DNA of 64,000 bases from a bacterium. GTDB lineage: Bacteria; Arandabacterota; Arandabacteria; Arandabacterales; Arandabacteraceae. A program made the position numbers and the translations under genes. Position 1 is the first letter of the stretch. Each line of letters starts with the position of its first letter. Where the stretch lies: assembly GCA_029933125.1 (NCBI GenBank), contig JAOZOU010000002.1:296281-360280 (forward strand). Direction: 5' to 3'. This document shows positions 1 through 64,000 of the stretch, in pieces. The notes beneath the pieces are model-generated. The model was not told the origin of the DNA and did no database searches. It saw nothing but the letters and a program-made list of their open reading frames with translations.

Positions 1-19
1 AGCGAAGGTAAGCAGGTGC

Positions 20-823
20 TTGAAAATGATTCTCCTGTACGTGGCTCTTACCTTTGCAGCATTTGTCGTTCTCTTCCCATTCATCTGGATGATAATTACC
101 GCCTTTAAGCAACCGGGAACCGAATTCAGCTCACAGATTCTTCCTTCGAAACCTACACTTGAGAACTTCAAGCGTGTCTTTACTGAATTTGGTTTTGTTA
201 GATACTTCCTCAACAGCACAATTGTTGCGGTGTCTTCGGGGGTACTTGCCACGCTTCTTGCTTCGCTTGCTGCCTATGCCTTCACTTTCAAGAATTTTGT
301 ATTCAAGGAGAAGATGTATGGGTTGATAATTGCTTCAATGATGGTACCTGGTCTTATGTATGTTGTGCCTCAATTCGCTATTATCAACAAACTCGGCTGG
401 ATGAATACATATAGGGCAATGATTGTACCTCATTTGGCAAATGTTTTCGGACTGTTCCTTCTGCGTCAATACATGGGAACAATCCCCAAGAGTTTGATTG
501 ACGCAGCTAAGATGGATGGGGCAAATGATTTGCAGATATATGGGAGAATAGTGATTCCACTTTCGCTACCGATTGTTGCTACACTTTTTCTCCTCACGTT
601 CCAATTCCACTGGAGTAATTTCCTGTGGCAGCTCATTGTTACCAATAAGGAAAATCTTTATACGGTGCCGGTTGGATTGGCCATGTTTAAGCAGCAGCAC
701 GAGGAGCTATACACTCTCAAAATGGCAGCATCTGCAGTGTCAATAGTTCCGATATCGCTTATATTCGTATTCGCTCAACGCTACTTCATTGAGGGTATAA
801 CACGTGGAGCGGTGAAAGAATAG
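20..823 (+). CDS. Sugar ABC transporter permease, MalG family
   Basis: Inner-membrane permease subunit of a carbohydrate importer. About six hydrophobic segments are visible, the first right at the N-terminus. A cytoplasmic EAA-type loop (around residues 155-180, DAAKMDGANDLQIYGRIVIP) is the site that docks the ATPase. At 267 residues the length is normal for MalG-type permeases. The start used is TTG at 20; ATG at 26 is an alternative. The frame is open to the left edge, so the true start could lie outside the window. The partner permease and ATPase are not seen. The gene sits 15 bp before a solute-binding lipoprotein and then a GH57 enzyme, which suggests uptake of alpha-glucan breakdown products. 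The substrate is inferred from context only. Confidence 0.9.
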   Translation: MKMILLYVALTFAAFVVLFPFIWMIITAFKQPGTEFSSQILPSKPTLENFKRVFTEFGFVRYFLNSTIVAVSSGVLATLLASLAAYAFTFKNFVFKEKMYGLIIASMMVPGLMYVVPQFAIINKLGWMNTYRAMIVPHLANVFGLFLLRQYMGTIPKSLIDAAKMDGANDLQIYGRIVIPLSLPIVATLFLLTFQFHWSNFLWQLIVTNKENLYTVPVGLAMFKQQHEELYTLKMAASAVSIVPISLIFVFAQRYFIEGITRGAVKE

Positions 824-838
824 AAAGGAGAGGGAAAG

Positions 839-2095
839 ATGCGCTACGTCTTGGCTTTGATGATTCTTGCCCTGATCCTGGGATGTGCAAAAGAGGCAAC
901 CAGGGAGGGGATAGTGCTTAAGGTCTGGGAGACATACAATAGCGAGGAACGCCCAGTGTTTCTCTCGCTGGTAGAGGAATTTGAGAAACAGCATCCGGGT
1001 ATCAAAATTGAAGCGGTAAACATCCCCTTTGATGGTCTTGAGCCCAAGATCTTGACCGCCCTTGCGACTCAAACAGCTCCTGACATAGCTCGTGTTGATG
1101 TTGCCTTTCTGCCCAAGCTTGCAATTCGAGGAGCGCTCTATGCTCTCGATCAATTTCGGGTTGAAAGCATAAAGAGCGAGCTCAGACCCGTGGCTCTCAG
1201 TTCCTGCATAGTCGATGGTAAGACTTACGGAATACCAGATCAGGTAAATGGCCTGTGTCTTTTCTACAATAAGGAGCTCTTCAGAGAAGCCGGATTGGAT
1301 CCCAACAAGCCACCCTCTTCATGGGATGAGTTCATCGATTATGCAAAGAAGCTCACAAACAAGGAAAAGGGTGTTTATGGATTTGGAATGAAGAATTCCC
1401 TCTGGTGGACATTGCCATTTATCTATTCTTTTGGGGGAGATCTTCTTACTCCTGACAACAAACATTGTGCGCTTACAAGTGATGAGGCAATTGCAGGCTT
1501 CCAATTCAAAGTCGACCTCTACGCTAAGTATCGTGTGGAGGGGGGTGCCTGGAGAAGTGGTGGCATAAGGGACGATATGGGTTTTCAAAGTCAGGTCTAT
1601 GCGATGATTTTCAACGGTCCCTGGGCAGTGAAAGGACTGGAAAGGAGTGGCATTGACTTCGGTGTCGCGTTGATTCCCAAAGGTCCCAAGGGTTATGCAA
1701 CGAATGTAGGTGGTAATAACATGGTGGTGTTCAGCACCTCTAAGCATCCCAAAGAAGCTGCTCAATTTCTCATGTTCATCGCTTCAAAGGACTCCCAGGC
1801 AAAGTGGGCAAATAGCCTTGGGCAGGTGCCAGTGAATATGCTCGCTGATGGTCTGATAGATTTCAGCAGACATCCGTATCTCAAGATATTTATGGAGCAG
1901 ATGAAATATGCCAAACCGAGACCTCCCATTGCGAGCTATCCCGAAATTGAGAACGATGTGAATCCGGAGATGCAGGCAGCACTTGACGGCAAGAAATCAG
2001 TCAGGGAGGCAATGGAGGCTGCCTGCAAGAAGGTAGATGCCATTCTTCAAGAGGAAGAGGCACTCAAGGCTGGCCTTAAGAAGCAAGCGAGGTGA
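839..2095 (+). CDS. Extracellular sugar-binding lipoprotein of ABC transporter (family 1)
   Basis: Solute-binding protein that captures a sugar outside the cytoplasmic membrane and delivers it to the permease upstream. It starts with a lipoprotein signal: a short basic start, a hydrophobic stretch and the lipobox LILGC with the lipidated Cys at residue 16. The body matches the MalE-type fold (LKVWETYNSEERP near the start, then a GIDFGVALIPKGPKG strand and a KHPKEAAQFLMF helix). The ATG follows a GGAGAGGG ribosome site. It is cotranscribed with the permease before it and the GH57 enzyme after it, so a malto-oligosaccharide ligand is likely but not proven. Confidence 0.92.
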   Translation: MRYVLALMILALILGCAKEATREGIVLKVWETYNSEERPVFLSLVEEFEKQHPGIKIEAVNIPFDGLEPKILTALATQTAPDIARVDVAFLPKLAIRGALYALDQFRVESIKSELRPVALSSCIVDGKTYGIPDQVNGLCLFYNKELFREAGLDPNKPPSSWDEFIDYAKKLTNKEKGVYGFGMKNSLWWTLPFIYSFGGDLLTPDNKHCALTSDEAIAGFQFKVDLYAKYRVEGGAWRSGGIRDDMGFQSQVYAMIFNGPWAVKGLERSGIDFGVALIPKGPKGYATNVGGNNMVVFSTSKHPKEAAQFLMFIASKDSQAKWANSLGQVPVNMLADGLIDFSRHPYLKIFMEQMKYAKPRPPIASYPEIENDVNPEMQAALDGKKSVREAMEAACKKVDAILQEEEALKAGLKKQAR

Positions 2096-2102
2096 AGTTG
2101 AA

Positions 2103-5100
2103 ATGAAGAAGCATCTGCTTTCCATGCTTTTCACTATTGCTCTTGTCTCTTGGGTCGGTGCTGGTGAGGAGACCCTCGGCCCCAAAGCAACGCCTGAGGG
2201 AATTGTTTTCACATTTGAGGCACCCGGAGCCAAGAGGGTAACGATTGCAGGCGAATTCAATAGCTGGTCACCTGAAAGCACACCCCTTAAGAAAATCAGA
2301 GAAGGGGTCTGGCAGATTGTTCTTCCGCTCAAGCCAGGTAGATACGAGTATAAGTTTGTGATCGATGGAAAGATCTGGAAGGAAGATCCTCACAGTCCCG
2401 GCTATGTTCCTGATCCCTATGGTGGTCGTAACTCGGTTATCACTGTTCTCAGCGATGGCTCCATTGATTGGGGTGGTGCCAGGCAAAGGCGAGCACCTAT
2501 TGTTGGCGAACTCAAAACCCTTAAGAAACCAATCTATCTGGCTATTCTATGGCATCAGCATCAGCCACGCTATTTCAAGGATCCGGATACGGGTGAATAT
2601 ACCGAACCTTGGGTCCGAATCCATGGCATCAAAGATTACTATGAAATGGTGGCGATACTTGAGAAGTATCCAGACATGAAATTTACTGTTGATCTTACCC
2701 CCGTTCTCCTGACCCAGCTCCTTGAGATTATCAGTTCATATGAGAAAAACAGCTTTGAGCCTGGCATGGCCATACCTGGCTGCGATAAATGGGTGCGCCT
2801 GACACTTACCCCACCCGAGAAATTGACACAAGAAGACAAGATTTTCATCCTCAAGAACTTCTTCAGAATGCCACGCGAGACCATGATTGATATCTATCCG
2901 CGATTTGCCGAGCTGGCTTCAAAAAAACTTGGTGATAGCGACGAAAAGATCAGAGCTTCGATCAAAAACTTCAGCGAACAGGACTGGCGTGATTTGCAGG
3001 TCTGGTTCAACCTTGCTGAGTTTGATCCTGATTTCAAAGAGGGTTCTGTCACACTTCCCGATGGTGAGATTGTATCAGTCAAGCATCTGGTTGATAAAGG
3101 ACGTGACTTTACTGAGGAGGAAAAGCGAGAGGTCATAGAAAGTCAGTTCAAGATTCTTAAGAACATTCTTCCTGTTCACAAGAAGTTTCAGGAGCGAGGT
3201 CAAATCGAAGTAATAACGTGTCCATTCTATCATCCCATTCTTCCTCTGATCTGTGATGTGAGCGTTGCAAAAGAAGCAAATCCTCAAATTGAATTGCCAT
3301 CAAAGACTTTCAAGCATCCCGAAGATGCTATGGGTCAGATTGAGAAGGCATGTGAGTTTTATCGTAAGTTGTTTGGCAGAAGACCTGAGGGAATGTGGCC
3401 ATCCGAAGGTGCGGTTTCGCAGGCAATTCTTCCGCTTGTCGCTAAGGCAGGGCTCAAGTGGATCGCAAGTGATGAAGGAGTACTTGCTCAGTCACTTGGG
3501 AGATCTGGCTTGAGCCTTCAGGATAAGTATCGGATGTACTATGTAGATGGAGCAGATAGAAAGGTGGCCATGATCTTTAGGGACCACGAACTCTCTGATG
3601 ACATAGGCTTCAGATATTCAAAAATGAATGGAACCGATGCCGCCAATGACATGATTCGCAAGCTCCATAACATAGCCAAACAGCTTCAGAATGCTGAGGG
3701 TGATTTTGTCGTTCCTATCATTATGGATGGCGAGAATGCATGGGAGCATTTTGAGAGGGACGGCAAGGAATTTCTCAATACCTTCTATTCGGAGGTTTCT
3801 CAGGCTGATTGGATCATACCTGTCACAATTTCTGAGTTTCTCAAGCTGTCACCACCGAGACATAGCCTGAGCCATCTTAGTCCCGGCTCATGGATCGGTC
3901 ATACATTCGACACATGGATTGGTGAGGAGGAAGAGAATACAGCCTGGGATTATCTTGCTGCTGCACGCGATTTTGTTGGAGCCCAGAAATCCAAAGTCTC
4001 CAAGACCGTTCTTGATAGCATGATGGAAGAGATTTACATAGCAGAGGGAAGTGACTGGTTCTGGTGGTATGGACTTGACCAGGGCTCTGGAAATGATGAG
4101 GTTTTCGATAGAGCATTTACGGGTACACTTGCCAGGGTTTACGAAATAGGTGGTGAGAGCATACCTGACTATCTTGGCTTACCTATTGTGAGGCCTTCGG
4201 CTGAAAAGCCTTCGCGCAAGATAAGCGGTATGATGAAGGCAACTGTCGATGGACACCTTACCATTTCTGATGAGTGGAACAAAGGTGCATATGTTGATGA
4301 TATTGAAGGGGGAACAATGGCTCGGGCACTGGGGGACATTCTTGGGGGGCTTTACTACGGTTATGATAGTGAGAAGCTCTTCCTCCGCATTGATATAAAT
4401 CCAAGCATCAAAGATATTGCCTCCAATGGATGTCTCGCAGAAATCTACCTTTCGGGAGGTGCTCAGCCTGCCAATGCCTACGTCAAGCCGGGAGGTGAAA
4501 AGATCTTTCTGGATTTTGCAGTTGCCAGCCTCATCAGACTCAACCCCACCCAGCCAGCGTCTGCTGAGCTTCTCAAAGCTCGTGGCAAGGGCGAATGGCA
4601 GAAGGTGGGTGGTGTTGAAAGTGCCTTCTCTGATTTCTTTGAAATCAGTTTGCCATTTGCTGATCTTGAGCTCAAAGGTGGTGAGAGCCTGAGACTTGTA
4701 GTGGGAGCGATATGTAATGGAAAGCTCGAAGATAGGATTCCTGATAAGAGCTATCTTGAGCTGAAGGTGCCAATCGGTGGCCTGAAGTTGCTCCGCTCGA
4801 TCGAAGATCCAATTGGTGATGATGATGGCCCTGGCTACTATACCTATCCCACTGATCCAGTTTTTGAGAAGGGTTCCTTTGATATGACTTCCTTAGAGGT
4901 GCTGCTTGATGAAAACGACAATGTGATTTTCAAGATAGGTGTGCGTGGTAATCTCTCAGCACCTTGGGGCGGAATAACGGGTTACAGCCTTCAGGCAATT
5001 GATATCTATATTGACGCCGATGGCATCCCCGATTCAGGTACAAGGGACCTCTTTAGAGCAAGAAAAGCAAGAACAGTAAGAGATCACGCATGGGAATACT

Positions 5101-5477
5101 TTGTGCGAACCTGTATGGATACCGTCGCCATCTACAATGCGAGGGGTGTGAAGCTTGGTACAAAAGTTAAGTCTTATCCTGATGCCGTCACCTCATCGAT
5201 ATATGTTACCTTCCCCGGGGAAGCTATCAAAGGTGGAAAGGTCTGGAATGTGATTGTTGCAATGCTCGGACACGATGGATACTCCTTCGGTCAGATCAGA
5301 CCGGTTCAGGCTGTTGCGAGCCAGTGGTATTTCGGTGGATGTGATGATGAAGCCCTCTGTCCTTCAATAATAGATCTTATTATCGAGCCAGGGCTTCCCC
5401 AGCACGATATACTCTCAGCCTATCGTAGGACTCACGAGCTCGTTGAGCTCGAGGGAATACGGATAGAGCTGCCCTGA
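2103..5477 (+). CDS. Secreted GH57 alpha-glucan hydrolase with CBM48 and glucodextranase-type C-terminal modules
   Basis: Predicted extracytoplasmic amylase or amylopullulanase-type enzyme of 1124 residues. Order: signal peptide (1-20); a CBM48/AMPK-type glycogen-binding domain (about 25-110, with AGEFNSWSP and YEYKFVIDG); the GH57 barrel from about 145 to 700; two beta-sandwich modules, the last (about 910-1120) resembling the glucodextranase C-terminal domain (DPIGDDDGPG). GH57 motifs are intact: HQHQP at 151-155, the expected nucleophile Glu435 in WPSEGAVS, and Asp542 in MDGENAW as likely acid/base. I chose ATG 2103 because it gives a proper signal peptide and follows AGGTGAAG; a longer frame from 2037 overlaps the previous gene. 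The neighbouring ABC importer would take up its products. Confidence 0.9.
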   Translation: MKKHLLSMLFTIALVSWVGAGEETLGPKATPEGIVFTFEAPGAKRVTIAGEFNSWSPESTPLKKIREGVWQIVLPLKPGRYEYKFVIDGKIWKEDPHSPGYVPDPYGGRNSVITVLSDGSIDWGGARQRRAPIVGELKTLKKPIYLAILWHQHQPRYFKDPDTGEYTEPWVRIHGIKDYYEMVAILEKYPDMKFTVDLTPVLLTQLLEIISSYEKNSFEPGMAIPGCDKWVRLTLTPPEKLTQEDKIFILKNFFRMPRETMIDIYPRFAELASKKLGDSDEKIRASIKNFSEQDWRDLQVWFNLAEFDPDFKEGSVTLPDGEIVSVKHLVDKGRDFTEEEKREVIESQFKILKNILPVHKKFQERGQIEVITCPFYHPILPLICDVSVAKEANPQIELPSKTFKHPEDAMGQIEKACEFYRKLFGRRPEGMWPSEGAVSQAILPLVAKAGLKWIASDEGVLAQSLGRSGLSLQDKYRMYYVDGADRKVAMIFRDHELSDDIGFRYSKMNGTDAANDMIRKLHNIAKQLQNAEGDFVVPIIMDGENAWEHFERDGKEFLNTFYSEVSQADWIIPVTISEFLKLSPPRHSLSHLSPGSWIGHTFDTWIGEEEENTAWDYLAAARDFVGAQKSKVSKTVLDSMMEEIYIAEGSDWFWWYGLDQGSGNDEVFDRAFTGTLARVYEIGGESIPDYLGLPIVRPSAEKPSRKISGMMKATVDGHLTISDEWNKGAYVDDIEGGTMARALGDILGGLYYGYDSEKLFLRIDINPSIKDIASNGCLAEIYLSGGAQPANAYVKPGGEKIFLDFAVASLIRLNPTQPASAELLKARGKGEWQKVGGVESAFSDFFEISLPFADLELKGGESLRLVVGAICNGKLEDRIPDKSYLELKVPIGGLKLLRSIEDPIGDDDGPGYYTYPTDPVFEKGSFDMTSLEVLLDENDNVIFKIGVRGNLSAPWGGITGYSLQAIDIYIDADGIPDSGTRDLFRARKARTVRDHAWEYFVRTCMDTVAIYNARGVKLGTKVKSYPDAVTSSIYVTFPGEAIKGGKVWNVIVAMLGHDGYSFGQIRPVQAVASQWYFGGCDDEALCPSIIDLIIEPGLPQHDILSAYRRTHELVELEGIRIELP

Positions 5478-5484
5478 GGCAATA

Positions 5485-7605
5485 ATGCTTGAGATTGATC
5501 CAAGATCGGTTGCTGCCATTATCATCTCAGTTTCGGTGGCATCACTGCTTGCCGTTGTGCTTTACCGCCAAACAGTTCCAAGACTACCGCGCAATTATCG
5601 TTTGCTCCTTGGTTGTCTGAGGTGGTTTGCAATTCTTATCATAATGCTTCTTATAACAACGCCCAAAGTAACCCTTGTGCGATCCCAGAGTCGTCAACCT
5701 GTTGTTGGTATTCTCGTCGACGAATCCCAGAGCATGCAATATCCAGATTCAAGCAAGATCCAACTTCTCGAATCCCATCGCTTACTGAGTGTGCTCAACG
5801 AACTTTCAGATAGGGTTGGATTGAAGATCTATGGTTTCTCGGATGAGATCTCCGAGGTCACAATTGATGAGATTTCTGCCTTAGAATATGATGGATCCCG
5901 AACGGATATTGCTGGGGCGATCAAAGCGGCTATTGAAGCTTTGGGTACAAGGCCTTCCGCTCTCGTCCTCATAAGTGATGGTTCCAACAACTATGGTGAT
6001 GATCCTGTATATTATGCCACGCATCTTTCGATTCCTATCCATTGCATCGCTACTGTAAGCAAGGAGAAAACACCTGATGTTGTCCTCGAACGGGTTGAAG
6101 CAAACGATGTTGCCTATGCTGGAAGTGCTGTGAACATTTGGGTGGACCTAAGCAGCAATCTTGGACGCGAGCTCGCTACAAAAATCACGGTAAGCGATTC
6201 AACAGGTATAGTCCATTCAGGCGAGATTACAATACCTCCTCATGGTGCAAGAACAAGAATTCCCTTGAGGCTTGAAGCCGGGGATGTCGGAATCCATAGA
6301 TTCAAAGTCAGAATCGAACCCTTTGAGGGTGAGAAAGTTGTAGTCAATAACCAGAGCTCTTTTGCTGTGCGCGTGATAAAGGGAAAGATGCGAGTCTGTC
6401 TAGCCGCTGCGCAACCGTCCTGGGATTTTGCGTTTGCCCGCAGAGCGCTTGTGAACAATGACAACATTGATGTCAGCACCTATCTTGCAAAGCCATCCCG
6501 CATAAGACTTAAGGGTGGGGTGAAGAGCCTGAAGGATGCCTTAGCCTCCATTGATGTACTCGTTGTGTTCAGGGGCACCAAGCTTGAAGCGCAGTATGAT
6601 GCCATCAAGCGTTTTGTTGAGAAGGGTGGAGGGCTCCTCTTTGTCTCAGGTGAGCCTTTTCAGAAGCTCTTTGGTGACCTCTCGCCTTTCAGTCTGGCAC
6701 CACAAACGGGAAACGACGTGAGAATGTACAATCCGGTAGTTACTTCTTCTGGACAGGATCATGAAATCATGAGAGTTGGAATGGAAAGTCCCAACTTCGC
6801 ATGGTCGAGACTTCCTCCAGTTCCCGCACCAGCATTTATTACCGGAACACGACCCGGTGCCTTGACACTCCTCGATGGCAAGAGTGGAAAGGATCGTGTT
6901 GCCTTGCTCGCCATAAGCCGCTTTGGTGCTGGCAGAGTTGCTGCCCTGAGCTGCTTTGATCTTTGGAAGTGGGATCTTGCACCCAAAGGTTTTGGGATGG
7001 GGGTCAACGTCTATGATGGCCTCTTGATCAACATTATCACGTGGTTAGTTGAAAAATCTGAGGTCAAACCCCTGGCCGTCTCCACATCCAAGCTTGTTTA
7101 CCTCCAAGGGGAACCTATTGACATCTCGGCAAAGCTCCTTGGAAAGGAGTTGCAGCCCATAGCTGGGGCAGAACTTAAGGTTGCGATAGGTCGAGCTAGG
7201 ACAGGGGAAGTTGTTCTCACAGCGGACTTCACTGACAAGGGCAATGGTAACTACTCGGTTCGTATTGAGCAACTTCCACCTGGTGAATATGTTGCTAGGG
7301 TGAGAGCCAACGACGGAGGCAATGAGATAACGCAACTCGTGCATTTTGACGTTGAGGAAAGGGGACTCGAGGATGCCAACTTCGATGGTGATCTCTCCAG
7401 ACTTGAGCGGCTGGCGTCAGCAACAGGGGGAAGACTACTCGACAGTGAAGAGATCGGTGCCCTTTCAAAAGTTGTAAGTCCTGGAAAGGTAGTAGTTAGG
7501 AGCAATAAAACGCTTGTCCTAAAGCTAAACCTTCCCACCTTTGCTTTACTAGCGGTGATTTTTGGACTTGAATGGTTAATGCGCAAGCGGAAGCTCCTCG
7601 TCTGA
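5485..7605 (+). CDS. Membrane-anchored VWA domain protein with glutamine-amidotransferase-like region
   Basis: A 706-residue membrane protein of unknown function. Two N-terminal transmembrane segments (about 8-27 and 38-57) are followed by a von Willebrand A domain with the metal-site motif DESQS and the later LISDGSN. A region resembling class-I amidotransferase folds follows (IDVLVVFRGT ... FVEKGGGLLFVSGE), then Ig-like beta domains, and one C-terminal transmembrane helix before a basic tail (RKRK). This architecture recurs in BatA-like and N-terminal double-TM VWA proteins of bacteria. ATG 5485 lies 7 bp after the GH57 stop. A hairpin and T-run directly follow the stop, so this gene ends the transcript. 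Confidence 0.8.
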   Translation: MLEIDPRSVAAIIISVSVASLLAVVLYRQTVPRLPRNYRLLLGCLRWFAILIIMLLITTPKVTLVRSQSRQPVVGILVDESQSMQYPDSSKIQLLESHRLLSVLNELSDRVGLKIYGFSDEISEVTIDEISALEYDGSRTDIAGAIKAAIEALGTRPSALVLISDGSNNYGDDPVYYATHLSIPIHCIATVSKEKTPDVVLERVEANDVAYAGSAVNIWVDLSSNLGRELATKITVSDSTGIVHSGEITIPPHGARTRIPLRLEAGDVGIHRFKVRIEPFEGEKVVVNNQSSFAVRVIKGKMRVCLAAAQPSWDFAFARRALVNNDNIDVSTYLAKPSRIRLKGGVKSLKDALASIDVLVVFRGTKLEAQYDAIKRFVEKGGGLLFVSGEPFQKLFGDLSPFSLAPQTGNDVRMYNPVVTSSGQDHEIMRVGMESPNFAWSRLPPVPAPAFITGTRPGALTLLDGKSGKDRVALLAISRFGAGRVAALSCFDLWKWDLAPKGFGMGVNVYDGLLINIITWLVEKSEVKPLAVSTSKLVYLQGEPIDISAKLLGKELQPIAGAELKVAIGRARTGEVVLTADFTDKGNGNYSVRIEQLPPGEYVARVRANDGGNEITQLVHFDVEERGLEDANFDGDLSRLERLASATGGRLLDSEEIGALSKVVSPGKVVVRSNKTLVLKLNLPTFALLAVIFGLEWLMRKRKLLV

Positions 7606-7631
7606 CTGGCTCGCCCTGGGCTAGCTTTTTT
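7606..7631 (+). terminator. Rho-independent terminator after the sugar-uptake cluster
   Basis: A 7-bp stem (CTGGCTC paired with GGGCTAG, two G-T pairs), a 5-base loop and a run of six T begin immediately after the stop codon of the VWA gene. It separates that operon from the HU gene promoter 3 bp further on. Confidence 0.75.
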
Positions 7632-7633
7632 AC

Positions 7634-7663
7634 TTGACACAAATTATCAACTTCAACTAAATT
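7634..7663 (+). promoter_or_regulatory. Sigma-70 type promoter of first HU gene
   Basis: TTGACA at 7634-7639 and a TAAATT-like -10 at 7658-7663 with an 18-bp spacer. A transcript starting near 7670 excludes the TTG codon at 7662 as a start and supports GTG at 7698. Confidence 0.55.
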
Positions 7664-7697
7664 GGATGCCGGGAAGCAGGGTAACGAGGGGGCACCG

Positions 7698-7976
7698 GTG
7701 ACCAAGGCTGATATCGTCGAGGAAATTGCTGCGAAGACAGGACTTACTAGGAAGGAAACCGCCGAGATCTTTGCCCATTTCATTGCGGCGGTCAAAGCAG
7801 CGCTTAAGCAGGGTAAGCACATAGAGATACGAGGATTCGGCACTTTCAAGGTTGTTACCCGGAAACCCCGAACCGCCCGAAATCCCCGCACGGGCGAGGT
7901 AGTTCCCCTCGCTGAGCGAAAGGTGCCAGTCTTTAAGGTCTCGCGGGAACTCAAGGATAGAGTTGCGGGACTTTAA
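7698..7976 (+). CDS. HU/IHF family DNA-binding protein (first copy)
   Basis: Small nucleoid protein that bends DNA as a dimer. The 92-residue product carries the full HU pattern: an N-terminal helical dimer region (TKADIVEEIAAKTGLTRKE), the GFGTF turn and the beta-arm motif RNPRTGE, where the proline intercalates into DNA. I prefer GTG 7698, which follows GAGGGGGC. A TTG at 7662 would add 12 residues but overlaps the predicted -10 element. The C-terminal arm differs from the second HU copy at 8736, so these are paralogues and not a recent duplication. IHF-like specificity cannot be excluded. Confidence 0.93.
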   Translation: MTKADIVEEIAAKTGLTRKETAEIFAHFIAAVKAALKQGKHIEIRGFGTFKVVTRKPRTARNPRTGEVVPLAERKVPVFKVSRELKDRVAGL

Positions 7977-8075
7977 TAAAAGGCTGAGAATCGGTTTTCA
8001 ATAGTCGTGATCAGCTGGCTGTGTAGGGCTTCTTGCTGGCACAGATGGGCACGGCTGGCAGGCAAGGAGGTTACA

Positions 8076-8636
8076 ATGCCAACCAAGGTGGAGTTAGGCA
8101 AAAGGATCAGGGAAGAGAGGCTGCGCCAAGCTCTCACACTCAAGGACGTTCAGTCGCGTTCCGGGATATCTGCAACACACATATCCCAAATCGAGCGTGG
8201 CATAACGTGGCCCACTGTGAACGTGCTTGATAAGATTGCCAAGGCACTGGCAAAGCATGCGAGCTTCTTCCTTGAGGATGTCGAACTACCTGAAGTCTGC
8301 GTTATGCACGAGACGGGTGCACCAATTGTATTGTCTGAGGAACCAAGACTTGTTCTCCAGCCCATGACAACAGGCATTCCGGGTGGGAGACTTCATTTCT
8401 ACAAACTCATAGCAAGTCCTGGCAAGGGCTCTGATTTTGCTTACATGCATGCACATGAGGGTGATGAGTGTGGTTATGTGCTCTCGGGTGAAATTGAGGT
8501 TAAGGTTGGCGACGAGGTCCACAAGCTTTCGCCAGGTGATGCAATTCACTTCAATGGAAGTAGGCTTCACGGCATAAGAAACATCGGCGATAGAGCGAGT
8601 GAGTCAGTTTGGGCAGCTTTTAGCCTTGGGCTGTGA
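8076..8636 (+). CDS. XRE-family transcriptional regulator with C-terminal cupin domain
   Basis: A 186-residue regulator. Residues about 5-62 form a helix-turn-helix of the Cro/C1 type (GKRIREERLRQALTLKDV ... SGISATHISQIERG). Residues about 110-183 form a cupin with MHAHEGDECGYVLSGEIEV and the downstream PGDAIHFNG ... LHGIRN metal-site pattern. Such proteins usually sense a small ligand or metal through the cupin, for example in amino-acid, polyamine or stress control. ATG 8076 follows a perfect AAGGAGG; an upstream in-frame start at 8007 has none. It stands between two HU genes with nothing that names its target. Confidence 0.88.
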   Translation: MPTKVELGKRIREERLRQALTLKDVQSRSGISATHISQIERGITWPTVNVLDKIAKALAKHASFFLEDVELPEVCVMHETGAPIVLSEEPRLVLQPMTTGIPGGRLHFYKLIASPGKGSDFAYMHAHEGDECGYVLSGEIEVKVGDEVHKLSPGDAIHFNGSRLHGIRNIGDRASESVWAAFSLGL

Positions 8637-8671
8637 CATGCTAAAATACTGCATTTTCTAGCAAAAAAGTG

Positions 8672-8700
8672 TTGACAAAGTTTGGGCTTAGTGGTAGCGT
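8672..8700 (+). promoter_or_regulatory. Candidate sigma-70 promoter of second HU gene
   Basis: TTGACA at 8672-8677 followed after 17 bp by a weak -10, TAGCGT at 8695-8700. The coding start lies 35 bp downstream. Confidence 0.45.
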
Positions 8701-8735
8701 GAGCGCAGAATCACAGGGGAAAGCGAGGTGATTTT

Positions 8736-9002
8736 ATGAACAAGGCGGAACTGATTGAGTACGTCGCCAAGCAGACCAAGATGACCAAGCGTAGTGCCGA
8801 GGCGGCTGTCAATGCTACGCTTGAAGGCATCAAGAAACATGTCAAGCGGGGCGGTGTTCAGTTGGTCGGCTTTGGCAGTTTCACCGTTGTTTCAAGGAAG
8901 GCGAGGATGGGAAGGAACCCGCAGACAGGCGAGCCTATAAAAATCAAGGCAAGCAAGTCGGTTAAATTCCGCCCTGGTAAAGACTTCAAGAACATGCTTT
9001 GA
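8736..9002 (+). CDS. HU family DNA-binding protein (second copy)
   Basis: Histone-like protein of 88 residues, close to the usual 90. It shows the canonical KAELIEYVAKQTKMTKRSAE dimer helices, GFGSF turn and GRNPQTGE arm tip, and ends KFRPGKDFKNML as typical HU proteins do. ATG 8736 follows GCGAGGTGA. It has its own promoter-like sequence and a strong terminator, so it is probably a single-gene transcript. It is more HU-like at the C-terminus than the copy at 7698. Confidence 0.95.
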   Translation: MNKAELIEYVAKQTKMTKRSAEAAVNATLEGIKKHVKRGGVQLVGFGSFTVVSRKARMGRNPQTGEPIKIKASKSVKFRPGKDFKNML

Positions 9003-9023
9003 TCGGTAAAGTTACTTTGGGAG

Positions 9024-9063
9024 AGCAGAATACAGTCGTTAAGCTGTATTCTGCTTTTCTTTT
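9024..9063 (+). terminator. Strong Rho-independent terminator after second HU gene
   Basis: A perfect 12-bp stem (AGCAGAATACAG with its complement), an 8-base loop and a T-rich tail (TTTTCTTTT). Confidence 0.9.
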
Positions 9064-9072
9064 GGTGAGAAC

Positions 9073-9480
9073 TTGGTCAAGAGGAAGAAAATAGGCGTAT
9101 CAACCCAGCGCCAAGTTCAGGCTTTGGACATCACGGATAAGGTAGCTAAAGTTGTATCTGATTCTAAGATAAGCAATGGTATTGTTACGATTTTCACCCG
9201 ACATACCACTACGGGACTTTTCATAAATGAGCGGGAGAGTGGTTTAATCCAGGATATCGAAACCGTCCTGGCACAGATTGTTCCAGCAAGGAGTGGCTAT
9301 CTGCATGACCGTGTTGATGATAATGCTGCAAGTCACATCCAGGCTATCTTGCTTGCTACTTCAATTACCATTCCTGTTGAAGATGGAAGGCTTCTCCTTG
9401 GTACCTGGCAGTCAATATTCCTGGCGGAAAGAGATGGTCCACGCAACAGAACCGTGGTTGTTACTGTGATCGGGGAATGA
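9073..9480 (+). CDS. YjbQ/UPF0047 family protein (secondary thiamine-phosphate synthase type)
   Basis: A 135-residue protein of the YjbQ family, some members of which show weak thiamine-phosphate synthase activity; the real role is unknown. The signature is complete: FTRHTTTGLFINE, the HDRVDDNAASHI segment, IPVEDGRLLLGTWQ and ERDGPRNR. The start is TTG 9073 after a GGTGAG site. Its TGA overlaps the ATG of the next gene (ATGA), which suggests translational coupling with the DNA glycosylase. Confidence 0.88.
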   Translation: MVKRKKIGVSTQRQVQALDITDKVAKVVSDSKISNGIVTIFTRHTTTGLFINERESGLIQDIETVLAQIVPARSGYLHDRVDDNAASHIQAILLATSITIPVEDGRLLLGTWQSIFLAERDGPRNRTVVVTVIGE

Positions 9481-10079
9481 CTGAAAAAGCAAAAGCTCTT
9501 AAACAACTCTCAGAAGTTGTTGAGGCATGCCAGAAGTGTGATCTCGCTCAGGGCAGAACGACTGTGGTTTTTGGAGATGGCTCGCCCGATGCTGACATAG
9601 TCTTTGTTGGCGAGGCACCGGGCTATCATGAGGATCTTCAGGGCAAGCCCTTCGTTGGCTCAGCTGGTCGCTTTCTCGATGAGTTACTTCAGGATATTCT
9701 CGGCTTGAGCAGAGGTGATGTCTACATTGCGAATGTGATAAAGTGCAGACCTCCCGAGAACCGTGATCCGACAAGCACGGAAATTGAAACCTGCAAGCCC
9801 TACCTTATGAAGCAGCTTGAGATAATAGCTCCGAAGGTTGTATGCACGCTGGGTAATTTTGCCGCAAAGACGCTTACAGGTCGTAAGGAGGGTATCACTC
9901 GCCTTAGACGCAAAGCAATTAAGGTCACCACCTTCTATGTCTTTCCTATCTATCATCCTGCAGCCGCGCTTCATAGGGGTGATCTTTATGACGAAGTGCG
10001 ACAGGATTTTGTTAGCCTCAAGGAGTTTCTTGAGGCACCTATGCCCCCAGATGAGCCATCCCAGATGGAGCTATTTTGA
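9477..10079 (+). CDS. Type-4 (iron-sulfur) uracil-DNA glycosylase
   Basis: Removes uracil from DNA at the start of base-excision repair. The 200-residue protein has the UDG motif GEAPG (active-site region) and the second motif YHPAAALHRG. Four cysteines are placed as in family 4 for a 4Fe-4S cluster: CQKC at the N-terminus, IKC in the RPPENRDP segment, and ETCKPYL. Family 4 enzymes are common in thermophiles and in bacteria lacking family 1. Its ATG overlaps the YjbQ stop by 4 bp. Confidence 0.93.
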   Translation: MTEKAKALKQLSEVVEACQKCDLAQGRTTVVFGDGSPDADIVFVGEAPGYHEDLQGKPFVGSAGRFLDELLQDILGLSRGDVYIANVIKCRPPENRDPTSTEIETCKPYLMKQLEIIAPKVVCTLGNFAAKTLTGRKEGITRLRRKAIKVTTFYVFPIYHPAAALHRGDLYDEVRQDFVSLKEFLEAPMPPDEPSQMELF

Positions 10080-10861
10080 TGAGCCAGCTTGTCCTTGTGC
10101 TGATCTTTGTCGTTGGCTTAGTCGTTGGCAGCTTCCTAAATGTTGTCCGTCATCGCTTACCCCGAAAGGAGGACCTGGTCTTCAGCAGATCTCGATGTCC
10201 CAATTGCGGTGCCCCTATTAAATGGTACGATAACATACCTATCGTCAGTTTCATTGTCCTCAAGAGGCGATGCCGTAGTTGCGGGTGGAAAATTCCTTTT
10301 GTCTATCCAGTAATCGAGGCGGCAACAGGTGTTTTCTTCGTTCTTATCTGGCAACGTTTCCAACCCAACGCAGCTGTCGCTTATTCAATAATGGCTGGAA
10401 TTTTGATTGCCTGTGCGGGCATAGACTACGAGCTCGGCATAATCCCTGATAAGCTTACCCTACCTGGAATCCTTCTAGGGGTGGTATTCTCAATCACACT
10501 CCTTTTGGATGTGATCCAATCCAATCCTTTACTTCACTCACTTCTCGGAATATTGGTGGGAGGAGGTAGTCTCTTTCTTATCGGCACCCTCTATAAGATC
10601 ACCCGCCACGTCGAGGGAATGGGTTTTGGTGATGTAAAACTTATGGCTATGGTGGGAGCTTTCCTGGGTTATCGGCTTGCGCTTATGACAATTCTAATTG
10701 GAGCAATAGCCGGCGCCATCGTTGGCATTATATTGGTAGCGAAGACTTCGAAGGGATTAAAATCGAGTCTTCCCTTTGGTGTTTTCCTCTCACCGGCTGC
10801 CCTTCTATCTTTGCTTGCTGGCGAGAGGTTGCTTAATGCATATCTTGGTCTCATAAGATAA
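10079..10861 (+). CDS. Prepilin peptidase / type IV leader peptidase (A24 family)
   Basis: Integral membrane aspartic protease that cuts and usually N-methylates type IV pilin-like precursors. The 260-residue protein has the N-terminal methylase-type region with two CxxC pairs (CPNCGAPIKWYDNIP and CRSCG) and about seven further hydrophobic helices. The two catalytic aspartates sit in GIDYELGIIPDKLTLPG and GFGDVKLM. ATG 10079 overlaps the previous stop by one base (TGATG). No pilin or secretion genes are in the window, so its substrates are elsewhere. Confidence 0.93.
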   Translation: MSQLVLVLIFVVGLVVGSFLNVVRHRLPRKEDLVFSRSRCPNCGAPIKWYDNIPIVSFIVLKRRCRSCGWKIPFVYPVIEAATGVFFVLIWQRFQPNAAVAYSIMAGILIACAGIDYELGIIPDKLTLPGILLGVVFSITLLLDVIQSNPLLHSLLGILVGGGSLFLIGTLYKITRHVEGMGFGDVKLMAMVGAFLGYRLALMTILIGAIAGAIVGIILVAKTSKGLKSSLPFGVFLSPAALLSLLAGERLLNAYLGLIR

Positions 10862-11368
10862 AGGGTGCCCCGAGGTAGAAGAGGTGTCCGTCCGAAGCAT
10901 AGCCCTCGCCGATATTGGCTATCCACTTGCGCTTGTCAGAGCAAAGCCTCTAACTACCTGCAGGGACCCTGTTGGAAGAGGACCCTGTCCCAGGCCCAGT
11001 TCTCTCAGTAGCAAAGAGCATGCCAACAAAGATTTCTTCGTGATCCCGCTAATGTCTTGGAAAATTATAAATTAAGAACCATGTCACCTTTGACTGGTTT
11101 CAGCGTCAAAATGGCAGAATGCGAAGCGCACATGCTATTGCATTGTGCAAGAGAGCATTAGTGGCTGAGATGCAAATTTGGGTTGATTTTGGAGAGAGAA
11201 AGTTGCAAATTAAAAACTCAGAGTCCGAGGCGTTGATGGATGTTTCGGATTCGGGAGCAGAGGCTTCCCAATTCGTAGTTTTACCTTTGGAGCGTGCGAA
11301 GTAGCCCGGCGTGGGCCGGGGTGTCACGGTCTGTTAAGCTTTGATAGTCTTGGTAAAGAAGATAGCGA
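10862..11368 (+). other. Intergenic stretch without a recognisable gene
   Basis: About 500 bp between pilD-like and groES genes. It holds a direct repeat of GGACCCTGT (near 10965-11000), a GC-rich hairpin at 11305-11320 (CCCGGC, 4-base loop, GCCGGG) and short frames without ribosome sites. I see no known RNA signature. A degenerate gene or an unrecognised RNA remains possible. Confidence 0.5.
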
Positions 11369-11396
11369 TTGACAAAATAACATTCACCAATATAAT
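11369..11396 (+). promoter_or_regulatory. Strong sigma-70 promoter of groES-groEL
   Basis: TTGACA at 11369-11374 and a perfect TATAAT at 11391-11396 with a 16-bp spacer. The predicted start near 11403 leads straight into a hairpin at 11406-11426 (ACCTGC, 9-base loop, GCAGGT). There is no CIRCE element (TTAGCACTC-N9-GAGTGCTAA), so HrcA control in the usual form is not supported. Confidence 0.85.
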
Positions 11397-11506
11397 TTCA
11401 TTTTCACCTGCTTCTTTGGCGCAGGTTGAAAGGGGGGATGTAGATAGGATTAAATCCTTGCTGTGATTCAGTTGGGATGTAAATCCGTAGGGAAGGAGGT
11501 AGGAGC

Positions 11507-11809
11507 ATGCCTGCGAAAAAGACAAGTATCAAACCACTTGCTGACAGGGTACTTGTGAAGCGCATTGAAGAAGAAAAGCAGACTAAGGGTGGCATAATTG
11601 TTCCGGATACTGCAAAGGAGAAGCCCCAACAGGGTAAGGTGATAGAAGTTGGGCCAGGTAGGATGACTGAAGATGGTCGCCATATCAAGATGGAAGTAAA
11701 GAAGGGCGACAAAGTACTTTTCGGCAAGTATGCAGGCACTGAGATCACGGTGGGCGACGAGGAGTTCTTGATTCTGCGAGAGGATGACATTCTTGCAATC
11801 ATTGCGTAG
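11507..11809 (+). CDS. groES: Co-chaperonin GroES
   Basis: Forms the heptameric lid of the GroEL chamber in the cytoplasm. The 100-residue protein has the mobile loop region ([20 protein letters not shown]), the VIEVGPG strand and the [12 protein letters not shown] segment. ATG 11507 follows GGAAGGAGGT. It precedes groEL by 43 bp in a two-gene operon driven by the promoter at 11369. Confidence 0.98.
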
Positions 11810-11852
11810 AACTCACTAGTGGGTTTGCCCTGCGCTTGTGGAGGTGAGACCT

Positions 11853-13493
11853 ATGGCTGCTAAGCAACTGATGTATGATGAGAAGGCAAGGAGAGCTCTT
11901 GAAGCTGGAGTTGATAAACTGGCTGCGGCAGTCAGAGTGACTCTGGGACCCAGAGGACGCACTGTCGTACTCGAGAAGAAGTGGGGTGCACCCACGGTAA
12001 CAAACGATGGAGTCACTATTGCGAAAGAGATAGATCTCGAAGATCCTTACGAGAACATGGGTGCTCAGATGGTTAAGGAGGTTGCGACAAAGACCAGCGA
12101 TGTTGCTGGTGACGGAACAACCACTGCAACCATCCTTGCTCAGACAATCCTGCGGGAGGGTCTTAAGAATGTCGTAGCCGGTGCCAATCCTATGGAACTT
12201 AAACGTGGCATCGAGCGAGCTGTTGAAGTTGTTGTTGATGAGCTCAAGAAAATAGCAAAGCCTGTCAAGAGCACCAAGGAGATTGCTCAAGTCGGAGCTA
12301 TATCCGCACACGGTGATGAGAACATCGGCAAGCTTCTTGCCGACGCTATGGACAAGGTTGGCAGGGAAGGGGTCATAACCGTTGATGAAGCCAAGGGCAT
12401 GGAGACAACCCTCGATGTTGTTGAGGGAATGCAATTTGATCGTGGTTACCTGTCACCTTACTTCATAACTGATCCTGAGAATATGGTCGTTGAGCTTGAG
12501 GATCCCTACATCCTCGTTCATGAGAAGAAGATTAGTGTGATGAAGGACCTACTACCTCTACTGGAGAAGATTTCGAGGTCTGGCAAGTCGCTTCTGATTA
12601 TTGCTGAGGATGTTGAGGGTGAAGCTCTTGCAACACTCGTTGTCAACAAGTTGCGTGGTGTTCTCAAGTGTGCTGCTGTTAAAGCTCCTGGCTACGGGGA
12701 TCGCCGCAAGGCAATGCTTGAGGACATTGCGATCTTGACTGGCGGTCGCATGATTGCTGAGGAAGTCGGTATAAAGCTGGAGAACGTTGGCCTTGAGGAT
12801 CTGGGTTCCTGCAAACGTGTCATGATTGATAAGGAAAACACAACCATTGTTGGTGGAAAAGGTTCGAAGAAGGATATAGACGGCAGGATCGCTCAGATCA
12901 AGAAGGCTATCGAAGAGACGACATCTGACTATGATAGAGAAAAACTTCAGGAGCGTCTTGCCAAGTTAGCTGGCGGTGTTGCTGTGATAAAGGTTGGAGC
13001 CGCCACCGAGGTCGAGATGAAGGCACGAAAAGCTATGGTTGAGGATGCCCTTCATGCAACCAAGGCAGCTGTTGAAGAGGGGATTGTTCCCGGTGGTGGC
13101 GTTGCACTTCTCAGGGCAGTCCCTGCACTTGAGAAGCTTGCCAGAGCCAAAGACCTGACCGAGGACGAAAGGGTCGGAGTCAACATTGTGAGACGCGCAC
13201 TTGAGGAGCCTGCGAGACAGATCGTTGAGAATGCTGGCCTTGAGGGCTCAATAATAGTCGAGCAGATAAAGACCAAGGGCACTTACGAAGGCTTCGATGC
13301 TGCAGAGGGCAAGTGGGTTGATATGCTACAGGCTGGCATAATTGATCCGCTTAAAGTAACAAGAACTGCTCTTCAGAACGCAGCATCGGTCGCTGCTCTT
13401 ATGCTCACAACTGAAGCTCTTGTTACCGAGATACCTGAGAAGGAGAAGACGCCGGCGACGCCGGGAGGCGGCTACGGCGAGGGCATGTATTAA
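11853..13493 (+). CDS. groEL: Chaperonin GroEL
   Basis: ATP-driven 60-kDa chaperonin that folds proteins inside a double heptameric ring. The 546-residue protein has the ATP-site motifs TLGPRGR and [14 protein letters not shown], the apical domain [14 protein letters not shown], and the late [10 protein letters not shown]. The C-terminus ends [11 protein letters not shown] and lacks the long GGM repeat of proteobacterial GroEL. ATG 11853 follows GGAGGTGAG; the in-frame GTG at 11838 is part of that site. It is the second gene of the groES operon. Confidence 0.98.
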
Positions 13494-13525
13494 GAAGAAG
13501 CATCTTGCTTACTGGAGGAAGGTAA

Positions 13526-13717
13526 GTGAGACGGAAGAAGCGGAAAAGCGATGCTGATGAGCGTCCTAGCCGCAGACGCCGTGCCCTGAGACACATCGAG
13601 GACAGGGAGTGGGAAGAGGAGCTACGCTATGTCGACTCCGATCTCGAGATGGAGGATGACATGCCAGCGTGGCCCGATGAGGACGAGGTTCTCGATGAGT
13701 CAGATTGGGCTCCGTAG
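13526..13717 (+). CDS. Small highly charged hypothetical protein
   Basis: A 63-residue protein that I do not recognise. It is strikingly bipartite: a basic N-terminus (RRKKRK ... RPSRRRR) and an acidic C-terminus rich in Asp and Glu (EDDMPAWPDEDEV). The GTG start at 13526 sits 4-5 bp after a good GGAGGAAGG ribosome site, the main evidence that it is translated. It lies 32 bp after groEL and could be the last gene of the chaperonin transcript. No signal peptide or membrane segment is seen. Confidence 0.6.
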   Translation: MRRKKRKSDADERPSRRRRALRHIEDREWEEELRYVDSDLEMEDDMPAWPDEDEVLDESDWAP

Positions 13718-13921
13718 ATAGACAGCCTGAATGGGAAAGGCAAGGGGCTTTTGAGACCTGCTTGTGGTTTTCCTGGTACAGGCTTACGGGGGTTAGTTCT
13801 TGCTTAAAGTACCCATTGGGTCTGCAAGGAGAGTCCGCCGGGGGTGGTATGGAGCCCCCGGCTAGTTTGGTCTAACTTGAAGGGATACCATCCCTTCCAG
13901 CCTCGAGGAGGTGGTCCGGAG
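13718..13921 (+). promoter_or_regulatory. Structured untranslated leader upstream of speD
   Basis: A 204-base non-coding stretch with several inverted repeats. AGCCTG near 13725 can pair with CAGGCT near 13782. ACCC/GGGT flank ATT near 13812. There is a perfect 8-bp GC stem at 13837-13862 (GCCGGGGG / CCCCCGGC, 10-base loop) and a perfect 8-bp stem at 13879-13897 (GAAGGGAT / ATCCCTTC, 3-base loop). The ribosome site GAGGAGGTGG follows 7 bases later. I could not match it to the SAM or other riboswitch consensus I know, so its role is open. Confidence 0.45.
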
Positions 13922-14365
13922 ATGGGCGAAACTTTCGGTCTGCACCTTATGCTCGACGGTTACGATTGTGACCGTAGCAAACTAGCCGATGCGGATTTCA
14001 TCCGCAACTTCCTCAATGAATTCCCGGAGGATATTGGCATGACCAAGCTTATGAGTCCATATGTTTCCAGATATGAGGATGCGGACCGTAAGCGTTGGGG
14101 CCTCTCCGGATTTGTCCTCATTGCGGAAAGTCACGTAAGCATCCATACTTTCCCCGACGAGGAGACTATATCTGTTGATGTGTTTTCGTGTCGCAATTTT
14201 GATATCGAGGCAGCAGAAAGCAAGATTGTCGAAGGCTTTGGTATAAGAAGAATCGAACGCAACATATTGGATAGAGGTGTAGAATACCCTAAGGATTTCA
14301 ATCTTGCTAGAGAGATCATTAGCATAGAACGCGAGCAGTGTGGATTGAGGGTGGCGGAGGCCTGA
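13922..14365 (+). CDS. speD: SpeD-family pyruvoyl-dependent decarboxylase (S-adenosylmethionine decarboxylase or relative)
   Basis: Self-cleaving pyruvoyl enzyme of 147 residues. The processing site is ESHVSIHTFPDE, where Glu-Ser cleavage makes the pyruvoyl group, and the conserved Cys lies in VDVFSC. The family normally decarboxylates S-adenosylmethionine for spermidine synthesis, but homologues with arginine or ornithine decarboxylase activity exist, as in Crenarchaeota. Here the next gene is agmatinase and no spermidine synthase is in the window, so an arginine decarboxylase role is a live alternative. ATG 13922 follows GAGGAGGTGG; an upstream frame from 13844 runs through the leader hairpin and is unlikely. 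Confidence 0.88.
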   Translation: MGETFGLHLMLDGYDCDRSKLADADFIRNFLNEFPEDIGMTKLMSPYVSRYEDADRKRWGLSGFVLIAESHVSIHTFPDEETISVDVFSCRNFDIEAAESKIVEGFGIRRIERNILDRGVEYPKDFNLAREIISIEREQCGLRVAEA

Positions 14366-14377
14366 GATCTGGGGAAT

Positions 14378-15316
14378 TTGAGTCCGGGGATTTCACCTTT
14401 GAACATGGAAGAGATCGAATGTTCGAGCTGGAAGTTTCTGGGCATACCCGACAGGTATAGCTCACTGGAATCCAGCTACTTTCACATTCTTCCTGTTCCC
14501 TATGACGCAACATCAAGCTATGTTGCAGGGGCGAGATTTGGTCCAAGAGCCATAATCGAAGCCTCCCACCAGATCGAGCTTTATGATGCTGAGCTCGCAA
14601 TGGCACCTGCAGACCTGGGTATCGCTACTCATGATGAGGTGCCTGTCGTAGCTGGTGATCCGGAGGGGATGATTGCAAGAATTGAAGAGAGGGTGGGCGA
14701 GATAAGATCCTTAGGCGGGCTACCAGTGATCTTAGGTGGTGAGCACACTGTCGCTCTCGGAAGCATTAGGACTTTTGATGATAGTGACCTTATGGTAGTG
14801 AGTTTGGATGCTCACGGAGATCTGCGCGATACTTATCAGGGCAATCGTTACAGTCATGCCTGTTTTCTCAGAAGGGTTAGCGACGAGCATGAGTGTGCTG
14901 CGTTCGGCATTCGAAGCATTTCCAAGGCTGAGGTCAATTTCATCAGTCAGAAAAGTATACCGGTTTTCTATGCCCGCGATATGATAGGTGCCATAGATGC
15001 TATCGATCTCGAGTTCATACCTGAGAAGATTTACATCACTATCGACATTGATGTTCTAGATTGCTCAATCATGCCTTCAGCGGGAACACCTGAGCCTGGT
15101 GGGCTTGGGTGGTATGATGTGGTTAGTCTTCTTGAAAGAATCATAACCAGTCGCAGGATTTTGGGTTTTGATGTTGTTGAACTCTGTCCCCAGCCTCATA
15201 ACGTAGCCCCGGACTTTACGGCTGCCAAGCTTGTCTATAAGGTGATGGGTTTGATTGCTAAATATTCCAGGAATCGGGAGGTTGACGCAACTAGCCATGG
15301 CCAAGAAAAAAAGTAA
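14378..15316 (+). CDS. speB: Agmatinase / arginase-family ureohydrolase
   Basis: Hydrolyses agmatine to putrescine and urea, or a related guanidino compound. The arginase-family metal ligands are present in order: GGEHTVALG, DAHGDLRD, SHACFLRR and TIDIDVLD, followed by GTPEPGGL. TTG 14378 is used; ATG 14405 is an alternative and neither has a perfect ribosome site. It begins 12 bp after the SpeD-family gene and overlaps rpoZ by 20 bp. Together with SpeD it implies a polyamine branch from arginine. Ureohydrolases are hard to assign by substrate, so agmatine is inferred from sequence resemblance and context. Confidence 0.88.
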   Translation: MSPGISPLNMEEIECSSWKFLGIPDRYSSLESSYFHILPVPYDATSSYVAGARFGPRAIIEASHQIELYDAELAMAPADLGIATHDEVPVVAGDPEGMIARIEERVGEIRSLGGLPVILGGEHTVALGSIRTFDDSDLMVVSLDAHGDLRDTYQGNRYSHACFLRRVSDEHECAAFGIRSISKAEVNFISQKSIPVFYARDMIGAIDAIDLEFIPEKIYITIDIDVLDCSIMPSAGTPEPGGLGWYDVVSLLERIITSRRILGFDVVELCPQPHNVAPDFTAAKLVYKVMGLIAKYSRNREVDATSHGQEKK

Positions 15317-15626
15317 GAAAGCAGAAGCCGACGAGAGTGCTGTTGAAGAGAAGATTCACCTTGATCCTGAGAAGCCTGTTGAGGAGCAGATTCCTCTGAA
15401 TGCCCTTCCGACACTGTTTCCTAATTCTTACGAGATAGTTGTTGCAGCTGCCCGCCGAGCGAGGCAGCTGAACCTTGGTTTGCGACCGCTTGTCAAAACC
15501 CAAATGATCCGTCCTGTGGACATCGCACTTGCCGAACTAGCTGCGGGTAAGGTGACCTATGAGCTAGGTGACGAAGACTCAGGGCGGGAGCGGAGTAGTG
15601 CCAGGGGAAAGAGTCGCAAGAAGTAA
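15297..15626 (+). CDS. rpoZ: RNA polymerase omega subunit
   Basis: Small subunit that helps assemble the beta-prime subunit of RNA polymerase. The 110-residue protein has a Lys/Glu-rich lead, then the omega core from about residue 35: LPTLFPNSYEIVVAAARRAR and PVDIALAELAAGKVTYE. It ends in a basic tail. ATG 15297 follows CGGGAGGTTG and lies inside the 3-prime end of speB, a 20-bp overlap. The location in a polyamine/RNA-repair operon is unusual, since omega is often next to gmk. Confidence 0.88.
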   Translation: MAKKKSKKAEADESAVEEKIHLDPEKPVEEQIPLNALPTLFPNSYEIVVAAARRARQLNLGLRPLVKTQMIRPVDIALAELAAGKVTYELGDEDSGRERSSARGKSRKK

Positions 15627-15655
15627 TCCAATCTTTGCTACGCAGGTTGATTCTA

Positions 15656-16081
15656 ATGACTTCCAGAGACTTCTATAGAGTGATTGAGCACACGGCTGAC
15701 ATCGGTCTGGAGGTTGAAGCTCAGGACATTGAGGGCATTTTTGTCCGCAGCGGATTGGCGGTTTTCGATCTCATGTTCGGGCTGGACTCGATTGAGAAGC
15801 ATACGAGGAGAATAATCGAGGTGGAGGGTGAGGATTTGGAGGAACTTCTGGTTGCCTGGTTGAACGAGCTTTTATATGTTTACGCAGTGGAAAGGATGCT
15901 CTTTTGTGAATTCCTTGATGTTGATCTCAAAGAGCACAAGTTCGTTGCGACTGGGGCTGGTGAGGAGTTTGATCCCGAGAAGCATAAGGTTGAAATGGAG
16001 ATAAAAGCGGCTACATATCATGGCTTGGTTCTGAAGAAAGTCAATGGCTTGTGGAAGACAAAGATAATTTTTGATGTGTAA
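15656..16081 (+). CDS. Archease, RtcB cofactor
   Basis: Small metal-binding protein that speeds guanylylation and multiple turnover of the RNA ligase RtcB. The 141-residue protein shows the family start FYRVIEHTADIGLEV with its metal-ligand Asp, the middle LVAWLNELLY and the terminal IIFDV with a second conserved Asp. ATG 15656 is preferred; a TTG at 15635 would add 7 residues. It ends 12 bp before rtcB, the expected functional pairing. Confidence 0.94.
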   Translation: MTSRDFYRVIEHTADIGLEVEAQDIEGIFVRSGLAVFDLMFGLDSIEKHTRRIIEVEGEDLEELLVAWLNELLYVYAVERMLFCEFLDVDLKEHKFVATGAGEEFDPEKHKVEMEIKAATYHGLVLKKVNGLWKTKIIFDV

Positions 16082-16093
16082 GTGGTGAGTGCA

Positions 16094-17539
16094 ATGGCCA
16101 ACGACATCAGAATTGAGAAGATAGACGATTACCGCTGGCGCATACCTAAGACAGGTGGGATGCGCGTTCCTGGGCTCATCTATGCCTCTGAAGATCTCCT
16201 GCGGCACATAAAGCTAGACCAAAGTCCAAAGCAGGTTGCCAACGTTGCACATCTTCCTGGTATCGTAAAGTACTCGCTTGCCATGCCGGACATGCACTGG
16301 GGATATGGATTCCCAATTGGAGGCGTTGCAGCAACTGACCTTGAAAGTGGTGTCATCTCGCCTGGTGGAGTTGGCTACGACATAAATTGTGGCTGTCGTC
16401 TCTTACGGACAGATCTGACCTACGAGGATGTAAAGCCAAAGTTGGAGGAGCTTGCAAGGAATCTCTTCAATAACATTCCATGTGGTGTTGGTTCGACGGG
16501 TGTCATAAAGCTCACCCCCCAGGAAGAGAAGAAAGTTCTCAAGGAAGGAGCTGTCTGGGCTGTGCGTAATGGTTACGGTGATATGGAAGATGTTGAGCGA
16601 ACGGAGGAAGGTGGAAAGATGGAAGCAGCTGATCCCGCTGCTGTCAGTGATAGGGCTATAACACGAGGGCGGGAGCAGCTTGGTACGCTTGGATCAGGCA
16701 ATCACTTCCTCGAGGTTGACCTCATTGAGCAAGTCTATGATGAGGCTGTGGCAAGGGCTTTTGGGCTTGAGGCGGGAAACATTGCGATTTTGATTCACTC
16801 GGGTTCCCGTGGCTTTGGCTATCAGGTTTGTGATGACTATCTTCACACAATGGGGAAGGCTGTTCATAAGTACAATATCAAATTACCTGACAGGCAGCTT
16901 GCCAGTGCACCTCTTAGGTCACCTGAGGGCGAGGCATATTTCTCTGCCATGGCCTGTGCAGCCAATTATGCCTGGGCAAATCGCCAGTGCCTTATGCATT
17001 GGACACGCGAGACATTCGAGAAGACACTAGGTATTTCTCCTACCGATCTCAACTTGAAGCTTGTCTACGATGTATGTCACAATATCGCCAAGAAGGAAAG
17101 GCACGTAGTTGACGGCAAGGAGATTGAAGTCTGTGTTCACCGCAAGGGTGCGACACGGGCTTTCCCTGCTGGGCATCCTGACGTTCCTGAGTGCTACAGG
17201 GATGTTGGGCAGCCAGTATTGATACCTGGTGACATGGGAACCAATTCCTATGTCCTTGTTGGCACGCAGCTGGCGATGCAGGAGACTTTTGGGAGCACAT
17301 GTCATGGCGCTGGGAGGGTTAGGAGTCGTAGTCAATCCAAGAGAGTGACTGATAGCCATGCGCTGCTCAAGGATCTTGAGCAGAAAGGGATAATAGTCAT
17401 GGCTCGGGGCAAAAGAACGATTGCAGAAGAGGCACCTGAGGCATACAAGGATGTTGACAAAGTTGTAGAAGTGGTCCATCGGGCGGGGATATCGCGCAAG
17501 GTTGCCAAACTTAGGCCACTCTGCGTAATAAAGGGATAG
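16094..17539 (+). CDS. rtcB: RNA-splicing ligase RtcB
   Basis: Joins 2-prime,3-prime-cyclic phosphate or 3-prime-phosphate RNA ends to 5-prime-OH ends using GTP and Mn. The 482-residue protein keeps the metal and guanylylation residues: YDINCGCR (Cys ligand), GSGNHFLEV, HSGSRGFG, DVCHNIAK, and the GMP-accepting His in STCHGAGR. ATG 16094 follows GGTGAG; two upstream GTG codons are possible. Archease lies directly upstream and lon follows, so RNA repair and proteolysis may be coexpressed as a stress response. That last point is inference. Confidence 0.97.
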   Translation: MANDIRIEKIDDYRWRIPKTGGMRVPGLIYASEDLLRHIKLDQSPKQVANVAHLPGIVKYSLAMPDMHWGYGFPIGGVAATDLESGVISPGGVGYDINCGCRLLRTDLTYEDVKPKLEELARNLFNNIPCGVGSTGVIKLTPQEEKKVLKEGAVWAVRNGYGDMEDVERTEEGGKMEAADPAAVSDRAITRGREQLGTLGSGNHFLEVDLIEQVYDEAVARAFGLEAGNIAILIHSGSRGFGYQVCDDYLHTMGKAVHKYNIKLPDRQLASAPLRSPEGEAYFSAMACAANYAWANRQCLMHWTRETFEKTLGISPTDLNLKLVYDVCHNIAKKERHVVDGKEIEVCVHRKGATRAFPAGHPDVPECYRDVGQPVLIPGDMGTNSYVLVGTQLAMQETFGSTCHGAGRVRSRSQSKRVTDSHALLKDLEQKGIIVMARGKRTIAEEAPEAYKDVDKVVEVVHRAGISRKVAKLRPLCVIKG

Positions 17540-17549
17540 GAGGACTGAC

Positions 17550-19961
17550 TTGCCTAAGGCTGTTAAGTCAACAAAGAAAACCAAGGCGAAATCAAAGAGG
17601 CGGACACGTAAGAAATCCGCTCGTAAGCTCGCCACCAAGATCGAAGCTGAAGGCAGCGGGCTTCCCGAAGAACTCGGAATAATTCCTTTGAGGGATACCG
17701 TCATTTTCCCATATATGATTGCTCCTCTGGTAATCGGTAGAGCAAGATCTCTGCAGCTTGTCGATGAAGCTGCCAATGGTGACCGTCTCATAGGTCTTGC
17801 CACACAGCTTAAGCCTGACATTGAGGTTCCATCACCGTCTGATCTTTACAAGGTTGGAACCGCAGCTATGATCCTTAAGATGCTCAAGTTTCCTGATGGA
17901 AGTACGAGGATCCTTGTCCAGGGGACATCGCGGATAAAGATAAAATCTTTCGTCCAGAAGGAGCCATATCTCAAGGCGAAGATTGAGCCTGTACCTGAGG
18001 TAAGTGACACTTCAGTTGAAACCCAGGCTCTGCTTCGGACGGTCTCTGACATCTTCGGCAAGATAGTCAATCTTTCGCCCCATCTGCCTGATGAGCTCCA
18101 GGTAGCTGTCATGAATATTGACAACGCCAGCCGTGCAGCTGATCTCATTGCTTCCAACATAAATCTTTCAACTGCCGAGAAGCAGGAGATCCTTGAGACA
18201 TTTGACATCAAGGAAAGGCTTCAGAAGCTCATCACCTATCTGAATCGCGAGCTCCAGGTTCTCGAGCTAGGAAGTAAGATCCAATCTCAAGTCAAGAATG
18301 AGATAGACAAGTCCCAGCGGGAGTTCTATCTGAGAGAGCAGCTCAAAGCCATTCGCCGAGAACTTGGTGAAACCGACGAGCGCACTATTGAGATAGAAGA
18401 GCTGAGACAGAAAATAGAAGCGGCAAATATGCCCAAGGAAGCCCGTGAAGCTGCTGAGCGTGAGCTTGATAGATTGGCAAAGATGCCGCCCCAGGCTGCT
18501 GAATATACTGTTTCTCGAACATATCTTGACTGGCTAATAAGCCTGCCATGGTCGGTAAGCACTGAAGATGTTCTTGATGTCGGCAAGGCTAAGCAGATAC
18601 TCGATGAAGATCACTACGATCTGGACAAGGTCAAAGAGCGAATACTCGAATTCCTCGCGGTGAGGAAGCTCAAGAAGGATACCAAGGGGCCAATCCTTTG
18701 CTTTGTCGGTCCTCCTGGGGTTGGGAAGACTTCTCTCGGGAAGTCAATTGCCAGGGCTCTTGGTCGCAAATTTACACGCATCTCCCTTGGTGGTATAAGG
18801 GATGAGGCTGAGATTCGAGGTCACAGGCGAACATACGTTGGTGCTCTGCCTGGTAGAATCATTCAGGGTATCCGCAAGGCTGGATCCAATAATGCCCTAT
18901 TTATGCTTGACGAAATTGACAAGATAGGGACTGACTTTCGAGGTGATCCTGCGGCTGCTCTGCTTGAGGTTCTTGATCCCGAGCAGAATGCTTACTTTTC
19001 TGACCACTATCTCGAGGTACCTTTTGACCTTTCAAAGGTGATGTTCATAACTACAGCGAACGTACTTGTTACTGTTCCACCTGCTCTGCTTGATAGGATG
19101 GAAGTGATTGAAATACCAGGTTACACGGATGAGGAGAAGCTTGAAATAGCGAAACGCTATCTGATTCCACGGCAGCTCGATGCTCATGGGCTTACACCAG
19201 AGAACATCGAGTTTGAGGATGATGCGATAAGGCTAGTGATTTCGGAGTACACGCGTGAAGCTGGGCTGAGGAATCTCGAGCGTGAGCTAGCCAACATCAT
19301 TAGAAAGGTAGCGAGGAAGGTTGCTGAAGGGGAGGCGGCAAAGACTGTTGTTACAAAGGATAAGGTGGCTGAATTCCTTGGTCCCCAGAAGTTCTTCCGT
19401 GAGGTAGCAGAGCGTACAATGCTCCCCGGTGTTGCGACTGGCCTAGCATGGACTGAGGCTGGCGGTGATATCATCTTCGTGGAAAGTAGTCTCATGAAAG
19501 GTGGAAAGTCTCTCATACTCACTGGCAGACTCGGTGACGTAATGCGTGAATCCGCCCAGGCAGCCCTCACCTATGTCCGCTCCAAAGCCAAGGAACTCAA
19601 GATAGATGAAGATTTCTATGAGAATCATGACGTTCACATACACGTGCCCCATGGTGGTGTTCCAAAGGATGGACCTTCAGCTGGAGTTACAATTGCCACC
19701 AGTCTTGTCTCACTTCTAACAGGCAAGCCTGTTCGTGGTGACATAGCCATGACAGGTGAGATAACCCTTAAGGGTCGTGTTCTTCCTGTTGGTGGGATCA
19801 AGGAGAAGATACTGGCTGCCAGAAGAGCTGGCATAAGAAGGGTCATTCTTCCGAGGAAAAATGAGAAGGATCTCCTTGAGGTTCCCGATGTCGTCAAGAA
19901 TGGAATTGAGTTTATCTTTGTCGATAGTCTTGATGAAGTTTTTGATAAAGCTCTAGCCTAG
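17550..19961 (+). CDS. lon: ATP-dependent protease Lon
   Basis: Cytoplasmic hexameric AAA+ protease for damaged and regulatory proteins. The 803-residue protein has a Lys/Arg-rich extension (1-33), the LON N-domain (about 40-230), a coiled linker, the ATPase (GPPGVGKTSLGKSIA and the FMLDEIDKIG Walker B) and the protease domain with catalytic Ser710 in PKDGPSAGV and the Lys of GIKEKIL. The basic N-terminal extension is longer than in E. coli Lon. The start is TTG 17550 after AGGAGG. It lies 10 bp after rtcB. Confidence 0.97.
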   Translation: MPKAVKSTKKTKAKSKRRTRKKSARKLATKIEAEGSGLPEELGIIPLRDTVIFPYMIAPLVIGRARSLQLVDEAANGDRLIGLATQLKPDIEVPSPSDLYKVGTAAMILKMLKFPDGSTRILVQGTSRIKIKSFVQKEPYLKAKIEPVPEVSDTSVETQALLRTVSDIFGKIVNLSPHLPDELQVAVMNIDNASRAADLIASNINLSTAEKQEILETFDIKERLQKLITYLNRELQVLELGSKIQSQVKNEIDKSQREFYLREQLKAIRRELGETDERTIEIEELRQKIEAANMPKEAREAAERELDRLAKMPPQAAEYTVSRTYLDWLISLPWSVSTEDVLDVGKAKQILDEDHYDLDKVKERILEFLAVRKLKKDTKGPILCFVGPPGVGKTSLGKSIARALGRKFTRISLGGIRDEAEIRGHRRTYVGALPGRIIQGIRKAGSNNALFMLDEIDKIGTDFRGDPAAALLEVLDPEQNAYFSDHYLEVPFDLSKVMFITTANVLVTVPPALLDRMEVIEIPGYTDEEKLEIAKRYLIPRQLDAHGLTPENIEFEDDAIRLVISEYTREAGLRNLERELANIIRKVARKVAEGEAAKTVVTKDKVAEFLGPQKFFREVAERTMLPGVATGLAWTEAGGDIIFVESSLMKGGKSLILTGRLGDVMRESAQAALTYVRSKAKELKIDEDFYENHDVHIHVPHGGVPKDGPSAGVTIATSLVSLLTGKPVRGDIAMTGEITLKGRVLPVGGIKEKILAARRAGIRRVILPRKNEKDLLEVPDVVKNGIEFIFVDSLDEVFDKALA

Positions 19962-21674
19962 ATGGCGTTCATGGAGGAACCTGGAGTGACAACCTCACCC
20001 CGAAATCTGCCAATCCGTTGCTGGGAAGTGCTCTCATGCAAGGAGCAAGAATGCCAAGCGTTCGGCAATGAGAATTTTGCCTGCTGGTTGGCTGAAGACA
20101 GCAGGTGTTTTGACGGCTCTCCTAATCTTATCGAAAGGATTCGGTCAAGGTGTCTATCATGTGAGGTCTTTCTGAGTCATCGCAAAAGATCTTTTGGCAA
20201 GCGCTTTGCTGATGGTGCAATGCTTACAACAATGGACAATCTCCTGGGTGAAATCGGTGATCTTACCGCAAGGATCCAGGCGCTTGAAAATGAAGCCAGG
20301 AGTAGAATGGTTCAGGTGACACTCCTGAGTGAGGTGGGACGCGCTCTTCAAAGCACAATGGAGCTCGACGAGACCTTAAGAATCATCCTTACAGCGGTTA
20401 CCGCCGGTGATGGCCTAGGATTCAATCGTGCTTTCTTGCTTCTCCTTGATGAAGAGGGAAAGGAGCTCAGGGGGAGGATGGGAGTTGGTCCTGCGCATCC
20501 AGCTGAAGCCGAGAGCATTTGGAAGGCAATGGAAACCGAAGGATTGACCCTTCGCGAAATCCTGAGGCAACGCAAGATGGCTACTCCTGATGGCATCATG
20601 AGACTCGCAACCAACCTGCGCTATCCCCTCGATGCCAAGGATAACATCATTGCAGCCTGTCTGATCGAAGGTTCCTCTTACATTGCCAGCGGGTCGCATG
20701 ATCCAAGGCTAAGCGACTTGGTTCGCCATCTTGGTAACGATCATTTCATTGTGGTTCCTCTTGTTGCTGAGGGTGAAAGGCTCGGTGCAATTGTTGCAGA
20801 CAATTTTGTTACACGCCGTCCCATAACGCGTGAGGATATGCGGTTGCTTGAATCCTTTGCCAGCCAAGCTGCTCTTGCAATTGTTAATGCATCTCTCCAC
20901 GGGAAGCTTAAGGAGAGATTATCCCAGCTTGAGAAGGCTCACGAGGAGCTCAGCAGGAAGCACTGGCAGCTTGTGCGTGCCGAGCGGCTTGTTGCCCTTG
21001 CGGGTCTAGCTGCGACATTCGTACACGATCTCAAGGCTCCAATTGTTTCGATGGGCTTGATGGCAAGGTCTGCACTGGAGAGATTTAAGCATGATGCCGA
21101 GACTCGAAGTGTAATCGAGCAGATTTTGGAAGACATAGTAAGAATTGAAGACTATCTCAGCAAGCTTGCTGATACTGCCACCCATGGAAGACCTGATCAT
21201 GTTGAGATTGATCCAGCTGAGGTGATAAAGGATTCGCTTGACCTGATAAAAGGAAGCTTGCTTGTTCAGAATGTTGAGGCAAAGGTTGAGTTCAACCATC
21301 GCGATGCAAAGGTGAAAGGTAGCCCGGTCGAACTTAGACAAATGATGCTCAGCCTTCTTCAGAATTCGCTTGAAGCAATGCCACATGGTGGACAGATTTC
21401 AATATCAACAGCCCTTGAGAACAACAGGCTCAGGATAAGCGTGAGTGATACAGGTCACGGTATTCCTCAAGATATAAGTGACAGGGTATTCGCAATGTTT
21501 TTTACGACCAAGCCGACAGGTTCAGGGCTTGGGCTTTTCATAGTTAAGCGCATCGTCACTGACCATGGCGGCACAATTGCTCTTGAGTCGAAGGAAGGCA
21601 TGGGTACAAGTTTTGTGATCAACCTTCCTGTTGCTACTTCAGGAGACGACTCGGCAACGATGGGCGAGAAGTGA
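19962..21674 (+). CDS. Cytoplasmic sensor histidine kinase with Cys-rich N-terminus and GAF domain
   Basis: A 570-residue two-component kinase without membrane segments. Residues about 15-70 form a cysteine cluster (RCWEVLSCKEQEC ... CW ... DSRC ... CLSC) like the CW-type motif seen on other bacterial sensors; redox or metal sensing is possible. A coiled coil, a GAF domain (about 115-310), a second coiled coil, then HisKA with His355 in FVHDLKAP and an HATPase (N box LLQNSLEAM; G boxes DTGHGIP and GSGLGLFI) follow. ATG 19962 abuts the lon stop; GTG 19986 after GGAGG is an alternative. No response regulator is adjacent. Confidence 0.88.
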   Translation: MAFMEEPGVTTSPRNLPIRCWEVLSCKEQECQAFGNENFACWLAEDSRCFDGSPNLIERIRSRCLSCEVFLSHRKRSFGKRFADGAMLTTMDNLLGEIGDLTARIQALENEARSRMVQVTLLSEVGRALQSTMELDETLRIILTAVTAGDGLGFNRAFLLLLDEEGKELRGRMGVGPAHPAEAESIWKAMETEGLTLREILRQRKMATPDGIMRLATNLRYPLDAKDNIIAACLIEGSSYIASGSHDPRLSDLVRHLGNDHFIVVPLVAEGERLGAIVADNFVTRRPITREDMRLLESFASQAALAIVNASLHGKLKERLSQLEKAHEELSRKHWQLVRAERLVALAGLAATFVHDLKAPIVSMGLMARSALERFKHDAETRSVIEQILEDIVRIEDYLSKLADTATHGRPDHVEIDPAEVIKDSLDLIKGSLLVQNVEAKVEFNHRDAKVKGSPVELRQMMLSLLQNSLEAMPHGGQISISTALENNRLRISVSDTGHGIPQDISDRVFAMFFTTKPTGSGLGLFIVKRIVTDHGGTIALESKEGMGTSFVINLPVATSGDDSATMGEK

Positions 21675-22912
21675 ATAATATTCTTCCTCAAATAGCCTTG
21701 CTACTTGTTTTGCTGTGGCTTTCCTCTCTCTTTTCCGGTTCTGAAACCGCTCTCTTTTCCTTGAAGCCTTACCACATAAGAGAGCTCCAGAGGAAACCAT
21801 CAAGAAGATCACTTATGGTTAGCTCCCTCCTGACTGAGCCTTATCATCTTCTCATCGCAATTCTCATAGGAAACACCCTGGTAAATGTTGCTGCCTCAAG
21901 TATTGGTACAAACGTAGTTGGTAGATTTGTCAAGCATGGTGCCGTTGGCGTGAGTGTCTTTGTGATGACAGCGCTGATCCTTCTTTTTGGGGAGATAATT
22001 CCCAAGACGCTTGCTGTCAACAATCCCAAGGTAACCGCATTGAGAAACGTGCCCATTGTATCGGTGGCTGTTGGCGCATTCATGCCACTTCGTGTGGTGC
22101 TTGATAGAATCGTAAGATTTGTTCTTGAAGTGATCGCATCTCCAGTTAGAACGGAGCCCGGGCAGAAACACGCTCATGTATCAGAAGCAATAGATACGGG
22201 TCGAACCGAGGGTGTGCTTGATAAGACAGAGACTGACATGCTTGGCGGTATTGTTAGGCTCATGAATCTTTCAGTCCAGAACATAATGACACCGAGAACT
22301 GAGGTTTTCATGTTGAGCTCTGCTGTCAAGGTCAAGGAAGCAATCAACTTGGTTAGATCTTCTGGCTATTCTCGCATTCCTGTTTTTGATCACAAATCGC
22401 GAGATCGCATAGTCGGGATTCTTTATGCGAAGGATCTTTTGTACAAGCGTGCAGGCGAAGAAACTCCGATTGCGGAGATTGTGCGGGATCCTCTTTTCGT
22501 TCCTGAATCCAAGACACTCATCGATCTCCTGCAGGAATTTGTTTCGGGTAAAGCGCATTTCGCCGTTGTGATTGATGAGTATGGCTCGTTCACTGGTATT
22601 GTTACGCTTGATGACATTCTGGCGGAGGTGATCGGAAGGGATATTGGGGCATACGAGGAAAGGTACCGTTTCAGGCGGAAGTCGCGCAACGAATGGGAAG
22701 TCTCGGGTCGGATGGAGATAGAGTATCTCAATGCTCTGACAGGTTCGGGGATTACAAACCCCAAAGCTGAGACCATTGGAGGTTATATTCTCAACCACCT
22801 TGGCAGAATACCTGAGATTGGCGAAGAAGTGACAATAGACAATCTTAAATTCAAGATTGTCGATGCTGATAAACGCAGAATAATCACTGTGCTTGTGCAG
22901 AAGAGAAGGTAG
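21671..22912 (+). CDS. CNNM/CorC-family membrane protein with DUF21, CBS pair and CorC_HlyC domain (first copy)
   Basis: Integral membrane protein of 413 residues, a family linked to Mg or other divalent-cation efflux. Order: DUF21 transmembrane region (about 1-190, including SGSETALFSL and GEIIPKTLAV), a CBS pair (about 205-325, with IMTPRTEVFML and VIDEYGSFTGIVTLDDIL), and a C-terminal CorC_HlyC sandwich. GTG 21671 overlaps the histidine-kinase stop (GTGA), so it is translationally coupled. A paralogue follows directly, as often seen for this family. Confidence 0.92.
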   Translation: MNNILPQIALLLVLLWLSSLFSGSETALFSLKPYHIRELQRKPSRRSLMVSSLLTEPYHLLIAILIGNTLVNVAASSIGTNVVGRFVKHGAVGVSVFVMTALILLFGEIIPKTLAVNNPKVTALRNVPIVSVAVGAFMPLRVVLDRIVRFVLEVIASPVRTEPGQKHAHVSEAIDTGRTEGVLDKTETDMLGGIVRLMNLSVQNIMTPRTEVFMLSSAVKVKEAINLVRSSGYSRIPVFDHKSRDRIVGILYAKDLLYKRAGEETPIAEIVRDPLFVPESKTLIDLLQEFVSGKAHFAVVIDEYGSFTGIVTLDDILAEVIGRDIGAYEERYRFRRKSRNEWEVSGRMEIEYLNALTGSGITNPKAETIGGYILNHLGRIPEIGEEVTIDNLKFKIVDADKRRIITVLVQKRR

Positions 22913-22913
22913 T

Positions 22914-24140
22914 ATGAGCTATCTGTATCACATATTGGCTATCGCAGTCGCAATAGCAGGTGTAGCCTTCTTCTCGGGAAGTGAGACATCGCTTGTCTCA
23001 AGTAATCGCTTCAGGATAAAGGCACTAGCCAGGCAGGGTAATCGAGCTGCTATAAGGGCTTACTGGATGCTTCAAAGGCCGGCTCTACTTTTGAGTGTGA
23101 CCCTGGTTGGGACAAATATCCTTGTTGTGCTTGCATCTGCCCTTGCGACTGATGTTCTGATGCCTACTGTTGGCGCTTACTCGGTGCTTGTCTCGACACT
23201 GAGCATCACTGGTTTGCTCCTTGTCTTTGGTGATATCATACCCAAGGCAGTTGCACGTAGCAAGCCTGAGAGTATTCTCATGAGCTCATCCCTCGGTCTC
23301 CAACTAGCTTACTATACTCTCTATCCGATAGCCCTCCTTACATCAGGGGTGGCTAAGGCATTTGCTAAGGTTTCGAGTGGAATTCAACCCCAAACGTCTA
23401 TCACAAGAGAAGAGATAAGGGCACTCATAAAAGAGGCAACCGAAAGCAGTCTGGCACTCGGTCCTCAGGTATACGCTCACAGGATAATGGATCTGTCGCG
23501 AATGAGGGTCACCTCAGTAATGGTTCCTATGGATGAGGTTGAGTGTGTTGAGGAGGAGGCGACTGTAGATGAGGTCTTGCAGGTTGCATCAAGAAGCGGT
23601 CACTCGAGATATCCGGTCTACAGGCGGACGAGAGAAAACATTGTTGGCTTGTTGCATGTGAAAGACTTGCTTGGTGTCGGAGGCAAGACAAGAATAAAAG
23701 CCTTCATTAGAAGTGCTTTCTTCATTCCTGAAACCCAGACAGTTAAGATGGCGATAAGACTCATGAGGGAAGAGCCTCGACATATGGCAATTGTTGCAGA
23801 TGAGTATGGTCGTCCGATTGGCATTCTCACCTTCGAAGACCTTGTTGAAGAGATTGTGGGTGAGATAAAGGATGAATATGACAGAACAATGATTCCTGAG
23901 ATAGGTTTTGGCAAACCCCTGAGTGGGAGTCTTCCCGTAGCCATAATAAGAGAGACTCTTGGCATTGACATCCCGGAGGGTAACTATGAGACACTTGCTG
24001 GATTCATTGTTGATAGAGCTGGTAGAATGTGTCAGCCTGGTGATGTGATAAAGTACGATGTTTATCGTTTTGAAGTTCTCGAGGTAAAGCGCCGCAGAAT
24101 TAAGAGCGTACGCATAACAAAGCAGGATAAAGATGGCTAG
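22914..24140 (+). CDS. CNNM/CorC-family membrane protein (second copy)
   Basis: Paralogue of the preceding gene, 408 residues with the same order: DUF21 (SGSETSLVSS, FGDIIPKAVARS), CBS pair (SVMVPMDEVECV, VADEYGRPIGILTFEDLV) and CorC_HlyC. It starts at ATG 22914, one base after the previous stop. The two proteins differ throughout, so they are an old tandem pair that could form a heterodimer, as described for paired CorC/YfjD-type proteins. Its last 8 bp overlap the ROK gene. Confidence 0.92.
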   Translation: MSYLYHILAIAVAIAGVAFFSGSETSLVSSNRFRIKALARQGNRAAIRAYWMLQRPALLLSVTLVGTNILVVLASALATDVLMPTVGAYSVLVSTLSITGLLLVFGDIIPKAVARSKPESILMSSSLGLQLAYYTLYPIALLTSGVAKAFAKVSSGIQPQTSITREEIRALIKEATESSLALGPQVYAHRIMDLSRMRVTSVMVPMDEVECVEEEATVDEVLQVASRSGHSRYPVYRRTRENIVGLLHVKDLLGVGGKTRIKAFIRSAFFIPETQTVKMAIRLMREEPRHMAIVADEYGRPIGILTFEDLVEEIVGEIKDEYDRTMIPEIGFGKPLSGSLPVAIIRETLGIDIPEGNYETLAGFIVDRAGRMCQPGDVIKYDVYRFEVLEVKRRRIKSVRITKQDKDG

Positions 24141-25080
24141 AAAATTAGCAGTTTCCCTTGATGTCGGTGGTACGAACATCAAAATTGCGGCTGTAGACTC
24201 AGGGGGCAGAATCATCTCGCGTGCAAGAAGGCGGATGCATCAGCCAAGCTCGAAGGATGCTCTCTACGGTGAGCTAGCCGCCACTATTTCGTGGTTTATC
24301 AGAAGAGACAATCTTCTAAGAGAAGTGGCAGGTGTTGGGATTGGATTTGCAGGGCTTACCGATGGGGGGCGTGGAAGGGTCTATTTTGCTCCCAATATTG
24401 GGCAATTGAGCAATATCGAGATCAAGGATGAGCTTGAGAGGAGAATTGATCTTCGGATCACTGTCGAGAATGATGCCAATTGTGCGGTAGTGGGAGAATA
24501 CTGGCAGGGTGCGGCCAGAGGTTTCGACAGTGTTTTCATGTTCACCCTTGGAACGGGAATCGGTGGCGGGATAATTCTGGGGGGCAAGCTCTGGAGAGGA
24601 GCCTTTGGGATTGCAGGGGAGATCGGGCATACTGTCGTCGATCCGAATGGCTCAAGGTGCGCCTGCGGCAACCGTGGATGTCTTGAAGCTCTTGCTGGCG
24701 GAACTGCTCTCGTAAGGGATTATATCAGAAGAAGAAACATAAGAAGGGCGCATTCGACAATCACTCCAAAGGAAGTTGTTGAACGGGCCAAGCATGGCGA
24801 CCGAATAGCAATGAGTGTAGTGACGCAGGCAGGAAAGGCACTTGGGATTGGTATTGCGAACGTTTTCAATTTGGTCAACCCCTCCTTGATTCTTATCGGT
24901 GGCGGGGTAAGCAGGGCTGGTAGCTTTCTCCTTGCTCCGGCTATTGAGAACGCGCGTAGCCTGATCGCACCTGCCCTGCGATCCCATCTCTTGGTTAAGC
25001 GCAGCAGACTTGGGGATGATGCCGGAGTTCTTGGAAGCGCGTATCTTTGCTTTAAGCAAGTAGGTGTTGCGACATCATAG
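24133..25080 (+). CDS. ROK family sugar kinase, glucokinase-like
   Basis: Phosphorylates a hexose such as glucose with ATP in the cytoplasm. The 315-residue protein has the ATP-binding phosphate-1 motif DVGGTNIKIAAVD, catalytic Asp in VENDANCA, GTGIGGGIILGG, and the ROK zinc-binding signature GH-x9-CACGNRGCLE. There is no N-terminal helix-turn-helix, so it is an enzyme and not a ROK repressor. It overlaps the upstream CNNM gene by 8 bp and is the last gene of the long operon from speD onward. Glucose specificity is likely but not certain. Confidence 0.9.
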   Translation: MARKLAVSLDVGGTNIKIAAVDSGGRIISRARRRMHQPSSKDALYGELAATISWFIRRDNLLREVAGVGIGFAGLTDGGRGRVYFAPNIGQLSNIEIKDELERRIDLRITVENDANCAVVGEYWQGAARGFDSVFMFTLGTGIGGGIILGGKLWRGAFGIAGEIGHTVVDPNGSRCACGNRGCLEALAGGTALVRDYIRRRNIRRAHSTITPKEVVERAKHGDRIAMSVVTQAGKALGIGIANVFNLVNPSLILIGGGVSRAGSFLLAPAIENARSLIAPALRSHLLVKRSRLGDDAGVLGSAYLCFKQVGVATS

Positions 25081-25140
25081 CCGAAGCCTTTTGCTGGGAA
25101 TTGGACTTTCGATGAGCTCTAACAGAGAGGAGACGGTAAG

Positions 25141-26211
25141 GTGAACATCTTTGAGAAGCTTAGAGATTCGAATCATGAGCAGGTCATGTTCCTGCGCGAG
25201 CCGGTTTCAGGACTAAAAGCCGTAATTGCCATTCATGATACCACTCTTGGTCCAGCTATTGGTGGAGTTCGTATGTGGAAATATGAAGGTGAGGAGAATG
25301 CCGTCGAGGATGCTTTGAAACTTTCGCGAGCTATGACCTTTAAGGCAGCGGGGGCGGGACTTAATTTTGGCGGTGGTCAAACCGTTGTACTTGGGGATCC
25401 GAGAAAGGACAAGTCAGAAGCTCTCTTCAGAGCTCTTGGCAGATTCATTGATAGTTTCGGTGGTCGCTACATAGCAGCTGAGGGTGTGGGAACGACATAT
25501 GAGGACATGGATTACATTCGGATGGAAACCCGCTATGTAGTTGGCATACCAAGCTCTCGAGGTGGAAGTGGTGATCCATCCCCCATGTGCGCCTACGGTG
25601 TTGTGAGGGGGCTTGAGGCTTGTCAAGCCTTCAGGACCGGGAGTGATGATCTCTCTGGTCTGCGCGTTGCTGTACAGGGCGTAGGGAAGGTTGGAAGCAT
25701 AATTGTTAAGATGCTCATTGAGCGAGGCGCCAAGGTTACCATTGCCGATGTTGATGAGCAAGCAATTAGGCGGATTTCTGAGTCGTTCGATGTTAAGGTC
25801 TTTTCTCCCGAAGAGATTTTTGATGTTGACTGTGACGTGTTCTGCCCTTGTGCTTTGGGAGGAATCATAAACGATAGCACCATCAAACGCCTTAAGTGTT
25901 CAATCGTGGCTGGAGCGGCTAATAACCAGCTCGAAGAATCCCGCCATGGTGATCTGCTCCATGAGCTCGGAATCCTCTATGCACCTGACTACATAATAAA
26001 CGCCGGTGGCCTCATAAATGTCACTGACGAAATATACGGCTATGACGAGAAGCGAGCTCTTCGTAAGACAGCGGCTATCCGTGATGTTCTTTATCGCATC
26101 CTTGTATCGTCGCGCGAGGAAGGCATCCCCACTTACAAGGCTGCTGACAAGTTCGCAATGCAGCGAATTGAGAAGGTTGGGAGAGTGAGGCGGTCTTTTG
26201 TCTCCTCTTAG
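25141..26211 (+). CDS. Leucine-dehydrogenase-like protein lacking two catalytic residues
   Basis: A 356-residue member of the Glu/Leu/Phe/Val dehydrogenase family, near the 364 of leucine dehydrogenases. The substrate-carboxyl Lys68 is kept (MTFKAAGAGL), and the NAD fold is intact (VQGVGKVGS). The catalytic Lys expected at position 80 is Gln (GGGQTVV), and the catalytic Asp expected at 115 is Gly (AAEGVGT). Both fall exactly at the Bacillus leucine-dehydrogenase numbering. Ordinary amino-acid oxidation therefore seems unlikely, and the function is open. The start is GTG 25141 with GGAGACGG upstream. The 3-prime end overlaps the convergent FAH gene by 4 bp. Confidence 0.85.
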   Translation: MNIFEKLRDSNHEQVMFLREPVSGLKAVIAIHDTTLGPAIGGVRMWKYEGEENAVEDALKLSRAMTFKAAGAGLNFGGGQTVVLGDPRKDKSEALFRALGRFIDSFGGRYIAAEGVGTTYEDMDYIRMETRYVVGIPSSRGGSGDPSPMCAYGVVRGLEACQAFRTGSDDLSGLRVAVQGVGKVGSIIVKMLIERGAKVTIADVDEQAIRRISESFDVKVFSPEEIFDVDCDVFCPCALGGIINDSTIKRLKCSIVAGAANNQLEESRHGDLLHELGILYAPDYIINAGGLINVTDEIYGYDEKRALRKTAAIRDVLYRILVSSREEGIPTYKAADKFAMQRIEKVGRVRRSFVSS

Positions 26212-27110
26212 GCCTCGGCTACCACTGGATTGCTGAGTGTTCCAATCCCCTCGATCGATATCTCAACGATGTCACCATCTTCGAGAAAAACCTGAGGGTC
26301 TCTGAAGACTCCAACTCCACCCGGAGTCCCTGTCGAGACAATGTCACCAGGAAGCAGAGTTATGTGACGTGAGATGAAGACAACGATATCCACTGGTTTG
26401 AATATCAGGTTGGCTGTCGAGCTCGCTTGCATTGTTATCGAATTGACCTTTGTGGTTATCGCAAGGCTGAGCGGGTCTCCCAAGTCATCCTCGGTCACGA
26501 TCCAGGGGCCGAGCGGGCAGAAAGTGTCGATACTCTTGGAGCGAAACCACTGCTTTTCCTTGAACTGAATCTCGCGCTCGGTGACATCATTGAGACAGCA
26601 ATATCCGAGAATAGAGTCCCTCGCAGAGCTAGAATCAGCATTACGAACAGGCTTCGACACCACGAAAGCAAATTCACCTTCAAAGTCAACTTTGGTTGAG
26701 CCTTTTGGAATCAAAATTGCATCGCCATGCCCGATCACAGCGGTCGGTGCCTTGGCAAAAAGGAGGGGAGCATCTGGAATTTTGGCGCCCTGCTCCTCTA
26801 TGTGATCCCGATAGTTTCGTCCCAGGCAAATTATCTTTGAGGGCTTCCTCACAGGTGGACAGATTCGGACCTCACCCAAACTTGCCCAACAATGAAGAGG
26901 AAAATCGATGCCGCTTTCCCCTTTCTCCCTTATTGCCTCTTCGAGCTCTCGAAGAAGGTCGAGCTTAGCTGATGTGAGGATATCCATGAGATCTGATGGA
27001 AGAGGCCCAATCTCAAGGAACATCGAGCAGGCAGCAACGTCATAGACATTACCCTTGATCAAAAGCCCTGCCCTTTCTTCGTGATTTCGCCTGTAAGTGA
27101 GGATTTTCAA
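26208..27110 (-). CDS. Fumarylacetoacetate hydrolase (FAH) family protein
   Basis: FAH-superfamily enzyme of 300 residues; members are hydrolases, decarboxylases or isomerases of 2-keto or dicarboxylic compounds, including oxaloacetate decarboxylases. The core starts with CLGRNYRDHIEEQG, the metal-binding Glu pair is in VDFEGEFAFVV, the metal Asp in CLNDVTERE, and the end has LLPGDIVSTGTPGGVG. The start is TTG (complement of 27108-27110) after a strong AAGGAGGG. It is convergent with the dehydrogenase-like gene and divergent from the thioesterase. The substrate cannot be read from the sequence. Confidence 0.9.
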   Translation of the reverse strand: MKILTYRRNHEERAGLLIKGNVYDVAACSMFLEIGPLPSDLMDILTSAKLDLLRELEEAIREKGESGIDFPLHCWASLGEVRICPPVRKPSKIICLGRNYRDHIEEQGAKIPDAPLLFAKAPTAVIGHGDAILIPKGSTKVDFEGEFAFVVSKPVRNADSSSARDSILGYCCLNDVTEREIQFKEKQWFRSKSIDTFCPLGPWIVTEDDLGDPLSLAITTKVNSITMQASSTANLIFKPVDIVVFISRHITLLPGDIVSTGTPGGVGVFRDPQVFLEDGDIVEISIEGIGTLSNPVVAEA

Positions 27111-27136
27111 GGCAACCCTCCTTGGGTTTTTGGCAT

Positions 27137-27165
27137 TTGCAATCGGGATGCTTCTCCGTTACAAT
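27137..27165 (+). promoter_or_regulatory. Sigma-70 type promoter of thioesterase-phosphotransbutyrylase pair
   Basis: TTGCAA at 27137-27142 and TACAAT at 27160-27165, spacer 17 bp, in the divergent gap between the FAH and thioesterase genes. A start near 27172 supports ATG 27211 over the upstream in-frame codon at 27097. Confidence 0.65.
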
Positions 27166-27210
27166 ATCTTGCAACAATCAGATAATTCAAGTGGAAATTG
27201 GAGCAATGTA

Positions 27211-27627
27211 ATGCAATTGATTGATATCGGCATGTGCTTCGTTTGTGGAAAGAAGAATCCAGGCGGGCTTCAGGCTGACTTTGAGATTGATATCGAAGCC
27301 AGAAGACTCAAAGGTGGTTTTGTCCCAGGTGAGATACACCAGGGCTACGGAGGCATAATGCATGGTGGACTTGCAGCCTGTCTCCTTGATGAAGCTATGG
27401 TCAAGCTGCTCTGGGAGATAGGCATTCCGGCTGTCAGTGCTTCCCTTGAGATAAAGCTTCGCAAGCCTATCAAGATAGGTGAGAAAGTCATAATAAGTGG
27501 ATGGATAGAGACAGAAAGAGGCCGAGTTATTAACACAGCGGCTAGGCTTGAAACTGACGAGGGAGATGTTCTTGCAGAAGGCAGAGGCGTTTGTGTCAGG
27601 ATATCACAAAAAGGGGGATCGATGTGA
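27211..27627 (+). CDS. PaaI-type hotdog-fold thioesterase
   Basis: A 138-residue hotdog protein likely to hydrolyse an acyl-CoA thioester. The signature GYGGIMHGGLAACLLDEAM covers the active-site His-Gly-Gly and the catalytic acid of the hotdog helix. An N-terminal CFVCGKKNPGGL motif, common in this subfamily, precedes it. ATG 27211 follows TTGGAGC and fits the promoter. It is coupled by a GTGA overlap to the phosphate acyltransferase gene, which points to acyl-CoA metabolism, for example branched-chain or butyryl groups. Confidence 0.86.
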   Translation: MQLIDIGMCFVCGKKNPGGLQADFEIDIEARRLKGGFVPGEIHQGYGGIMHGGLAACLLDEAMVKLLWEIGIPAVSASLEIKLRKPIKIGEKVIISGWIETERGRVINTAARLETDEGDVLAEGRGVCVRISQKGGSM

Positions 27628-28571
27628 CAGCCCATAAGTCTGGCGATTCGAGAGTGAGATTTGGTGACATAATCAAGCTTGCTCGCAAGATATCGAAGCG
27701 TCATCGACCTAGGGTTGCAATAGCTGGAGCAGCTGACCCTATCGTTCTCGATGTAGTCTGTGATGCTTCTGCACAGGGATTTGCCGTGCCGATTCTATTT
27801 GGCAAGAAATCGGACATAGATTCGCTTGCAAAGCGAGAGCATCTTTCGCTTGGAGGTTGTGAAATTGTTGATGTTGCTGACGCCACAGATGCTGCAAGAC
27901 TGGCCACTCAAGCTGCCAGCTCAGGTGATGCAGATGTTTTGATGAAGGGCAACGTTACCACTGCTACGATTATGAGGGCAGCACTCGATAGGGACATAGG
28001 TATAAAGACCGATAGATTGATGAGTCATGTTGCTGTCTTTGAGGTTGAAGGCTACGATCGCATAATGTTCATGTCCGACGGCGGGATAGTCATAGAACCC
28101 GACCTTGAGCAAAAGGTTGAGATTGTGAAGAACGCAATTAGTGTTGCCCATGCGCTAGGGGTGAAGCAACCCAAGGTGGCTTTGCTTTCCTCAATCGAGA
28201 TCGTCAATACCAAGATGCGCTCAGCTGTGGATGCTGCGATCATTGCGAAGATGGCAGATCGGGGGCAGATAAAGGGGGCTATCGTCGATGGTCCCTTTGC
28301 TTTCGACAATGCCATATCTCCCCAGGCGGCAAAGCACAAGGGTGTAAGAAGCCAGGTTGCTGGGAATGCAGACATTTTGATCGTTGGGCATGCTGATGTT
28401 GGAAATGTGTTCTACAAGACTTTAACTTATTTCGTTGGCAAGCGTTGCAAAACTGCGGGAGTGATTGTGGGAGGTATGGTCCCTATGGTGGTTGTCTCGC
28501 GAGCTGACACCTATGAGGCTCGTCTGAATTCGATTGCGGTTGCTTGCATCCTCTCTCAGGCGGATAGATAG
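27624..28571 (+). CDS. Phosphate acetyl/butyryltransferase family enzyme, Ptb-like
   Basis: Transfers an acyl group between CoA and phosphate, giving acyl-phosphate for ATP formation by a kinase. The 316-residue protein fits the shorter phosphotransbutyrylase type: DVLMKGNVTTATIMRAAL, MSDGGIVIEPDLEQK, and the late NADILIVGHADVGNVFYK segment. GTG 27624 overlaps the thioesterase stop; the longer frame from 27591 lies inside that gene. No butyrate or acetate kinase is adjacent. Butyryl versus acetyl or branched-chain specificity is undecided. Confidence 0.88.
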   Translation: MTAHKSGDSRVRFGDIIKLARKISKRHRPRVAIAGAADPIVLDVVCDASAQGFAVPILFGKKSDIDSLAKREHLSLGGCEIVDVADATDAARLATQAASSGDADVLMKGNVTTATIMRAALDRDIGIKTDRLMSHVAVFEVEGYDRIMFMSDGGIVIEPDLEQKVEIVKNAISVAHALGVKQPKVALLSSIEIVNTKMRSAVDAAIIAKMADRGQIKGAIVDGPFAFDNAISPQAAKHKGVRSQVAGNADILIVGHADVGNVFYKTLTYFVGKRCKTAGVIVGGMVPMVVVSRADTYEARLNSIAVACILSQADR

Positions 28572-28624
28572 CGTTTTGGTCTGGAGCCATGTTGGAAGAC
28601 CTCGTCACCTGCTAGGTTAGGGGG

Positions 28625-30181
28625 ATGGATTTGAGAAGATATCAGGTAGTGCTGGCCCTAGTGGTTATCTTATCGGGTTCATGCCTTGCTCAGCATCTTT
28701 CTATTGGGGGTGGGGGTGGAAAAAGCTTGGGGGGGCAGGCGCTTGAGCAGACCATTGATCCTGACTCATACGTTCTCGGTCCTGGAGATGTGCTCCTCAT
28801 TGGGATCTGGGGTGAGGCTGGTCGAAGTGAGATGGTTCGGGTTAATCCCGATGGTAGTGTTGTTATACCTCCAGTGGGTCCGCTGGAGGTTGATGGACTC
28901 ACCTTCTCGCAAGCTCGCAACCTGATAATCGCAAAGCTTTCGGCACACTACAAACCTGATGTGCTTTCGGTTTCCTTAAGCGAACTTAGAACATTCCGGG
29001 TGCATGTTGTCGGATGGGTGGAGCAACCCGGGGCTGTTGAAGTCAATCCTGCTATGAGGGTTTCGCAGGCTATAGGTCTCGTAGGTGGACTTGCCGAAGG
29101 AGCCTCCGCGAGAAATGTCACGCTCCGGCGCGGAAGCGATACGATACATGTTGATCTTGCGCGTTACATTCTTATTGGTGATGAAAAGGCGAATCCTTAT
29201 CTCTCCGGAGGCGACGTTATTGTGGTTCCAGCCATGCTTGGTGAGGTCTGGATCTACGGCGAGGTCTATCGACCCGCAAAGTATGAATATGTTCCTGGTG
29301 AGAAGCTTGCCAGTCTGATCGAGCTCGCCGGTGGCTTCAAGCCCTCAGCTTTGGTTGATACACTCGAGGTTCAACGCTTTGACAAAAAGGATCCAGCAAA
29401 GTCCTTTTCTATTTTGCTACCTGCTACGGCATCCAATGTGCAGGATTTCGCTCTTGAGCTAGGTGACAGGATTTTTATTCGAGCTATACCTGACTGGCAC
29501 AGGGATGCGAAGGTTGAAATTAGGGGAGAGGTAAAATATCCCGGTGTCTACGTGATTGATGATGGCAGGGAGAAGCTATCCGACATAATCAGGCGAGCAG
29601 GTGGATTCACTGACAGAGCTTCACTTGCTGAGGCAAGATTGATAAGAGGAATCTATGCATCGCGGACCTATCCAGTCGAGAAGGAGCTCAAGGCTCTTGG
29701 CGAGCTTCAGGACAATTTGGGTTATAAGGATAAGGATCTCCTGCGCACAATGGCTCGCGAACCCAAAGGAGCTGTATCCATCGATTTTGAGAAAATCTTC
29801 ATAGATGGCCAGATGAACCTCGATGTTCCACTCTATCCTGGTGATGTAATCGAGATACCAAGGGTCTCAAACTTCGTGAGGGTGGCAGGTCAGGTTGAAA
29901 ACCCTGGCCTTGTGACGTTTGAACCTGGTCTTACCTATAAAGATTACATTGAGCGAGCTGGTGGATTTGCCTCAAATGCTGACACAAGGGGCACGCGTAT
30001 CATAACTGCCATGGCTGGTCAGCAACTGGCAGCAAGAGCGGGTCCCATACAGCCTGGTGACATCATCTGGGTTCCTAGGAAGGAAGAAAAGTCATGGTGG
30101 GAGATCACGAAGGATGTCATCCAGGTCGTAGCCCAACTTGCAACCATCTACATTGTTGTCGACAACGTGCTATCGAGGTAA
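28625..30181 (+). CDS. Polysaccharide export protein with SLBB domains, Wza-like
   Basis: Predicted outer-membrane or periplasmic exporter for surface polysaccharide. The 518-residue protein has a signal peptide (1-22), the poly-export domain (about 48-130, starting YVLGPGDVLLIGIWGE), then repeated SLBB-type domains, each with a G-x-V-x-x-PG pattern (GWVEQPGAVEV, GEVYRPAKYEY, GEVKYPGVYVI, GQVENPGLVTF). It ends with a hydrophobic helix near residues 500-515. No lipobox Cys follows the signal. It begins the capsule/exopolysaccharide cluster and lies 6 bp before the Wzz-like gene. Confidence 0.9.
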   Translation: MDLRRYQVVLALVVILSGSCLAQHLSIGGGGGKSLGGQALEQTIDPDSYVLGPGDVLLIGIWGEAGRSEMVRVNPDGSVVIPPVGPLEVDGLTFSQARNLIIAKLSAHYKPDVLSVSLSELRTFRVHVVGWVEQPGAVEVNPAMRVSQAIGLVGGLAEGASARNVTLRRGSDTIHVDLARYILIGDEKANPYLSGGDVIVVPAMLGEVWIYGEVYRPAKYEYVPGEKLASLIELAGGFKPSALVDTLEVQRFDKKDPAKSFSILLPATASNVQDFALELGDRIFIRAIPDWHRDAKVEIRGEVKYPGVYVIDDGREKLSDIIRRAGGFTDRASLAEARLIRGIYASRTYPVEKELKALGELQDNLGYKDKDLLRTMAREPKGAVSIDFEKIFIDGQMNLDVPLYPGDVIEIPRVSNFVRVAGQVENPGLVTFEPGLTYKDYIERAGGFASNADTRGTRIITAMAGQQLAARAGPIQPGDIIWVPRKEEKSWWEITKDVIQVVAQLATIYIVVDNVLSR

Positions 30182-30187
30182 CCGCTC

Positions 30188-31396
30188 ATGGATGAGAAAG
30201 TCAATCTCTCGTATGTTGTATTGATCATTCTCAGAAACAGAAGGATGATACTCGTCTCGACTCTTATTACGGCAGCAATCGCTGTGGTGGTTTCACTTGT
30301 CCTGCCCAAGTGGTATAGGGCTATTGGTTCTATCTTGCCTCCAGAATCGACCACCAGCCAGAGCGAATTTGTCTCAATCATGCGTTATGCCGGTTTCCAA
30401 CCGGGTATGATACCAAGGCTCACTTCAACCTCGGAAGTGGTCGCTGCCATTCTGAAGAGCGATACTGTGACTGAGGCTGTGATTGATTCCGTTGGACTTG
30501 TCGAGGCATACGGATTGAGAGATCGCTATAAGACGCTTAAAAGACTTAGAAAACACACTCAAATCGATGTCACGCCGGAAGGCATCATTAGGGTTGCTTA
30601 TGAGGATAAGGACCGAAAGCGTGCGGCCGATGTAGTCAATTCCTATCTCAAGGCTCTTGACCAGTTTAACCGGCACCTGTTGGTGACTTCTGCAAGCCGC
30701 ACAAGGCAGTTTGTGGAAAAGAGACTTACCGAAACCAAGCGTGAGCTCGAGACGGCAGAGGAGAATCTCAGGAAGTTTGAGGAAGCAACTGGTGCTGCGT
30801 CAATAAGTGATCAGATGAAGGCTTCAATTGAATCGGCTGCTGAGCTCTTTGCCCAGCTAACCGGTCTGGAAATCCAGCTCGCTAGGCTAAGGGCTTACGC
30901 CACTGATTCAAATCCAGCCGTCAGGGATGTCAAATCACAGATCAATGCTGTTCAGGCTAAACTGGCTGAGATGGGGTATTCAACCGCGACGTCTAGCGAC
31001 TCAACCGGATTTTTCCTTTTCCCCAGGTTTGTCCATGTTCCCAAATTGGCTCAAACCTATGGAAGACTTTTGAGGGAGGTTGAGATAAAGAGTGCCGTTT
31101 ACCGCGTTCTTAGTGAGCAATATGAACAGGCACGCATAGAGGAAGCTAAGAATACGCCAACAATTCGGATACTTGACTGGGCAAAACCACCTCGCGTAAG
31201 GAGCCGTCCAAGGCGCAAAGCAATCGTCCTTTTGAGCACTGTTCTGGCTTTCTTAATCAGTTCCTTCTATGCCGTGAGAAAGGTTGGGAGTGGTGAGGGT
31301 TTGTCACAAGACCAAATTGCTGAGGAGATTTCGGCGATAATCAAAGGTGACTTTGCCAGGTTGCAGCGAGCTCTGAGAAAGCAACGGAATCAGTAG
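30188..31396 (+). CDS. Wzz-type polysaccharide chain-length/co-polymerase protein
   Basis: Inner-membrane co-polymerase of 402 residues that tunes polymer length. It has a transmembrane helix near 17-40 (ILVSTLITAAIAVVVSLV), a periplasmic region with a long coiled coil (about 170-260), a PPRVRSRPRRK motif before the second transmembrane helix (about 342-362), and a short cytoplasmic tail. There is no fused tyrosine autokinase domain, unlike many Gram-positive or Wzc types. A perfect 8-bp hairpin follows the stop. Confidence 0.88.
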   Translation: MDEKVNLSYVVLIILRNRRMILVSTLITAAIAVVVSLVLPKWYRAIGSILPPESTTSQSEFVSIMRYAGFQPGMIPRLTSTSEVVAAILKSDTVTEAVIDSVGLVEAYGLRDRYKTLKRLRKHTQIDVTPEGIIRVAYEDKDRKRAADVVNSYLKALDQFNRHLLVTSASRTRQFVEKRLTETKRELETAEENLRKFEEATGAASISDQMKASIESAAELFAQLTGLEIQLARLRAYATDSNPAVRDVKSQINAVQAKLAEMGYSTATSSDSTGFFLFPRFVHVPKLAQTYGRLLREVEIKSAVYRVLSEQYEQARIEEAKNTPTIRILDWAKPPRVRSRPRRKAIVLLSTVLAFLISSFYAVRKVGSGEGLSQDQIAEEISAIIKGDFARLQRALRKQRNQ

Positions 31397-31397
31397 C

Positions 31398-31421
31398 CGG
31401 GAAAGCTTCTATTCTTTCCCG
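31398..31421 (+). other. Perfect hairpin between Wzz-like and ligase genes
   Basis: CGGGAAAG and CTTTCCCG pair across an 8-base loop directly after the Wzz-like stop. No T-run follows, so it is more likely an mRNA-stability or partial attenuation element than a full terminator. Confidence 0.5.
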
Positions 31422-31447
31422 TCCCCCTCAGATGGGTTAGGGATCCA

Positions 31448-32794
31448 GTGATATCAAGATACGAACTTACTCAGAAGCCTACAGCAAAGACACTTGTGAT
31501 CGCGGTAGCGTGCGTATCGATAGCAGGGACGATTCTCTTCCAATCCTACAGGATGGAAACGACAATCACCATTGGGGTCGTCTCTCTTTTCTTGCTTCTG
31601 GTCTGGGATCTCAGATTGCTTCTTCCAATTGTGCTTGTTGTGGGACCGCTTGGTCCGAAGTTTCCATTGTCATTTGGTAACTTTTATCTCACTACAGGGA
31701 TTCTCTTCATTGCCTACGCGGCATGGCTTTGGCGGAGCTCCCTTGTGAGATCAGGCCTGGCATTGATTCGAAATCCAGTTAGTGATGCCATTCTCATCAT
31801 GTTCGCTTCTATGCTTTGCTCGTTTATGAATGCTCCTGGACTGGTGTTGAGTGCAGGAGAGCATGCTCTCAGAGTCATCCAGTTCATCATGTACACCGGA
31901 ATTTTCCTGCTTGCCCTTCCAATGAAGTTTAGCAGGAGCGAGATAAAGGCTCTCATATTACTAGCTCTGCTTGTTGCCTTTGTGGAGGCTTTGATCGGGT
32001 CCTATCAGTGGGTTACGAATCCCGGTTTCTATGTTGTCGGCACTTTTGATTTCATTCATAACAACTTCGCTGCTTACATGACTTTCATGGTGTTCCTTTT
32101 CCTCGGTATTGTACTTGAGGCCGACTCACCGAAAATCGTGCTTCTTGCATTTGTCGCTCTGGCTTTCTCTCTCTACAGTCTAACTTTTGCGTTCAGCAGG
32201 AGTGCTTATGTTGCTTTTGCAGTAGGTCTTGTCGTCACATTGTTTCTACCATTTAAAGCCAGGAGAAGAATCCTTCTTCTGATTGCAAGCATAATTGGAG
32301 TCATTCTATTCATAAAGTTCGTCCCAAGGGAGGTAATAGCCAGGGCAATGTCCATTATGGATGTGGGAGCAGGTATTCACAGGGATATTTCGTTCGCTGC
32401 ACGCCTGGGGCTTTGGAGAAGGGCGCTTTCCAATTTCTCACAAAGCCCTATCTTTGGAAATGGTATCGGTACGTATGGGCTTGCTGACAATTTCTATATG
32501 AAAACCCTAGCTGAGACTGGAATCGCCGGTTTGATTGCTTTGATCCTCGTAATTCGTGCCTTGCTTCGACAACAGTGGAGGATTGTGCAGAGCAGGATAG
32601 CGGATTCCCTCATCAGGTCGATAGCTAAGGCATTTATCCCGGGGACTGTGGCTGCCATTATTGTCATGAATGCCTCTGGCGATCAGCTCATGGTTCATCG
32701 TTTCATGGGAGTCTACTGGATCCTGCTCTCATTGTTGATGAAGTGGTCAGCAAAAGAGTTGAATGAATGCCCAAGATCAGTCAAGAGCTCGTGA
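31448..32794 (+). CDS. O-antigen ligase / Wzy-type polymerase family membrane protein
   Basis: Polytopic membrane protein of 448 residues with roughly 11-12 hydrophobic helices. A central periplasmic loop and the late segment LGLWRRALSNFSQSPIFGNGIGTYG match the Wzy_C/O-antigen ligase family. It would polymerise repeat units or ligate the polymer. The start is GTG 31448 with an AGGGATC site. It sits between the chain-length protein and two glycosyltransferases, and its end overlaps the next gene. Ligase versus polymerase cannot be decided from sequence alone. Confidence 0.87.
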   Translation: MISRYELTQKPTAKTLVIAVACVSIAGTILFQSYRMETTITIGVVSLFLLLVWDLRLLLPIVLVVGPLGPKFPLSFGNFYLTTGILFIAYAAWLWRSSLVRSGLALIRNPVSDAILIMFASMLCSFMNAPGLVLSAGEHALRVIQFIMYTGIFLLALPMKFSRSEIKALILLALLVAFVEALIGSYQWVTNPGFYVVGTFDFIHNNFAAYMTFMVFLFLGIVLEADSPKIVLLAFVALAFSLYSLTFAFSRSAYVAFAVGLVVTLFLPFKARRRILLLIASIIGVILFIKFVPREVIARAMSIMDVGAGIHRDISFAARLGLWRRALSNFSQSPIFGNGIGTYGLADNFYMKTLAETGIAGLIALILVIRALLRQQWRIVQSRIADSLIRSIAKAFIPGTVAAIIVMNASGDQLMVHRFMGVYWILLSLLMKWSAKELNECPRSVKSS

Positions 32795-33918
32795 AGATTC
32801 TCTACCTGGATTCGGGAATAGGCTTGGCGGGCGGTCAGATCTGCCTCGTCGAGATTCTCAAGCTCCTGGATTGCTCTCGCTTCAAACCCATTGTAATGTC
32901 TCCACCTGGAAGTCTCTTAAGATCACAATGCAGCGACCTCAGCGTCGATTGGATTGCGCTGTCTTTCGAATCAACGCATCTGACCAGTCGGCACCATAGC
33001 TTGGGGGGCAAGATCCTTGATGTTGTCTGCTCCGGTTACAGTATTTTCCATATAGCCCAGCTTGTGACTAAACTGAATATAAGCATAGTTCACGCCAACA
33101 CATTTAAGACTGCCCTCGTTGCTGGACTTGCTGCTACAATCTCGAGGACACCGTTGGTCTTTCATGATCATGTCATATTAACCCATGCGGTCTATGACAG
33201 GTTCGTTTGGAATGCAGCGACACGAATTATCGCCTCATCGCAGGCGATAGCTTCAAAGTATCCTGAGCGCTATCGTAGCAAAGTTAAAGTGATCCACCCG
33301 GGAGTGAGTTCTGATATTTTGCTAACAAATCTTGATCGTGGCTGCTGCTCTGCTATCGGTTACATGGGGAGGATCTCGAGGGAGAAGGGGATCCACCTAC
33401 TTATTGAGTCAATGGTGAGCATCGTATCACAGGTTCCCACGGCAAGACTCTTGATCGCTGGAAGCCCATTCACCAGGCAGGACGAGATCTACTTTGAGGA
33501 GGTGCAGAAAAGGGCTCAAGAACTTAGCATAGAAAAGAATGTTGAATTCACTGGCTATGTCACTGACATTGGTGATTTCCTGGCTAGATGCTGTCTGCTG
33601 GTTGTCCCATCTCTTACGGAAGGTTTTGGTCGGGTCATCATTGAAGCGATGCTCTTTGGGCTACCGGTCGTTGCATTCAAGGTTGGTGGTCCAAGTGAGA
33701 TTATCGAAGATGGCAAAACAGGATTGCTTGTCGAACCGTATGATACCGAAGAGCTTGCACAGGCAATTATCAAGCTACTTTCGGATCGTGATGTGGCTGA
33801 GCATATGGGGCAAAGAGCCCAAGAGGTAGCAAAGGAGAGATTCTCCAGCAAGAGAATGGTCGAATCCATAATGCAAGTCTATGAAGAGATTATTGGGCTG
33901 AAAGGCGTCGAAAGCTAA
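32791..33918 (+). CDS. GT4-family glycosyltransferase (first)
   Basis: GT-B fold retaining glycosyltransferase. The N-terminus starts KILYLDSGIGLAGGQ, a typical first strand, and the C-terminal domain has GYMGRISREKGIHLLIESM and the nucleotide-sugar motif EGFGRVIIEAMLFGLPVV. I use GTG 32791, which overlaps the ligase stop as GTGA and matches where relatives begin; ATG 32767 would add 8 residues. It probably adds one sugar of the exported polysaccharide. Donor and acceptor are unknown. Confidence 0.9.
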   Translation: MKILYLDSGIGLAGGQICLVEILKLLDCSRFKPIVMSPPGSLLRSQCSDLSVDWIALSFESTHLTSRHHSLGGKILDVVCSGYSIFHIAQLVTKLNISIVHANTFKTALVAGLAATISRTPLVFHDHVILTHAVYDRFVWNAATRIIASSQAIASKYPERYRSKVKVIHPGVSSDILLTNLDRGCCSAIGYMGRISREKGIHLLIESMVSIVSQVPTARLLIAGSPFTRQDEIYFEEVQKRAQELSIEKNVEFTGYVTDIGDFLARCCLLVVPSLTEGFGRVIIEAMLFGLPVVAFKVGGPSEIIEDGKTGLLVEPYDTEELAQAIIKLLSDRDVAEHMGQRAQEVAKERFSSKRMVESIMQVYEEIIGLKGVES

Positions 33919-33994
33919 AGCGGTGGGCAGAGGTCCTGATGTAGTGTATGGCTAGAATTGCGAACAGGACTTTGCGCAATTTGCTGCCAGGCAA

Positions 33995-35236
33995 ATGGTC
34001 ACCATGTGGATGGTTGCCAGAGGAATGGTAAGCCTTTTCAAGCAGAGGAAGGCAGAATTCAGTTCATTGGACATGTCAAGAAAACTTCCCAGCTTTCTTA
34101 TTTTCAGTGGTGACTACAAGCCTTTGCCGGGTGGGATCGCCGAGCATACATATAAGATCGCGCTTCAGTTGAGCAACATGGGAGCTAGGGTATGGGTGTT
34201 GGCGCCAGGCTATGCAGGCGATGACGAATTCGATGCTCGCCAGCCGTTTGAAACATACAGAATAAGACGTTTGCCGCTGACTGATTGGCTGGCATACTTA
34301 GTCATGTTGCTCTATCTTATTCTCAAGCACAATATAGACGTGGTTTACTGTGCCACATTCTATCCTTGCGCCTTCATTGTCCGCATCGCACGCCTCCTCG
34401 TGCCATTTGTTTGCACTATCACCATTCACGGTCATGAGGTTGTCTACTCAAATGTAGGATTTCGGCAGCGGGTCAAGAAGCTTTTGAAGCGATTGCAGGT
34501 GGCAACCTTAAACAGCGTTGAAAGAGTCTTTGCTGTAAGCAGCTTTACGAGAGGAAAGCTAATCGAAGCTGGCGTTGATGAGAATAAAATAGCTGTCATA
34601 TACAATGGAGTGGATGTAAGTGAACTTACCGATGTGGAAGTGGATGAGGATTTCATTTCAACCTTGGGAGTCAGTAATAGGAGGGTGATACTTACTGTAG
34701 CAAGGCTTGATGTCCATAAGGGCCAGGATATGGTTATTCGTGCACTACCCCTTGTCCTGAGGGAGGTTCCAGATGCTGTCTATGTCATCGTTGGTGATGG
34801 CATAATGAGGCCAAAACTCGAAACTCTTGTCGATGAGTTTGGTGTTCGTGCGAATGTCATATTTACTGGAAACATATCCAGAAGACGAGTGATCTCTTTG
34901 GTAAAGACTTGTGAAGTTCTAATCATGGTGAGCCGCGTCGAGGGAACATGCGTGGAAGGATTTGGTATTGTTTTCTTGGAAGCCGGTGCTTTGCGTAAAC
35001 CTGTTATCGGGGGACTCTGTGGTGGCATACCTGATGCAGTGGCTCAGGGAGTTTCAGGGCTTCTTGTTGACCCGACGAACCCCAATGAGATTCATGAAGC
35101 ACTCTCGAGGATTCTACGTGACAGAGAGCTTGCTTACCGTCTTGGAAAACAGGGTTACGAGCGTGTGCAGAGGGAGTTCACCTGGCCGAAGGTGATCGAG
35201 CGTATTTTAGCCAGTCTGCGGACCCTGCCTTCGTAA
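33995..35236 (+). CDS. GT4-family glycosyltransferase (second)
   Basis: GT-B glycosyltransferase of about 413 residues. The acceptor-domain start is FSGDYKPLPGGIAEHTYKIA, and the donor domain has ILTVARLDVHKGQDMVIRAL and VEGFGIVFLEAGALRKPVIG. The start is uncertain: ATG 33995 has a weak CCAGG, and ATG 34073 starts closer to the conserved core. It lies 76 bp after the previous glycosyltransferase and is the last visible gene of the polysaccharide cluster. Specificity is unknown. Confidence 0.88.
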   Translation: MVTMWMVARGMVSLFKQRKAEFSSLDMSRKLPSFLIFSGDYKPLPGGIAEHTYKIALQLSNMGARVWVLAPGYAGDDEFDARQPFETYRIRRLPLTDWLAYLVMLLYLILKHNIDVVYCATFYPCAFIVRIARLLVPFVCTITIHGHEVVYSNVGFRQRVKKLLKRLQVATLNSVERVFAVSSFTRGKLIEAGVDENKIAVIYNGVDVSELTDVEVDEDFISTLGVSNRRVILTVARLDVHKGQDMVIRALPLVLREVPDAVYVIVGDGIMRPKLETLVDEFGVRANVIFTGNISRRRVISLVKTCEVLIMVSRVEGTCVEGFGIVFLEAGALRKPVIGGLCGGIPDAVAQGVSGLLVDPTNPNEIHEALSRILRDRELAYRLGKQGYERVQREFTWPKVIERILASLRTLPS

Positions 35237-35253
35237 AGAGCTCTGCTTTATGC

Positions 35254-35282
35254 TTGACCCCTCAATTTGGTGTTCGTAATAT
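35254..35282 (+). promoter_or_regulatory. Promoter of tRNA-Leu(TAG)
   Basis: TTGACC at 35254-35259, 17-bp spacer, TAATAT at 35277-35282. The mature tRNA begins about 25 bp after the -10. The same -10, TAATAT, is seen before tRNA-Arg(TCG). Confidence 0.75.
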
Positions 35283-35306
35283 TAGGGTGGTTTCACACTC
35301 ATGTGA

Positions 35307-35392
35307 GCGAGAGTGGCGGAACTGGCAGACGCGCTGGACTTAGGATCCAGTGAGATTTTCTCGTGGGGGTTCAAATCCCCCCTCTCGCACCA
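35307..35392 (+). tRNA. tRNA-Leu (anticodon TAG)
   Basis: An 86-nt gene with acceptor GCGAGAG/CTCTCGC, anticodon stem CTGGA/TCCAG, loop CTTAGGA, a long variable arm typical of Leu, T-loop TTCAAAT and an encoded CCA. It ends 18 bp before the tig start codon, so the tRNA and tig may share a transcript. Confidence 0.96.
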
Positions 35393-35410
35393 TATGGAGG
35401 ATTGAATTAC

Positions 35411-36697
35411 ATGGCAAAGCCTGGAGATGAATATCTCAAAGAAGTTACAAGCCCTTCTGAACTCAAGCGAGTGCTCTCCTTTGAGGTTCCAAGAGAGCGT
35501 GTTGAGAGCGAAATCGAGGAGATCATCAGGGGCATAAGAAAGGACATAGCCCTGCCGGGTTTCAGAAAAGGCAAAGCTCCACTTGATCTTGTAAGAGCCA
35601 AATTTGCAGAAACTGCCAAGAAGGAAGCCTTTGAAAGACTCATTCCGCTTGCCTATCAGCGAGCTCTTGAGAAGGAGAAACTTGAGCCAGTAATGCCTGG
35701 AGAGATAAGCGGGATGGAATATGGCACTGAGGGACCTCTTCGCTTTCAGATAGCCATAGAGCTCTATCCTAACGTTGTTGTGAGGGACTATAGGGGTATC
35801 AAGGTAAAGAAAGAGATTAAGATGGTTGAGGACAAGGATGTTGAAGCGGAGATCGAGAATCTGCGTCAGAGACTGGCCACTTTTGAACGCCTCGAGAAGG
35901 AAGCTCAATCGGGTGATGTTGTGATAATCGACTACTGGAGGGTTGACGCTGAGGGAAAAATCATCAAGGGTAGCAAGGTGAACAATTATCCAGTTGAGAT
36001 TGACAGTGGCTCGGTGGTCAAAGATTTCAATGATGCCCTTGTTGGAATGAAAAGTGGCGATGTCAAGACTGTCGAGGTCGTTTTCCCTGAGGACTTTCCT
36101 AATAAGGACATTAGGGGTAAGCGTGCACGCTTTGGTATTGAAGTCAAGGCGGTTGGTAAGCGTGTTGTTCCTGAGCTCAATGATGAATTTGCAAGGATGT
36201 TCAATGTAGAGTCAATGGATGATCTTAGGCAAAGGATTAGGGAGAGTCTCGAGAGATCGTGTGAAGAAGATGCCAAAGCTAAGGCGAAACGTGAGGTGCT
36301 CAACACGATTGTTCAGGAAAGCAACTTTGAGGTTCCTGATGGCGCTGTTGACCTTGCTCTTAAGTCTCTTATGAAATCGTATAGGGAAGAGTATGGTTTC
36401 GAAGAGGGTGTTGAGGATGAGAGACTCAAAGAGATTGAAGAGAGATTGCGTCCCCTCGCTGTCAATATTGTCAAGGAGCAGTTCATCATTGTCGAAATAG
36501 CTAAGAGAGAAGGCATAAAGGTTGAAGATGCCGACATCAACATGATTGCCAAATCTATTGCCGATCGAGCTGGAGTCTCAGTGGATGAGGTGATGAAGCG
36601 AGCCAGAGAGACTGATGAAATCGGAAGATGGAGACAGGACATAGTTAGGCAGAAAGTGCTTGATTTTCTATATGAACATGCGGAACTTGAGGAGTGA
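35411..36697 (+). CDS. tig: Trigger factor, ribosome-associated chaperone and prolyl isomerase
   Basis: Binds nascent chains at the ribosome exit. The 428-residue protein has the ribosome-binding domain with its GFRKGKAP tip, an FKBP-type isomerase domain (about 150-240; [15 protein letters not shown]), and a helical C-terminal chaperone domain. ATG 35411 follows GGAGG and lies just past the tRNA-Leu; a frame opening at 35363 runs through the tRNA and is excluded. It is followed by clpP and clpX in the common tig-clpP-clpX order. The stop overlaps a GTG codon upstream of clpP. Confidence 0.96.
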
Positions 36698-36717
36698 AGC
36701 TAGTTAGGAGGCAACCT

Positions 36718-37302
36718 ATGGGGCTTGTACCTATTGTTGTTGAGCAAACTGGTCGTGGTGAGAGGGCTTACGACATCTTCTCGAGGTTGCTCAAGGACAG
36801 AATCATCTTCATCGGCAGTGCTATAGATGAGAACGTTGTCAATCTCACTATTGCGCAAATGCTTTTTCTTGAGGCTGAGGATCCTGACAAGGATATTTAC
36901 CTTTACATAAACTCACCTGGGGGTGTACTGCCAGCCGGTCTGGCAATCTATGATACTATTCAGTACATCAAGCCGGACGTTGCAACGATATGCATGGGGC
37001 AGGCAGCAAGCCTTGCAGCTCTTATACTTGCGGCAGGAACCAAGGGTAAGCGTTCCGCATTGCCTCATGCTCGCATCATGATTCATCAACCCCTCGGTGG
37101 CAGTCAGGGGCAAGCCGTTGATCTTGAAATCTACACGAGGGAGATATTGACTCTTCGCGAGAGGCTTAATGAGATTCTTGCCAGACATACAGGTCAAAGT
37201 GTTGAGACAATTGCGAGGGATACGGATCGCAACTTCTTTATGTCTGCTGAAGAAGCCAAGGCTTATGGTATAATAGATGAGGTGATATTTAAGAAGAAAT
37301 AG
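36718..37302 (+). CDS. clpP: ATP-dependent Clp protease proteolytic subunit
   Basis: Serine protease that forms a barrel of two heptamers. The 194-residue protein keeps the triad: Ser in [14 protein letters not shown], His in MIHQPLGG and Asp in [16 protein letters not shown] 36718 follows AGGAGG at ideal spacing; a GTG at 36694 overlapping the tig stop would extend it by 8 residues. Its partner clpX follows after 14 bp. Confidence 0.97.
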
Positions 37303-37316
37303 ATGGGAGTTGAGTT

Positions 37317-38576
37317 GTGAAGAGGAAAGCTGGTGCTCGTGGCGAAATCGTTTGCTCCTTCTGCGGCAAGAGCAGGGAGGAGGTTTCAAGGCTTGTCTCA
37401 GGACAGAACGTCTATATCTGTAGCGACTGTATAAGACTTTGCAGCACGATCCTTGAAGATGACATTCAGAGCCAGGCTATAGCACCAAGGCGGACACTGC
37501 CTAAGCCTACTGAGATTAAGAAGTTTCTAGACCAGTATGTAATTGGGCAGGAGAAAGCCAAACGAGTTCTTTCGGTCGCTGTCTACAATCACTACAAACG
37601 CATCATGTCTCGTGGGACGAAGGGTGGTGTAGAGGTTGACAAGAGCAACATCCTGCTCATCGGACCAACTGGTGTTGGCAAGACATTGCTTGCAGAGACG
37701 CTTGCACGTTTCCTTCATGTTCCATTCGCTATCGTTGATGCTACTGCCTTCACTGAGGCTGGGTATGTGGGTGAGGATGTTGAGAATATTCTTTCACGGC
37801 TGCTTCAGAATGCCGACTACAATCTTGCAGCTGCTGAAAGAGGAATTGTTTACATCGATGAGATAGACAAGACAGCTCGCAAACAGGATAGCCCATCTAT
37901 TACCAGGGATGTTTCTGGTGAAGGTGTTCAGCAGGCTTTGCTGAAGATACTCGAAGGAACAATTGCCAATGTTCCACCCCAAGGAGGCAGGAAGCATCCT
38001 CAGCAAAGGTTCATTGAGGTCAACACTAAGGACATTCTCTTTATCTGTGGAGGCTCATTCGATGGGCTTGATAAGATCATCGAAAGGAGGCTTAGGAGCA
38101 GCTCCATCGGCTTCGGTGCCGATGTGAGAAGAAAGTCAGAGCGTAAACTTAGCGAGCTCCTTCAGTATGTTGAGCCTGAGGATCTCCTTAAATATGGCTT
38201 CATTCCTGAGCTCGTGGGCAGATTACCTGTTATATGCTCACTTGAAGAGCTCGATGAGGATGCCCTCATTGCGATTCTCACTCAGCCGAAGAATGCCCTT
38301 TGCAAGCAGTATAAGCGAATATTCGAGCTCGAGGGCATCAAACTTGAGTTCGAAGAGAACGCACTGAGAGCTGTGGCTGCTGAAGCCATAAAGCGCAATA
38401 CTGGGGCGAGGGGATTGCGGGCGGTGCTTGAGGAGAAAATGCTTGATCTCATGTTTGAGCTTCCCTCGCGCAAGGATGTCAAGGCTTGCAAGATAACACG
38501 TGATTTCATAGTCTCGAATACCGAACCCGAGCTGGTTATAGCACCTAGCAGGAAGAGCCGCAGGAAGGCTTGCTAG
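37317..38576 (+). CDS. clpX: ATP-dependent Clp protease ATP-binding subunit ClpX
   Basis: AAA+ unfoldase that feeds proteins to ClpP. The 419-residue protein starts with the zinc-binding domain (CSFCGK ... CSDCIRLC), then Walker [16 protein letters not shown], Walker [10 protein letters not shown], the IGFG loop expected to contact ClpP, and the sensor region [12 protein letters not shown]. The start is GTG 37317 after GGGAGTTG. It lies in the tig-clpP-clpX-engB run. Confidence 0.97.
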
Positions 38577-38600
38577 CCTTACCATTTTCCTGGATCCACT

Positions 38601-39173
38601 ATGAAAGTTGAGTTTCTCGGCAGCTTTACGAGTGCAAATTTGCCATCACTACCCTATCCTGAGATAGCTGTGGCTGGCCGGTCAAATGTTGGCAAGTCAT
38701 CATTTGTGAATGCAATCCTCGGCAGGCATAAAATCGCAAGGGTCAGCTCAAAACCGGGTATGACCCGCACCATAAATCTATATCTCTGTGACGGCCACTT
38801 CGTGCTCGCTGACCTACCTGGTTATGGATACTCTCGCGCTCCCAAGTTTGAAAGACAACGCTGGGCACAAGATGTCATGGTTTACTTTAAGAAAAGGGAG
38901 CAACTTAGAGGTTGCGTGCTTCTGGTTGACGTAAGGCATTTTCCCTTTGAGATTGACATTGATGCCTTGAACTGGTTGCGGTCATTTGGCCACGATATCC
39001 TGCTTGTTCTGACGAAGTGTGATAAGATCTGCCGCTCTGAACTAGTACGCGTTGAAAGGGAAATCTCTGGACTCAACTATAACCCTCCAATAGAATCTCT
39101 GATGTTTTCTGCGAAGACACGTCTCGGCAAGAAGGAAGTGATCACTTGGATTCGAAACCGCATCGAAGCTTGA
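38601..39173 (+). CDS. engB: Ribosome-biogenesis GTPase EngB/YsxC
   Basis: Essential GTPase for 50S subunit assembly. The 190-residue protein has G1 GRSNVGKSSFVNAIL, the G2/switch region KPGMTRTINLY, G3 DLPGYGYSRAP and G4 TKCDK, in TRAFAC/TrmE order. It starts at ATG 38601 after clpX, the usual neighbour. The last 28 bp overlap the following aminotransferase gene. Confidence 0.95.
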   Translation: MKVEFLGSFTSANLPSLPYPEIAVAGRSNVGKSSFVNAILGRHKIARVSSKPGMTRTINLYLCDGHFVLADLPGYGYSRAPKFERQRWAQDVMVYFKKREQLRGCVLLVDVRHFPFEIDIDALNWLRSFGHDILLVLTKCDKICRSELVRVEREISGLNYNPPIESLMFSAKTRLGKKEVITWIRNRIEA

Positions 39174-40306
39174 ATCTGTTTACCCCGGGACCAGTCAATC
39201 TTTCAAGAGCTGCCCTTGAGGGTCTCGGAGCTCCAACGATTCACCACAGGATGGAGGAATTTGAAGCCCTTTACGGCTCATTTCGCGAAGATCTAAGGGT
39301 AGCCTTCAGGTGTTCAGGGGAGGTGGCCGTACTTACGACCTCAGGCACGGGGGGTATGGAAGCGGCTGTCGCCTGTCTTCTTAGAAGTGGCGAGAAAGCC
39401 CTGATTCCAGTCTCAGGGAAGTTCAGCGAGCGCTGGGCAAATCTCTGCGGGATCTATGGGGTTCGACCAGTCGTAGTTGAAATTGGAGCTGGATTAAGTC
39501 CCGGGCCCGAGGAAATAGAGACTAATCTTAAGACCCATGACGTCTCCTCGGTTCTCCTCACCCATTGTGAGACTTCAACCGCGGCGCTTACAGATCTCAA
39601 GGCGATAGCTGAAGTGGTAAGAGAAGCCTCGAAGAGGCAAGGACGCGAGATAACGATCATAGTTGATTGCATCTCCACTTTTTGTGTTGATGAACTGATG
39701 ATGGAAGCTTGGGATCTTGACTGTTGCATAAGCTGTTCCCAGAAGGGATTGCTTTCTCCACCCGGACTTGCTGTGGTTGCTCTGAACCAAAAGGCAATGG
39801 ATCTGCTTAAACGCAATAGCCCAAAGGCATATTATCTTAATCTCGCAAACTATGTAGGCGGCAACTATTATCCCTTTACTCCAGCCGTCAATGTAATCAA
39901 AGCTGCATATAGTTCGCTTCACCAAATCCTGTCAGTTGGTCTTGACAATGTATGGCGGCACTACAAGGAGGTTTCAGGTGCAATAAGTGATCTTCTCATC
40001 TCAGCAGGTTTTAGGCCTGTTGCTAAGGTGCACGGTAATGCTGTCGTTGCTTTCTGGTCAGCAAGTGTGGATCCCATAAAGTTGGGAACAATGCTCAGGC
40101 AACGTCATGGTATTGTCATTGCTCAGGGTCAGGCAGATCTGCGTGGTAGGATCTTCCGTATATCACCACTTGGGAAAAACGCCGGCGATCTCGAAGCTCT
40201 CGGTATCGCACTGGCAGAGATTCTGGGGGCCTTCGGGAGGGAAATCAAAGCTAACAGTCTCGAGCACTATAAGAAAGTGGTGGGAAGGGAGAAGGTCAGA
40301 TGGTGA
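39146..40306 (+). CDS. Class V aminotransferase, alanine-glyoxylate/serine-pyruvate type
   Basis: PLP enzyme of 386 residues. N-terminal FTPGPVNLSRAALEGLG, the TSGTGGMEAAVACLL loop and the PLP Lys in CSQKGLLSPPGLA match the alanine-glyoxylate / serine-pyruvate / serine-glyoxylate group. The start is TTG 39146 after GAAGGAAG, inside the engB 3-prime end; a second TTG at 39170 is possible. The gene overlaps purA by 7 bp. Substrate pair not determinable; a role in serine or glycine metabolism fits purine synthesis next door. Confidence 0.9.
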   Translation: MDSKPHRSLNLFTPGPVNLSRAALEGLGAPTIHHRMEEFEALYGSFREDLRVAFRCSGEVAVLTTSGTGGMEAAVACLLRSGEKALIPVSGKFSERWANLCGIYGVRPVVVEIGAGLSPGPEEIETNLKTHDVSSVLLTHCETSTAALTDLKAIAEVVREASKRQGREITIIVDCISTFCVDELMMEAWDLDCCISCSQKGLLSPPGLAVVALNQKAMDLLKRNSPKAYYLNLANYVGGNYYPFTPAVNVIKAAYSSLHQILSVGLDNVWRHYKEVSGAISDLLISAGFRPVAKVHGNAVVAFWSASVDPIKLGTMLRQRHGIVIAQGQADLRGRIFRISPLGKNAGDLEALGIALAEILGAFGREIKANSLEHYKKVVGREKVRW

Positions 40307-41556
40307 CAGCTGTTTTGGGCTTACAGTGGGGCGATGAAGGAAAGGGCAAGATCGTTGATGCCCTGTGTGAGGAAGCGGATGTCGCAGTCAGGTGCCAGGG
40401 TGGTGCCAATGCTGGACACACAGTTGTCATAGAGGGCACAAAGCACGTTCTCCATCTCATACCCTCTGGCATCCTTCGTGCCAATACCTATTGCGTGATT
40501 GCTGATGGGGTTGTTGTAGATCTCGATGTCCTGAGTGAGGAGATCAACCGGCTCAGGTCCCTTGGATTGGAAGTTTTGGATAGGCTCGCTGTCTCTATGA
40601 GGGCTCATGTCGTCCTGCCACTCCACAGGCGCATCGAGGCAATTCATGAGGAGGCAAGAGGCAAGGAGAGAATAGGCACAACTGGGCGGGGCATTGGGCC
40701 ATGCTACAGCGATAAGGCTGCCCGTTTAGGCATTCGCATCTGTGATGTGCTTCAACGTGACTCCCTGGCTGGAAAGATCAAAGCCCTTTACGAGGCGCAC
40801 GGCTTCAATGGAACTCAGGCAGATGAAGAAATTGAGAGGACGCTTGGCTATCTTAGCAGGTTTGCTGATCTTATGCGAAGGGTTGGCAAAGATACTCATG
40901 TCATCCTTGCTGAGGCTCTCGCTTCGGGCAAAAGCATTCTTCTTGAAGGTTCACAGGGTTTTATGCTTGATCTTGATCATGGAACCTATCCCTATGTGAC
41001 GTCTTGTAATACTGGTATTCACGGGCTTCTTACTGGCTCAGGTCTCCCTCCAGGTGCACTCACGAAGGTGGTCGGGGTGGCAAAAGCTTATGTTACCCGA
41101 GTGGGTGCAGGACCCTTCCCAACTCAGATGGAAGAACCCTTCCAAAGCCAGGTCAGGGAGAGGGGACAGGAATTTGGCGCAACGACCGGCCGCCCTCGGC
41201 GTTGTGGCTGGCTTGACCTTGTCGCATTGAGATATGCCTGCAGAACGAACGGTATTACCTCACTGGCAATAACAAAGCTCGATACCCTTGGTGGAATCGA
41301 AATCCTTAAAGTATGCACAGCATACAAGTACGGAGGGAAAATCTTTGATGTTCCACCTCCAAGTGCAGGTATCCTGAGCCATTGTATCCCTCAATACAAG
41401 CAGGTTGACCCATGGCGAGATCTTGGCACGCTGAGCTGCTTTGATGACTTGCCTCGTGAAGCCAAAGCTTACCTTGCGCTCATAGAGGAATGGACAGACT
41501 CACGGGTGGAAGTTGTTTCAACAGGTGCGGAAAGGGCGAGTATTCTCAGGGCTTAG
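40300..41556 (+). CDS. purA: Adenylosuccinate synthetase
   Basis: Makes adenylosuccinate from IMP, aspartate and GTP, the first step to AMP. The 418-residue protein has the P-loop-like LQWGDEGKGKIVD, the catalytic His in NAGHTVV, GTTGRGIGPCYSDKA, and the GTP guanine-site KLDTLGG. ATG 40300 follows GGGAGAAGG and overlaps the aminotransferase stop. tRNA-Lys(TTT) follows with its own promoter beginning 3 bp after the stop. Confidence 0.97.
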   Translation: MVTAVLGLQWGDEGKGKIVDALCEEADVAVRCQGGANAGHTVVIEGTKHVLHLIPSGILRANTYCVIADGVVVDLDVLSEEINRLRSLGLEVLDRLAVSMRAHVVLPLHRRIEAIHEEARGKERIGTTGRGIGPCYSDKAARLGIRICDVLQRDSLAGKIKALYEAHGFNGTQADEEIERTLGYLSRFADLMRRVGKDTHVILAEALASGKSILLEGSQGFMLDLDHGTYPYVTSCNTGIHGLLTGSGLPPGALTKVVGVAKAYVTRVGAGPFPTQMEEPFQSQVRERGQEFGATTGRPRRCGWLDLVALRYACRTNGITSLAITKLDTLGGIEILKVCTAYKYGGKIFDVPPPSAGILSHCIPQYKQVDPWRDLGTLSCFDDLPREAKAYLALIEEWTDSRVEVVSTGAERASILRA

Positions 41557-41559
41557 CAA

Positions 41560-41588
41560 TTGACTTGGTGAAAGTTATCCTTTAGATT
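41560..41588 (+). promoter_or_regulatory. Promoter of tRNA-Lys(TTT)
   Basis: TTGACT at 41560-41565, 17-bp spacer, TAGATT at 41583-41588; the tRNA starts 12 bp later. Confidence 0.65.
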
Positions 41589-41599
41589 TGGCATTGGTC

Positions 41600-41675
41600 G
41601 AGCGTGTAGCTCAGTCGGTAGAGCACCTGCCTTTTAAGCAGGAAGTCCTGGGTTCGATTCCCAGCACGCTCACCA
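41600..41675 (+). tRNA. tRNA-Lys (anticodon TTT)
   Basis: A 76-nt gene with acceptor GAGCGTG/CACGCTC, anticodon stem CCTGC/GCAGG, loop CTTTTAA, T-loop TTCGATT and an encoded CCA. A run of eight T (41677-41684) follows directly and could end the transcript. Confidence 0.97.
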
Positions 41676-41722
41676 GTTTTTTTTCCACTCATAGCACATC
41701 GAGGTGTCCAGATTTCCTTCAA

Positions 41723-41751
41723 TTGAGATTTCCACCCAAAAAGACTATCAT
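41723..41751 (+). promoter_or_regulatory. Sigma-70 type promoter of kinase/sigma-54 activator gene
   Basis: TTGAGA at 41723-41728, 17-bp spacer, TATCAT at 41746-41751. The ATG lies 20 bp after the -10 with GGGAG between. This suggests housekeeping expression of the regulator itself. Confidence 0.55.
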
Positions 41752-41771
41752 GTTGATGACAGGGAGTTACG

Positions 41772-44700
41772 ATGGGTTACAGGTTTATTCGCAAGTTGGG
41801 AAAGGGTGCCTTTGGTGAGGTATTCGAGGCAGTTGACCAATCTGGCCAGAGGTACGCCGTCAAGGTATCAAGTTCTGATGAAGTTGCAAGGCGCAGGCTC
41901 AGATCCCAATTTGCCTACCTCGCAAGAACGCATCACCAGCGCATAGTAAGCGTCTACGAATTTGATGCTCTTGCACCACAGGGTTCCATGATGGTTACTG
42001 AGCTCGTAACAGGTGAGGATCTAAGATCTTACGTGGAAGCCTTTGGTGAGCAACACCTCTTAGAGATTGTTGCGAAGATTCTTGATGCTCTTCGCTATCT
42101 TCACAGTATCGGACGCATTCATGGTGATATCAAGCCCAGCAGCATCCTCATCACGCACAAAGACGGTCAGCTGGATGTGAAACTCATCGATGCAGGCTTT
42201 GAAACTCAATCGTCGTCACTTAGCGACCTGCAAGGTACACCCGCCTATCTTGCTCCCGAGATAATAAGGAACACAAGACCTGATGGGAGGAGTGATCTCT
42301 ATTCGTTGGGTATGACTCTTTATGAGATCCTCTCGGGCAGTTTACCTTTTGACACATCTGACATAAATCGTATTCTCTCATACCACCTTGACGTCCCACC
42401 CGATCTTGAAGCAATTGAGAAAAGATCACCAGCCTGGGCAACCTTCCTGCGAGGGCTTCTTGAGAAGGAACCTTCACGAAGGTATAGCAGTGCAATTCAT
42501 GCTGGCTATGAGCTGGAACGACTGCATTCTGCACCTGGAATCTTCTCGCGCAACCTTCTCCCTGCCTATGCTGCTCAATTTGTCGGAGCTGATCAGATTG
42601 AAAGCCTGGCAAATGATCTTATCGGGGGTAAGGTGCGTTTCATTGTTGTCGATGGCACAAATCTATCAGGTGTATCGCGCACGCTTCGGGAGCTTACGAT
42701 CCACCTGCTTGAGCATGGCTACAGGGTTCATCATTTGCTATCGAGGTCGAGTGATTCACTCTTGATCCAACTCCTCAGGATAGGCTCGAAGGATGAGGCG
42801 CTACGCTCGGGAGCTATCCCGACCGGCAGGCATGAAATCGTGGCTTCAATCTTTGATCATCTTATGAAACTCCCTAAGGATGGGAGAAAGCACATCGTGG
42901 CGATTGACGATGCAGATGTGAGAGAGGAAGAGGTAACCAAAATAATAGAGATCCTCGATGAACTTCCGCAGAATGTGCAGGCTGTCATAGGCTGCCATGG
43001 TTTTGAGCATTGGAAGGCAAAACGCTTAGCCGACTATGGAGCGGTGTTCAAGCTCGAGCCTCTTGATCTTAAGAAAACTCGCACGATGATCCAATCCATC
43101 CTTGGTAGCGTCCGGGTTCCTGAGAAACTTGTTGAAGCCATTTACAACGTTGGCTATGGCTATCCAGGCACGATGGATCTCATCTTGAGATATCTTCTCA
43201 ACTCGGGTCACATCGGTTTTTCCATTGACAGGGAAGATCTCACAGTTGAGTGGGATGGGAGTATAAAGTCACCTGACATAGAGGAACAGCTGCAGCACTG
43301 GCTTGGCACGCTCTCCTCGGATGCGCAGAGCGTGCTCTTTGCAATTGCAGTCGCAAGGGGACGGATCGAGCGCACCATTCTCGAGAAAATCTATGGAGAT
43401 GAAAGCGTCTCAAAAGCTACTGAGGAATTACGCAACAAGGGACTCGTGATTGAGTTTGAGCGACGATCCAGGATTGCCCTCATCCACGGTTTAATGGAAG
43501 ACCCCCTTCGGCGATTGTGTCCACCCGAGGTCTTCTCAGAGGTCGGAAGAAAGATTTATGAGCTGCTTGAGCGCATGCCTCGCTCTCCATGGGATAATCT
43601 TAGGCTGGGTATGCTGCTGTGGTCACTTGGTAAGGGGGAAGATGCGCTCGAGTATCTTATTGAAGCCGGTCGCGATCTTTCCTCGATTTCTCCAATTGAT
43701 GCCATGCTTGCCTATGAGACTGCACTTGAGTGCACTTCGAAGGAAACTCTCAAGGCGAGCATCCATGAAAAGATTGGCGATACTGCGCTAGCAACCAATG
43801 ATCTCGATATGGCATTGCAGCATTTTGAGATCGCAAGTCCCGTGCTTGCACCAGCACGGCGCAAGCTCGCATGGGCAAAAGCATTAAAGGGAGCCACAGA
43901 AGAGGCAATTGAAATCCTTAAGGCCTGTGAAAGAGATGCATCCTCAAGAGATGATCTCAGTGAATTGGCCCGCATAAAGGCTGACCTTGGCTATGTATAT
44001 GTGCTTGGAGGTGAGATTGAAGAAGCACTCAAGGCGCTAACCAGGGCAGCTGCTATCTTCTCCAAGCTAGGGCTTCCTGGTGAGGAGGCAAGAGCCTATA
44101 ACAGGATGGGTGTTGCTCGGATGAAGGCGGGTAACTTCAAGGAGGCTTTGATTGCATATAGATCGGCAACGGAGGCTTTCAGGAAAGCCGAGGATCAAAG
44201 GCGCGCAGCGCTGGCTGCTGTTAATGAAGCTCTATGTTTGAGAAAGGATATGAAGCTTGCTGAAGCAAGCCACTTGATTCGTGAATCGATTGCTATCCTC
44301 GAGAATGAGAGAGCACCCTATGAGAGAGCAAGCTGTTATCAGGCGCATGCTCTTGTACTGCTTGATCTTGGTGAGCTCGATCAGGCTGAGCAAGCTGCAA
44401 AGTATGCTCTCAAGATAAACAGGAGTCTGGGAGTTGCCACGGGAGTGGTAAGCTCCACCCTTATGGTTGCGGGTGTGGAGCTTGAACGTGGCAACTGGCA
44501 TTCAGCGCAAAAACTCATCACTACCGTTTTGAAAGGGAAGGGTCTCACTGCCTATCAACTTGCAATCGCGACGCGCTACCTTGCAAGGGTCAGAGCCTTG
44601 CAGGGAAAGATTGATGAGGCTACCGATCTAGTTGAGGAAAGTTTGAGTTATGCATCCGTGGCTAAAGATACCGAGGGCAAGGGGCAAGCCTTGCTGGAAA

Positions 44701-46706
44701 TGGCAAACATTTGTCTCAAGAGCAAACGCTATGGAGAGGCAGCAGAGACGGCCTTGCAAGCAAGAGCGATTCTTGCGCTTGCTCCATCACCTCTCTATTC
44801 TTTTATCACACAAACATTGCTGGGTGAGGTTCTTGCCCTATCGGATAAGCCCGGGGACGGTCTCAGCGAACTTCTCATTGCAAAGGATGTGTGGGAGCAT
44901 TTTCCAAAGTCACTCCATTTAGGGCGTACCTATAAGGCTTTGGCGACTGTTTACTGCCTCATTGGCGATCAGGCATCCTACTGGAAATATGTACTTGCAG
45001 CTATGGAGATCTTCTCTACAGCGGGGGCCCGCTATGATTTCGGTGTCTGCTTGCTCGATGCAGGTGAGGTTGCCCTGAGTGAAGCTAAGTTTGTCAGGGC
45101 GGGCAAATACCTTAGAGAAGCAAGTCATGTTTTTGAGGGACTGGGAATCGATGATCTTAGAGAAAAGGCGGTGGAAATGATGGAAAAGGTTGGAAGCCAT
45201 GACATTGAGTCATCAGCTATCGCATCCCTGAGTAGCATTTCAAAGATTCTCAGCTCGAGTAGAGATCTCACGAGTGTCCTCAACTCTGCTATGGATCTCG
45301 CCGTCGAGTACCTTGGTGCCGAAAGAGGGGTCTTGCTTTTGATTGATGAGGTCACGGATGAACTCAAACCAATCGTCGAGAGGCGTATGGACAGCGAGTC
45401 AATCAAAGATGCACTTGACATCAGTCGGACCATAGTTGAGGAGGTAAGATCCACACGCGAGCCTGTCATTTCAGCCGATGCGACAAAGGATCCCCGTTTC
45501 ACTGCGAGCAAGAGTATAGCAATGCACAACATAAAGTCAGTCATGTCATTGCCGCTTAAGGTAGATGAGGAGCTGCTTGGCATAATCTACCTCGACAGTC
45601 GGAGCGTTCCCGCCACATTTACTGATCTTGAGAAGGCTTTTGTTGACGCTTTTGCCAATCAGGTTGCTCTGGCGATTGCCAATGCCCGCTACTTCGGCAA
45701 GCTGCATGATCACTGTGTTGATCTTAGAGTGAGAGCAGGGGAGAGGTACAGCTTTGCCAACATCGTAGGGCCGGGCAAACGCATGCAAGAGATATTCAGG
45801 CAAGTTGAAAAAGCCGCCAAGAGTAAGATAACCATCCTCATAACGGGTGAAAGCGGAACGGGCAAAGAACTTATCGCCGGTCTAATCCACGAGCTCAGCC
45901 CTCGTGAGGAAAAGCCATATGTGATTGTAGATCTTGCAGCGATCTCGAAGGACTTGCTCGAGACTGAGCTTTTCGGCATCGAGAAAAAGGTTGCCACGGG
46001 TGTGGCTGCAAGGCCAGGCGTCTTTGAAAGAGCCAATGGTGGAACGATATTCCTCGATGAGATTGGTGATATGCCTCTTGAGACGCAGATGAAGGTGCTT
46101 CGGGTTTTGGCAGAGCAACAGTTTACACGAGTCGGAGGAGCAAAGGTCATAAGAGTCGATGTGAGAGTAATAAGTGCCACCAACAAGGACCTTAAGGGGA
46201 TGATGGATAAGGGGCTTTTCAGATCTGATCTTTACTACAGGCTCAATGCGATGCAAATCCATCTTCCACCTTTGAGGGATAGGCTAGAGGATCTACCTGC
46301 CCTTATAGCCCATTTCCTGAGAAAGTACACAGCTCAGAATGCCAAGCCCTCCATGGAGATTTCCAGTGAAGCTCTTGAAGTTCTCAAATCGTACTGGTGG
46401 CCTGGCAATGTACGTGAGCTTGAGAAATGCATTGAGCATGCGGTTGTTGTTGCCGAGGGAAGGTTGATCGGTATAGAGCATATACCACGCGAAATTGTTG
46501 ACAATGTGAGAATTGCAGGTACTACCGCCAGGGTGAGGAAAGCAGGGGGTGCGACTTTACCCGAGGCAGTTCAGACCCTCGAGAAAGAGATGATCCTCGA
46601 TGCTCTGCGCAGGACTGGAAATGTCAAAACAAGAGCAGCTGAGCTCCTTGGCATCCACGAAAGTACCCTCCGTAAGAAGCTCAAAGCCTACCACATTGAG
46701 GAGTAG
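41772..46706 (+). CDS. Ser/Thr kinase - ATPase - TPR - GAF - sigma-54 AAA+ - Fis fusion regulator
   Basis: A 1644-residue fusion. Residues 1-255 are a Hanks-type kinase: LGKGAFGEVF loop, Lys31 in YAVK, catalytic Asp119 in HGDIKP, metal Asp140 in DAG (instead of DFG), and LAPE; it looks active. About 270-520 is an AAA_16-like region whose P-loop lacks the Lys (GTNLSGVSRT). About 640-1130 holds TPR repeats and 1150-1310 a GAF domain. From about 1335 comes a sigma-54 activator AAA+: Walker A GESGTGKE (Lys1365) and Walker B IFLDEIGDM, but KVATGV (1406-1411) in place of GAFTGA. A Fis helix-turn-helix ends the protein (GNVKTRAAELLGIHESTLRKK). The front half resembles PknK/HstK-type sensors. It likely senses a signal by kinase, TPR and GAF and controls sigma-54 promoters nearby. 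Confidence 0.9.
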   Translation: MGYRFIRKLGKGAFGEVFEAVDQSGQRYAVKVSSSDEVARRRLRSQFAYLARTHHQRIVSVYEFDALAPQGSMMVTELVTGEDLRSYVEAFGEQHLLEIVAKILDALRYLHSIGRIHGDIKPSSILITHKDGQLDVKLIDAGFETQSSSLSDLQGTPAYLAPEIIRNTRPDGRSDLYSLGMTLYEILSGSLPFDTSDINRILSYHLDVPPDLEAIEKRSPAWATFLRGLLEKEPSRRYSSAIHAGYELERLHSAPGIFSRNLLPAYAAQFVGADQIESLANDLIGGKVRFIVVDGTNLSGVSRTLRELTIHLLEHGYRVHHLLSRSSDSLLIQLLRIGSKDEALRSGAIPTGRHEIVASIFDHLMKLPKDGRKHIVAIDDADVREEEVTKIIEILDELPQNVQAVIGCHGFEHWKAKRLADYGAVFKLEPLDLKKTRTMIQSILGSVRVPEKLVEAIYNVGYGYPGTMDLILRYLLNSGHIGFSIDREDLTVEWDGSIKSPDIEEQLQHWLGTLSSDAQSVLFAIAVARGRIERTILEKIYGDESVSKATEELRNKGLVIEFERRSRIALIHGLMEDPLRRLCPPEVFSEVGRKIYELLERMPRSPWDNLRLGMLLWSLGKGEDALEYLIEAGRDLSSISPIDAMLAYETALECTSKETLKASIHEKIGDTALATNDLDMALQHFEIASPVLAPARRKLAWAKALKGATEEAIEILKACERDASSRDDLSELARIKADLGYVYVLGGEIEEALKALTRAAAIFSKLGLPGEEARAYNRMGVARMKAGNFKEALIAYRSATEAFRKAEDQRRAALAAVNEALCLRKDMKLAEASHLIRESIAILENERAPYERASCYQAHALVLLDLGELDQAEQAAKYALKINRSLGVATGVVSSTLMVAGVELERGNWHSAQKLITTVLKGKGLTAYQLAIATRYLARVRALQGKIDEATDLVEESLSYASVAKDTEGKGQALLEMANICLKSKRYGEAAETALQARAILALAPSPLYSFITQTLLGEVLALSDKPGDGLSELLIAKDVWEHFPKSLHLGRTYKALATVYCLIGDQASYWKYVLAAMEIFSTAGARYDFGVCLLDAGEVALSEAKFVRAGKYLREASHVFEGLGIDDLREKAVEMMEKVGSHDIESSAIASLSSISKILSSSRDLTSVLNSAMDLAVEYLGAERGVLLLIDEVTDELKPIVERRMDSESIKDALDISRTIVEEVRSTREPVISADATKDPRFTASKSIAMHNIKSVMSLPLKVDEELLGIIYLDSRSVPATFTDLEKAFVDAFANQVALAIANARYFGKLHDHCVDLRVRAGERYSFANIVGPGKRMQEIFRQVEKAAKSKITILITGESGTGKELIAGLIHELSPREEKPYVIVDLAAISKDLLETELFGIEKKVATGVAARPGVFERANGGTIFLDEIGDMPLETQMKVLRVLAEQQFTRVGGAKVIRVDVRVISATNKDLKGMMDKGLFRSDLYYRLNAMQIHLPPLRDRLEDLPALIAHFLRKYTAQNAKPSMEISSEALEVLKSYWWPGNVRELEKCIEHAVVVAEGRLIGIEHIPREIVDNVRIAGTTARVRKAGGATLPEAVQTLEKEMILDALRRTGNVKTRAAELLGIHESTLRKKLKAYHIEE

Positions 46707-46738
46707 AACTCACCAGTTCCTTCGTATGTTTGGCCGAT

Positions 46739-46754
46739 TCGTATCTTTGTACGA
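46739..46754 (+). promoter_or_regulatory. Palindromic candidate activator site 1
   Basis: TCGTA, 6 bases, TACGA. The same arms with the same spacing recur at 46906-46921. It lies about 300 bp upstream of the predicted -24/-12 start site, a normal enhancer distance for a Fis-type activator. A half site TCGTATG lies just upstream. Confidence 0.55.
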
Positions 46755-46905
46755 TTTATACCTTGATTTTTGGTGGGAATAAGCTCAAGCACTTGCCTTC
46801 CTGTCTATCCTCTTTTATTCCAAGGAGTTACGCCTGTGCAGGGCCAGCGAGAAGCCCATAGCGGCTTGCAGCGCCTCAGTGATTGTCGTTCTATCCTATC
46901 TTCTT

Positions 46906-46921
46906 TCGTATACGCGTACGA
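46906..46921 (+). promoter_or_regulatory. Palindromic candidate activator site 2
   Basis: TCGTA, 6 bases, TACGA, identical arms and spacing to site 1, with centres 167 bp apart. It lies about 130 bp upstream of the predicted sigma-54 transcription start. Confidence 0.55.
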
Positions 46922-46981
46922 TTAGCCTTCGCCATAAGCATCTCAAGCTCGCCTAACGCATATTATCTCATGTAATTCCAA

Positions 46982-46997
46982 TGGCTTGCAGATCGCA
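46982..46997 (+). promoter_or_regulatory. Weaker alternative sigma-54 promoter match
   Basis: TGGCTTG, 4 bases, TCGCA: GG and GC elements are exactly 10 bases apart, with three mismatches to TGGCACG-N4-TTGCA. It is 40 bp upstream of the better match at 47022. Confidence 0.35.
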
Positions 46998-47021
46998 GAA
47001 TTATCAATGTAGGCAATTTTG

Positions 47022-47035
47022 GGTACGTTTTTTGC
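47022..47035 (+). promoter_or_regulatory. Sigma-54 (-24/-12) promoter of small exported-protein gene
   Basis: GGTACG, 4 bases, TTGC: GG at 47022-47023 and GC at 47034-47035 with the required 10-base gap, matching the GG-x-ACG-N4-TTGC core. The predicted start near 47047 leaves a 30-base leader containing GGAGGAGGTG before GTG 47076. Two palindromes lie upstream, and the regulator gene for this sigma class is adjacent. Confidence 0.65.
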
Positions 47036-47075
47036 CCCTATTCAAGGTCGAAACTCAAACGGAGGAGGTGAAGAT

Positions 47076-47294
47076 GTGAAGAGTAGAATTGCTAAGGTTC
47101 TTTGTGTCATTGGGATTTTTGCTGTGGTGTTTGGCTATGTGAGTCTAGGTTTTGCAGATGGTGACGATCCACCGACAAATCCGGGTGACCCGGAGCCAGA
47201 CTTGCCGCTAGGTGGCACCTTGAGTCCGACAGCAGGCACCCTATTGGAGGTCATGATATTCGCCTTTTTTGCATCGGTCCAATTGCTGCTGTAG
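47076..47294 (+). CDS. Small exported or membrane protein, unknown function
   Basis: A 72-residue protein I do not recognise. It has a clear signal peptide (KSRIAK, then a hydrophobic core to GFA, likely cut after residue 27), a short Pro/Asp-rich acidic linker (DGDDPPTNPGDPEPDLP), and a hydrophobic C-terminal segment of about 16 residues (VMIFAFFASVQLLL). It could be a two-helix small membrane protein or a secreted peptide. GTG 47076 follows a strong GGAGGAGGTG; an in-frame ATG at 47019 is upstream of the predicted sigma-54 start and is rejected. It is flanked by a sigma-54 activator and a reduced AAA+ protein, suggesting it is an output of that circuit. Confidence 0.65.
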   Translation: MKSRIAKVLCVIGIFAVVFGYVSLGFADGDDPPTNPGDPEPDLPLGGTLSPTAGTLLEVMIFAFFASVQLLL

Positions 47295-47359
47295 CTTCGT
47301 CAATGCTGGTGAATGAACCCAGGGGCTAGGGTGCCTCTGCCGGACCTGCGGGGGTCAAG

Positions 47360-48073
47360 ATGAAGATTAGCGAAGACCCTGTTATGGCATCTGTTTTTGA
47401 GCTCGTTGAAAGAGCCGCCAGATGCTTTGCAAATGTGCTTATAGTGGGAGAGAGCGGAGTCGGAAAGACCTATCTCGCTCGAAGAATTCACGAGGCCTCG
47501 CCTGTTGCCGATGGGGGCTTCCACACGTTGCTTTGCTACCCGGGTACGGATATGGGGCTTGCAAGAAGGGACATAGTGGAAGCCCTCTGCCTTCTTGAAT
47601 CTCGAGCTGGAACAGTTGTTGTTGAAGATGTTCACAACTTGAGCCCTCAGGCTCAAAAAAGACTTCTTAGCTATCTTGATCGCCGTGATCAAGGTATCTG
47701 GAGTGAACCTACTAGGCGCTCGCGCCTCATATTTACAAGTAGCAAGTGCCCTGTCCGTGATCTCAAGCAGGCATTTTCTGAGCAGCTCTACATGCGGGTG
47801 GCAGTCATAAAGATTGAGATTCCGCCTTTGAGGCTGCGTCGCTGGGATATCATCCACCTCGCCCACGAGTTTCTCTCACAATATTCAAGGGAGGAAGGAC
47901 GTAATCTTAAGGGCTTCACACCCGATGCTCTAGAGATTCTTGTGAACCTGCCGTGGCAAGGCAACATACACGAGCTTAAGAATGTGATAAACCGAAGTGT
48001 TGTCATGGCTGATGACGGGGAGACCATCGACGCATGTGTTCTGATGGGGGTACTGCAGCAAATTGTCTATTAG
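47360..48073 (+). CDS. Minimal sigma-54-activator-like AAA+ protein without GAFTGA loop or DNA-binding domain
   Basis: A 237-residue protein made only of the activator-type AAA+ domain. Walker A is intact (GESGVGKT, Lys36). The Walker B acid pair is reversed, VVVED (86-90) where activators have DE. The GAFTGA loop between them is absent, with about 20 fewer residues than usual. The Arg finger region remains (LYMRVAVIKIEIPPLRLRR), but the sensor II Arg of GNVRELEN is His (GNIHELKN). There is no Fis domain. It may bind ATP poorly or act as a regulator of the large activator by mixing into its hexamer. That role is inference. ATG 47360 follows GGGGGTCAAG. Confidence 0.82.
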   Translation: MKISEDPVMASVFELVERAARCFANVLIVGESGVGKTYLARRIHEASPVADGGFHTLLCYPGTDMGLARRDIVEALCLLESRAGTVVVEDVHNLSPQAQKRLLSYLDRRDQGIWSEPTRRSRLIFTSSKCPVRDLKQAFSEQLYMRVAVIKIEIPPLRLRRWDIIHLAHEFLSQYSREEGRNLKGFTPDALEILVNLPWQGNIHELKNVINRSVVMADDGETIDACVLMGVLQQIVY

Positions 48074-48082
48074 CAATTGCTA
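48071..48082 (+). repeat. Perfect 12-bp palindrome before the nuclease-like gene
   Basis: TAGCAATTGCTA, overlapping the stop of the preceding gene and 20 bp before the next start. It could be an operator or chance. Confidence 0.35.
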
Positions 48083-48101
48083 TCAAGGGAGAGCAAAATA
48101 A

Positions 48102-48494
48102 ATGGCTAAGCGAAACCACATTGAGGAATCACTTCACTGCCTAATGATAAACGTGCTTGTTGACAGCTACGAGAAGCAGGGCTATGCGGTCTTCGCCGAC
48201 CATGTCGGTGGTCTGAAAGCGATGCCTGAGCAAATTGGACGCCACATACCCGATGTAGTTGCCAAGAAAGGCGATGAGGTTCACATAGTAGAGGTGGAAA
48301 CCCAAGGTACGCTCGAGAGCCCCGAAGCAGAACAGGAGATCCTTGATTTTGCTGCTTCGGCTCCAACAAAGCTCTATCTTGCTGTACCATTTGACTGCGT
48401 TGAGATGGCTCGAAATCTGCGCCAAAACCTCACAGCTGAGTTTGAGATACTGCCATGCTATCCTTTTGTTGGCTATGTTGGCGTGCCAAGATAG
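48102..48494 (+). CDS. Hypothetical protein, possible PD-(D/E)XK nuclease fold
   Basis: A 130-residue soluble protein of unknown function. The segment HIPDVVAKKGDEVHIVEVET has a PD followed about 13 residues later by E-x-E in a predicted beta hairpin, resembling the core of PD-(D/E)XK endonuclease-fold proteins, though the usual Lys is not there. A final strand-rich part (YLAVPFDCVE ... EFEILPCYPFVGYVGVP) fits that fold. ATG 48102 follows AGGGAGAG with good spacing. It lies between the reduced AAA+ protein and dnaK in the sigma-54 region. The nuclease assignment is tentative. Confidence 0.6.
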   Translation: MAKRNHIEESLHCLMINVLVDSYEKQGYAVFADHVGGLKAMPEQIGRHIPDVVAKKGDEVHIVEVETQGTLESPEAEQEILDFAASAPTKLYLAVPFDCVEMARNLRQNLTAEFEILPCYPFVGYVGVPR

Positions 48495-48649
48495 CGCTTG
48501 CCTCGCTGGCATGATTGGCGCCAAACAGGCATATCCAACCTGCCACATTGGCTCCAGTGGTGTTTGCCCGTTTCCCCAAAGTATCCCCATCTAATCTTAT
48601 TTCTTTATCTGGCAAAGGATTACATGAAGAGGCAGATCCTCTTGAAGTT
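48495..48649 (+). other. Non-coding upstream region of dnaK
   Basis: No convincing gene. It contains a perfect 10-bp palindrome TTGGCGCCAA at 48515-48524 and several GGC/GCC-rich half repeats. It leads into the -24/-12 promoter at 48650. No CIRCE element is visible. Confidence 0.5.
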
Positions 48650-48664
48650 TGGCACGCGCATTGC
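48650..48664 (+). promoter_or_regulatory. Near-perfect sigma-54 promoter upstream of dnaK
   Basis: TGGCACG, 4 bases, TTGC: every fixed base of the -24/-12 consensus up to TTGC is matched, with GG and GC exactly 10 bases apart. The predicted start near 48676 is about 50 bp before the dnaK ATG. A weaker sigma-70 alternative overlaps it (TTGAAG at 48642, 18 bp, TATAGA at 48666). Confidence 0.65.
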
Positions 48665-48724
48665 GTATAGATACAAGCGGGCTGATAGTAAGCCTGATAT
48701 CTGACTGTTAAGGAGGCGATAGCA

Positions 48725-50614
48725 ATGGGAAAGATTATAGGAATTGATCTCGGGACAACTAACTCTTGTGTGGCAGTCATGGAAGGTGGGGAGCCTGTCG
48801 TTATACCCAACCAGGAAGGCGGGCGGGTGACACCATCCGTTGTGGCTTTTACCAAAAGCGGGGAACGCCTTGTAGGTTTGACCGCCAAGCGTCAGGCAAT
48901 AACAAACCCCGAAAATACCGTTTACTCCATCAAAAGGTTCATGGGACGTAAGTATGACGAAGTACTCGATGAGATCAAGGAAGTTCCTTACAAGGTTGTA
49001 AAAGGACCTAATGGTGATGCCCGCGTCAAGATCGGCGATAAGGAGTATTCACCCCCAGAGATTTCAGCAATGGTTCTTCAGAAGATGAAGCAGACGGCTG
49101 AGGATTATCTGGGTGAGAAGGTAACCGATGCTGTGATTACAGTTCCTGCATACTTCAATGACAGCCAGCGCCAGGCAACGAAAGATGCAGGCAGAATTGC
49201 AGGCTTGAATGTAAGGAGAATAATCAACGAGCCAACTGCTGCATCCCTTGCCTATGGGCTGGATAAGAAAAAGGATCAGAAGATAGCGGTCTTTGACCTG
49301 GGTGGTGGTACATTTGACATTTCCATCCTTGAGATTGGCGAAGGGGTTTTTGAGGTCAAAGCCACCAATGGAGATACCCACCTGGGTGGTGATGACTTTG
49401 ACCAGCGCATCATAGATTGGCTGGCTGATGAATTCAAGAAGGAGCAGGGAATCGATCTCAGGAACGATCCAATGGCTCTCCAGAGGCTTAAGGAAGCAGC
49501 AGAAAGAGCGAAGTGTGAGCTTTCAAGTGCTCTGGAGACTACCATCAATCTGCCTTTCATAACTGCGGATGCAAGTGGACCCAAACATCTCAACATTACA
49601 CTTACGAGAGCGAAGCTCGAACAGCTTGTTGACGATCTTATTCAGCGCACCGTCGGTCCTTGCAAGCAGGCGCTCGAAGATGCAAAGCTCAAAGCATCGG
49701 ATATCGATGAGGTAATACTGGTTGGTGGTCAGACGCGCATGCCAAAAGTGCAGGAAGTTGTGAAGCAGATATTTGGAAAGGAGCCTCACAAGGGTGTAAA
49801 CCCTGATGAGGTGGTAGCTATTGGTGCTGCCATTCAGGGTGGTGTGCTTGCAGGTGAGGTCAGAGACGTATTGCTGCTTGATGTTACACCACTTTCGCTT
49901 GGCATCGAGACCAAGGGTGGTATTTTCACCAAGCTTATTGAGCGCAACACAACTATCCCTGCACGCAAGTCCGAAATCTTCACAACTGCTGAAGACAATC
50001 AGACAGCAGTTGAGATCCACGTGCTGCAGGGTGAACGTGAGATGGCGATGTACAATAAGTCGATTGGAAGATTCCATCTCACAGGTATTCCACCAGCGCC
50101 ACGTGGAGTTCCGCAGATTGAGGTTACCTTCGACATTGATGCCGATGGAATCTTGAATGTGTCGGCAAAGGATCTTGCCACAGGCAAGGAGCAGTCGATT
50201 CGCATCGAGGCGTCAAGTGGATTGACTGAAGAGGAAATCCAACGCATGATAAAGGATGCCGAAGCGCATACAGCTGAGGACAGACGCAAGCGTGAAGAAG
50301 CTGAGGCAAGGAACAGGGCAGATCAGCTCGTCTATGAGACTGAGAAGAATCTAAAAGAGATGGGAGACAAGATACCTGCTGATGAGAAGGCGAAGATTGA
50401 GGCAGCGATTGGTAGAGTGAAGGAAGCTCTAAAGGGAAGTGACATAGACGAGATAAAGGCGAGCACAGATGCACTTATGAGCGTCTGGAGTGGCGCCGCC
50501 AAGACAATGTATGAGCAGGCAACTGCAGCATCTGGACAGACTGGTGGCGAGAAGAAGGATTCGGGTGGTGGCAAGGACGATGCAGTTGATGCTGATTATG
50601 AAGTTGTTGACTAA
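48725..50614 (+). CDS. dnaK: Molecular chaperone DnaK (Hsp70)
   Basis: ATP-dependent chaperone of 629 residues. The N-terminal [32 protein letters not shown] and [11 protein letters not shown] are the phosphate and adenosine motifs of the ATPase domain. The linker [16 protein letters not shown] leads to the substrate-binding domain, followed by a helical lid and an acidic tail. ATG 48725 follows AAGGAGGCG. No grpE, dnaJ or hrcA lies next to it, which is less common. A strong sigma-54 promoter match is upstream. Confidence 0.98.
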
Positions 50615-50660
50615 CTTACGAAATTGTGATTGATGTGGGGATTGACACGGGAGGTTTGGG

Positions 50661-51014
50661 ATGAACGAGTGTCCGACTTGCGGGAGATACATTCGAGGCG
50701 ACGTTTGCCCCTATTGTGAGGAGGAGCTCACGGACGCCTCCGCGAGTGATGCCAGCCCTGTTGCTGGCGAGTCACTTGTGCCGGTCTATAGCTGTGATGA
50801 GCAATGGCAGGCGGACTTTGTGCTGAGTGCGCTTGAGGCAGAGGGCATACCGGCTTACCAGGCTTCGGCTGACTCGGTTGCTGATCTTCCACCCAACGAA
50901 TATGCTGTTGAGGTGACGGGCGACATCGTTGTGATGGTGGAGGAGGACGATGCTGAAAGAGCTCTTGAGGTTATTGACTCAGTGAAGTCGGATCTAGAGG
51001 CTGAATCTGACTAA
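50661..51014 (+). CDS. Zinc-ribbon plus DUF2007-type protein
   Basis: A 117-residue protein with a zinc ribbon (CPTCGRYIRGDVCPYC) and a ferredoxin-like DUF2007 region (LVPVYSCDEQWQADFVLSALEAEGIPAYQ ... VVMVEEDDAERALEVI). DUF2007 proteins are thought to be small signal-binding or regulatory modules, but no function is settled. ATG 50661 follows GGGAGGTTTGGG. It is 46 bp after dnaK and may be cotranscribed. The stop overlaps the convergent TonB-like gene by 4 bp. Confidence 0.8.
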   Translation: MNECPTCGRYIRGDVCPYCEEELTDASASDASPVAGESLVPVYSCDEQWQADFVLSALEAEGIPAYQASADSVADLPPNEYAVEVTGDIVVMVEEDDAERALEVIDSVKSDLEAESD

Positions 51015-51595
51015 TTTCGTCCGCCTGCCTTAATGCTTATTGGGAGGCGAACCCATGCGGATATGGGTACGCCTCCTTTTGTTGCTGGTTTGAACCTGAA
51101 GAGCATGGCGGAGTGCTCAAGGTTTTCTCTAAGCCTGCTTGAATGAAGCGTATCAGGAAGGTTTACCTCCTTTGGCTTGCCATTTTCATCTACGAGTATT
51201 TCAAGAACAACGCTAAGTGTTCCGTCCTTCAAATCTTTGACTGAAGGCATAACCACATATGTCGGGACAGGTGGAAAATAGACTGCTTCCCCTTGGGAAG
51301 CACTGGATGGAATTTTCTTAGGCTCAGAGGATTGAGGACTGTCTCCAGCTTGTGTGCTCTCAGATTTGGCTTCCTCTTGCGATAGGTTTGAAGAGATGGG
51401 CTCAGATCTCACTTCCAGCCTCAGGTTGATTACCTCAAAATCTGGCTCAATTGGTGCTCCAGCAGTTTTGCCTGGAACTATTGCCACAGATGTGCGTGGG
51501 AAGATGGGATCAAAGAAGCTCCTCGGCAGGGCTATGAGAGTAAGGTGGATGAGGGTTGAAACAAAAATAAATTGCACCAGACGACTTCTTCTCAT
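51011..51595 (-). CDS. TonB-family C-terminal domain protein
   Basis: A 194-residue protein with one N-terminal transmembrane helix (about 7-25), a Ser/Glu/Pro-rich periplasmic linker, and a C-terminal TonB-like domain (about 110-190; VVLEILVDENGKPKEVNLPDTL ... FRFKPATKGGVPISAWVRLP). Such proteins span the periplasm and transmit energy or make contacts. There is no ExbB/ExbD nearby. Its ATG overlaps the upstream GWxTD gene stop by 4 bp, so the pair is coupled. Confidence 0.8.
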   Translation of the reverse strand: MRRSRLVQFIFVSTLIHLTLIALPRSFFDPIFPRTSVAIVPGKTAGAPIEPDFEVINLRLEVRSEPISSNLSQEEAKSESTQAGDSPQSSEPKKIPSSASQGEAVYFPPVPTYVVMPSVKDLKDGTLSVVLEILVDENGKPKEVNLPDTLHSSRLRENLEHSAMLFRFKPATKGGVPISAWVRLPISIKAGGRN

Positions 51596-53631
51596 TGATC
51601 GATCCCCGATGCGATAGTCATTGGTGTGCTTGCAGTTGCTTTTAGACCCGATGAGAGGTCAGAAGCTGAAACCTCGATTACATAGTCCCCGCCTAACAAT
51701 TCAGAGACATCTATTCCGAGGACAACCTCGGTTCTCGGGCATGTAGAAAATGTTCGGTATGATCCAGAAAAGGCTGTGATGGCTTGCTCAGCTGAAGCAA
51801 GCTTAAGACGATCAAGAAGTTTGTAAAGTAATGAGGCTGGCTTGGCCTTGCGTTTCACATCATAGGTAATGGTTGCTCCATAAACTCGACTGCTATCAGG
51901 CGTCAAGTTGTAAATTTCAAAAGCTACATAGACCTTTGAATTACGAAGAAAAGTGTGTGATGGATTCGGTGGACCATTCTCGCGAAAGCGCAGTTCAATA
52001 TCACTTAGCGAGAATCTATCGCTCATCTTGCAGATCCTCGTTGGAACACTCGCATGCCCCACTGCCCCATTTGAAAGCGAGGTAAGCGAGACTGCTGCGA
52101 TGTAGCTTCCCTCGGGGATGTTAATGGTATGTGCCGATATCAGAGGATATTGCGTAAGGTAGATTGCAGAAGAGTCCGCACAGAGCTCCTCCTCAAAACT
52201 TTCTCTTGTGACACTGTTATACACACTGTCAAGCACTGCGAGATGGATTTCAAAGCCACCCCTCGGCCATCGCATGTTCTCTTCATAGGTTATACCTCGG
52301 GTATCAGCTGCCCAGATGATTTTGAGAGCCTCATGCCCTTTCTCATCAAGGCAGGCGAGAGCATCGATGACGACATTGATATGCTTGCGGATCTGGGACT
52401 CATAGATCTCAGGTATGTGCTTCTTAAGATAGGCATAGACATATGCTGACCAATCACGTTCATATGGAAAACTAAAGTCGCCATTGAGAAATGCATCCTC
52501 AAAGTTGAGTGTAAAGTTGGGGTATTGCCATGTCCAGACAGGCTTTGAGACCCTCATGGGTCTCGAACGATATCGATCTCCTGGATCATAGTCACTCAAG
52601 ATGTTATGTGCAAGACTTCGTCCTAAATCTGATTCCTGAGGCATTACTGTTTCATCTGCGACCAGGCCTGTCCCGAAGGGGTCATAAGACCACTTAAGCG
52701 GTAAGCCATACCTAATTAGCACCTCACCTCTTGTTGTTTTTGAACCAGGCTTGTTGAGGCGTGGGATTGAGAAGTGGAAATCGGCAAAGGCAACGCGTGC
52801 AATATGTTCGACGAGTCTTTCGTTGATAGGTGTTGCGGGATCAGGATCATGCCTCCTCCAGAAAAGATCAAACCTTTTGTTGCTATCAACACTATCTTGG
52901 CTGCCAAGCTGCTCCCAGTAGGTATCGCTCGCTATGAGGTCGATTGAAAGGTATCGCTCTCGCTTGAGTTGATCCATCTTATCAATTGCTCTCATGAACC
53001 AGTCAGAGGCCTTCTTCATGTCTTTTCGCTTCCACCAGAGCATGCCAAGCATGAGCATGTCATCTGTTTGAAGACTGTCATTATCAATCTTTGCCATCAC
53101 TGCGAGTGCCGAGTCTGTAAAGCCGCCATCGAAAAGAGCCTGTGCACGATAGCGGCATGCAAGGTGGTAGAATTCGCTCTGGGCTGGCACCTGAGCAAAT
53201 CTTCGCTCCGCCTTGAGGAACCACTTGCGCTGCCAGCCCTCAAGTGCCCTATCGAGGAAAGCCTTTCCGCTGAGGTAAAGTGCGGCGTCGTTTTCAGGAT
53301 CAATCTCAAGGGCTTTCTCAAGCTCACCAACGCCATAGTGCCAGAAGGTGCTTGCTAGGAATATCTGCCCGAGCATCACGTGATATGCTGCATTCCCGGG
53401 CTCAAGTCGCAGTGCTTGCTTCATTGCTTCTATTGCTCTGTGGCGTCCATCGATGCTGCCATCCTCAAAATATATCGTAGCAAGTTGAGCACAGAGACTC
53501 GAAGAATCCGGATGAGTAAGGAGCAGACTCTCGATCTGGTGTGCAGATTTCTGAGTTGCAAAACAGGTGAAACTTAATGCAGACGAAACCAAGGCGAAGG
53601 CAATCGCAAAGGCTCTTGAGGGGAGAAACAT
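51592..53631 (-). CDS. GWxTD-domain protein with N-terminal TPR repeats
   Basis: Exported protein of 679 residues. A signal peptide (1-25) is followed by TPR-like repeats (about 30-240; PGNAAYHVMLGQIFL, PENDAALYLSGKAFL). A GWxTD-type domain comes next (from about 225: RFDLFWRRHDPDPATPINERL ... TTRGEVLIRYGLPLKW), and then beta-rich C-terminal regions. The family is found mainly in Gemmatimonadetes and FCB-related candidate phyla; its function is unknown. The Gly-Trp of the motif name is not conserved here, but the surrounding pattern is. It is coupled to the TonB-like gene. Confidence 0.82.
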   Translation of the reverse strand: MFLPSRAFAIAFALVSSALSFTCFATQKSAHQIESLLLTHPDSSSLCAQLATIYFEDGSIDGRHRAIEAMKQALRLEPGNAAYHVMLGQIFLASTFWHYGVGELEKALEIDPENDAALYLSGKAFLDRALEGWQRKWFLKAERRFAQVPAQSEFYHLACRYRAQALFDGGFTDSALAVMAKIDNDSLQTDDMLMLGMLWWKRKDMKKASDWFMRAIDKMDQLKRERYLSIDLIASDTYWEQLGSQDSVDSNKRFDLFWRRHDPDPATPINERLVEHIARVAFADFHFSIPRLNKPGSKTTRGEVLIRYGLPLKWSYDPFGTGLVADETVMPQESDLGRSLAHNILSDYDPGDRYRSRPMRVSKPVWTWQYPNFTLNFEDAFLNGDFSFPYERDWSAYVYAYLKKHIPEIYESQIRKHINVVIDALACLDEKGHEALKIIWAADTRGITYEENMRWPRGGFEIHLAVLDSVYNSVTRESFEEELCADSSAIYLTQYPLISAHTINIPEGSYIAAVSLTSLSNGAVGHASVPTRICKMSDRFSLSDIELRFRENGPPNPSHTFLRNSKVYVAFEIYNLTPDSSRVYGATITYDVKRKAKPASLLYKLLDRLKLASAEQAITAFSGSYRTFSTCPRTEVVLGIDVSELLGGDYVIEVSASDLSSGLKATASTPMTIASGIDQ

Positions 53632-53641
53632 TGCTTCCCCC

Positions 53642-53669
53642 TTGCTAGCTCCTCCATCAGTATTATAAT
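53642..53669 (+). promoter_or_regulatory. Promoter in the divergent gap before the membrane protein
   Basis: TTGCTA at 53642-53647, 16-bp spacer, TATAAT at 53664-53669. The symmetric ATTATAAT core could also serve as the -10 of the divergent GWxTD gene, with a weak TTTACT -35 on that strand. Confidence 0.5.
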
Positions 53670-53697
53670 AATCAGTTGTGCATTAGTAAAAAGGCCA

Positions 53698-54360
53698 TTG
53701 CATGAGATGGAACGCAAAACCCTAAACAAGCTACTTCTGCTTTCAACCTTTGCCATTGCGATGGCATATCTTGAGGCAAGTGTTGTTATCTATCTTCGTG
53801 CACTTTACTATCCTGAAGGTTTCACCTTTCCTATCAAGCAGATGCCGATCAACATGGCTGTGATTGAGCTAGTAAGGGAAGCCTCTACAATTGTGATGCT
53901 TCTTGCTGTTGCCTTCCTTGCCGAGCGAAGCGCTAGGGGAAGATTCATATGTTTCATGTTTCTTTTTGGAATCTGGGACATCTTCTACTATGTTTGGCTT
54001 AGGGCAACGATAGGCTGGCCCAGCTCGCTTCTCACATGGGATCTTCTATTTCTCATACCTGTCATCTGGACTGGACCCGTGATCGCTCCTGTGCTCGTCT
54101 CGATTCTAATGATTACCACCTCGCTTATCTATTATAAGTACGAGGACGCATCCGAGAGGATGACAATCAGGGCTTACGAGTGGCTGATGATCATTGGGGC
54201 TGCATTTGTGATTTTCCTCGCCTTCGCCTATAATCATACTGTCACTTTCAGGGGTGGGCGACCGCAGCACTTTCCATGGGAAATTTTCGCCCTAGGAATG
54301 GTGCTTGGGATCTTGGTAGTTGTAAGGCTAAGAAGGAGACTCGCTTTCTACATCACTTGA
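53698..54360 (+). CDS. Polytopic membrane protein of unknown function
   Basis: A 220-residue protein with about six to seven hydrophobic helices (MAYLEASVVIYLRALYY, IVMLLAVAFLAERSARG, FLFGIWDIFYYVWL and later ones). The pattern of conserved acidic residues in the first helices (YLEASVV ... ELVREAST ... WDIFYY) suggests an enzyme or channel, but I do not recognise the family. TTG 53698 or ATG 53707 can start it, with AAAAAGG upstream. The 3-prime end overlaps the convergent TonB-domain lipoprotein by 8 bp. Confidence 0.75.
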   Translation: MHEMERKTLNKLLLLSTFAIAMAYLEASVVIYLRALYYPEGFTFPIKQMPINMAVIELVREASTIVMLLAVAFLAERSARGRFICFMFLFGIWDIFYYVWLRATIGWPSSLLTWDLLFLIPVIWTGPVIAPVLVSILMITTSLIYYKYEDASERMTIRAYEWLMIIGAAFVIFLAFAYNHTVTFRGGRPQHFPWEIFALGMVLGILVVVRLRRRLAFYIT

Positions 54361-54829
54361 GGAGGTTATTTTCGGGTGGGTTGTCGGTGGAGCCGGAGCT
54401 CGGGAAGCCACCCTTCGATGTCTCCACGGTTCTTCTCACTCTTACTCGTTCAGCATCCTTGTCGAACAGGATAGGTAGAAGGGTTGTAGCACGGCAAGGC
54501 TTGCCATTCTTGCGAGCCGGTGCAAAAACACAGTTCGAAGCTGCAGTGATTGCCTCATGCACAAGGATCGGATTTGATACTTCAACTACTTCTATCCTGC
54601 CTACCGTACCATCCTCGAGAACCAGTAGCTTCAGCAAAACCTTTCCCTCTGCTCCAACCTCAAGTGCCATCTCAGGATACTCGGGTACTGCTGCCGTCAG
54701 GAGAACCGGAGGGCTATCATAGTTGTTTATATCGTCAACCTTCCCTACGAGATTGGGATCATAGCTTGTGGAAACAGCACCACCGCACCCACATAGCAGT
54801 GCGGCGATAATGAGATAATTCAACTTCAC
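54353..54829 (-). CDS. TonB C-terminal-domain lipoprotein
   Basis: A 158-residue predicted lipoprotein. The signal has the lipobox ALLCGCGG near residues 10-17. The body is a TonB-type C-terminal domain (PEYPEMALEVGAEGKVLLKLLVLEDGTVGRIEVVEVS ... ALITAAS-like helix and FAPARKNGKPC). Such free TonB-like lipoproteins are common in FCB-type bacteria and have no defined role. The end overlaps the convergent membrane-protein gene. Confidence 0.8.
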   Translation of the reverse strand: MKLNYLIIAALLCGCGGAVSTSYDPNLVGKVDDINNYDSPPVLLTAAVPEYPEMALEVGAEGKVLLKLLVLEDGTVGRIEVVEVSNPILVHEAITAASNCVFAPARKNGKPCRATTLLPILFDKDAERVRVRRTVETSKGGFPSSGSTDNPPENNLLK

Positions 54830-54946
54830 CTTGCGCCCCCCACAAAGGGTCAGCGGTTTGTCGCTGCTCTATATGCACTTGGGTGTCAATTTAGCGTCGC
54901 TAGCTTAATCGGCAGGCAACCTAATAGACTTGAGTGATAAGCGAGG

Positions 54947-55033
54947 TGGTGCCGAAGAGGGGAGTCGAACCCCTACGAGGATACCCTCACTGCGCCCTGA
55001 ACGCAGCGCGTCTGCCAGTTCCGCCACTTCGGC
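54947..55033 (-). tRNA. tRNA-Leu (anticodon CAG)
   Basis: An 87-nt gene on the minus strand with acceptor GCCGAAG/CTTCGGC, anticodon stem CTGCG/CGCAG, loop TTCAGGG, a long variable arm (type II tRNA) and an encoded CCA. Confidence 0.95.
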
Positions 55034-55052
55034 ACTATCATTTCTGTTGATA

Positions 55053-55081
55053 ATCCTATTTTAAAGTGTCATCATTGTCAA
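55053..55081 (-). promoter_or_regulatory. Promoter of tRNA-Leu(CAG)
   Basis: On the minus strand TTGACA (55076-55081), 17-bp spacer, TAGGAT (55053-55058), placed 20 bp before the tRNA. Confidence 0.65.
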
Positions 55082-55109
55082 CCACCAATGCTGAAGGGCG
55101 ACTAACATC

Positions 55110-55961
55110 ATGGTAGATCTTCATGTTCACTGTGGTTATTCGATAGATGCTGAAGGCTCAATTGAGGAATATGTTCGAATAGCCAGGCAGAAAGGGATTG
55201 AGGCTATCTGTTTCACCACGCACTGCGATCTCGATCCTGAGCGCCGACATCATGATGGTCGTGTGCGACTGGGTGAGAGGATAGTCGATGTCACTGACTC
55301 ATGGCTCGAACAATATGTGGCTGATGTGGCAAAGGCAGCGGAGGTGTATGCTCAGGAAGATTTCAAAATCTTATGCGGTCTCGAGATAGGTTACGTTCCA
55401 GGCATCGAAAATCTTATTGAGGAGTTCATATCATCGCAGAGATTGGATTTCATCCTCGGAGGTGTCCACACGCTTGAAGGGGTTGATATTGTTTCGCCTC
55501 GAGAGGCTCCACACTATTTCAGCAGAACAAAGTTGGAGGACCTGATTGCTATCTACTTTGAATACCTCGAAGCTGCAGTCAAGAGTGGGCTTTTTGATTG
55601 CATTGCCCACATCGATATCTACAAAAGATGTGGATTTGCATACTATGGAGAAATGATTAGAGTTGCACATAGGGGAGTGGTTGAAGGTGTGCTCGAGGAG
55701 ATGGCGAAAAGAGATATAGGTCTTGAGCTCAACAGTGGGGCGCTTCGCAAGGGTTTGCCAGCCATCTATCCTGAGGATGAGATCCTGAGCCTTGCAAGGT
55801 CTATTGGGATCTCAAGAATTAGCATGGGATCGGATTGCCATCATCCCGAGGACATAGGCGAAGGTATTGATATCTGTTGTCAGGCAGCCTTGAGAGCGGG
55901 TTTTGAGGATGTGTGTATTTGGCAGCATCGGACTCCTGAAAGGCTTCCAATAAAGGTGTAG
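55110..55961 (+). CDS. PHP-domain phosphoesterase, histidinol-phosphatase type
   Basis: Metal-dependent PHP phosphoesterase of 283 residues, closest in pattern to HisK-type histidinol phosphatases. Motif DLHVHCGYS gives the H-x-H ligands. THCDLDPE, GLEIGY (Glu ligand), GGVHTLEG, CIAHIDIYKR and the final GSDCHHPEDIG follow in PHP order. ATG 55110 opens a run that continues with smpB two bases after the stop. No his genes are nearby, so another phosphate ester is possible. Confidence 0.87.
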   Translation: MVDLHVHCGYSIDAEGSIEEYVRIARQKGIEAICFTTHCDLDPERRHHDGRVRLGERIVDVTDSWLEQYVADVAKAAEVYAQEDFKILCGLEIGYVPGIENLIEEFISSQRLDFILGGVHTLEGVDIVSPREAPHYFSRTKLEDLIAIYFEYLEAAVKSGLFDCIAHIDIYKRCGFAYYGEMIRVAHRGVVEGVLEEMAKRDIGLELNSGALRKGLPAIYPEDEILSLARSIGISRISMGSDCHHPEDIGEGIDICCQAALRAGFEDVCIWQHRTPERLPIKV

Positions 55962-55963
55962 TC

Positions 55964-56443
55964 ATGGGCAGAAATAAGCGAACCGGCAAAGATGGTCAGA
56001 GAACCATATGTTTGAATCGCCGGGCGAGACACGACTATCATATACTTGAAACCTTCGAAGCTGGAATTGTGCTGGTTGGGAGCGAGGTTAAGGCCGTAAG
56101 ACAGGGCAGTGTTAGCTTGCAGGATTCCTATGGAGTGGTTGAAGATGGAGAAGCTTACCTTCTCAATATGCATATTGCCCCTTATGAGAAGGGAGCTCGT
56201 TTTCAACCAGATCCCAAGCGCAGGAGAAAGCTTCTACTTCACAAGCGAGAGATTGAGAGGCTTGCGGGTCGGCTAATTGAGAGCGGTCTCACACTCATTC
56301 CCCTCAGGGTCTATCTTGCGAGAGGGCGCATTAAGATAGAGATGGCTCTGGCTCGTGGAAAGCCCAAACGTGACAAGCGCCAGGAGATAGCCAAGCGTGA
56401 AGCGGAGCTCGAGATAAGGAAAGCACGTGGGAAGCGAAACTGA
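55964..56443 (+). CDS. smpB: SsrA-binding protein SmpB
   Basis: Binds tmRNA and delivers it to stalled ribosomes. The 159-residue protein has the conserved RRARHDYHILETFEAGIVL start, GSEVKAVRQGSVSLQDSY, and the basic C-terminal tail (ALARGKPKRDKRQ ... RKARGKRN) that mimics the missing mRNA. ATG 55964 is two bases after the PHP gene. The tmRNA gene itself is not in the window. Confidence 0.97.
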   Translation: MGRNKRTGKDGQRTICLNRRARHDYHILETFEAGIVLVGSEVKAVRQGSVSLQDSYGVVEDGEAYLLNMHIAPYEKGARFQPDPKRRRKLLLHKREIERLAGRLIESGLTLIPLRVYLARGRIKIEMALARGKPKRDKRQEIAKREAELEIRKARGKRN

Positions 56444-56494
56444 TCTATTTTTGAACAGGATTTTGCCGATGAAGATAAGGGAGATAGGTGGCAT

Positions 56495-57979
56495 ATGAGA
56501 TTCTGGCTTGGGTTGGTTGCGATTGTAATCTTGGCCTGCAATGTCAAGGCTGGGACAATTGAGGTTCTCTATGCTAATGGGCGACCACCCGAGCACCTTG
56601 ATGCTCGCGAGGCAAGGGGAAGTGTGCTTATCGCTGCTGATGATGTGGCGAGGCTCCTCAATCTTGAATCAGCCTGGGATCACAATCTCAAGCGCATGAC
56701 TCTAACGGGCGAGGGGCACAAACTTGAGATACTCGCGGGTGCTAGTGTCTGGGTGATCGACGGCAGGACGGTTCCAGCCAGTGGGATAACTTTGCTCGAA
56801 GACAATACTGTCTTCATTAGTGCTCAAGCTGCAGCAAGTGTGATCGCTCCAGCCTTCGGGAGAAGTCTGATGTGGGAGGCTGACTCAAATCGCCTGATAG
56901 TTGGACTGCCTTCACCCAACATCCTCGATCTTCAGGTAAACAGCATGAAAGGGCGTATGAGTCTCCGATTTGTCACCGAGGGTTTGCTCAGGTTTCAGCT
57001 CTTGCCAGCAGGTACTAACCAGCTAGAAATGCACATTCCAGGTGGTGTTCTCTCAAGGGATCTCGGTTTTGAATCTGAGGGAGGGCTTGTAAGAAAGGTG
57101 GAGACTCACCAGGAAGCTGATGGTGTGACAGTCACGATTTCCCTTGCTGATTACAACCTCAACTACAATGTCTTCCCTGCACGAAATCCCGCCGGAATTG
57201 TCATGCTCGTTCACGAAGTCAACCTGAGTGAGATCCCTGAGCCCGAGCTCAGGCCTCCGAGGAGGCTTGCCTGGCAGGAGAAGATACCTTCGGCAAAGGA
57301 AAAGATAGATCTCGTTGTTATCGATCCCGGACATGGAGGTGAGAATTTTGGAAGTGTTGGCCCAAGCGGTTATACTGAGAAGGAGGCAAATCTTGCAATA
57401 GCGCTCAATCTCAAGGAAATGCTCGAGTCGAATGGAATTGAAGTTATTCTCACACGAAACCAGGACAGATTCGTCGATCTTGAGACGCGGACCGAGGTTG
57501 CTAACTCCGTCGGCGCTGATCTCTTTGTAAGCATACATGCCAATGGGTATGGAAATAGCAGTGCTTCAGGTTTTGAGGTTTATTTCCTTTCACCTCCTCT
57601 CGATGATGAGGCTCGTGTAGTTGCTGCAATGGAGAATGCTGGAATTGGTGTAGTGGCAGCAGAAGATGTTTCCCCAAGTGACGATGTCGCCTTCATCCTC
57701 TGGGATACTGCTCAAAACGAGTTTGTTGCTGAAAGCAGCTATCTCGCACAGCTCGTTGACGAGGAGCTCGCCTTACGTCTTCCCATAAAGAATCGTGGAG
57801 TGAAGCAAGCTGACTTTGTTGTTCTAAAAGGCGTCTACCTGCCGGCAATCTTGGTTGAGACCGCTTTCATCACAAATCCTCAGGAGGAAGATTTGCTCAA
57901 GGATGAATCTTTCCAGAAACAAGTTGCGGATGCAGTTGCTCAGGCGATCTTGAGATTCAAGCAGGATTACAGGAGATAG
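56495..57979 (+). CDS. N-acetylmuramoyl-L-alanine amidase, AmiC/Amidase_3 family
   Basis: Exported cell-wall hydrolase of 494 residues. A signal peptide (1-19) is followed by a copper-amine-oxidase-like substrate-anchoring region (about 20-135), an AMIN-like beta domain (about 145-245), and the zinc amidase: IDPGHGG (His), GYTEKEANLA (Glu), SIHANGYG (His) and ILVETAFITN (catalytic Glu). ATG 56495 follows GATAGGTGG. It precedes a GerMN protein and murI, a peptidoglycan-themed run. Confidence 0.93.
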   Translation: MRFWLGLVAIVILACNVKAGTIEVLYANGRPPEHLDAREARGSVLIAADDVARLLNLESAWDHNLKRMTLTGEGHKLEILAGASVWVIDGRTVPASGITLLEDNTVFISAQAAASVIAPAFGRSLMWEADSNRLIVGLPSPNILDLQVNSMKGRMSLRFVTEGLLRFQLLPAGTNQLEMHIPGGVLSRDLGFESEGGLVRKVETHQEADGVTVTISLADYNLNYNVFPARNPAGIVMLVHEVNLSEIPEPELRPPRRLAWQEKIPSAKEKIDLVVIDPGHGGENFGSVGPSGYTEKEANLAIALNLKEMLESNGIEVILTRNQDRFVDLETRTEVANSVGADLFVSIHANGYGNSSASGFEVYFLSPPLDDEARVVAAMENAGIGVVAAEDVSPSDDVAFILWDTAQNEFVAESSYLAQLVDEELALRLPIKNRGVKQADFVVLKGVYLPAILVETAFITNPQEEDLLKDESFQKQVADAVAQAILRFKQDYRR

Positions 57980-57981
57980 AC

Positions 57982-58503
57982 ATGAAAAAGGCTATCCCCA
58001 TCATCATAGTGATTGTAGCTGTCGCTGCATATTTTGTCCTGCATCAGGGCGAGAAAGGTGTGCCGACTAAGCAACAGCCTGCCCTTGAGCACTACAGGGA
58101 AGTTACGCTTTATTACGGAGCATCCGATGCGAATGGGCTTGTGGCTGAGGCAAGGCGTGTGGAAATCTCCGATCAGCTCACCGATAACATACGCAGGGTG
58201 ATCGATGAGCTTGTGAGCGGACCGCGCAATGGTGGAGTTGCTACCATTCCATCCTCAACAAGGATACGAGCAGTATTTGCTAACCAAGGGATAGCTTACA
58301 TAGATTTCTCGAGGGATATCGTCGATGACTTCTCAGGAGGGACTGCCGCTGAATATACTCTGGTTTCAAGTCTTGTTCAAACCATTGCCGCTAACTTTCC
58401 CGAAATCGATGGCGTTAGGATACTTGTTGAGGGCGAAGAGGCAACAACCATAGGCGGTCATCTTTATATTTCCACTGTACTGCGGCCCAAGGACTGGAGG
58501 TAG
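57982..58503 (+). CDS. GerMN-domain protein with N-terminal anchor
   Basis: A 173-residue envelope protein. One transmembrane segment (about 4-21) is followed by a GerMN domain (about 43-165; EVTLYYGASDANGLVAEARRVE, SRDIVDDFSGGTAAE, LVEGEE). GerMN occurs in sporulation protein GerM but is widespread in non-sporulating bacteria next to amidases and murI, as here. It starts two bases after the amidase stop and probably works in cell-wall remodelling. Confidence 0.9.
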   Translation: MKKAIPIIIVIVAVAAYFVLHQGEKGVPTKQQPALEHYREVTLYYGASDANGLVAEARRVEISDQLTDNIRRVIDELVSGPRNGGVATIPSSTRIRAVFANQGIAYIDFSRDIVDDFSGGTAAEYTLVSSLVQTIAANFPEIDGVRILVEGEEATTIGGHLYISTVLRPKDWR

Positions 58504-58508
58504 TAGAT

Positions 58509-59330
58509 CTGGAGTCAAGAGATTGCATCGCCATGTTCGACTCAGGGATAGGGGGACTTACAGTTCTCAAGGCTGTAATGGAACGCCTTCCCAATGAGAG
58601 TCTGCTCTACTTCGGCGATACTGCCCGGCTTCCTTATGGAACCAAGTCACGCGAGACTGTGATTCGCTTCTCCACCGAGATTGTCAACTTCCTTCTAACA
58701 CGCAATCCCAAGATAATCGTGATTGCCTGTAACACAGCAAGTGCATATGCCCTTGAAACAATCAAAGCTATGGTTGATATTCCTGTTCTGGGGGTGATTG
58801 AGCCGGGCGCTGATGCTGCTCTACGAGCAACTCGCAACAACAAAGTTGGTGTAATAGGGACACGAGCCACCATACTTAGCGGAGCCTATGTTGAAGCAAT
58901 TCAGTCAAGAAAACCTGATACAAAGGTTTTCTCAAAGGCTTGCCCCTTGCTTGTTCCCATAATTGAGGAAGGATGGATTGATCATCCTGTGACACGTCAG
59001 ATTACCGAGCATTACGTTGGTCCCCTGCTTGACTGTGGTATTGACACCCTGATTCTCGGTTGTACCCATTATCCATTGCTCAAGCCCGTCTTCAGTGCGA
59101 TAGTCGGTCCAGATGTAAGCCTTGTGGATTCCGCTGAGGAGACGGCAGCGGTGGTTGAGGGATTGCTTAAACAGAAACACTTGCTTTCAAAGGCATTGCG
59201 TGGACCTAGGTGTGAGATTGTTGTTAGCGACATGCATTTGAACCTCCGTATTCAGGCAAGTAGATTTCTTGGCACCGAGATTCCAAGGATTACAGTGGTC
59301 AATTCGGAATTTCAGGAGATAACAGGTTGA
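58509..59330 (+). CDS. murI: Glutamate racemase
   Basis: Supplies D-glutamate for peptidoglycan. Both catalytic cysteines are present (ACNTASA and LGCTHYPLL), as is [10 protein letters not shown] at the N-terminus. The first ATG (58533) would start at the F of FDSG and cut off the first beta strand that precedes it in relatives. Reading back in frame gives [12 protein letters not shown] from a CTG at 58509, placed 8 bases after GGAGG. I therefore favour a CTG start, or a rare alternative start in that stretch. No ATG, GTG or TTG lies in frame between 58500 and 58532. Confidence 0.9.
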
Positions 59331-59346
59331 GATTGCTCTGGAGGAA

Positions 59347-60075
59347 ATGATGAAGTTTGTGAGGCAAGATGGAAGAACGCCTGACGAGTTACGCAAGGTT
59401 CGGATCAAAGCTAACTACCTTAAGTACGCTGAGGGTTCGGCATTGATCGAAGCCGGTAATACTCGCATTCTTTGTGCTGTTACCGTCGAGAACAGGCTTC
59501 CTTTCTTTCTTCAGGGAAAGGGGCAGGGGTGGATAACTGCAGAGTATTCGTTGCTTCCTCGCAGCACCCATACGCGCACGCCTCGTGATGCAACTCGAGG
59601 TCGCATATCTGGGAGAACTCAGGAAATCCAGCGTTTGATTGGTAGGTCACTGAGGGCCGTGGTTGCACTTGAGCAACTTGGTGAGCGTCAGTTGATTGTG
59701 GACTGTGATGTGCTACAAGCAGATGGTGGTACGCGTACCCTTTCGATAACCGGAGCGTGTGTGGCTTTGCATCTGGCGATAAGGCAATTGGTCAAGGAAA
59801 AGGTTCTAGAGAAGATGCCAAAGATGGATCTTGTTGCAGCAACGAGTGTTGGTATCGTGGAGGGCAGAGCTCTACTCGATCTCTGCTACGATGAGGATTG
59901 CATTGCAGATGTTGATTTCAACGTTGTGATGACGAGCAGAGGGAGATTTGTCGAAGTTCAGGGTACAGCCGAGGGTATGTCCTTCTCCAAGGCTGAAATG
60001 GATCGGATGCTCGGCCTTGCAAGAAAAGGGATAAACCAGCTCCTCCAGCTCCAGAAACAGGTCTTGGGATTATGA
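59347..60075 (+). CDS. rph: Ribonuclease PH
   Basis: Phosphorolytic 3-prime exonuclease that trims tRNA ends. The 242-residue protein has RPDELRKV-like lead ([13 protein letters not shown]), [29 protein letters not shown] and the catalytic region [15 protein letters not shown] 59347 or 59350 follows GGAGG. The stop overlaps the rdgB start (ATGA), a widespread rph-rdgB arrangement. Encoded CCA on the window tRNAs means that trimming, not CCA addition, completes their ends. Confidence 0.96.
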
Positions 60076-60683
60076 GTACAAGGCTCGAGATTGTTGTCGC
60101 TACCCGTAACAGGGATAAATTTCGTGAGATAAGGGACATACTCAAGGATTTGCCTCTTGAGCTGGTTTCGCTTGAGGATTTTCCCGATGTTATCTCTGCC
60201 GAGGAAGATGGATCTACATTTGAGGAGAATGCACTCAAGAAAGCACTTCATGTTTGGCGACAAACGGGAAAAGCTACTCTTGCTGATGATTCAGGGCTGG
60301 AGATTGATGTTCTCGATGGACAACCAGGTGTAAGGTCGGCAAGGTATGCCGGCAGTGAGCACGACTATGAAAAGAACAATGCAAAGGTCCTCGATCTCTT
60401 GAGGGGTGTTCCCAAGGAAAAGCGTAAGGCTCGTTTCGTATGCGTTGCTGTGCTTGTTACTCCAGCTGGCAAAATTGTGATGAATCGCGGCGAGGTGGAG
60501 GGTGAAATCGCAGAGGAGCCACGAGGAGCTGGTGGTTTTGGATACGATCCTATTTTCTTCTTGCCTCGATACGGCAAAACGGTTGCTGAACTTGACGAAG
60601 CAACCAAGAACAAGATGAGCCATCGTGCGCGTGCACTTGAGGGCATAAAGAATTTTATCAGGGGTCTTGCCTCTGCACCGTAG
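60072..60683 (+). CDS. rdgB: XTP/dITP diphosphatase, RdgB/HAM1 family
   Basis: Hydrolyses non-canonical purine triphosphates to monophosphates. The 203-residue protein shows the family motifs [32 protein letters not shown], and [12 protein letters not shown], with SHRARAL near the end. Its ATG overlaps the rph stop by 4 bp. It is the last protein gene before the tRNA cluster. Confidence 0.96.
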
Positions 60684-60699
60684 GACTTCACCCTCACGG

Positions 60700-60728
60700 T
60701 TGACATCAGTGCCAGCCGTATGTAACTT
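60700..60728 (+). promoter_or_regulatory. Candidate promoter of tRNA cluster with CGTATG repeats
   Basis: TTGACA at 60700-60705, 17-bp spacer, TAACTT at 60723-60728. Three copies of CGTATG lie at 60717, 60733 and 60756, on and just after the -10. Confidence 0.45.
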
Positions 60729-60806
60729 GTTTCGTATGACTCAGGTAAGTTGTCCCGTATGATTTGTATTGATTCTTCGCCGGCGTGCATTTAACCTAAT
60801 TCTGGA

Positions 60807-60884
<78 letters not shown>

Positions 60885-60923
60885 CCGAACCAGATCGGTT
60901 CCGGTCGTACTGGCAAGGAGGAG

Positions 60924-61000
60924 GCGCCTGTAGCTCAGCAGGATAGAGCAACGGATTTCTAATCCGTCGGTCGGGGGTTCGAGTCCCTCCAGGCGCGCCA
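60924..61000 (+). tRNA. tRNA-Arg (anticodon TCT)
   Basis: A 77-nt gene with acceptor GCGCCTG/CAGGCGC, anticodon stem ACGGA/TCCGT, loop TTTCTAA, T-loop TTCGAGT and an encoded CCA. Confidence 0.97.
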
Positions 61001-61036
61001 CTGAATTGCTTTCGGCAATAGGTTCTTGAAACGGGT

Positions 61037-61112
61037 GGTGGGTGTAGCTCAATGGTAGAGCACTGGACTGTGGATCCAGTTGCTGGGGGTTCGAGTCCCC
61101 TCACCCACCCCA
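61037..61112 (+). tRNA. tRNA-His (anticodon GTG)
   Basis: A 76-nt gene with acceptor GTGGGTG/CACCCAC plus the genome-encoded extra G at position -1 facing C73, anticodon stem CTGGA/TCCAG, loop CTGTGGA and an encoded CCA. Confidence 0.97.
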
Positions 61113-61165
61113 GCACCTTACCTGCAATCTGAAGGCAGCAACGAGAGTATCACCCGTGCAAAGGC

Positions 61166-61194
61166 TTGACAGCGCAAGGTGATGCCAATAATAT
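61166..61194 (+). promoter_or_regulatory. Promoter of tRNA-Arg(TCG)-tRNA-Lys(CTT)
   Basis: TTGACA at 61166-61171, 17-bp spacer, TAATAT at 61189-61194; the next tRNA starts 27 bp later. Confidence 0.75.
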
Positions 61195-61220
61195 CTAGAA
61201 CGCTAGAACAAACAAACTGG

Positions 61221-61297
61221 GCGCCTGTAGCTCAACTGGATAGAGCATCTGACTTCGGATCAGAGGGTTGTGGGTTCGAATCCTACCAGGCGTACCA
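61221..61297 (+). tRNA. tRNA-Arg (anticodon TCG)
   Basis: A 77-nt gene with acceptor GCGCCTG/CAGGCGT (closing G-T pair), anticodon stem TCTGA/TCAGA, loop CTTCGGA, T-loop TTCGAAT and an encoded CCA. Confidence 0.96.
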
Positions 61298-61316
61298 GAT
61301 TGGAGATAAGGCGGGT

Positions 61317-61393
61317 GCGCCGCTAGCTCAACTAGGTAGAGCAACAGACTCTTAATCTGGAGGTTGAAGGTTCGATTCCTTCGCGGCGCACCA
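61317..61393 (+). tRNA. tRNA-Lys (anticodon CTT)
   Basis: A 77-nt gene with acceptor GCGCCGC/GCGGCGC, anticodon loop CTCTTAA, T-loop TTCGATT and an encoded CCA. Confidence 0.96.
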
Positions 61394-61430
61394 CTTGATT
61401 TCTGGAGGGCCCTCGGCGCCTTGAATCTGC

Positions 61431-62180
61431 CTACTTCTGCGCCACGAACCAGACACGCCCGCTGTTGGGCTCAGGCTCGCTCATCTCCTTTATGTTCCCC
61501 CAGCATGCGAGCACCTTCAAGCCAGCTTGCTTAAGAGCGAGTCTTACCTCCTCAAGCGGGTATCCGCGTTCTTTGTGCTCCTCTTCAATCCGCCCCCAGG
61601 TGTTTGCCTCCTTCACAAATCCTGTGATTCGCAAAGTGGCTATGTTTTTCTCAAAATCGTAACCCGGGCGATGGATTTCAAAGAGCTCAGTCGTGTCCTG
61701 TTGAACCACGCAAGGATAGCGCTGCCAGTTAACAGCCAGACCATAGATTGTGTTCATATCGAAGATGAAAAGTCCGCCAGTCTTCAGTGCTCGATGAACT
61801 CCTTGAAAAGTCCTCTCGAGATCCTCAAGCTCGAGCAGGTAGTTGAGACTGTCATACCAGCAGGTGACAAGGTCAAACCGTGCTTCAAAGTCGAGCGAAC
61901 GCATGTCCGCAACCATGAACTCGACCTCAACATTCTCCCTGGCAGCATTACGTCTGGCAAATTCAAGAATCTGTGGAGATAGATCGATTGCGGTTACCTG
62001 AAGTCCCTTCTTCGCCATTTCAACAGCGAAGCTTCCCTCGCCACAGGCTAAATCCAGAATCGCCGTCGGCCTAAGATCAAACCGTTGTAACACAGGAGGA
62101 AGCAGCTCCACCATTCTCCTGCTGTATTGGGGATAAGGACCTTTTGCGTAGAAGTAAGCAAATCTTTCATAGATGCTCAT
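61431..62180 (-). CDS. Class I SAM-dependent methyltransferase
   Basis: A 249-residue Rossmann-fold methyltransferase. The SAM motif I is ILDLACGEGSFAVEMA, followed by VTAIDLSPQILE (motif II), FMVADMRSLDF, LVTCWYDSLNYLLE and the FIFDMNT strand. The start (complement of ATG at 62178-62180) follows GGGAGGTG. The substrate cannot be predicted. It lies between the tRNA cluster and the permease gene on the same strand, with 119 bp of plain non-coding DNA before it. Confidence 0.88.
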   Translation of the reverse strand: MSIYERFAYFYAKGPYPQYSRRMVELLPPVLQRFDLRPTAILDLACGEGSFAVEMAKKGLQVTAIDLSPQILEFARRNAARENVEVEFMVADMRSLDFEARFDLVTCWYDSLNYLLELEDLERTFQGVHRALKTGGLFIFDMNTIYGLAVNWQRYPCVVQQDTTELFEIHRPGYDFEKNIATLRITGFVKEANTWGRIEEEHKERGYPLEEVRLALKQAGLKVLACWGNIKEMSEPEPNSGRVWFVAQK

Positions 62181-62299
62181 GATTCACCTCCCTCGAGCAT
62201 TATGGCAGGCGTTTGGCGGATGTTGCAAGCCCAACCACGGCCGTTCTAGTTCAAGCTGCCGAAGGCTCAGCGCCAGGTGCGAGGAAGTGCAGCCAGACC

Positions 62300-64000
62300 T
62301 CAGCGACGCCGTTCTCCCAGAAGGATTACGTCTCTCAAACCTTCCGCACCCTTTGCTGCCATCCACTTCTCCTCAAATCTTGGATCCGAAATTATCTGGG
62401 CAATAGCAGCCAGAGACTTAAGGTGGAAAGGTCGTTCATCAGGAGTGCCCACCAGTACGAACACCGCGTGAATCCGATCAGGTGAGTCAGGAAACTCAAT
62501 GCCCGGACGAGACCTGGCAAGCAGGATATCAAACTTCTTCTTCCCTTGAATGATTATGTGAGGAATAGCAAGATGTGGTGTGAGAACAGTCGTGCTTTCG
62601 TTTTCCCGCTTAAGAAGAAGCTCATAGATCTCATTGGTGCTTGTATCAAGCCTTCTTGCGAGCCTTGTTGCAGCCATCTGGAAAAACTCATCCATGCTCA
62701 CGCTTCTATCGATGTCGATTACTTCAGCCGCTTCAATGAGGTGATCGAAGCGATCCTTAAGAATCTCATCCCTCTCCCTGATTATTTCCTTAAGCTCCGC
62801 CTCAAGCGAGCGGGTTGTGAGTTCCTTGGCTGTTATCCTTTCAATAAGGTAGATGAGGGCTGACTCGCGACTTGTTCGGACGCGTCCGTAGAGTAGATAT
62901 ACAAGTCCACCTCCACCGATGAGCAAACCTGTCGTAACCAGGGCGGCTCCTCCGATCTCGAAAACAAGTAAGCCAAAGCCGACGATTGCGACGATCTGGA
63001 CAATCGGGTAGAGAGGGGAGCGAAATGTGGGTTGATAGTTCTGGAGCTTGCTTTCGCGGAGCACAATCACCGAAAGACATGAGAAGGCATAGGTTAATAT
63101 AAGAATCGTCGACGCTGTCTTGACCAAAAGATCGAGCTTAAGTACGAGTGTGAATATCATGAAGAGCCCGGTTGCAAGAATTGCCACATACGGTGTGCGT
63201 GAACGCTTGCCTACCCGACTGAAAACATTGGGTAGGAAGCCGTCACGTGCCAGGGCTAAGGGGTAGCGTGCTGCAGCCATTATGCCAGCATTAGCTGTTG
63301 AGATGAAGGCAAGCATTGCAGCGACTGCAAGTACAATGCTGCCAGGTGTTCCCATAAAGGCTCGGGCTCCGTCTGAGATGGGAGTTAGTGAGTTATCGAG
63401 TGTTGTGCCATCCAAGACCCCCGTTGTAACAGAGATGACAAGAAGATAAAGCACGATCACCGTTATGAGAGAAAGTGCCATCCCCAGAGGAATTGTCTTC
63501 GCCGGTTTGCTAACCTCCTCCGCAACGCTCGCAATCTTGAGCAGACCACCATAGGAGATGAAAACAAAGCCAGCTGTTCTTAAGATCGGGTCGAGTCCGA
63601 GAGGTGCGAAAGGTTCAAGGTTGCTGAGTTGCACTTGTGGCAAGCCCCTCACGACGTAGAAAGCCAGTATGGTGAGCAGACCCAGAACAATTGCAACCTG
63701 AGCTCTGCTTGCCTCCTTTATCCCCGCGAGATTTAGTCCTACGAAGAGAACGGTCATCCCAATTGCCAGAAGTCTCATATCAAAATTGAAGACGAGCATG
63801 CCAAATGCTGCCATCCCCACCAGAGCGAATGCACTCTTGACCGAAAGCGAAAGCCACGTTATGAGACCATTCACGGTGCCCATGCCCGAGCCAAGAGCCC
63901 GCGTAACGTAGAAGTAGGTACCTCCAGCCTTGGGCATTGCTGAGACGAGTTCAGCCTGGCTCAGCATACCTGCAGCAGCCAGGAGACCCGCTAGGAGATA
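62300..64000 (-). CDS. APC-family amino-acid permease fused to a PTS EIIA-like domain (5-prime end outside window)
   Basis: Partial gene; its start lies beyond the right edge, since the frame stays open through 64000 and reads as a continuing transmembrane helix. The visible part has about ten transmembrane helices of the APC superfamily (SAMPKAGGTYFYVTRALG, ISYGGLLKIASVAEEVSKPAKTIPLG). After a coiled helical linker comes an EIIA(Ntr/Fru)-type domain (about the last 150 residues) with a candidate phosphorylatable His in LTPHLAIPHIIIQG and IHAVFVLVGTPDE. The tail may tune transport according to PTS phosphorylation or be a structural relic. The amino-acid substrate is unknown. Confidence 0.88.
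   Translation of the reverse strand, partial: YLLAGLLAAAGMLSQAELVSAMPKAGGTYFYVTRALGSGMGTVNGLITWLSLSVKSAFALVGMAAFGMLVFNFDMRLLAIGMTVLFVGLNLAGIKEASRAQVAIVLGLLTILAFYVVRGLPQVQLSNLEPFAPLGLDPILRTAGFVFISYGGLLKIASVAEEVSKPAKTIPLGMALSLITVIVLYLLVISVTTGVLDGTTLDNSLTPISDGARAFMGTPGSIVLAVAAMLAFISTANAGIMAAARYPLALARDGFLPNVFSRVGKRSRTPYVAILATGLFMIFTLVLKLDLLVKTASTILILTYAFSCLSVIVLRESKLQNYQPTFRSPLYPIVQIVAIVGFGLLVFEIGGAALVTTGLLIGGGGLVYLLYGRVRTSRESALIYLIERITAKELTTRSLEAELKEIIRERDEILKDRFDHLIEAAEVIDIDRSVSMDEFFQMAATRLARRLDTSTNEIYELLLKRENESTTVLTPHLAIPHIIIQGKKKFDILLARSRPGIEFPDSPDRIHAVFVLVGTPDERPFHLKSLAAIAQIISDPRFEEKWMAAKGAEGLRDVILLGERRR

Follow-up and report, generated by a model that had tools for sequence, protein, structure and literature searches.

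A maintained leucine dehydrogenase homologue without the catalytic lysine and aspartate, and the altered paralogue that accompanies it

The gene at positions 25141-26211 of the window (the whole 64,000-nucleotide stretch of DNA that was analysed) encodes a maintained protein of the leucine dehydrogenase (LeuDH) type, in which the catalytic Lys80 and Asp115 of that enzyme are replaced by Gln and Gly. The same genome holds one other LeuDH-type copy, encoded on a different contig. The two proteins, for which the labels A (the family of the window gene) and B (the second LeuDH-like paralogue) were coined in this analysis, are, by sequence, impaired in complementary ways, and the pair is found in four phylum-level groups. 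Within the ELFV superfamily, A and B belong to the LeuDH branch and are best described as a pseudoenzyme or prozyme-like pair. The gene, its diagnostic codons, its neighbours in the window and its paralogue are as follows.

24133-25080, + strand: ROK-family sugar kinase, upstream of A and likewise upstream in G001, G004 and G005 (domain match, neighbourhood)
25141-26211, + strand: A-type leucine-dehydrogenase-like gene; GTG start, 356 aa, both ELFV domains, LeuDH fold by model
25342-25344, + strand: codon AAG, Lys68, kept; substrate carboxylate site (alignment and direct codon reading)
25378-25380, + strand: codon CAA, Gln80, where LeuDH has the catalytic Lys80 (alignment and direct codon reading)
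25483-25485, + strand: codon GGT, Gly115, where LeuDH has the catalytic Asp115 (alignment and direct codon reading)
25678-25695, + strand: Gly-rich nucleotide-binding motif GVGKVG, residues 180-185, kept (alignment; G180, G182 and D203 in 21/21 A-type rows)
25921-25926, + strand: Asn261-Asn262, carboxylate side of the pocket, kept (alignment; N261 in 21/21 A-type rows)
26208-27110, - strand: fumarylacetoacetate-hydrolase (FAH) family protein, after A (domain match; same in 6/6 relatives)
27097-27627, + strand: 4HBT thioesterase, after A (domain match; same in 6/6 relatives)
27591-28571, + strand: phosphate butyryltransferase-like protein (Ptb), after A (domain match; same in 6/6 relatives)
G000:C171:175357-176445 (L115:8858-9946), on contig C171: B of the same genome

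An earlier note on this DNA had described the gene as a LeuDH homologue that keeps Lys68, carries Gln and Gly at the positions of the catalytic Lys80 and Asp115, and is intact in its frame, its length and its Rossmann half. These observations are borne out. The frame is open, both ELFV Pfam domains score above their cut-offs, and the fold and domain order are those of LeuDH. The closest PDB entries identified by phmmer are the leucine dehydrogenases 6acf, 8hpe and 1leh, with which A is collinear, with zero gaps across the catalytic region. In these alignments, Gln80 falls on Lys80 and Gly115 falls on Asp115, and Lys68 is conserved. An alignment shift that restores the Lys and the Asp, which the note had named as a ground for abandoning its claim, was looked for and is ruled out by the collinear, gap-free alignment near residues 80 and 115. 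The predicted model of A (mean pLDDT 91.8) has LeuDH 8gxd as its best match (Z 52.5, rmsd 1.4 over 353 residues). All of the carboxylate-site residues (Lys68, Asn261 and Asn262) are present, and the residues of the NAD site, the Gly-rich loop and Asp203, are intact. Against the NCBIfam model of the tryptophan dehydrogenase ScyB (NF035922), A scores 378.5 bits, below the cut-off of 600 bits. At residue 150 (25588-25590), which is Thr in normal LeuDH, a Cys is found in 7/7 copies of A from its own phylum and in that of G086, or 8 of the 21 A rows described below.

The claim that this is a maintained protein and not a decayed gene also holds. The sample of its own phylum comprises 8 genomes, the class-level and phylum-level searches having given the identical 8, and seven of them contain an orthologue of A, at 67-100% identity. 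Gln80 is present in all seven and is encoded synonymously, by CAA in three and CAG in four; the copy at L036, for example, has CAG at residue 80 and GGC at residue 115. The dN/dS ratio is 0.07-0.21 in the 10 of 21 own-phylum pairs with unsaturated dS, a range that excludes the 11 saturated pairs, which are those with the window gene (all of them) or with L034. Together with the confident model of the LeuDH fold, the open frame, the seven orthologues, this constraint and the CAA/CAG swaps at Gln80 rule out a pseudogene and leave a decaying gene or an assembly error with a negligible chance. Gly115 is found in six of the seven copies, and the most distant one, from G006, has Asp115. With Gln80 in all seven, this distribution suggests that in this phylum Lys80 was probably lost first and Asp115 afterwards.

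To place these replacements, 242 matches were collapsed to 198 distinct aligned rows. The rows were classed as canonical (K68/K80/D115/N261/N262), A (K68 without K80) or B (without K68); the counts at residues 68 and 80 in A and B therefore hold by definition, and what does not depend on the class definition is the tree, G290 and the states of A and B at residues 261 and 115. Of the 152 rows that are neither A nor B, all have K68, 151 have K80 and 151 have D115. The D115 exception is L223 (G452), a LeuDH-like gene with Glu, and the K80 exception is L185 (L185:4810-5880, G069), a single LeuDH-like gene with Ser80 that keeps K68 and D115. The 29 other fetched members of its class have Lys80, and L185, as a lone gene in an otherwise K80 class, was left out of A; if counted in, it would be an extra, independent K80 loss with no B partner.

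In the 21 A rows, K68, N261, D203 and the Gly-rich loop are universally kept. Residue 80 is Gln in 11 rows, Ser in five, Ala in four and Glu in one, with Lys in none, and Asp115 is kept in 6/21. Besides residue 80, only Leu99 is common to nearly all A rows and rare elsewhere, so that A otherwise reads as an ordinary LeuDH. No A-specific conserved Lys, Arg or His that could represent a migrated base was found anywhere in A in the 198-row alignment. The 25 B rows have Gln (24) or Glu (1) at residue 68 and never Lys, and Ser (13), Tyr (7) or Phe (5) at residue 261 and never Asn. Residue 290 is Glu or Asp in 25/25 B rows versus Gly in 150/150 canonical rows. K80 is present in 12/25 B rows and D115 in 12/25; the two occur together in 6/25, and all six belong to the window's own family.

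The earlier note had recommended a search for a second, normal copy, and none is present in this genome. PF02812 finds three genes there: window A; one glutamate dehydrogenase, in which the Lys and Asp motifs are present (GAGKGG, AGDIG); and B, the sole other LeuDH-type copy, abnormal in the complementary way. B is 47% identical to A and has Gln68, Tyr261, Asp262 and Glu290, with Lys80 and Asp115 retained; its predicted model has the LeuDH fold (pLDDT 87.4, Z 47.7). The B proteins of the own family agree with one another (6/6 genomes), having Q68, A/G114 and Y261 with K80 and D115 kept, plus Glu290. A replaced carboxylate site beside a retained K80 and D115 is the sequence pattern of an amine dehydrogenase, and all six of these B rows display it.

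A survey of 386 mostly distant genomes with B as the query yielded 50 genomes with strong matches. Among the loci read, altered pairs outside the own phylum occur in only three genomes, G076, G086 and G128, and a second broad survey with a B profile over nearly the same set (385 genomes) added no further group. In the phylum of G076, B is found in 13 of 20 genomes and A in nine; in that of G128, B is found in 5 of 14 genomes and A in four; G086, the one genome of its group, has both. Overall, both members are present in 20 of the 26 genomes that have either (own phylum 6/7, G076 phylum 9/13, G086 1/1, G128 phylum 4/5), and one member alone is seen in six. One of these, G006, has A and no B match in an assembly that is 83% complete; the partnerless cases are all in draft assemblies, in which thresholds may have hidden some partners. 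No third LeuDH-type match was found in any of the 26 genomes, with an E-value limit of 1e-3 in the own phylum and of up to 1e-50 in the others.

A tree calculated from 76 rows without columns 68, 80, 115, 261, 262 and 290 recovers A as one clade (bootstrap 95, SH-aLRT 94) and B as another (100/99). A quicker method applied to 120 rows, likewise without the diagnostic columns, gives 88 for the A clade and 99 for the B clade. Several A and B terminal branches are long, and long-branch grouping is a risk in these clades. B lies near a Bacillota paralogue, here called gtd, that retains all catalytic residues. In L074, L104 and L113 (Bacillota), gtd accompanies buk and ptb, and another LeuDH gene, a normal one, lies close by; in L081 and L094 (Bacillota), two intact LeuDH-type genes are adjacent. 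The second LeuDH-type copy at these five loci has Thr114 where the normal residue is Glu114. A likely history, which we infer from these arrangements, is that two intact LeuDH-type genes tied to buk-ptb came first and that the catalytic residues were later lost in the groups described here.

The surroundings of both genes point towards acyl-CoA metabolism. The Ptb-like gene follows A in the window, as listed above, and A is followed by ptb in three of four loci of the G128 phylum, the fourth being too short to tell. In the own family, the order B-buk-ech (butyrate kinase, enoyl-CoA hydratase) is seen in five of six genomes, and the sixth is interrupted by a contig end; on the other side of B in the window's own genome are propionyl-CoA carboxylase-type subunits, a methylmalonyl-CoA mutase and an epimerase. 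In G086, the three genes B, buk and A are direct neighbours on a single strand. Across the G076 phylum, buk-ech-A is found in 9/9 and B adjoins methylmalonyl-CoA mutase in 12/13, with the remaining locus starting at a contig end. In G076 itself, the genes between B and A encode an HMG-CoA-synthase-like protein, a thiolase, acyl-CoA carboxylase subunits, enoyl-CoA hydratases, an acyl-CoA dehydrogenase and Buk. The B of the G128 phylum lies away from buk, between a deaminase-like gene and an enolase (named by eye). For the fate of the 2-oxo acids, POR_N has four matches in the own genome and PF00676 (E1_dh) only two, both partial (43.7 and 28.1 bits, cut-off 22 bits), so oxidation by 2-oxoacid:ferredoxin oxidoreductases is likelier than by a BCKDH complex, which was rejected as the next enzyme. 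In the window, the thioesterase frame at 27097-27627 gives 176 aa compared with 136-148 in relatives, and its true start is probably downstream; the frames at 21671-22912 and 22893-24140 are similar tandem genes that appear by eye to encode membrane proteins of the CBS/HlyC-CorC kind.

The residues, their conservation, the co-occurrence, the tree and the gene linkage lead us to propose a complex, a ligand and a regulatory role for A. On the reading that we prefer, to which we give slightly less than an even chance, A and B join in a hetero-oligomer that serves the catabolism of branched-chain acyl-CoA, and A is its catalytically dead, ligand-binding member. The fold of LeuDH, its NAD site and its pocket for branched-chain amino or keto acids are all kept in A, but the loss of Lys80, the general base, and of Asp115, which partners it, would leave A unable to run normal amino-acid dehydrogenation. 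It would probably associate with B, which is encoded elsewhere in the genome beside butyrate kinase, and would bind or sense a branched-chain acid and/or NAD(H). Ligand-bound A may then control the state either of B or of the Ptb-Buk branch, which turns acyl-CoA into acyl phosphate and this into acid plus ATP. A is taken as a binding subunit without turnover because its NAD and carboxylate residues are kept, and as part of an A+B assembly in this pathway because it travels with B and with buk or ptb. Counting against such a complex, the own genome carries A and B on separate contigs, the B of the G128 phylum is away from buk, B is itself altered, and six of the 26 genomes, G006 among them, show a single member. 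More doubtfully, the pair as a whole may be an old, co-inherited two-subunit LeuDH-fold system in which neither active site is whole, A having lost the base and kept the carboxylate/NAD side and B lacking the carboxylate side and having acquired an acidic residue 290. Such a system would have taken over from LeuDH where branched-chain catabolism is linked to Ptb-Buk, acting as a regulatory complex that binds ligands or through a reaction new to the superfamily.

Of the other readings, the one that comes nearest, though we regard it as unlikely, has A as a stand-alone pseudoenzyme homo-oligomer that binds a branched-chain amino or keto acid and NAD(H) and serves Ptb/Buk as a sensor or scaffold, with no obligate partner and with B doing a separate job. 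The retained ligand-site residues, a linkage of A with either ptb or buk in each of the four groups and the occurrence of A with no B match in G006 are consistent with it, whereas the presence of B in 20 of the 26 genomes and the adjacent B, buk and A genes of G086 argue for a partnership. Less probable still is an active enzyme, formed by A or by A and B, with a changed chemistry independent of Lys80 and Asp115, such as hydride transfer on a branched-chain non-amino-acid substrate. This would account for the retention of D203 and the NAD loop in both proteins, for the acidic residue 290 (25/25) and the aromatic residue or Ser at 261 gained by B, and for conservation across several phyla. However, A has no common new polar pocket residue, only L99 being distinctive beyond residue 80, and residue 80 varies by group (Q, A, S, E), which fits a loss better than a new catalytic residue.

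Loss of Asp115 on top of Lys80 should abolish any remaining activity, according to work on the matching Asp of glutamate dehydrogenase. In LeuDH, every active site is contained in a single subunit, and a trans-complemented amino-acid dehydrogenase, with K68/N261 supplied by A and K80/D115 by B, is not favoured as a general explanation: 10 of 14 pairs outside the own phylum have no K80 in either member (G086 1/1, G128 phylum 4/4, G076 phylum 5/9), and D115 is missing from both A and B throughout the G076 phylum. In the own family alone, such complementation may apply. It is improbable, in turn, that the own-family B is a natural amine dehydrogenase with A as its structural partner. Engineered amine dehydrogenases alter K68, E114 and N261 of LeuDH and use K80/D115 (PMC8766677), and in 6/6 own-family genomes B is changed at these positions (Q68, A/G114, Y261) and keeps K80 and D115; yet K80 and D115 occur together in 0/19 B rows of the other three groups, E290 has no counterpart among the engineered enzymes seen, and the gene context is acyl-CoA catabolism. 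Least probable of these is that A is a slow but ordinary LeuDH. The general base of LeuDH is Lys80, and in mutant work covered by a review (PMC12018205) a Lys80 mutant keeps slight activity, about 1.5% of normal deamination, which ammonia rescues partially, to 20%. By analogy with these mutants, A would have lost its dehydrogenase activity. Against a slow LeuDH, the rescue is weaker for K80Q than for K80A (PMC12018205), the own-family A also has no Asp115, and the K80 loss is common to four groups.

Should A and B form the single complex that we prefer, a whole LeuDH-type enzyme would have been convertible to a two-part system that keeps binding and abandons the standard chemistry, and with two genes, known folds and simple assays, the pair would offer a clear test case. 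The recurrence of this odd pair in four groups, often near the genes that take acyl-CoA to acid plus ATP, suggests that its members work jointly in an undescribed way. Annotation by similarity is likely to call both A and B leucine dehydrogenase and so to predict an activity that is probably absent.

Compared with known systems, A resembles LeuDH itself (6acf, 8hpe, 1leh, 3vpx, 8gxd; 51-54% identity in structural alignments) in length, fold, NAD loop, K68, N261 and N262, and differs in its replaced K80 and D115, in a genome with no normal copy and in having a second altered paralogue as pair-mate. In the Bacillota ptb-bcd-buk operons (e.g., L042, L043 and L100), the LeuDH gene has those for phosphate butyryltransferase and butyrate kinase as neighbours, a linkage that resembles that of A and B; unlike A and B, the double LeuDH-type genes around buk-ptb in L074, L104 and L113 both keep their catalytic residues. 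The own-family B, and not A, is similar in sequence to the engineered amine dehydrogenases (LeuDH K68S/N261L/E114V). It is naturally altered at the same three positions that engineers changed to convert LeuDH, with K80/D115 kept, and an amine dehydrogenase role for it is possible; in contrast to the engineered enzymes, it has other residues (Q68, Y261, A/G114) and, in addition, E290. A search of open-licence PMC papers found no description of such a LeuDH-branch pseudoenzyme or of an A/B pair. Pseudoenzyme subunits are already known in the glutamate dehydrogenase branch. In Thermus thermophilus, GdhA is reported (PMC9570180) to be an inactive subunit that serves leucine activation of glutamate dehydrogenase. 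The GdhA/GdhB hetero-hexamer belongs to the same superfamily as A and B and likewise has one catalytically inactive, there regulatory, subunit; the co-occurrence of an impaired paralogue with a second one is matched here at the level of sequence (20/26 genomes). GdhB is catalytic, whereas B has no complete active site (without K68 and N261 in 25/25 rows, K68 by definition), and because B is itself altered, with N261 lost throughout and K80 in only 12/25, the pair has no clearly active partner, unlike that of Thermus. The Thermus proteins are also of the glutamate dehydrogenase type rather than the LeuDH type, and their complex is the counterpart of one that is proposed here. Finally, the trypanosome DHS prozyme (PMC3663545) is a paralogue without the catalytic Lys that keeps its substrate-binding residues and activates an impaired partner 3000-fold. 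TbDHSc and TbDHSp parallel B and A in combining an impaired with a dead paralogue, the dead one having no catalytic Lys, and in having their genes apart; their fold and reaction are unrelated, and their association and activation are demonstrated, whereas the association of A and B is proposed.

Follow-up and report, generated by a model that had tools for sequence, protein, structure and literature searches.

Sigma-54 switches of the NtrC, NifA, NorR and PspF kind combine palindromic sites, located 100-150 bp and farther upstream of a GG-N10-GC promoter, with an AAA+ activator that carries a Fis-type HTH and with RpoN encoded in the genome, and the locus described here resembles them in each of these respects. 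It differs in the arrangement of the sites (two distal ones in tandem, 17 bp apart, and a single proximal one), in the sigma-54-contact loop of its activator, which reads VATG[VI] and is one residue shorter than GAFTGA, and in a very long kinase/TPR/GAF sensor part. Multi-domain Ser/Thr kinase-ATPase-TPR-GAF sensors are known that end in a histidine kinase; here, kinase, ATPase-like region, TPR and GAF follow each other in the same order, but the output is a sigma-54 AAA+ domain with a Fis HTH, and the kinase, whose motifs read HGD.KP.S and D[AV]G, is of uncertain activity. Known enhancers of bEBPs are located 100-150 bp upstream (PMC7057263), and the palindrome distances found here are comparable. 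The same core substitution in the contact loop is known from DVUA0100 of Desulfovibrio vulgaris, a bEBP with a GVATGV loop that comparative genomics predicted, from conserved sites, to act at sigma-54 promoters adjoining its gene; its authors considered that loop substitutions might interfere, with the regulon prediction suggesting that sigma-54 action is retained (PMC4641369). Unlike the present activator, DVUA0100 has a long N-terminal region without recognised domain, has a predicted regulon of plasmid-borne type III secretion genes, and has other DNA targets (PMC4641369). NtrC of Caulobacter, devoid of the GAFTGA motif, acts at sigma-70 promoters (PMC12421884).

The window, i.e. the whole stretch of 64 kb that was analysed, stems from a metagenome-type assembly (176 contigs, 3.2 Mb genome). 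Its phylum is represented by eight genomes in the collection searched, and the locus was compared between the window's genome and five related metagenome-assembled genomes (six in all). Orthologues of the activator show 38-61% identity over long stretches in G001, G002, G004, G005 and G006; in G003 only the C-terminus is covered, and the G006 contig starts just 5' of the proximal palindrome, so that one site is visible there. A scan of GTDB species genomes for further relatives returned the same five loci and none beyond. Where contigs allow, the gene order is activator, small exported protein, sigma-54-type AAA+ protein, AHJR-like protein, dnaK (Table 1). With good probability, the locus constitutes a dedicated sigma-54 enhancer/promoter unit with an adjacent activator, the downstream operon included. 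This is essentially the interpretation put forward by an earlier sequence-only reading, which is largely supported and still the best one: rpoN is present, and relatives have kept both the palindromes and the -24/-12 element. The unit is larger than had been described (three sites, a pseudo-bEBP, a nuclease-fold-like gene and a site at dnaK), and a reservation concerns the activator loop, which is VATG and not GAFTGA.

Table 1. Features of the activator-dnaK region (positions within the 64-kb window).
Feature	Position	Strand	Remarks
Activator, 1644 aa	41772..46706	+	Pfam PF00069, PF13424, PF01590, PF00158, PF02954
Distal palindrome a	46722..46737	no strand	TCGTATGTTTGGCCGA, degenerate, 2 mismatches; partner of distal b at 17 bp in 5/5 genomes
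Distal palindrome b	46739..46754	no strand	TCGTATCTTTGTACGA, exact TCGTA-N6-TACGA
Proximal palindrome	46906..46921	no strand	TCGTATACGCGTACGA, exact; kept in 6/6 genomes
-24/-12 sigma-54-type element	47022..47035	+	GGTACG-N4-TTGC = GG-N10-GC; conserved in 6/6 genomes
Ribosome-binding site	47061..47070	+	GGAGGAGGTG, read from sequence
Small exported protein, 72 aa	47076..47294	+	GTG start; conserved in 6 genomes
Conserved element just 3' of small gene	47318..47326	+	CCCAGGGGC; read in G000, G001, G004, G003, G006
Pseudo-bEBP, 237 aa	47360..48073	+	Sigma-54-type AAA+ and lid only
AHJR-like / PD-(D/E)XK-like protein, 130 aa	48102..48494	+	Pfam PF18743, just above cut-off
Second -24/-12 site, upstream of dnaK	48649..48665	+	TTGGCACGCGCATTGCG, 12/13 consensus
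dnaK	48725..50614	+	Pfam HSP70; order same in relatives

The sequence-only reading had reported twin copies of TCGTA-N6-TACGA, at 46739 and 46906. Both are exact and are the only two in the window, against 0.03 expected, and no shuffle reached two; the third, degenerate site at 46722 had been overlooked. Genome-wide (3.2 Mb) the exact motif occurs six times and the backwards control three times. At six exact copies per 3.2 Mb, two inside 170 bp are therefore not chance. Allowing up to two mismatches, the 369-bp intergenic region contains three sites (shuffle P = 0.002), and the corresponding P ranges from 0 to 0.004 across five genomes. In these, the starts of the tandem distal pair are separated by exactly 17 bp throughout, with the proximal site 154-167 bp beyond the pair, and the palindromes are kept as far as another family of the order. 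Over 16 sites, C2, G3, T4, C14 and G15 do not vary. The TCGTA/TACGA arms are kept and the central base pairs are complementary in just 5-7 of the 16 sites, which therefore indicates DNA recognition rather than RNA pairing. A role of the palindromes as RNA hairpins was rejected accordingly, the sequence but not the pairing being conserved, and above gathering score an Rfam search of 41500-48900 returned solely a tRNA at 41600.

The palindromes are set back from the promoter by roughly 100 bp or more, and they are conserved together with the activator. Relative to a predicted transcript start near 47047, their centres are located at about -133, -300 and -317; the enhancer-like geometry noted earlier (about 130 and 300 bp upstream) thus holds and gains a further position. 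In G002, an unrelated gene of 619 codons on the opposite strand separates the activator from the palindromes, which keep their place next to the small gene. Exact copies found elsewhere in the relatives are situated within coding sequence, as are three of the four others in the window's own genome, the remaining one lying between genes; a wider palindrome regulon was rejected on these grounds. Given that the palindromes stay with the small gene in G002 and that the relatives' other copies are coding, the unit appears to serve a single promoter in each genome. Between the proximal palindrome and the promoter, an A+T-rich block (46957..46982) is conserved in the six aligned intergenic regions and is possibly a bend or an extra protein site; IHF-like bending proteins often act between enhancer and promoter.

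The -24/-12 element, present as claimed by the sequence-only reading, is moderate when the window's copy is taken alone (10/13 consensus positions, shuffle P 0.008) and deviates from the consensus at -24 (GGGTACG vs TGGCACG). Its conservation reaches into another family of the order: in the window and in the five orthologous loci, GG and GC are spaced 10 bp apart in a TGGCAC-N5-TTGC-like context. The GG follows the start of the proximal site at 116, 116, 116, 105, 107 and 117 bp in the six genomes, i.e. in two classes (105-107 and 116-117) that differ by about one turn of the helix. When the six regions were shuffled with dinucleotides preserved, none of 3000 rounds equalled their summed promoter score, and none brought the six top-scoring sites together within 12 bp. 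The orthologous element scores 8/13 in both G001 and G006, and in G001 it ties with another GG-N10-GC that was the script's best pick; as read from these sequences, the promoter evidence in the two genomes is one of position rather than of strength. A sigma-70-type promoter was not found on the coding strand of 46600-48800. The genome encodes RpoN (PF04552, E 4.3e-63), on which the earlier interpretation depended.

The domains of the activator are arranged as Ser/Thr kinase, ATPase-like region, TPR, GAF, sigma-54 AAA+, lid and Fis-type HTH. With Walker A (GESGTGK), Walker B (GGTIFLDEIGDM) and HTH_8, the protein is by its predicted domains and context a member of the bEBP AAA+ superfamily. The recognition helix of the HTH (HESTLRKK) is invariant in the five genomes covering it, the rest of the protein having diverged. 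In place of GAFTGA, all six orthologues carry [KRS]VATG[VI], in which Thr and Gly are kept and Phe is lost; the individual loops, read as KKVATGV (window), ERVATGV, KRVATGI and KSVATGV, have one residue fewer than loops of the GAFTGA kind. Among the other bEBPs that this genome encodes, those with a readable loop show G[AS]FT[GD]A. As the canonical loop is absent, we only infer that the activator itself remodels sigma-54 RNA polymerase. The VATG loop weakens the sigma-54 claim without refuting it, since the GVATGV bEBP of Desulfovibrio is predicted at sigma-54 promoters, and the conserved GG-N10-GC element argues for sigma-54 as the likely partner. Proteins with the same loop type are also present in other phyla, one of them 1830 aa long (G109); when eight neighbourhoods (12-14 kb each) of such bEBPs were scanned, -24/-12 sites of at least 11/13 were detected in only two, so that a link of these proteins to sigma-54 is tentative. 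Two further loci from other phyla (L155 4162-8606 and L156 4459-8825) harbor adjacent bEBP gene pairs with ATGV and VATEV loops in similar neighbourhoods. A plasmid search for the nearest AAA+ relatives yielded ordinary bEBPs. In the kinase domain (41772-42500), the HGD.KP.S and D[AV]G motifs recur in all three orthologues covering the region; catalysis is uncertain because the metal-binding Asn is missing.

Both the ribosome site and the 72-residue exported-protein ORF of the sequence-only reading are present. The small protein consists of a signal-peptide-like N-terminus, an acidic Pro-rich middle with an invariant GDP, and a hydrophobic C-terminus; its profile recovers the relatives' copies at E 1e-30 to 1e-35, and no family of Pfam or NCBIfam matched it. 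The conserved CCCAGGGGC element behind it may be a translation signal or an RNA element for the AAA+ gene. Since no terminator-like site was found in 46600-48800, a single transcript probably covers the small gene together with the genes of the AAA+ and AHJR-like proteins.

The AAA+ protein encoded second retains an intact Walker A, has its L1/GAFTGA loop deleted, lacks an HTH and has lost the first arginine of the FRxDL motif, and the Walker B acid position reads ED, KG, KN, RD, RG and RG in the orthologues. With Walker B acids, GAFTGA loop and HTH all deviating from the NtrC family, it is not classed as an activator. Its AlphaFold2 model is confident (pLDDT 86), and the closest solved structures are NtrC1 and ZraR. 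Judged from these motifs, it probably binds ATP without hydrolysis, and it could poison the activator's ring. PspA and HrpV, known from the Psp and Hrp systems, are not known to be AAA+ proteins. The PspF-PspA and HrpR/HrpS-HrpV systems (PMC7057263) are similar in that an activator is restrained in trans by a partner, as proposed for the dead AAA+ protein; they differ in that the candidate partner here is itself an AAA+ protein of sigma-54 type, in degenerate form, whose gene belongs to the output operon. The AHJR-like protein shares 48-60% identity with the relatives' copies, and its best Foldseek match, a weak one, is the Hjc resolvase (TM 0.43); D51 and E64 are invariant, and the position of the catalytic Lys is occupied by E or R.

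Taken together, these elements are consistent with a mechanism in which dimers of the adjacent activator would bind the three TCGTA-N6-TACGA sites via the Fis-type HTH. Upon reception of a signal by the N-terminal domains, the activator would assemble and loop to the -24/-12 element, allowing sigma-54 RNA polymerase to open the promoter. The resulting transcript would encode the small exported protein, then the dead activator-like AAA+ protein, and then the nuclease-fold-like protein; the dead AAA+ protein would probably temper the activator by mixed assembly. A bolder version, in which bEBPs with VATG[VI] loops form a class that opens sigma-54 promoters without the aromatic residue of GAFTGA, and in which the hydrolysis-dead AAA+ copy from the output operon enters the hexamer and shuts it down, tied to the exported peptide and to dnaK, is speculative and rather doubtful as a whole.

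The loss of the GAFTGA Phe in every orthologue, together with the precedent of Caulobacter NtrC (PMC12421884), could mean that the activator, with its VATG loop, no longer works with sigma-54 and instead uses these enhancer sites to drive a sigma-70-type promoter. This is unlikely: GG-N10-GC is kept at a fixed distance in 6/6 genomes, RpoN is encoded, the coding strand of 46600-48800 is free of a sigma-70-type site, and the prediction for a protein with a GVATGV loop places it at sigma-54 promoters (PMC4641369). The genome also encodes numerous canonical bEBPs, one of which, bearing GAFTGA, might drive the sigma-54 promoter, with the adjacent protein bound to the palindromes as a modulator or repressor. 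Such a division of labor appears quite unlikely, for the neighbour has intact Walker A and Walker B motifs, both its position beside the sites and its invariant recognition helix single it out, and inspection of the aligned region by eye shows no second conserved palindromic site.

Two explanations dispense with the activator as ligand of the palindromes. A 16-bp palindrome suits many dimeric regulators, and an unrelated one, without link to the activator, might occupy the sites; the enhancer-like distances, the tandem arrangement and helical phasing, the single locus per genome and the co-occurrence with the activator make this very unlikely. That the palindromes regulate nothing and are mere chance repeats or hairpins of the RNA, for which the shortness of the five-base arms might speak, is hardly credible in view of the shuffles and of arms kept across 16 sites of which 5-7 pair centrally, i.e. 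it is already contradicted by conservation. The reading of the locus as a sigma-54 unit served by its neighbouring activator is thus retained.

The kind of switch is known; what is unusual is the contact loop of the activator and the catalytically dead copy of its motor domain in the operon. The locus provides a second comparative-genomic case, from another bacterial lineage and with promoter and enhancer both conserved and well defined, that ties bEBPs with VATG-type loops to sigma-54 promoters, and it makes the indispensability of the aromatic GAFTGA residue directly testable. It also supplies a concrete candidate for a bEBP controlled by a co-encoded pseudo-AAA+ partner; if true, this would be a feedback loop that reuses the fold of the activator itself and is linked to an exported peptide and dnaK. 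The host belongs to an uncultured bacterial group whose sigma-54 regulation is undescribed in the literature searched, and queries for kinase-fused sigma-54 activators, VATGV or Eisenbacteria with sigma-54 gave nothing relevant.

Farther downstream, the -24/-12 site preceding dnaK scores 10-12/13 in 6/6 genomes, about 0.02 such sites being expected per 200 bases at the window's rate. The window holds no exact palindrome at this site, and no CIRCE half-sites were found near it at the five loci checked. Elsewhere (L061 ~4000-8250; G000:C152:297027-301230), a -24/-12 site and then a gene encoding a sigma-70-family factor come after a paralogous TPR-AAA+(GAFTDA)-HTH activator. In four genomes, this -24/-12 site keeps a distance of 938-942 nt to the codons of GAFTDA, a layout that suggests a conserved cascade from sigma-54 to a sigma-70-family factor.
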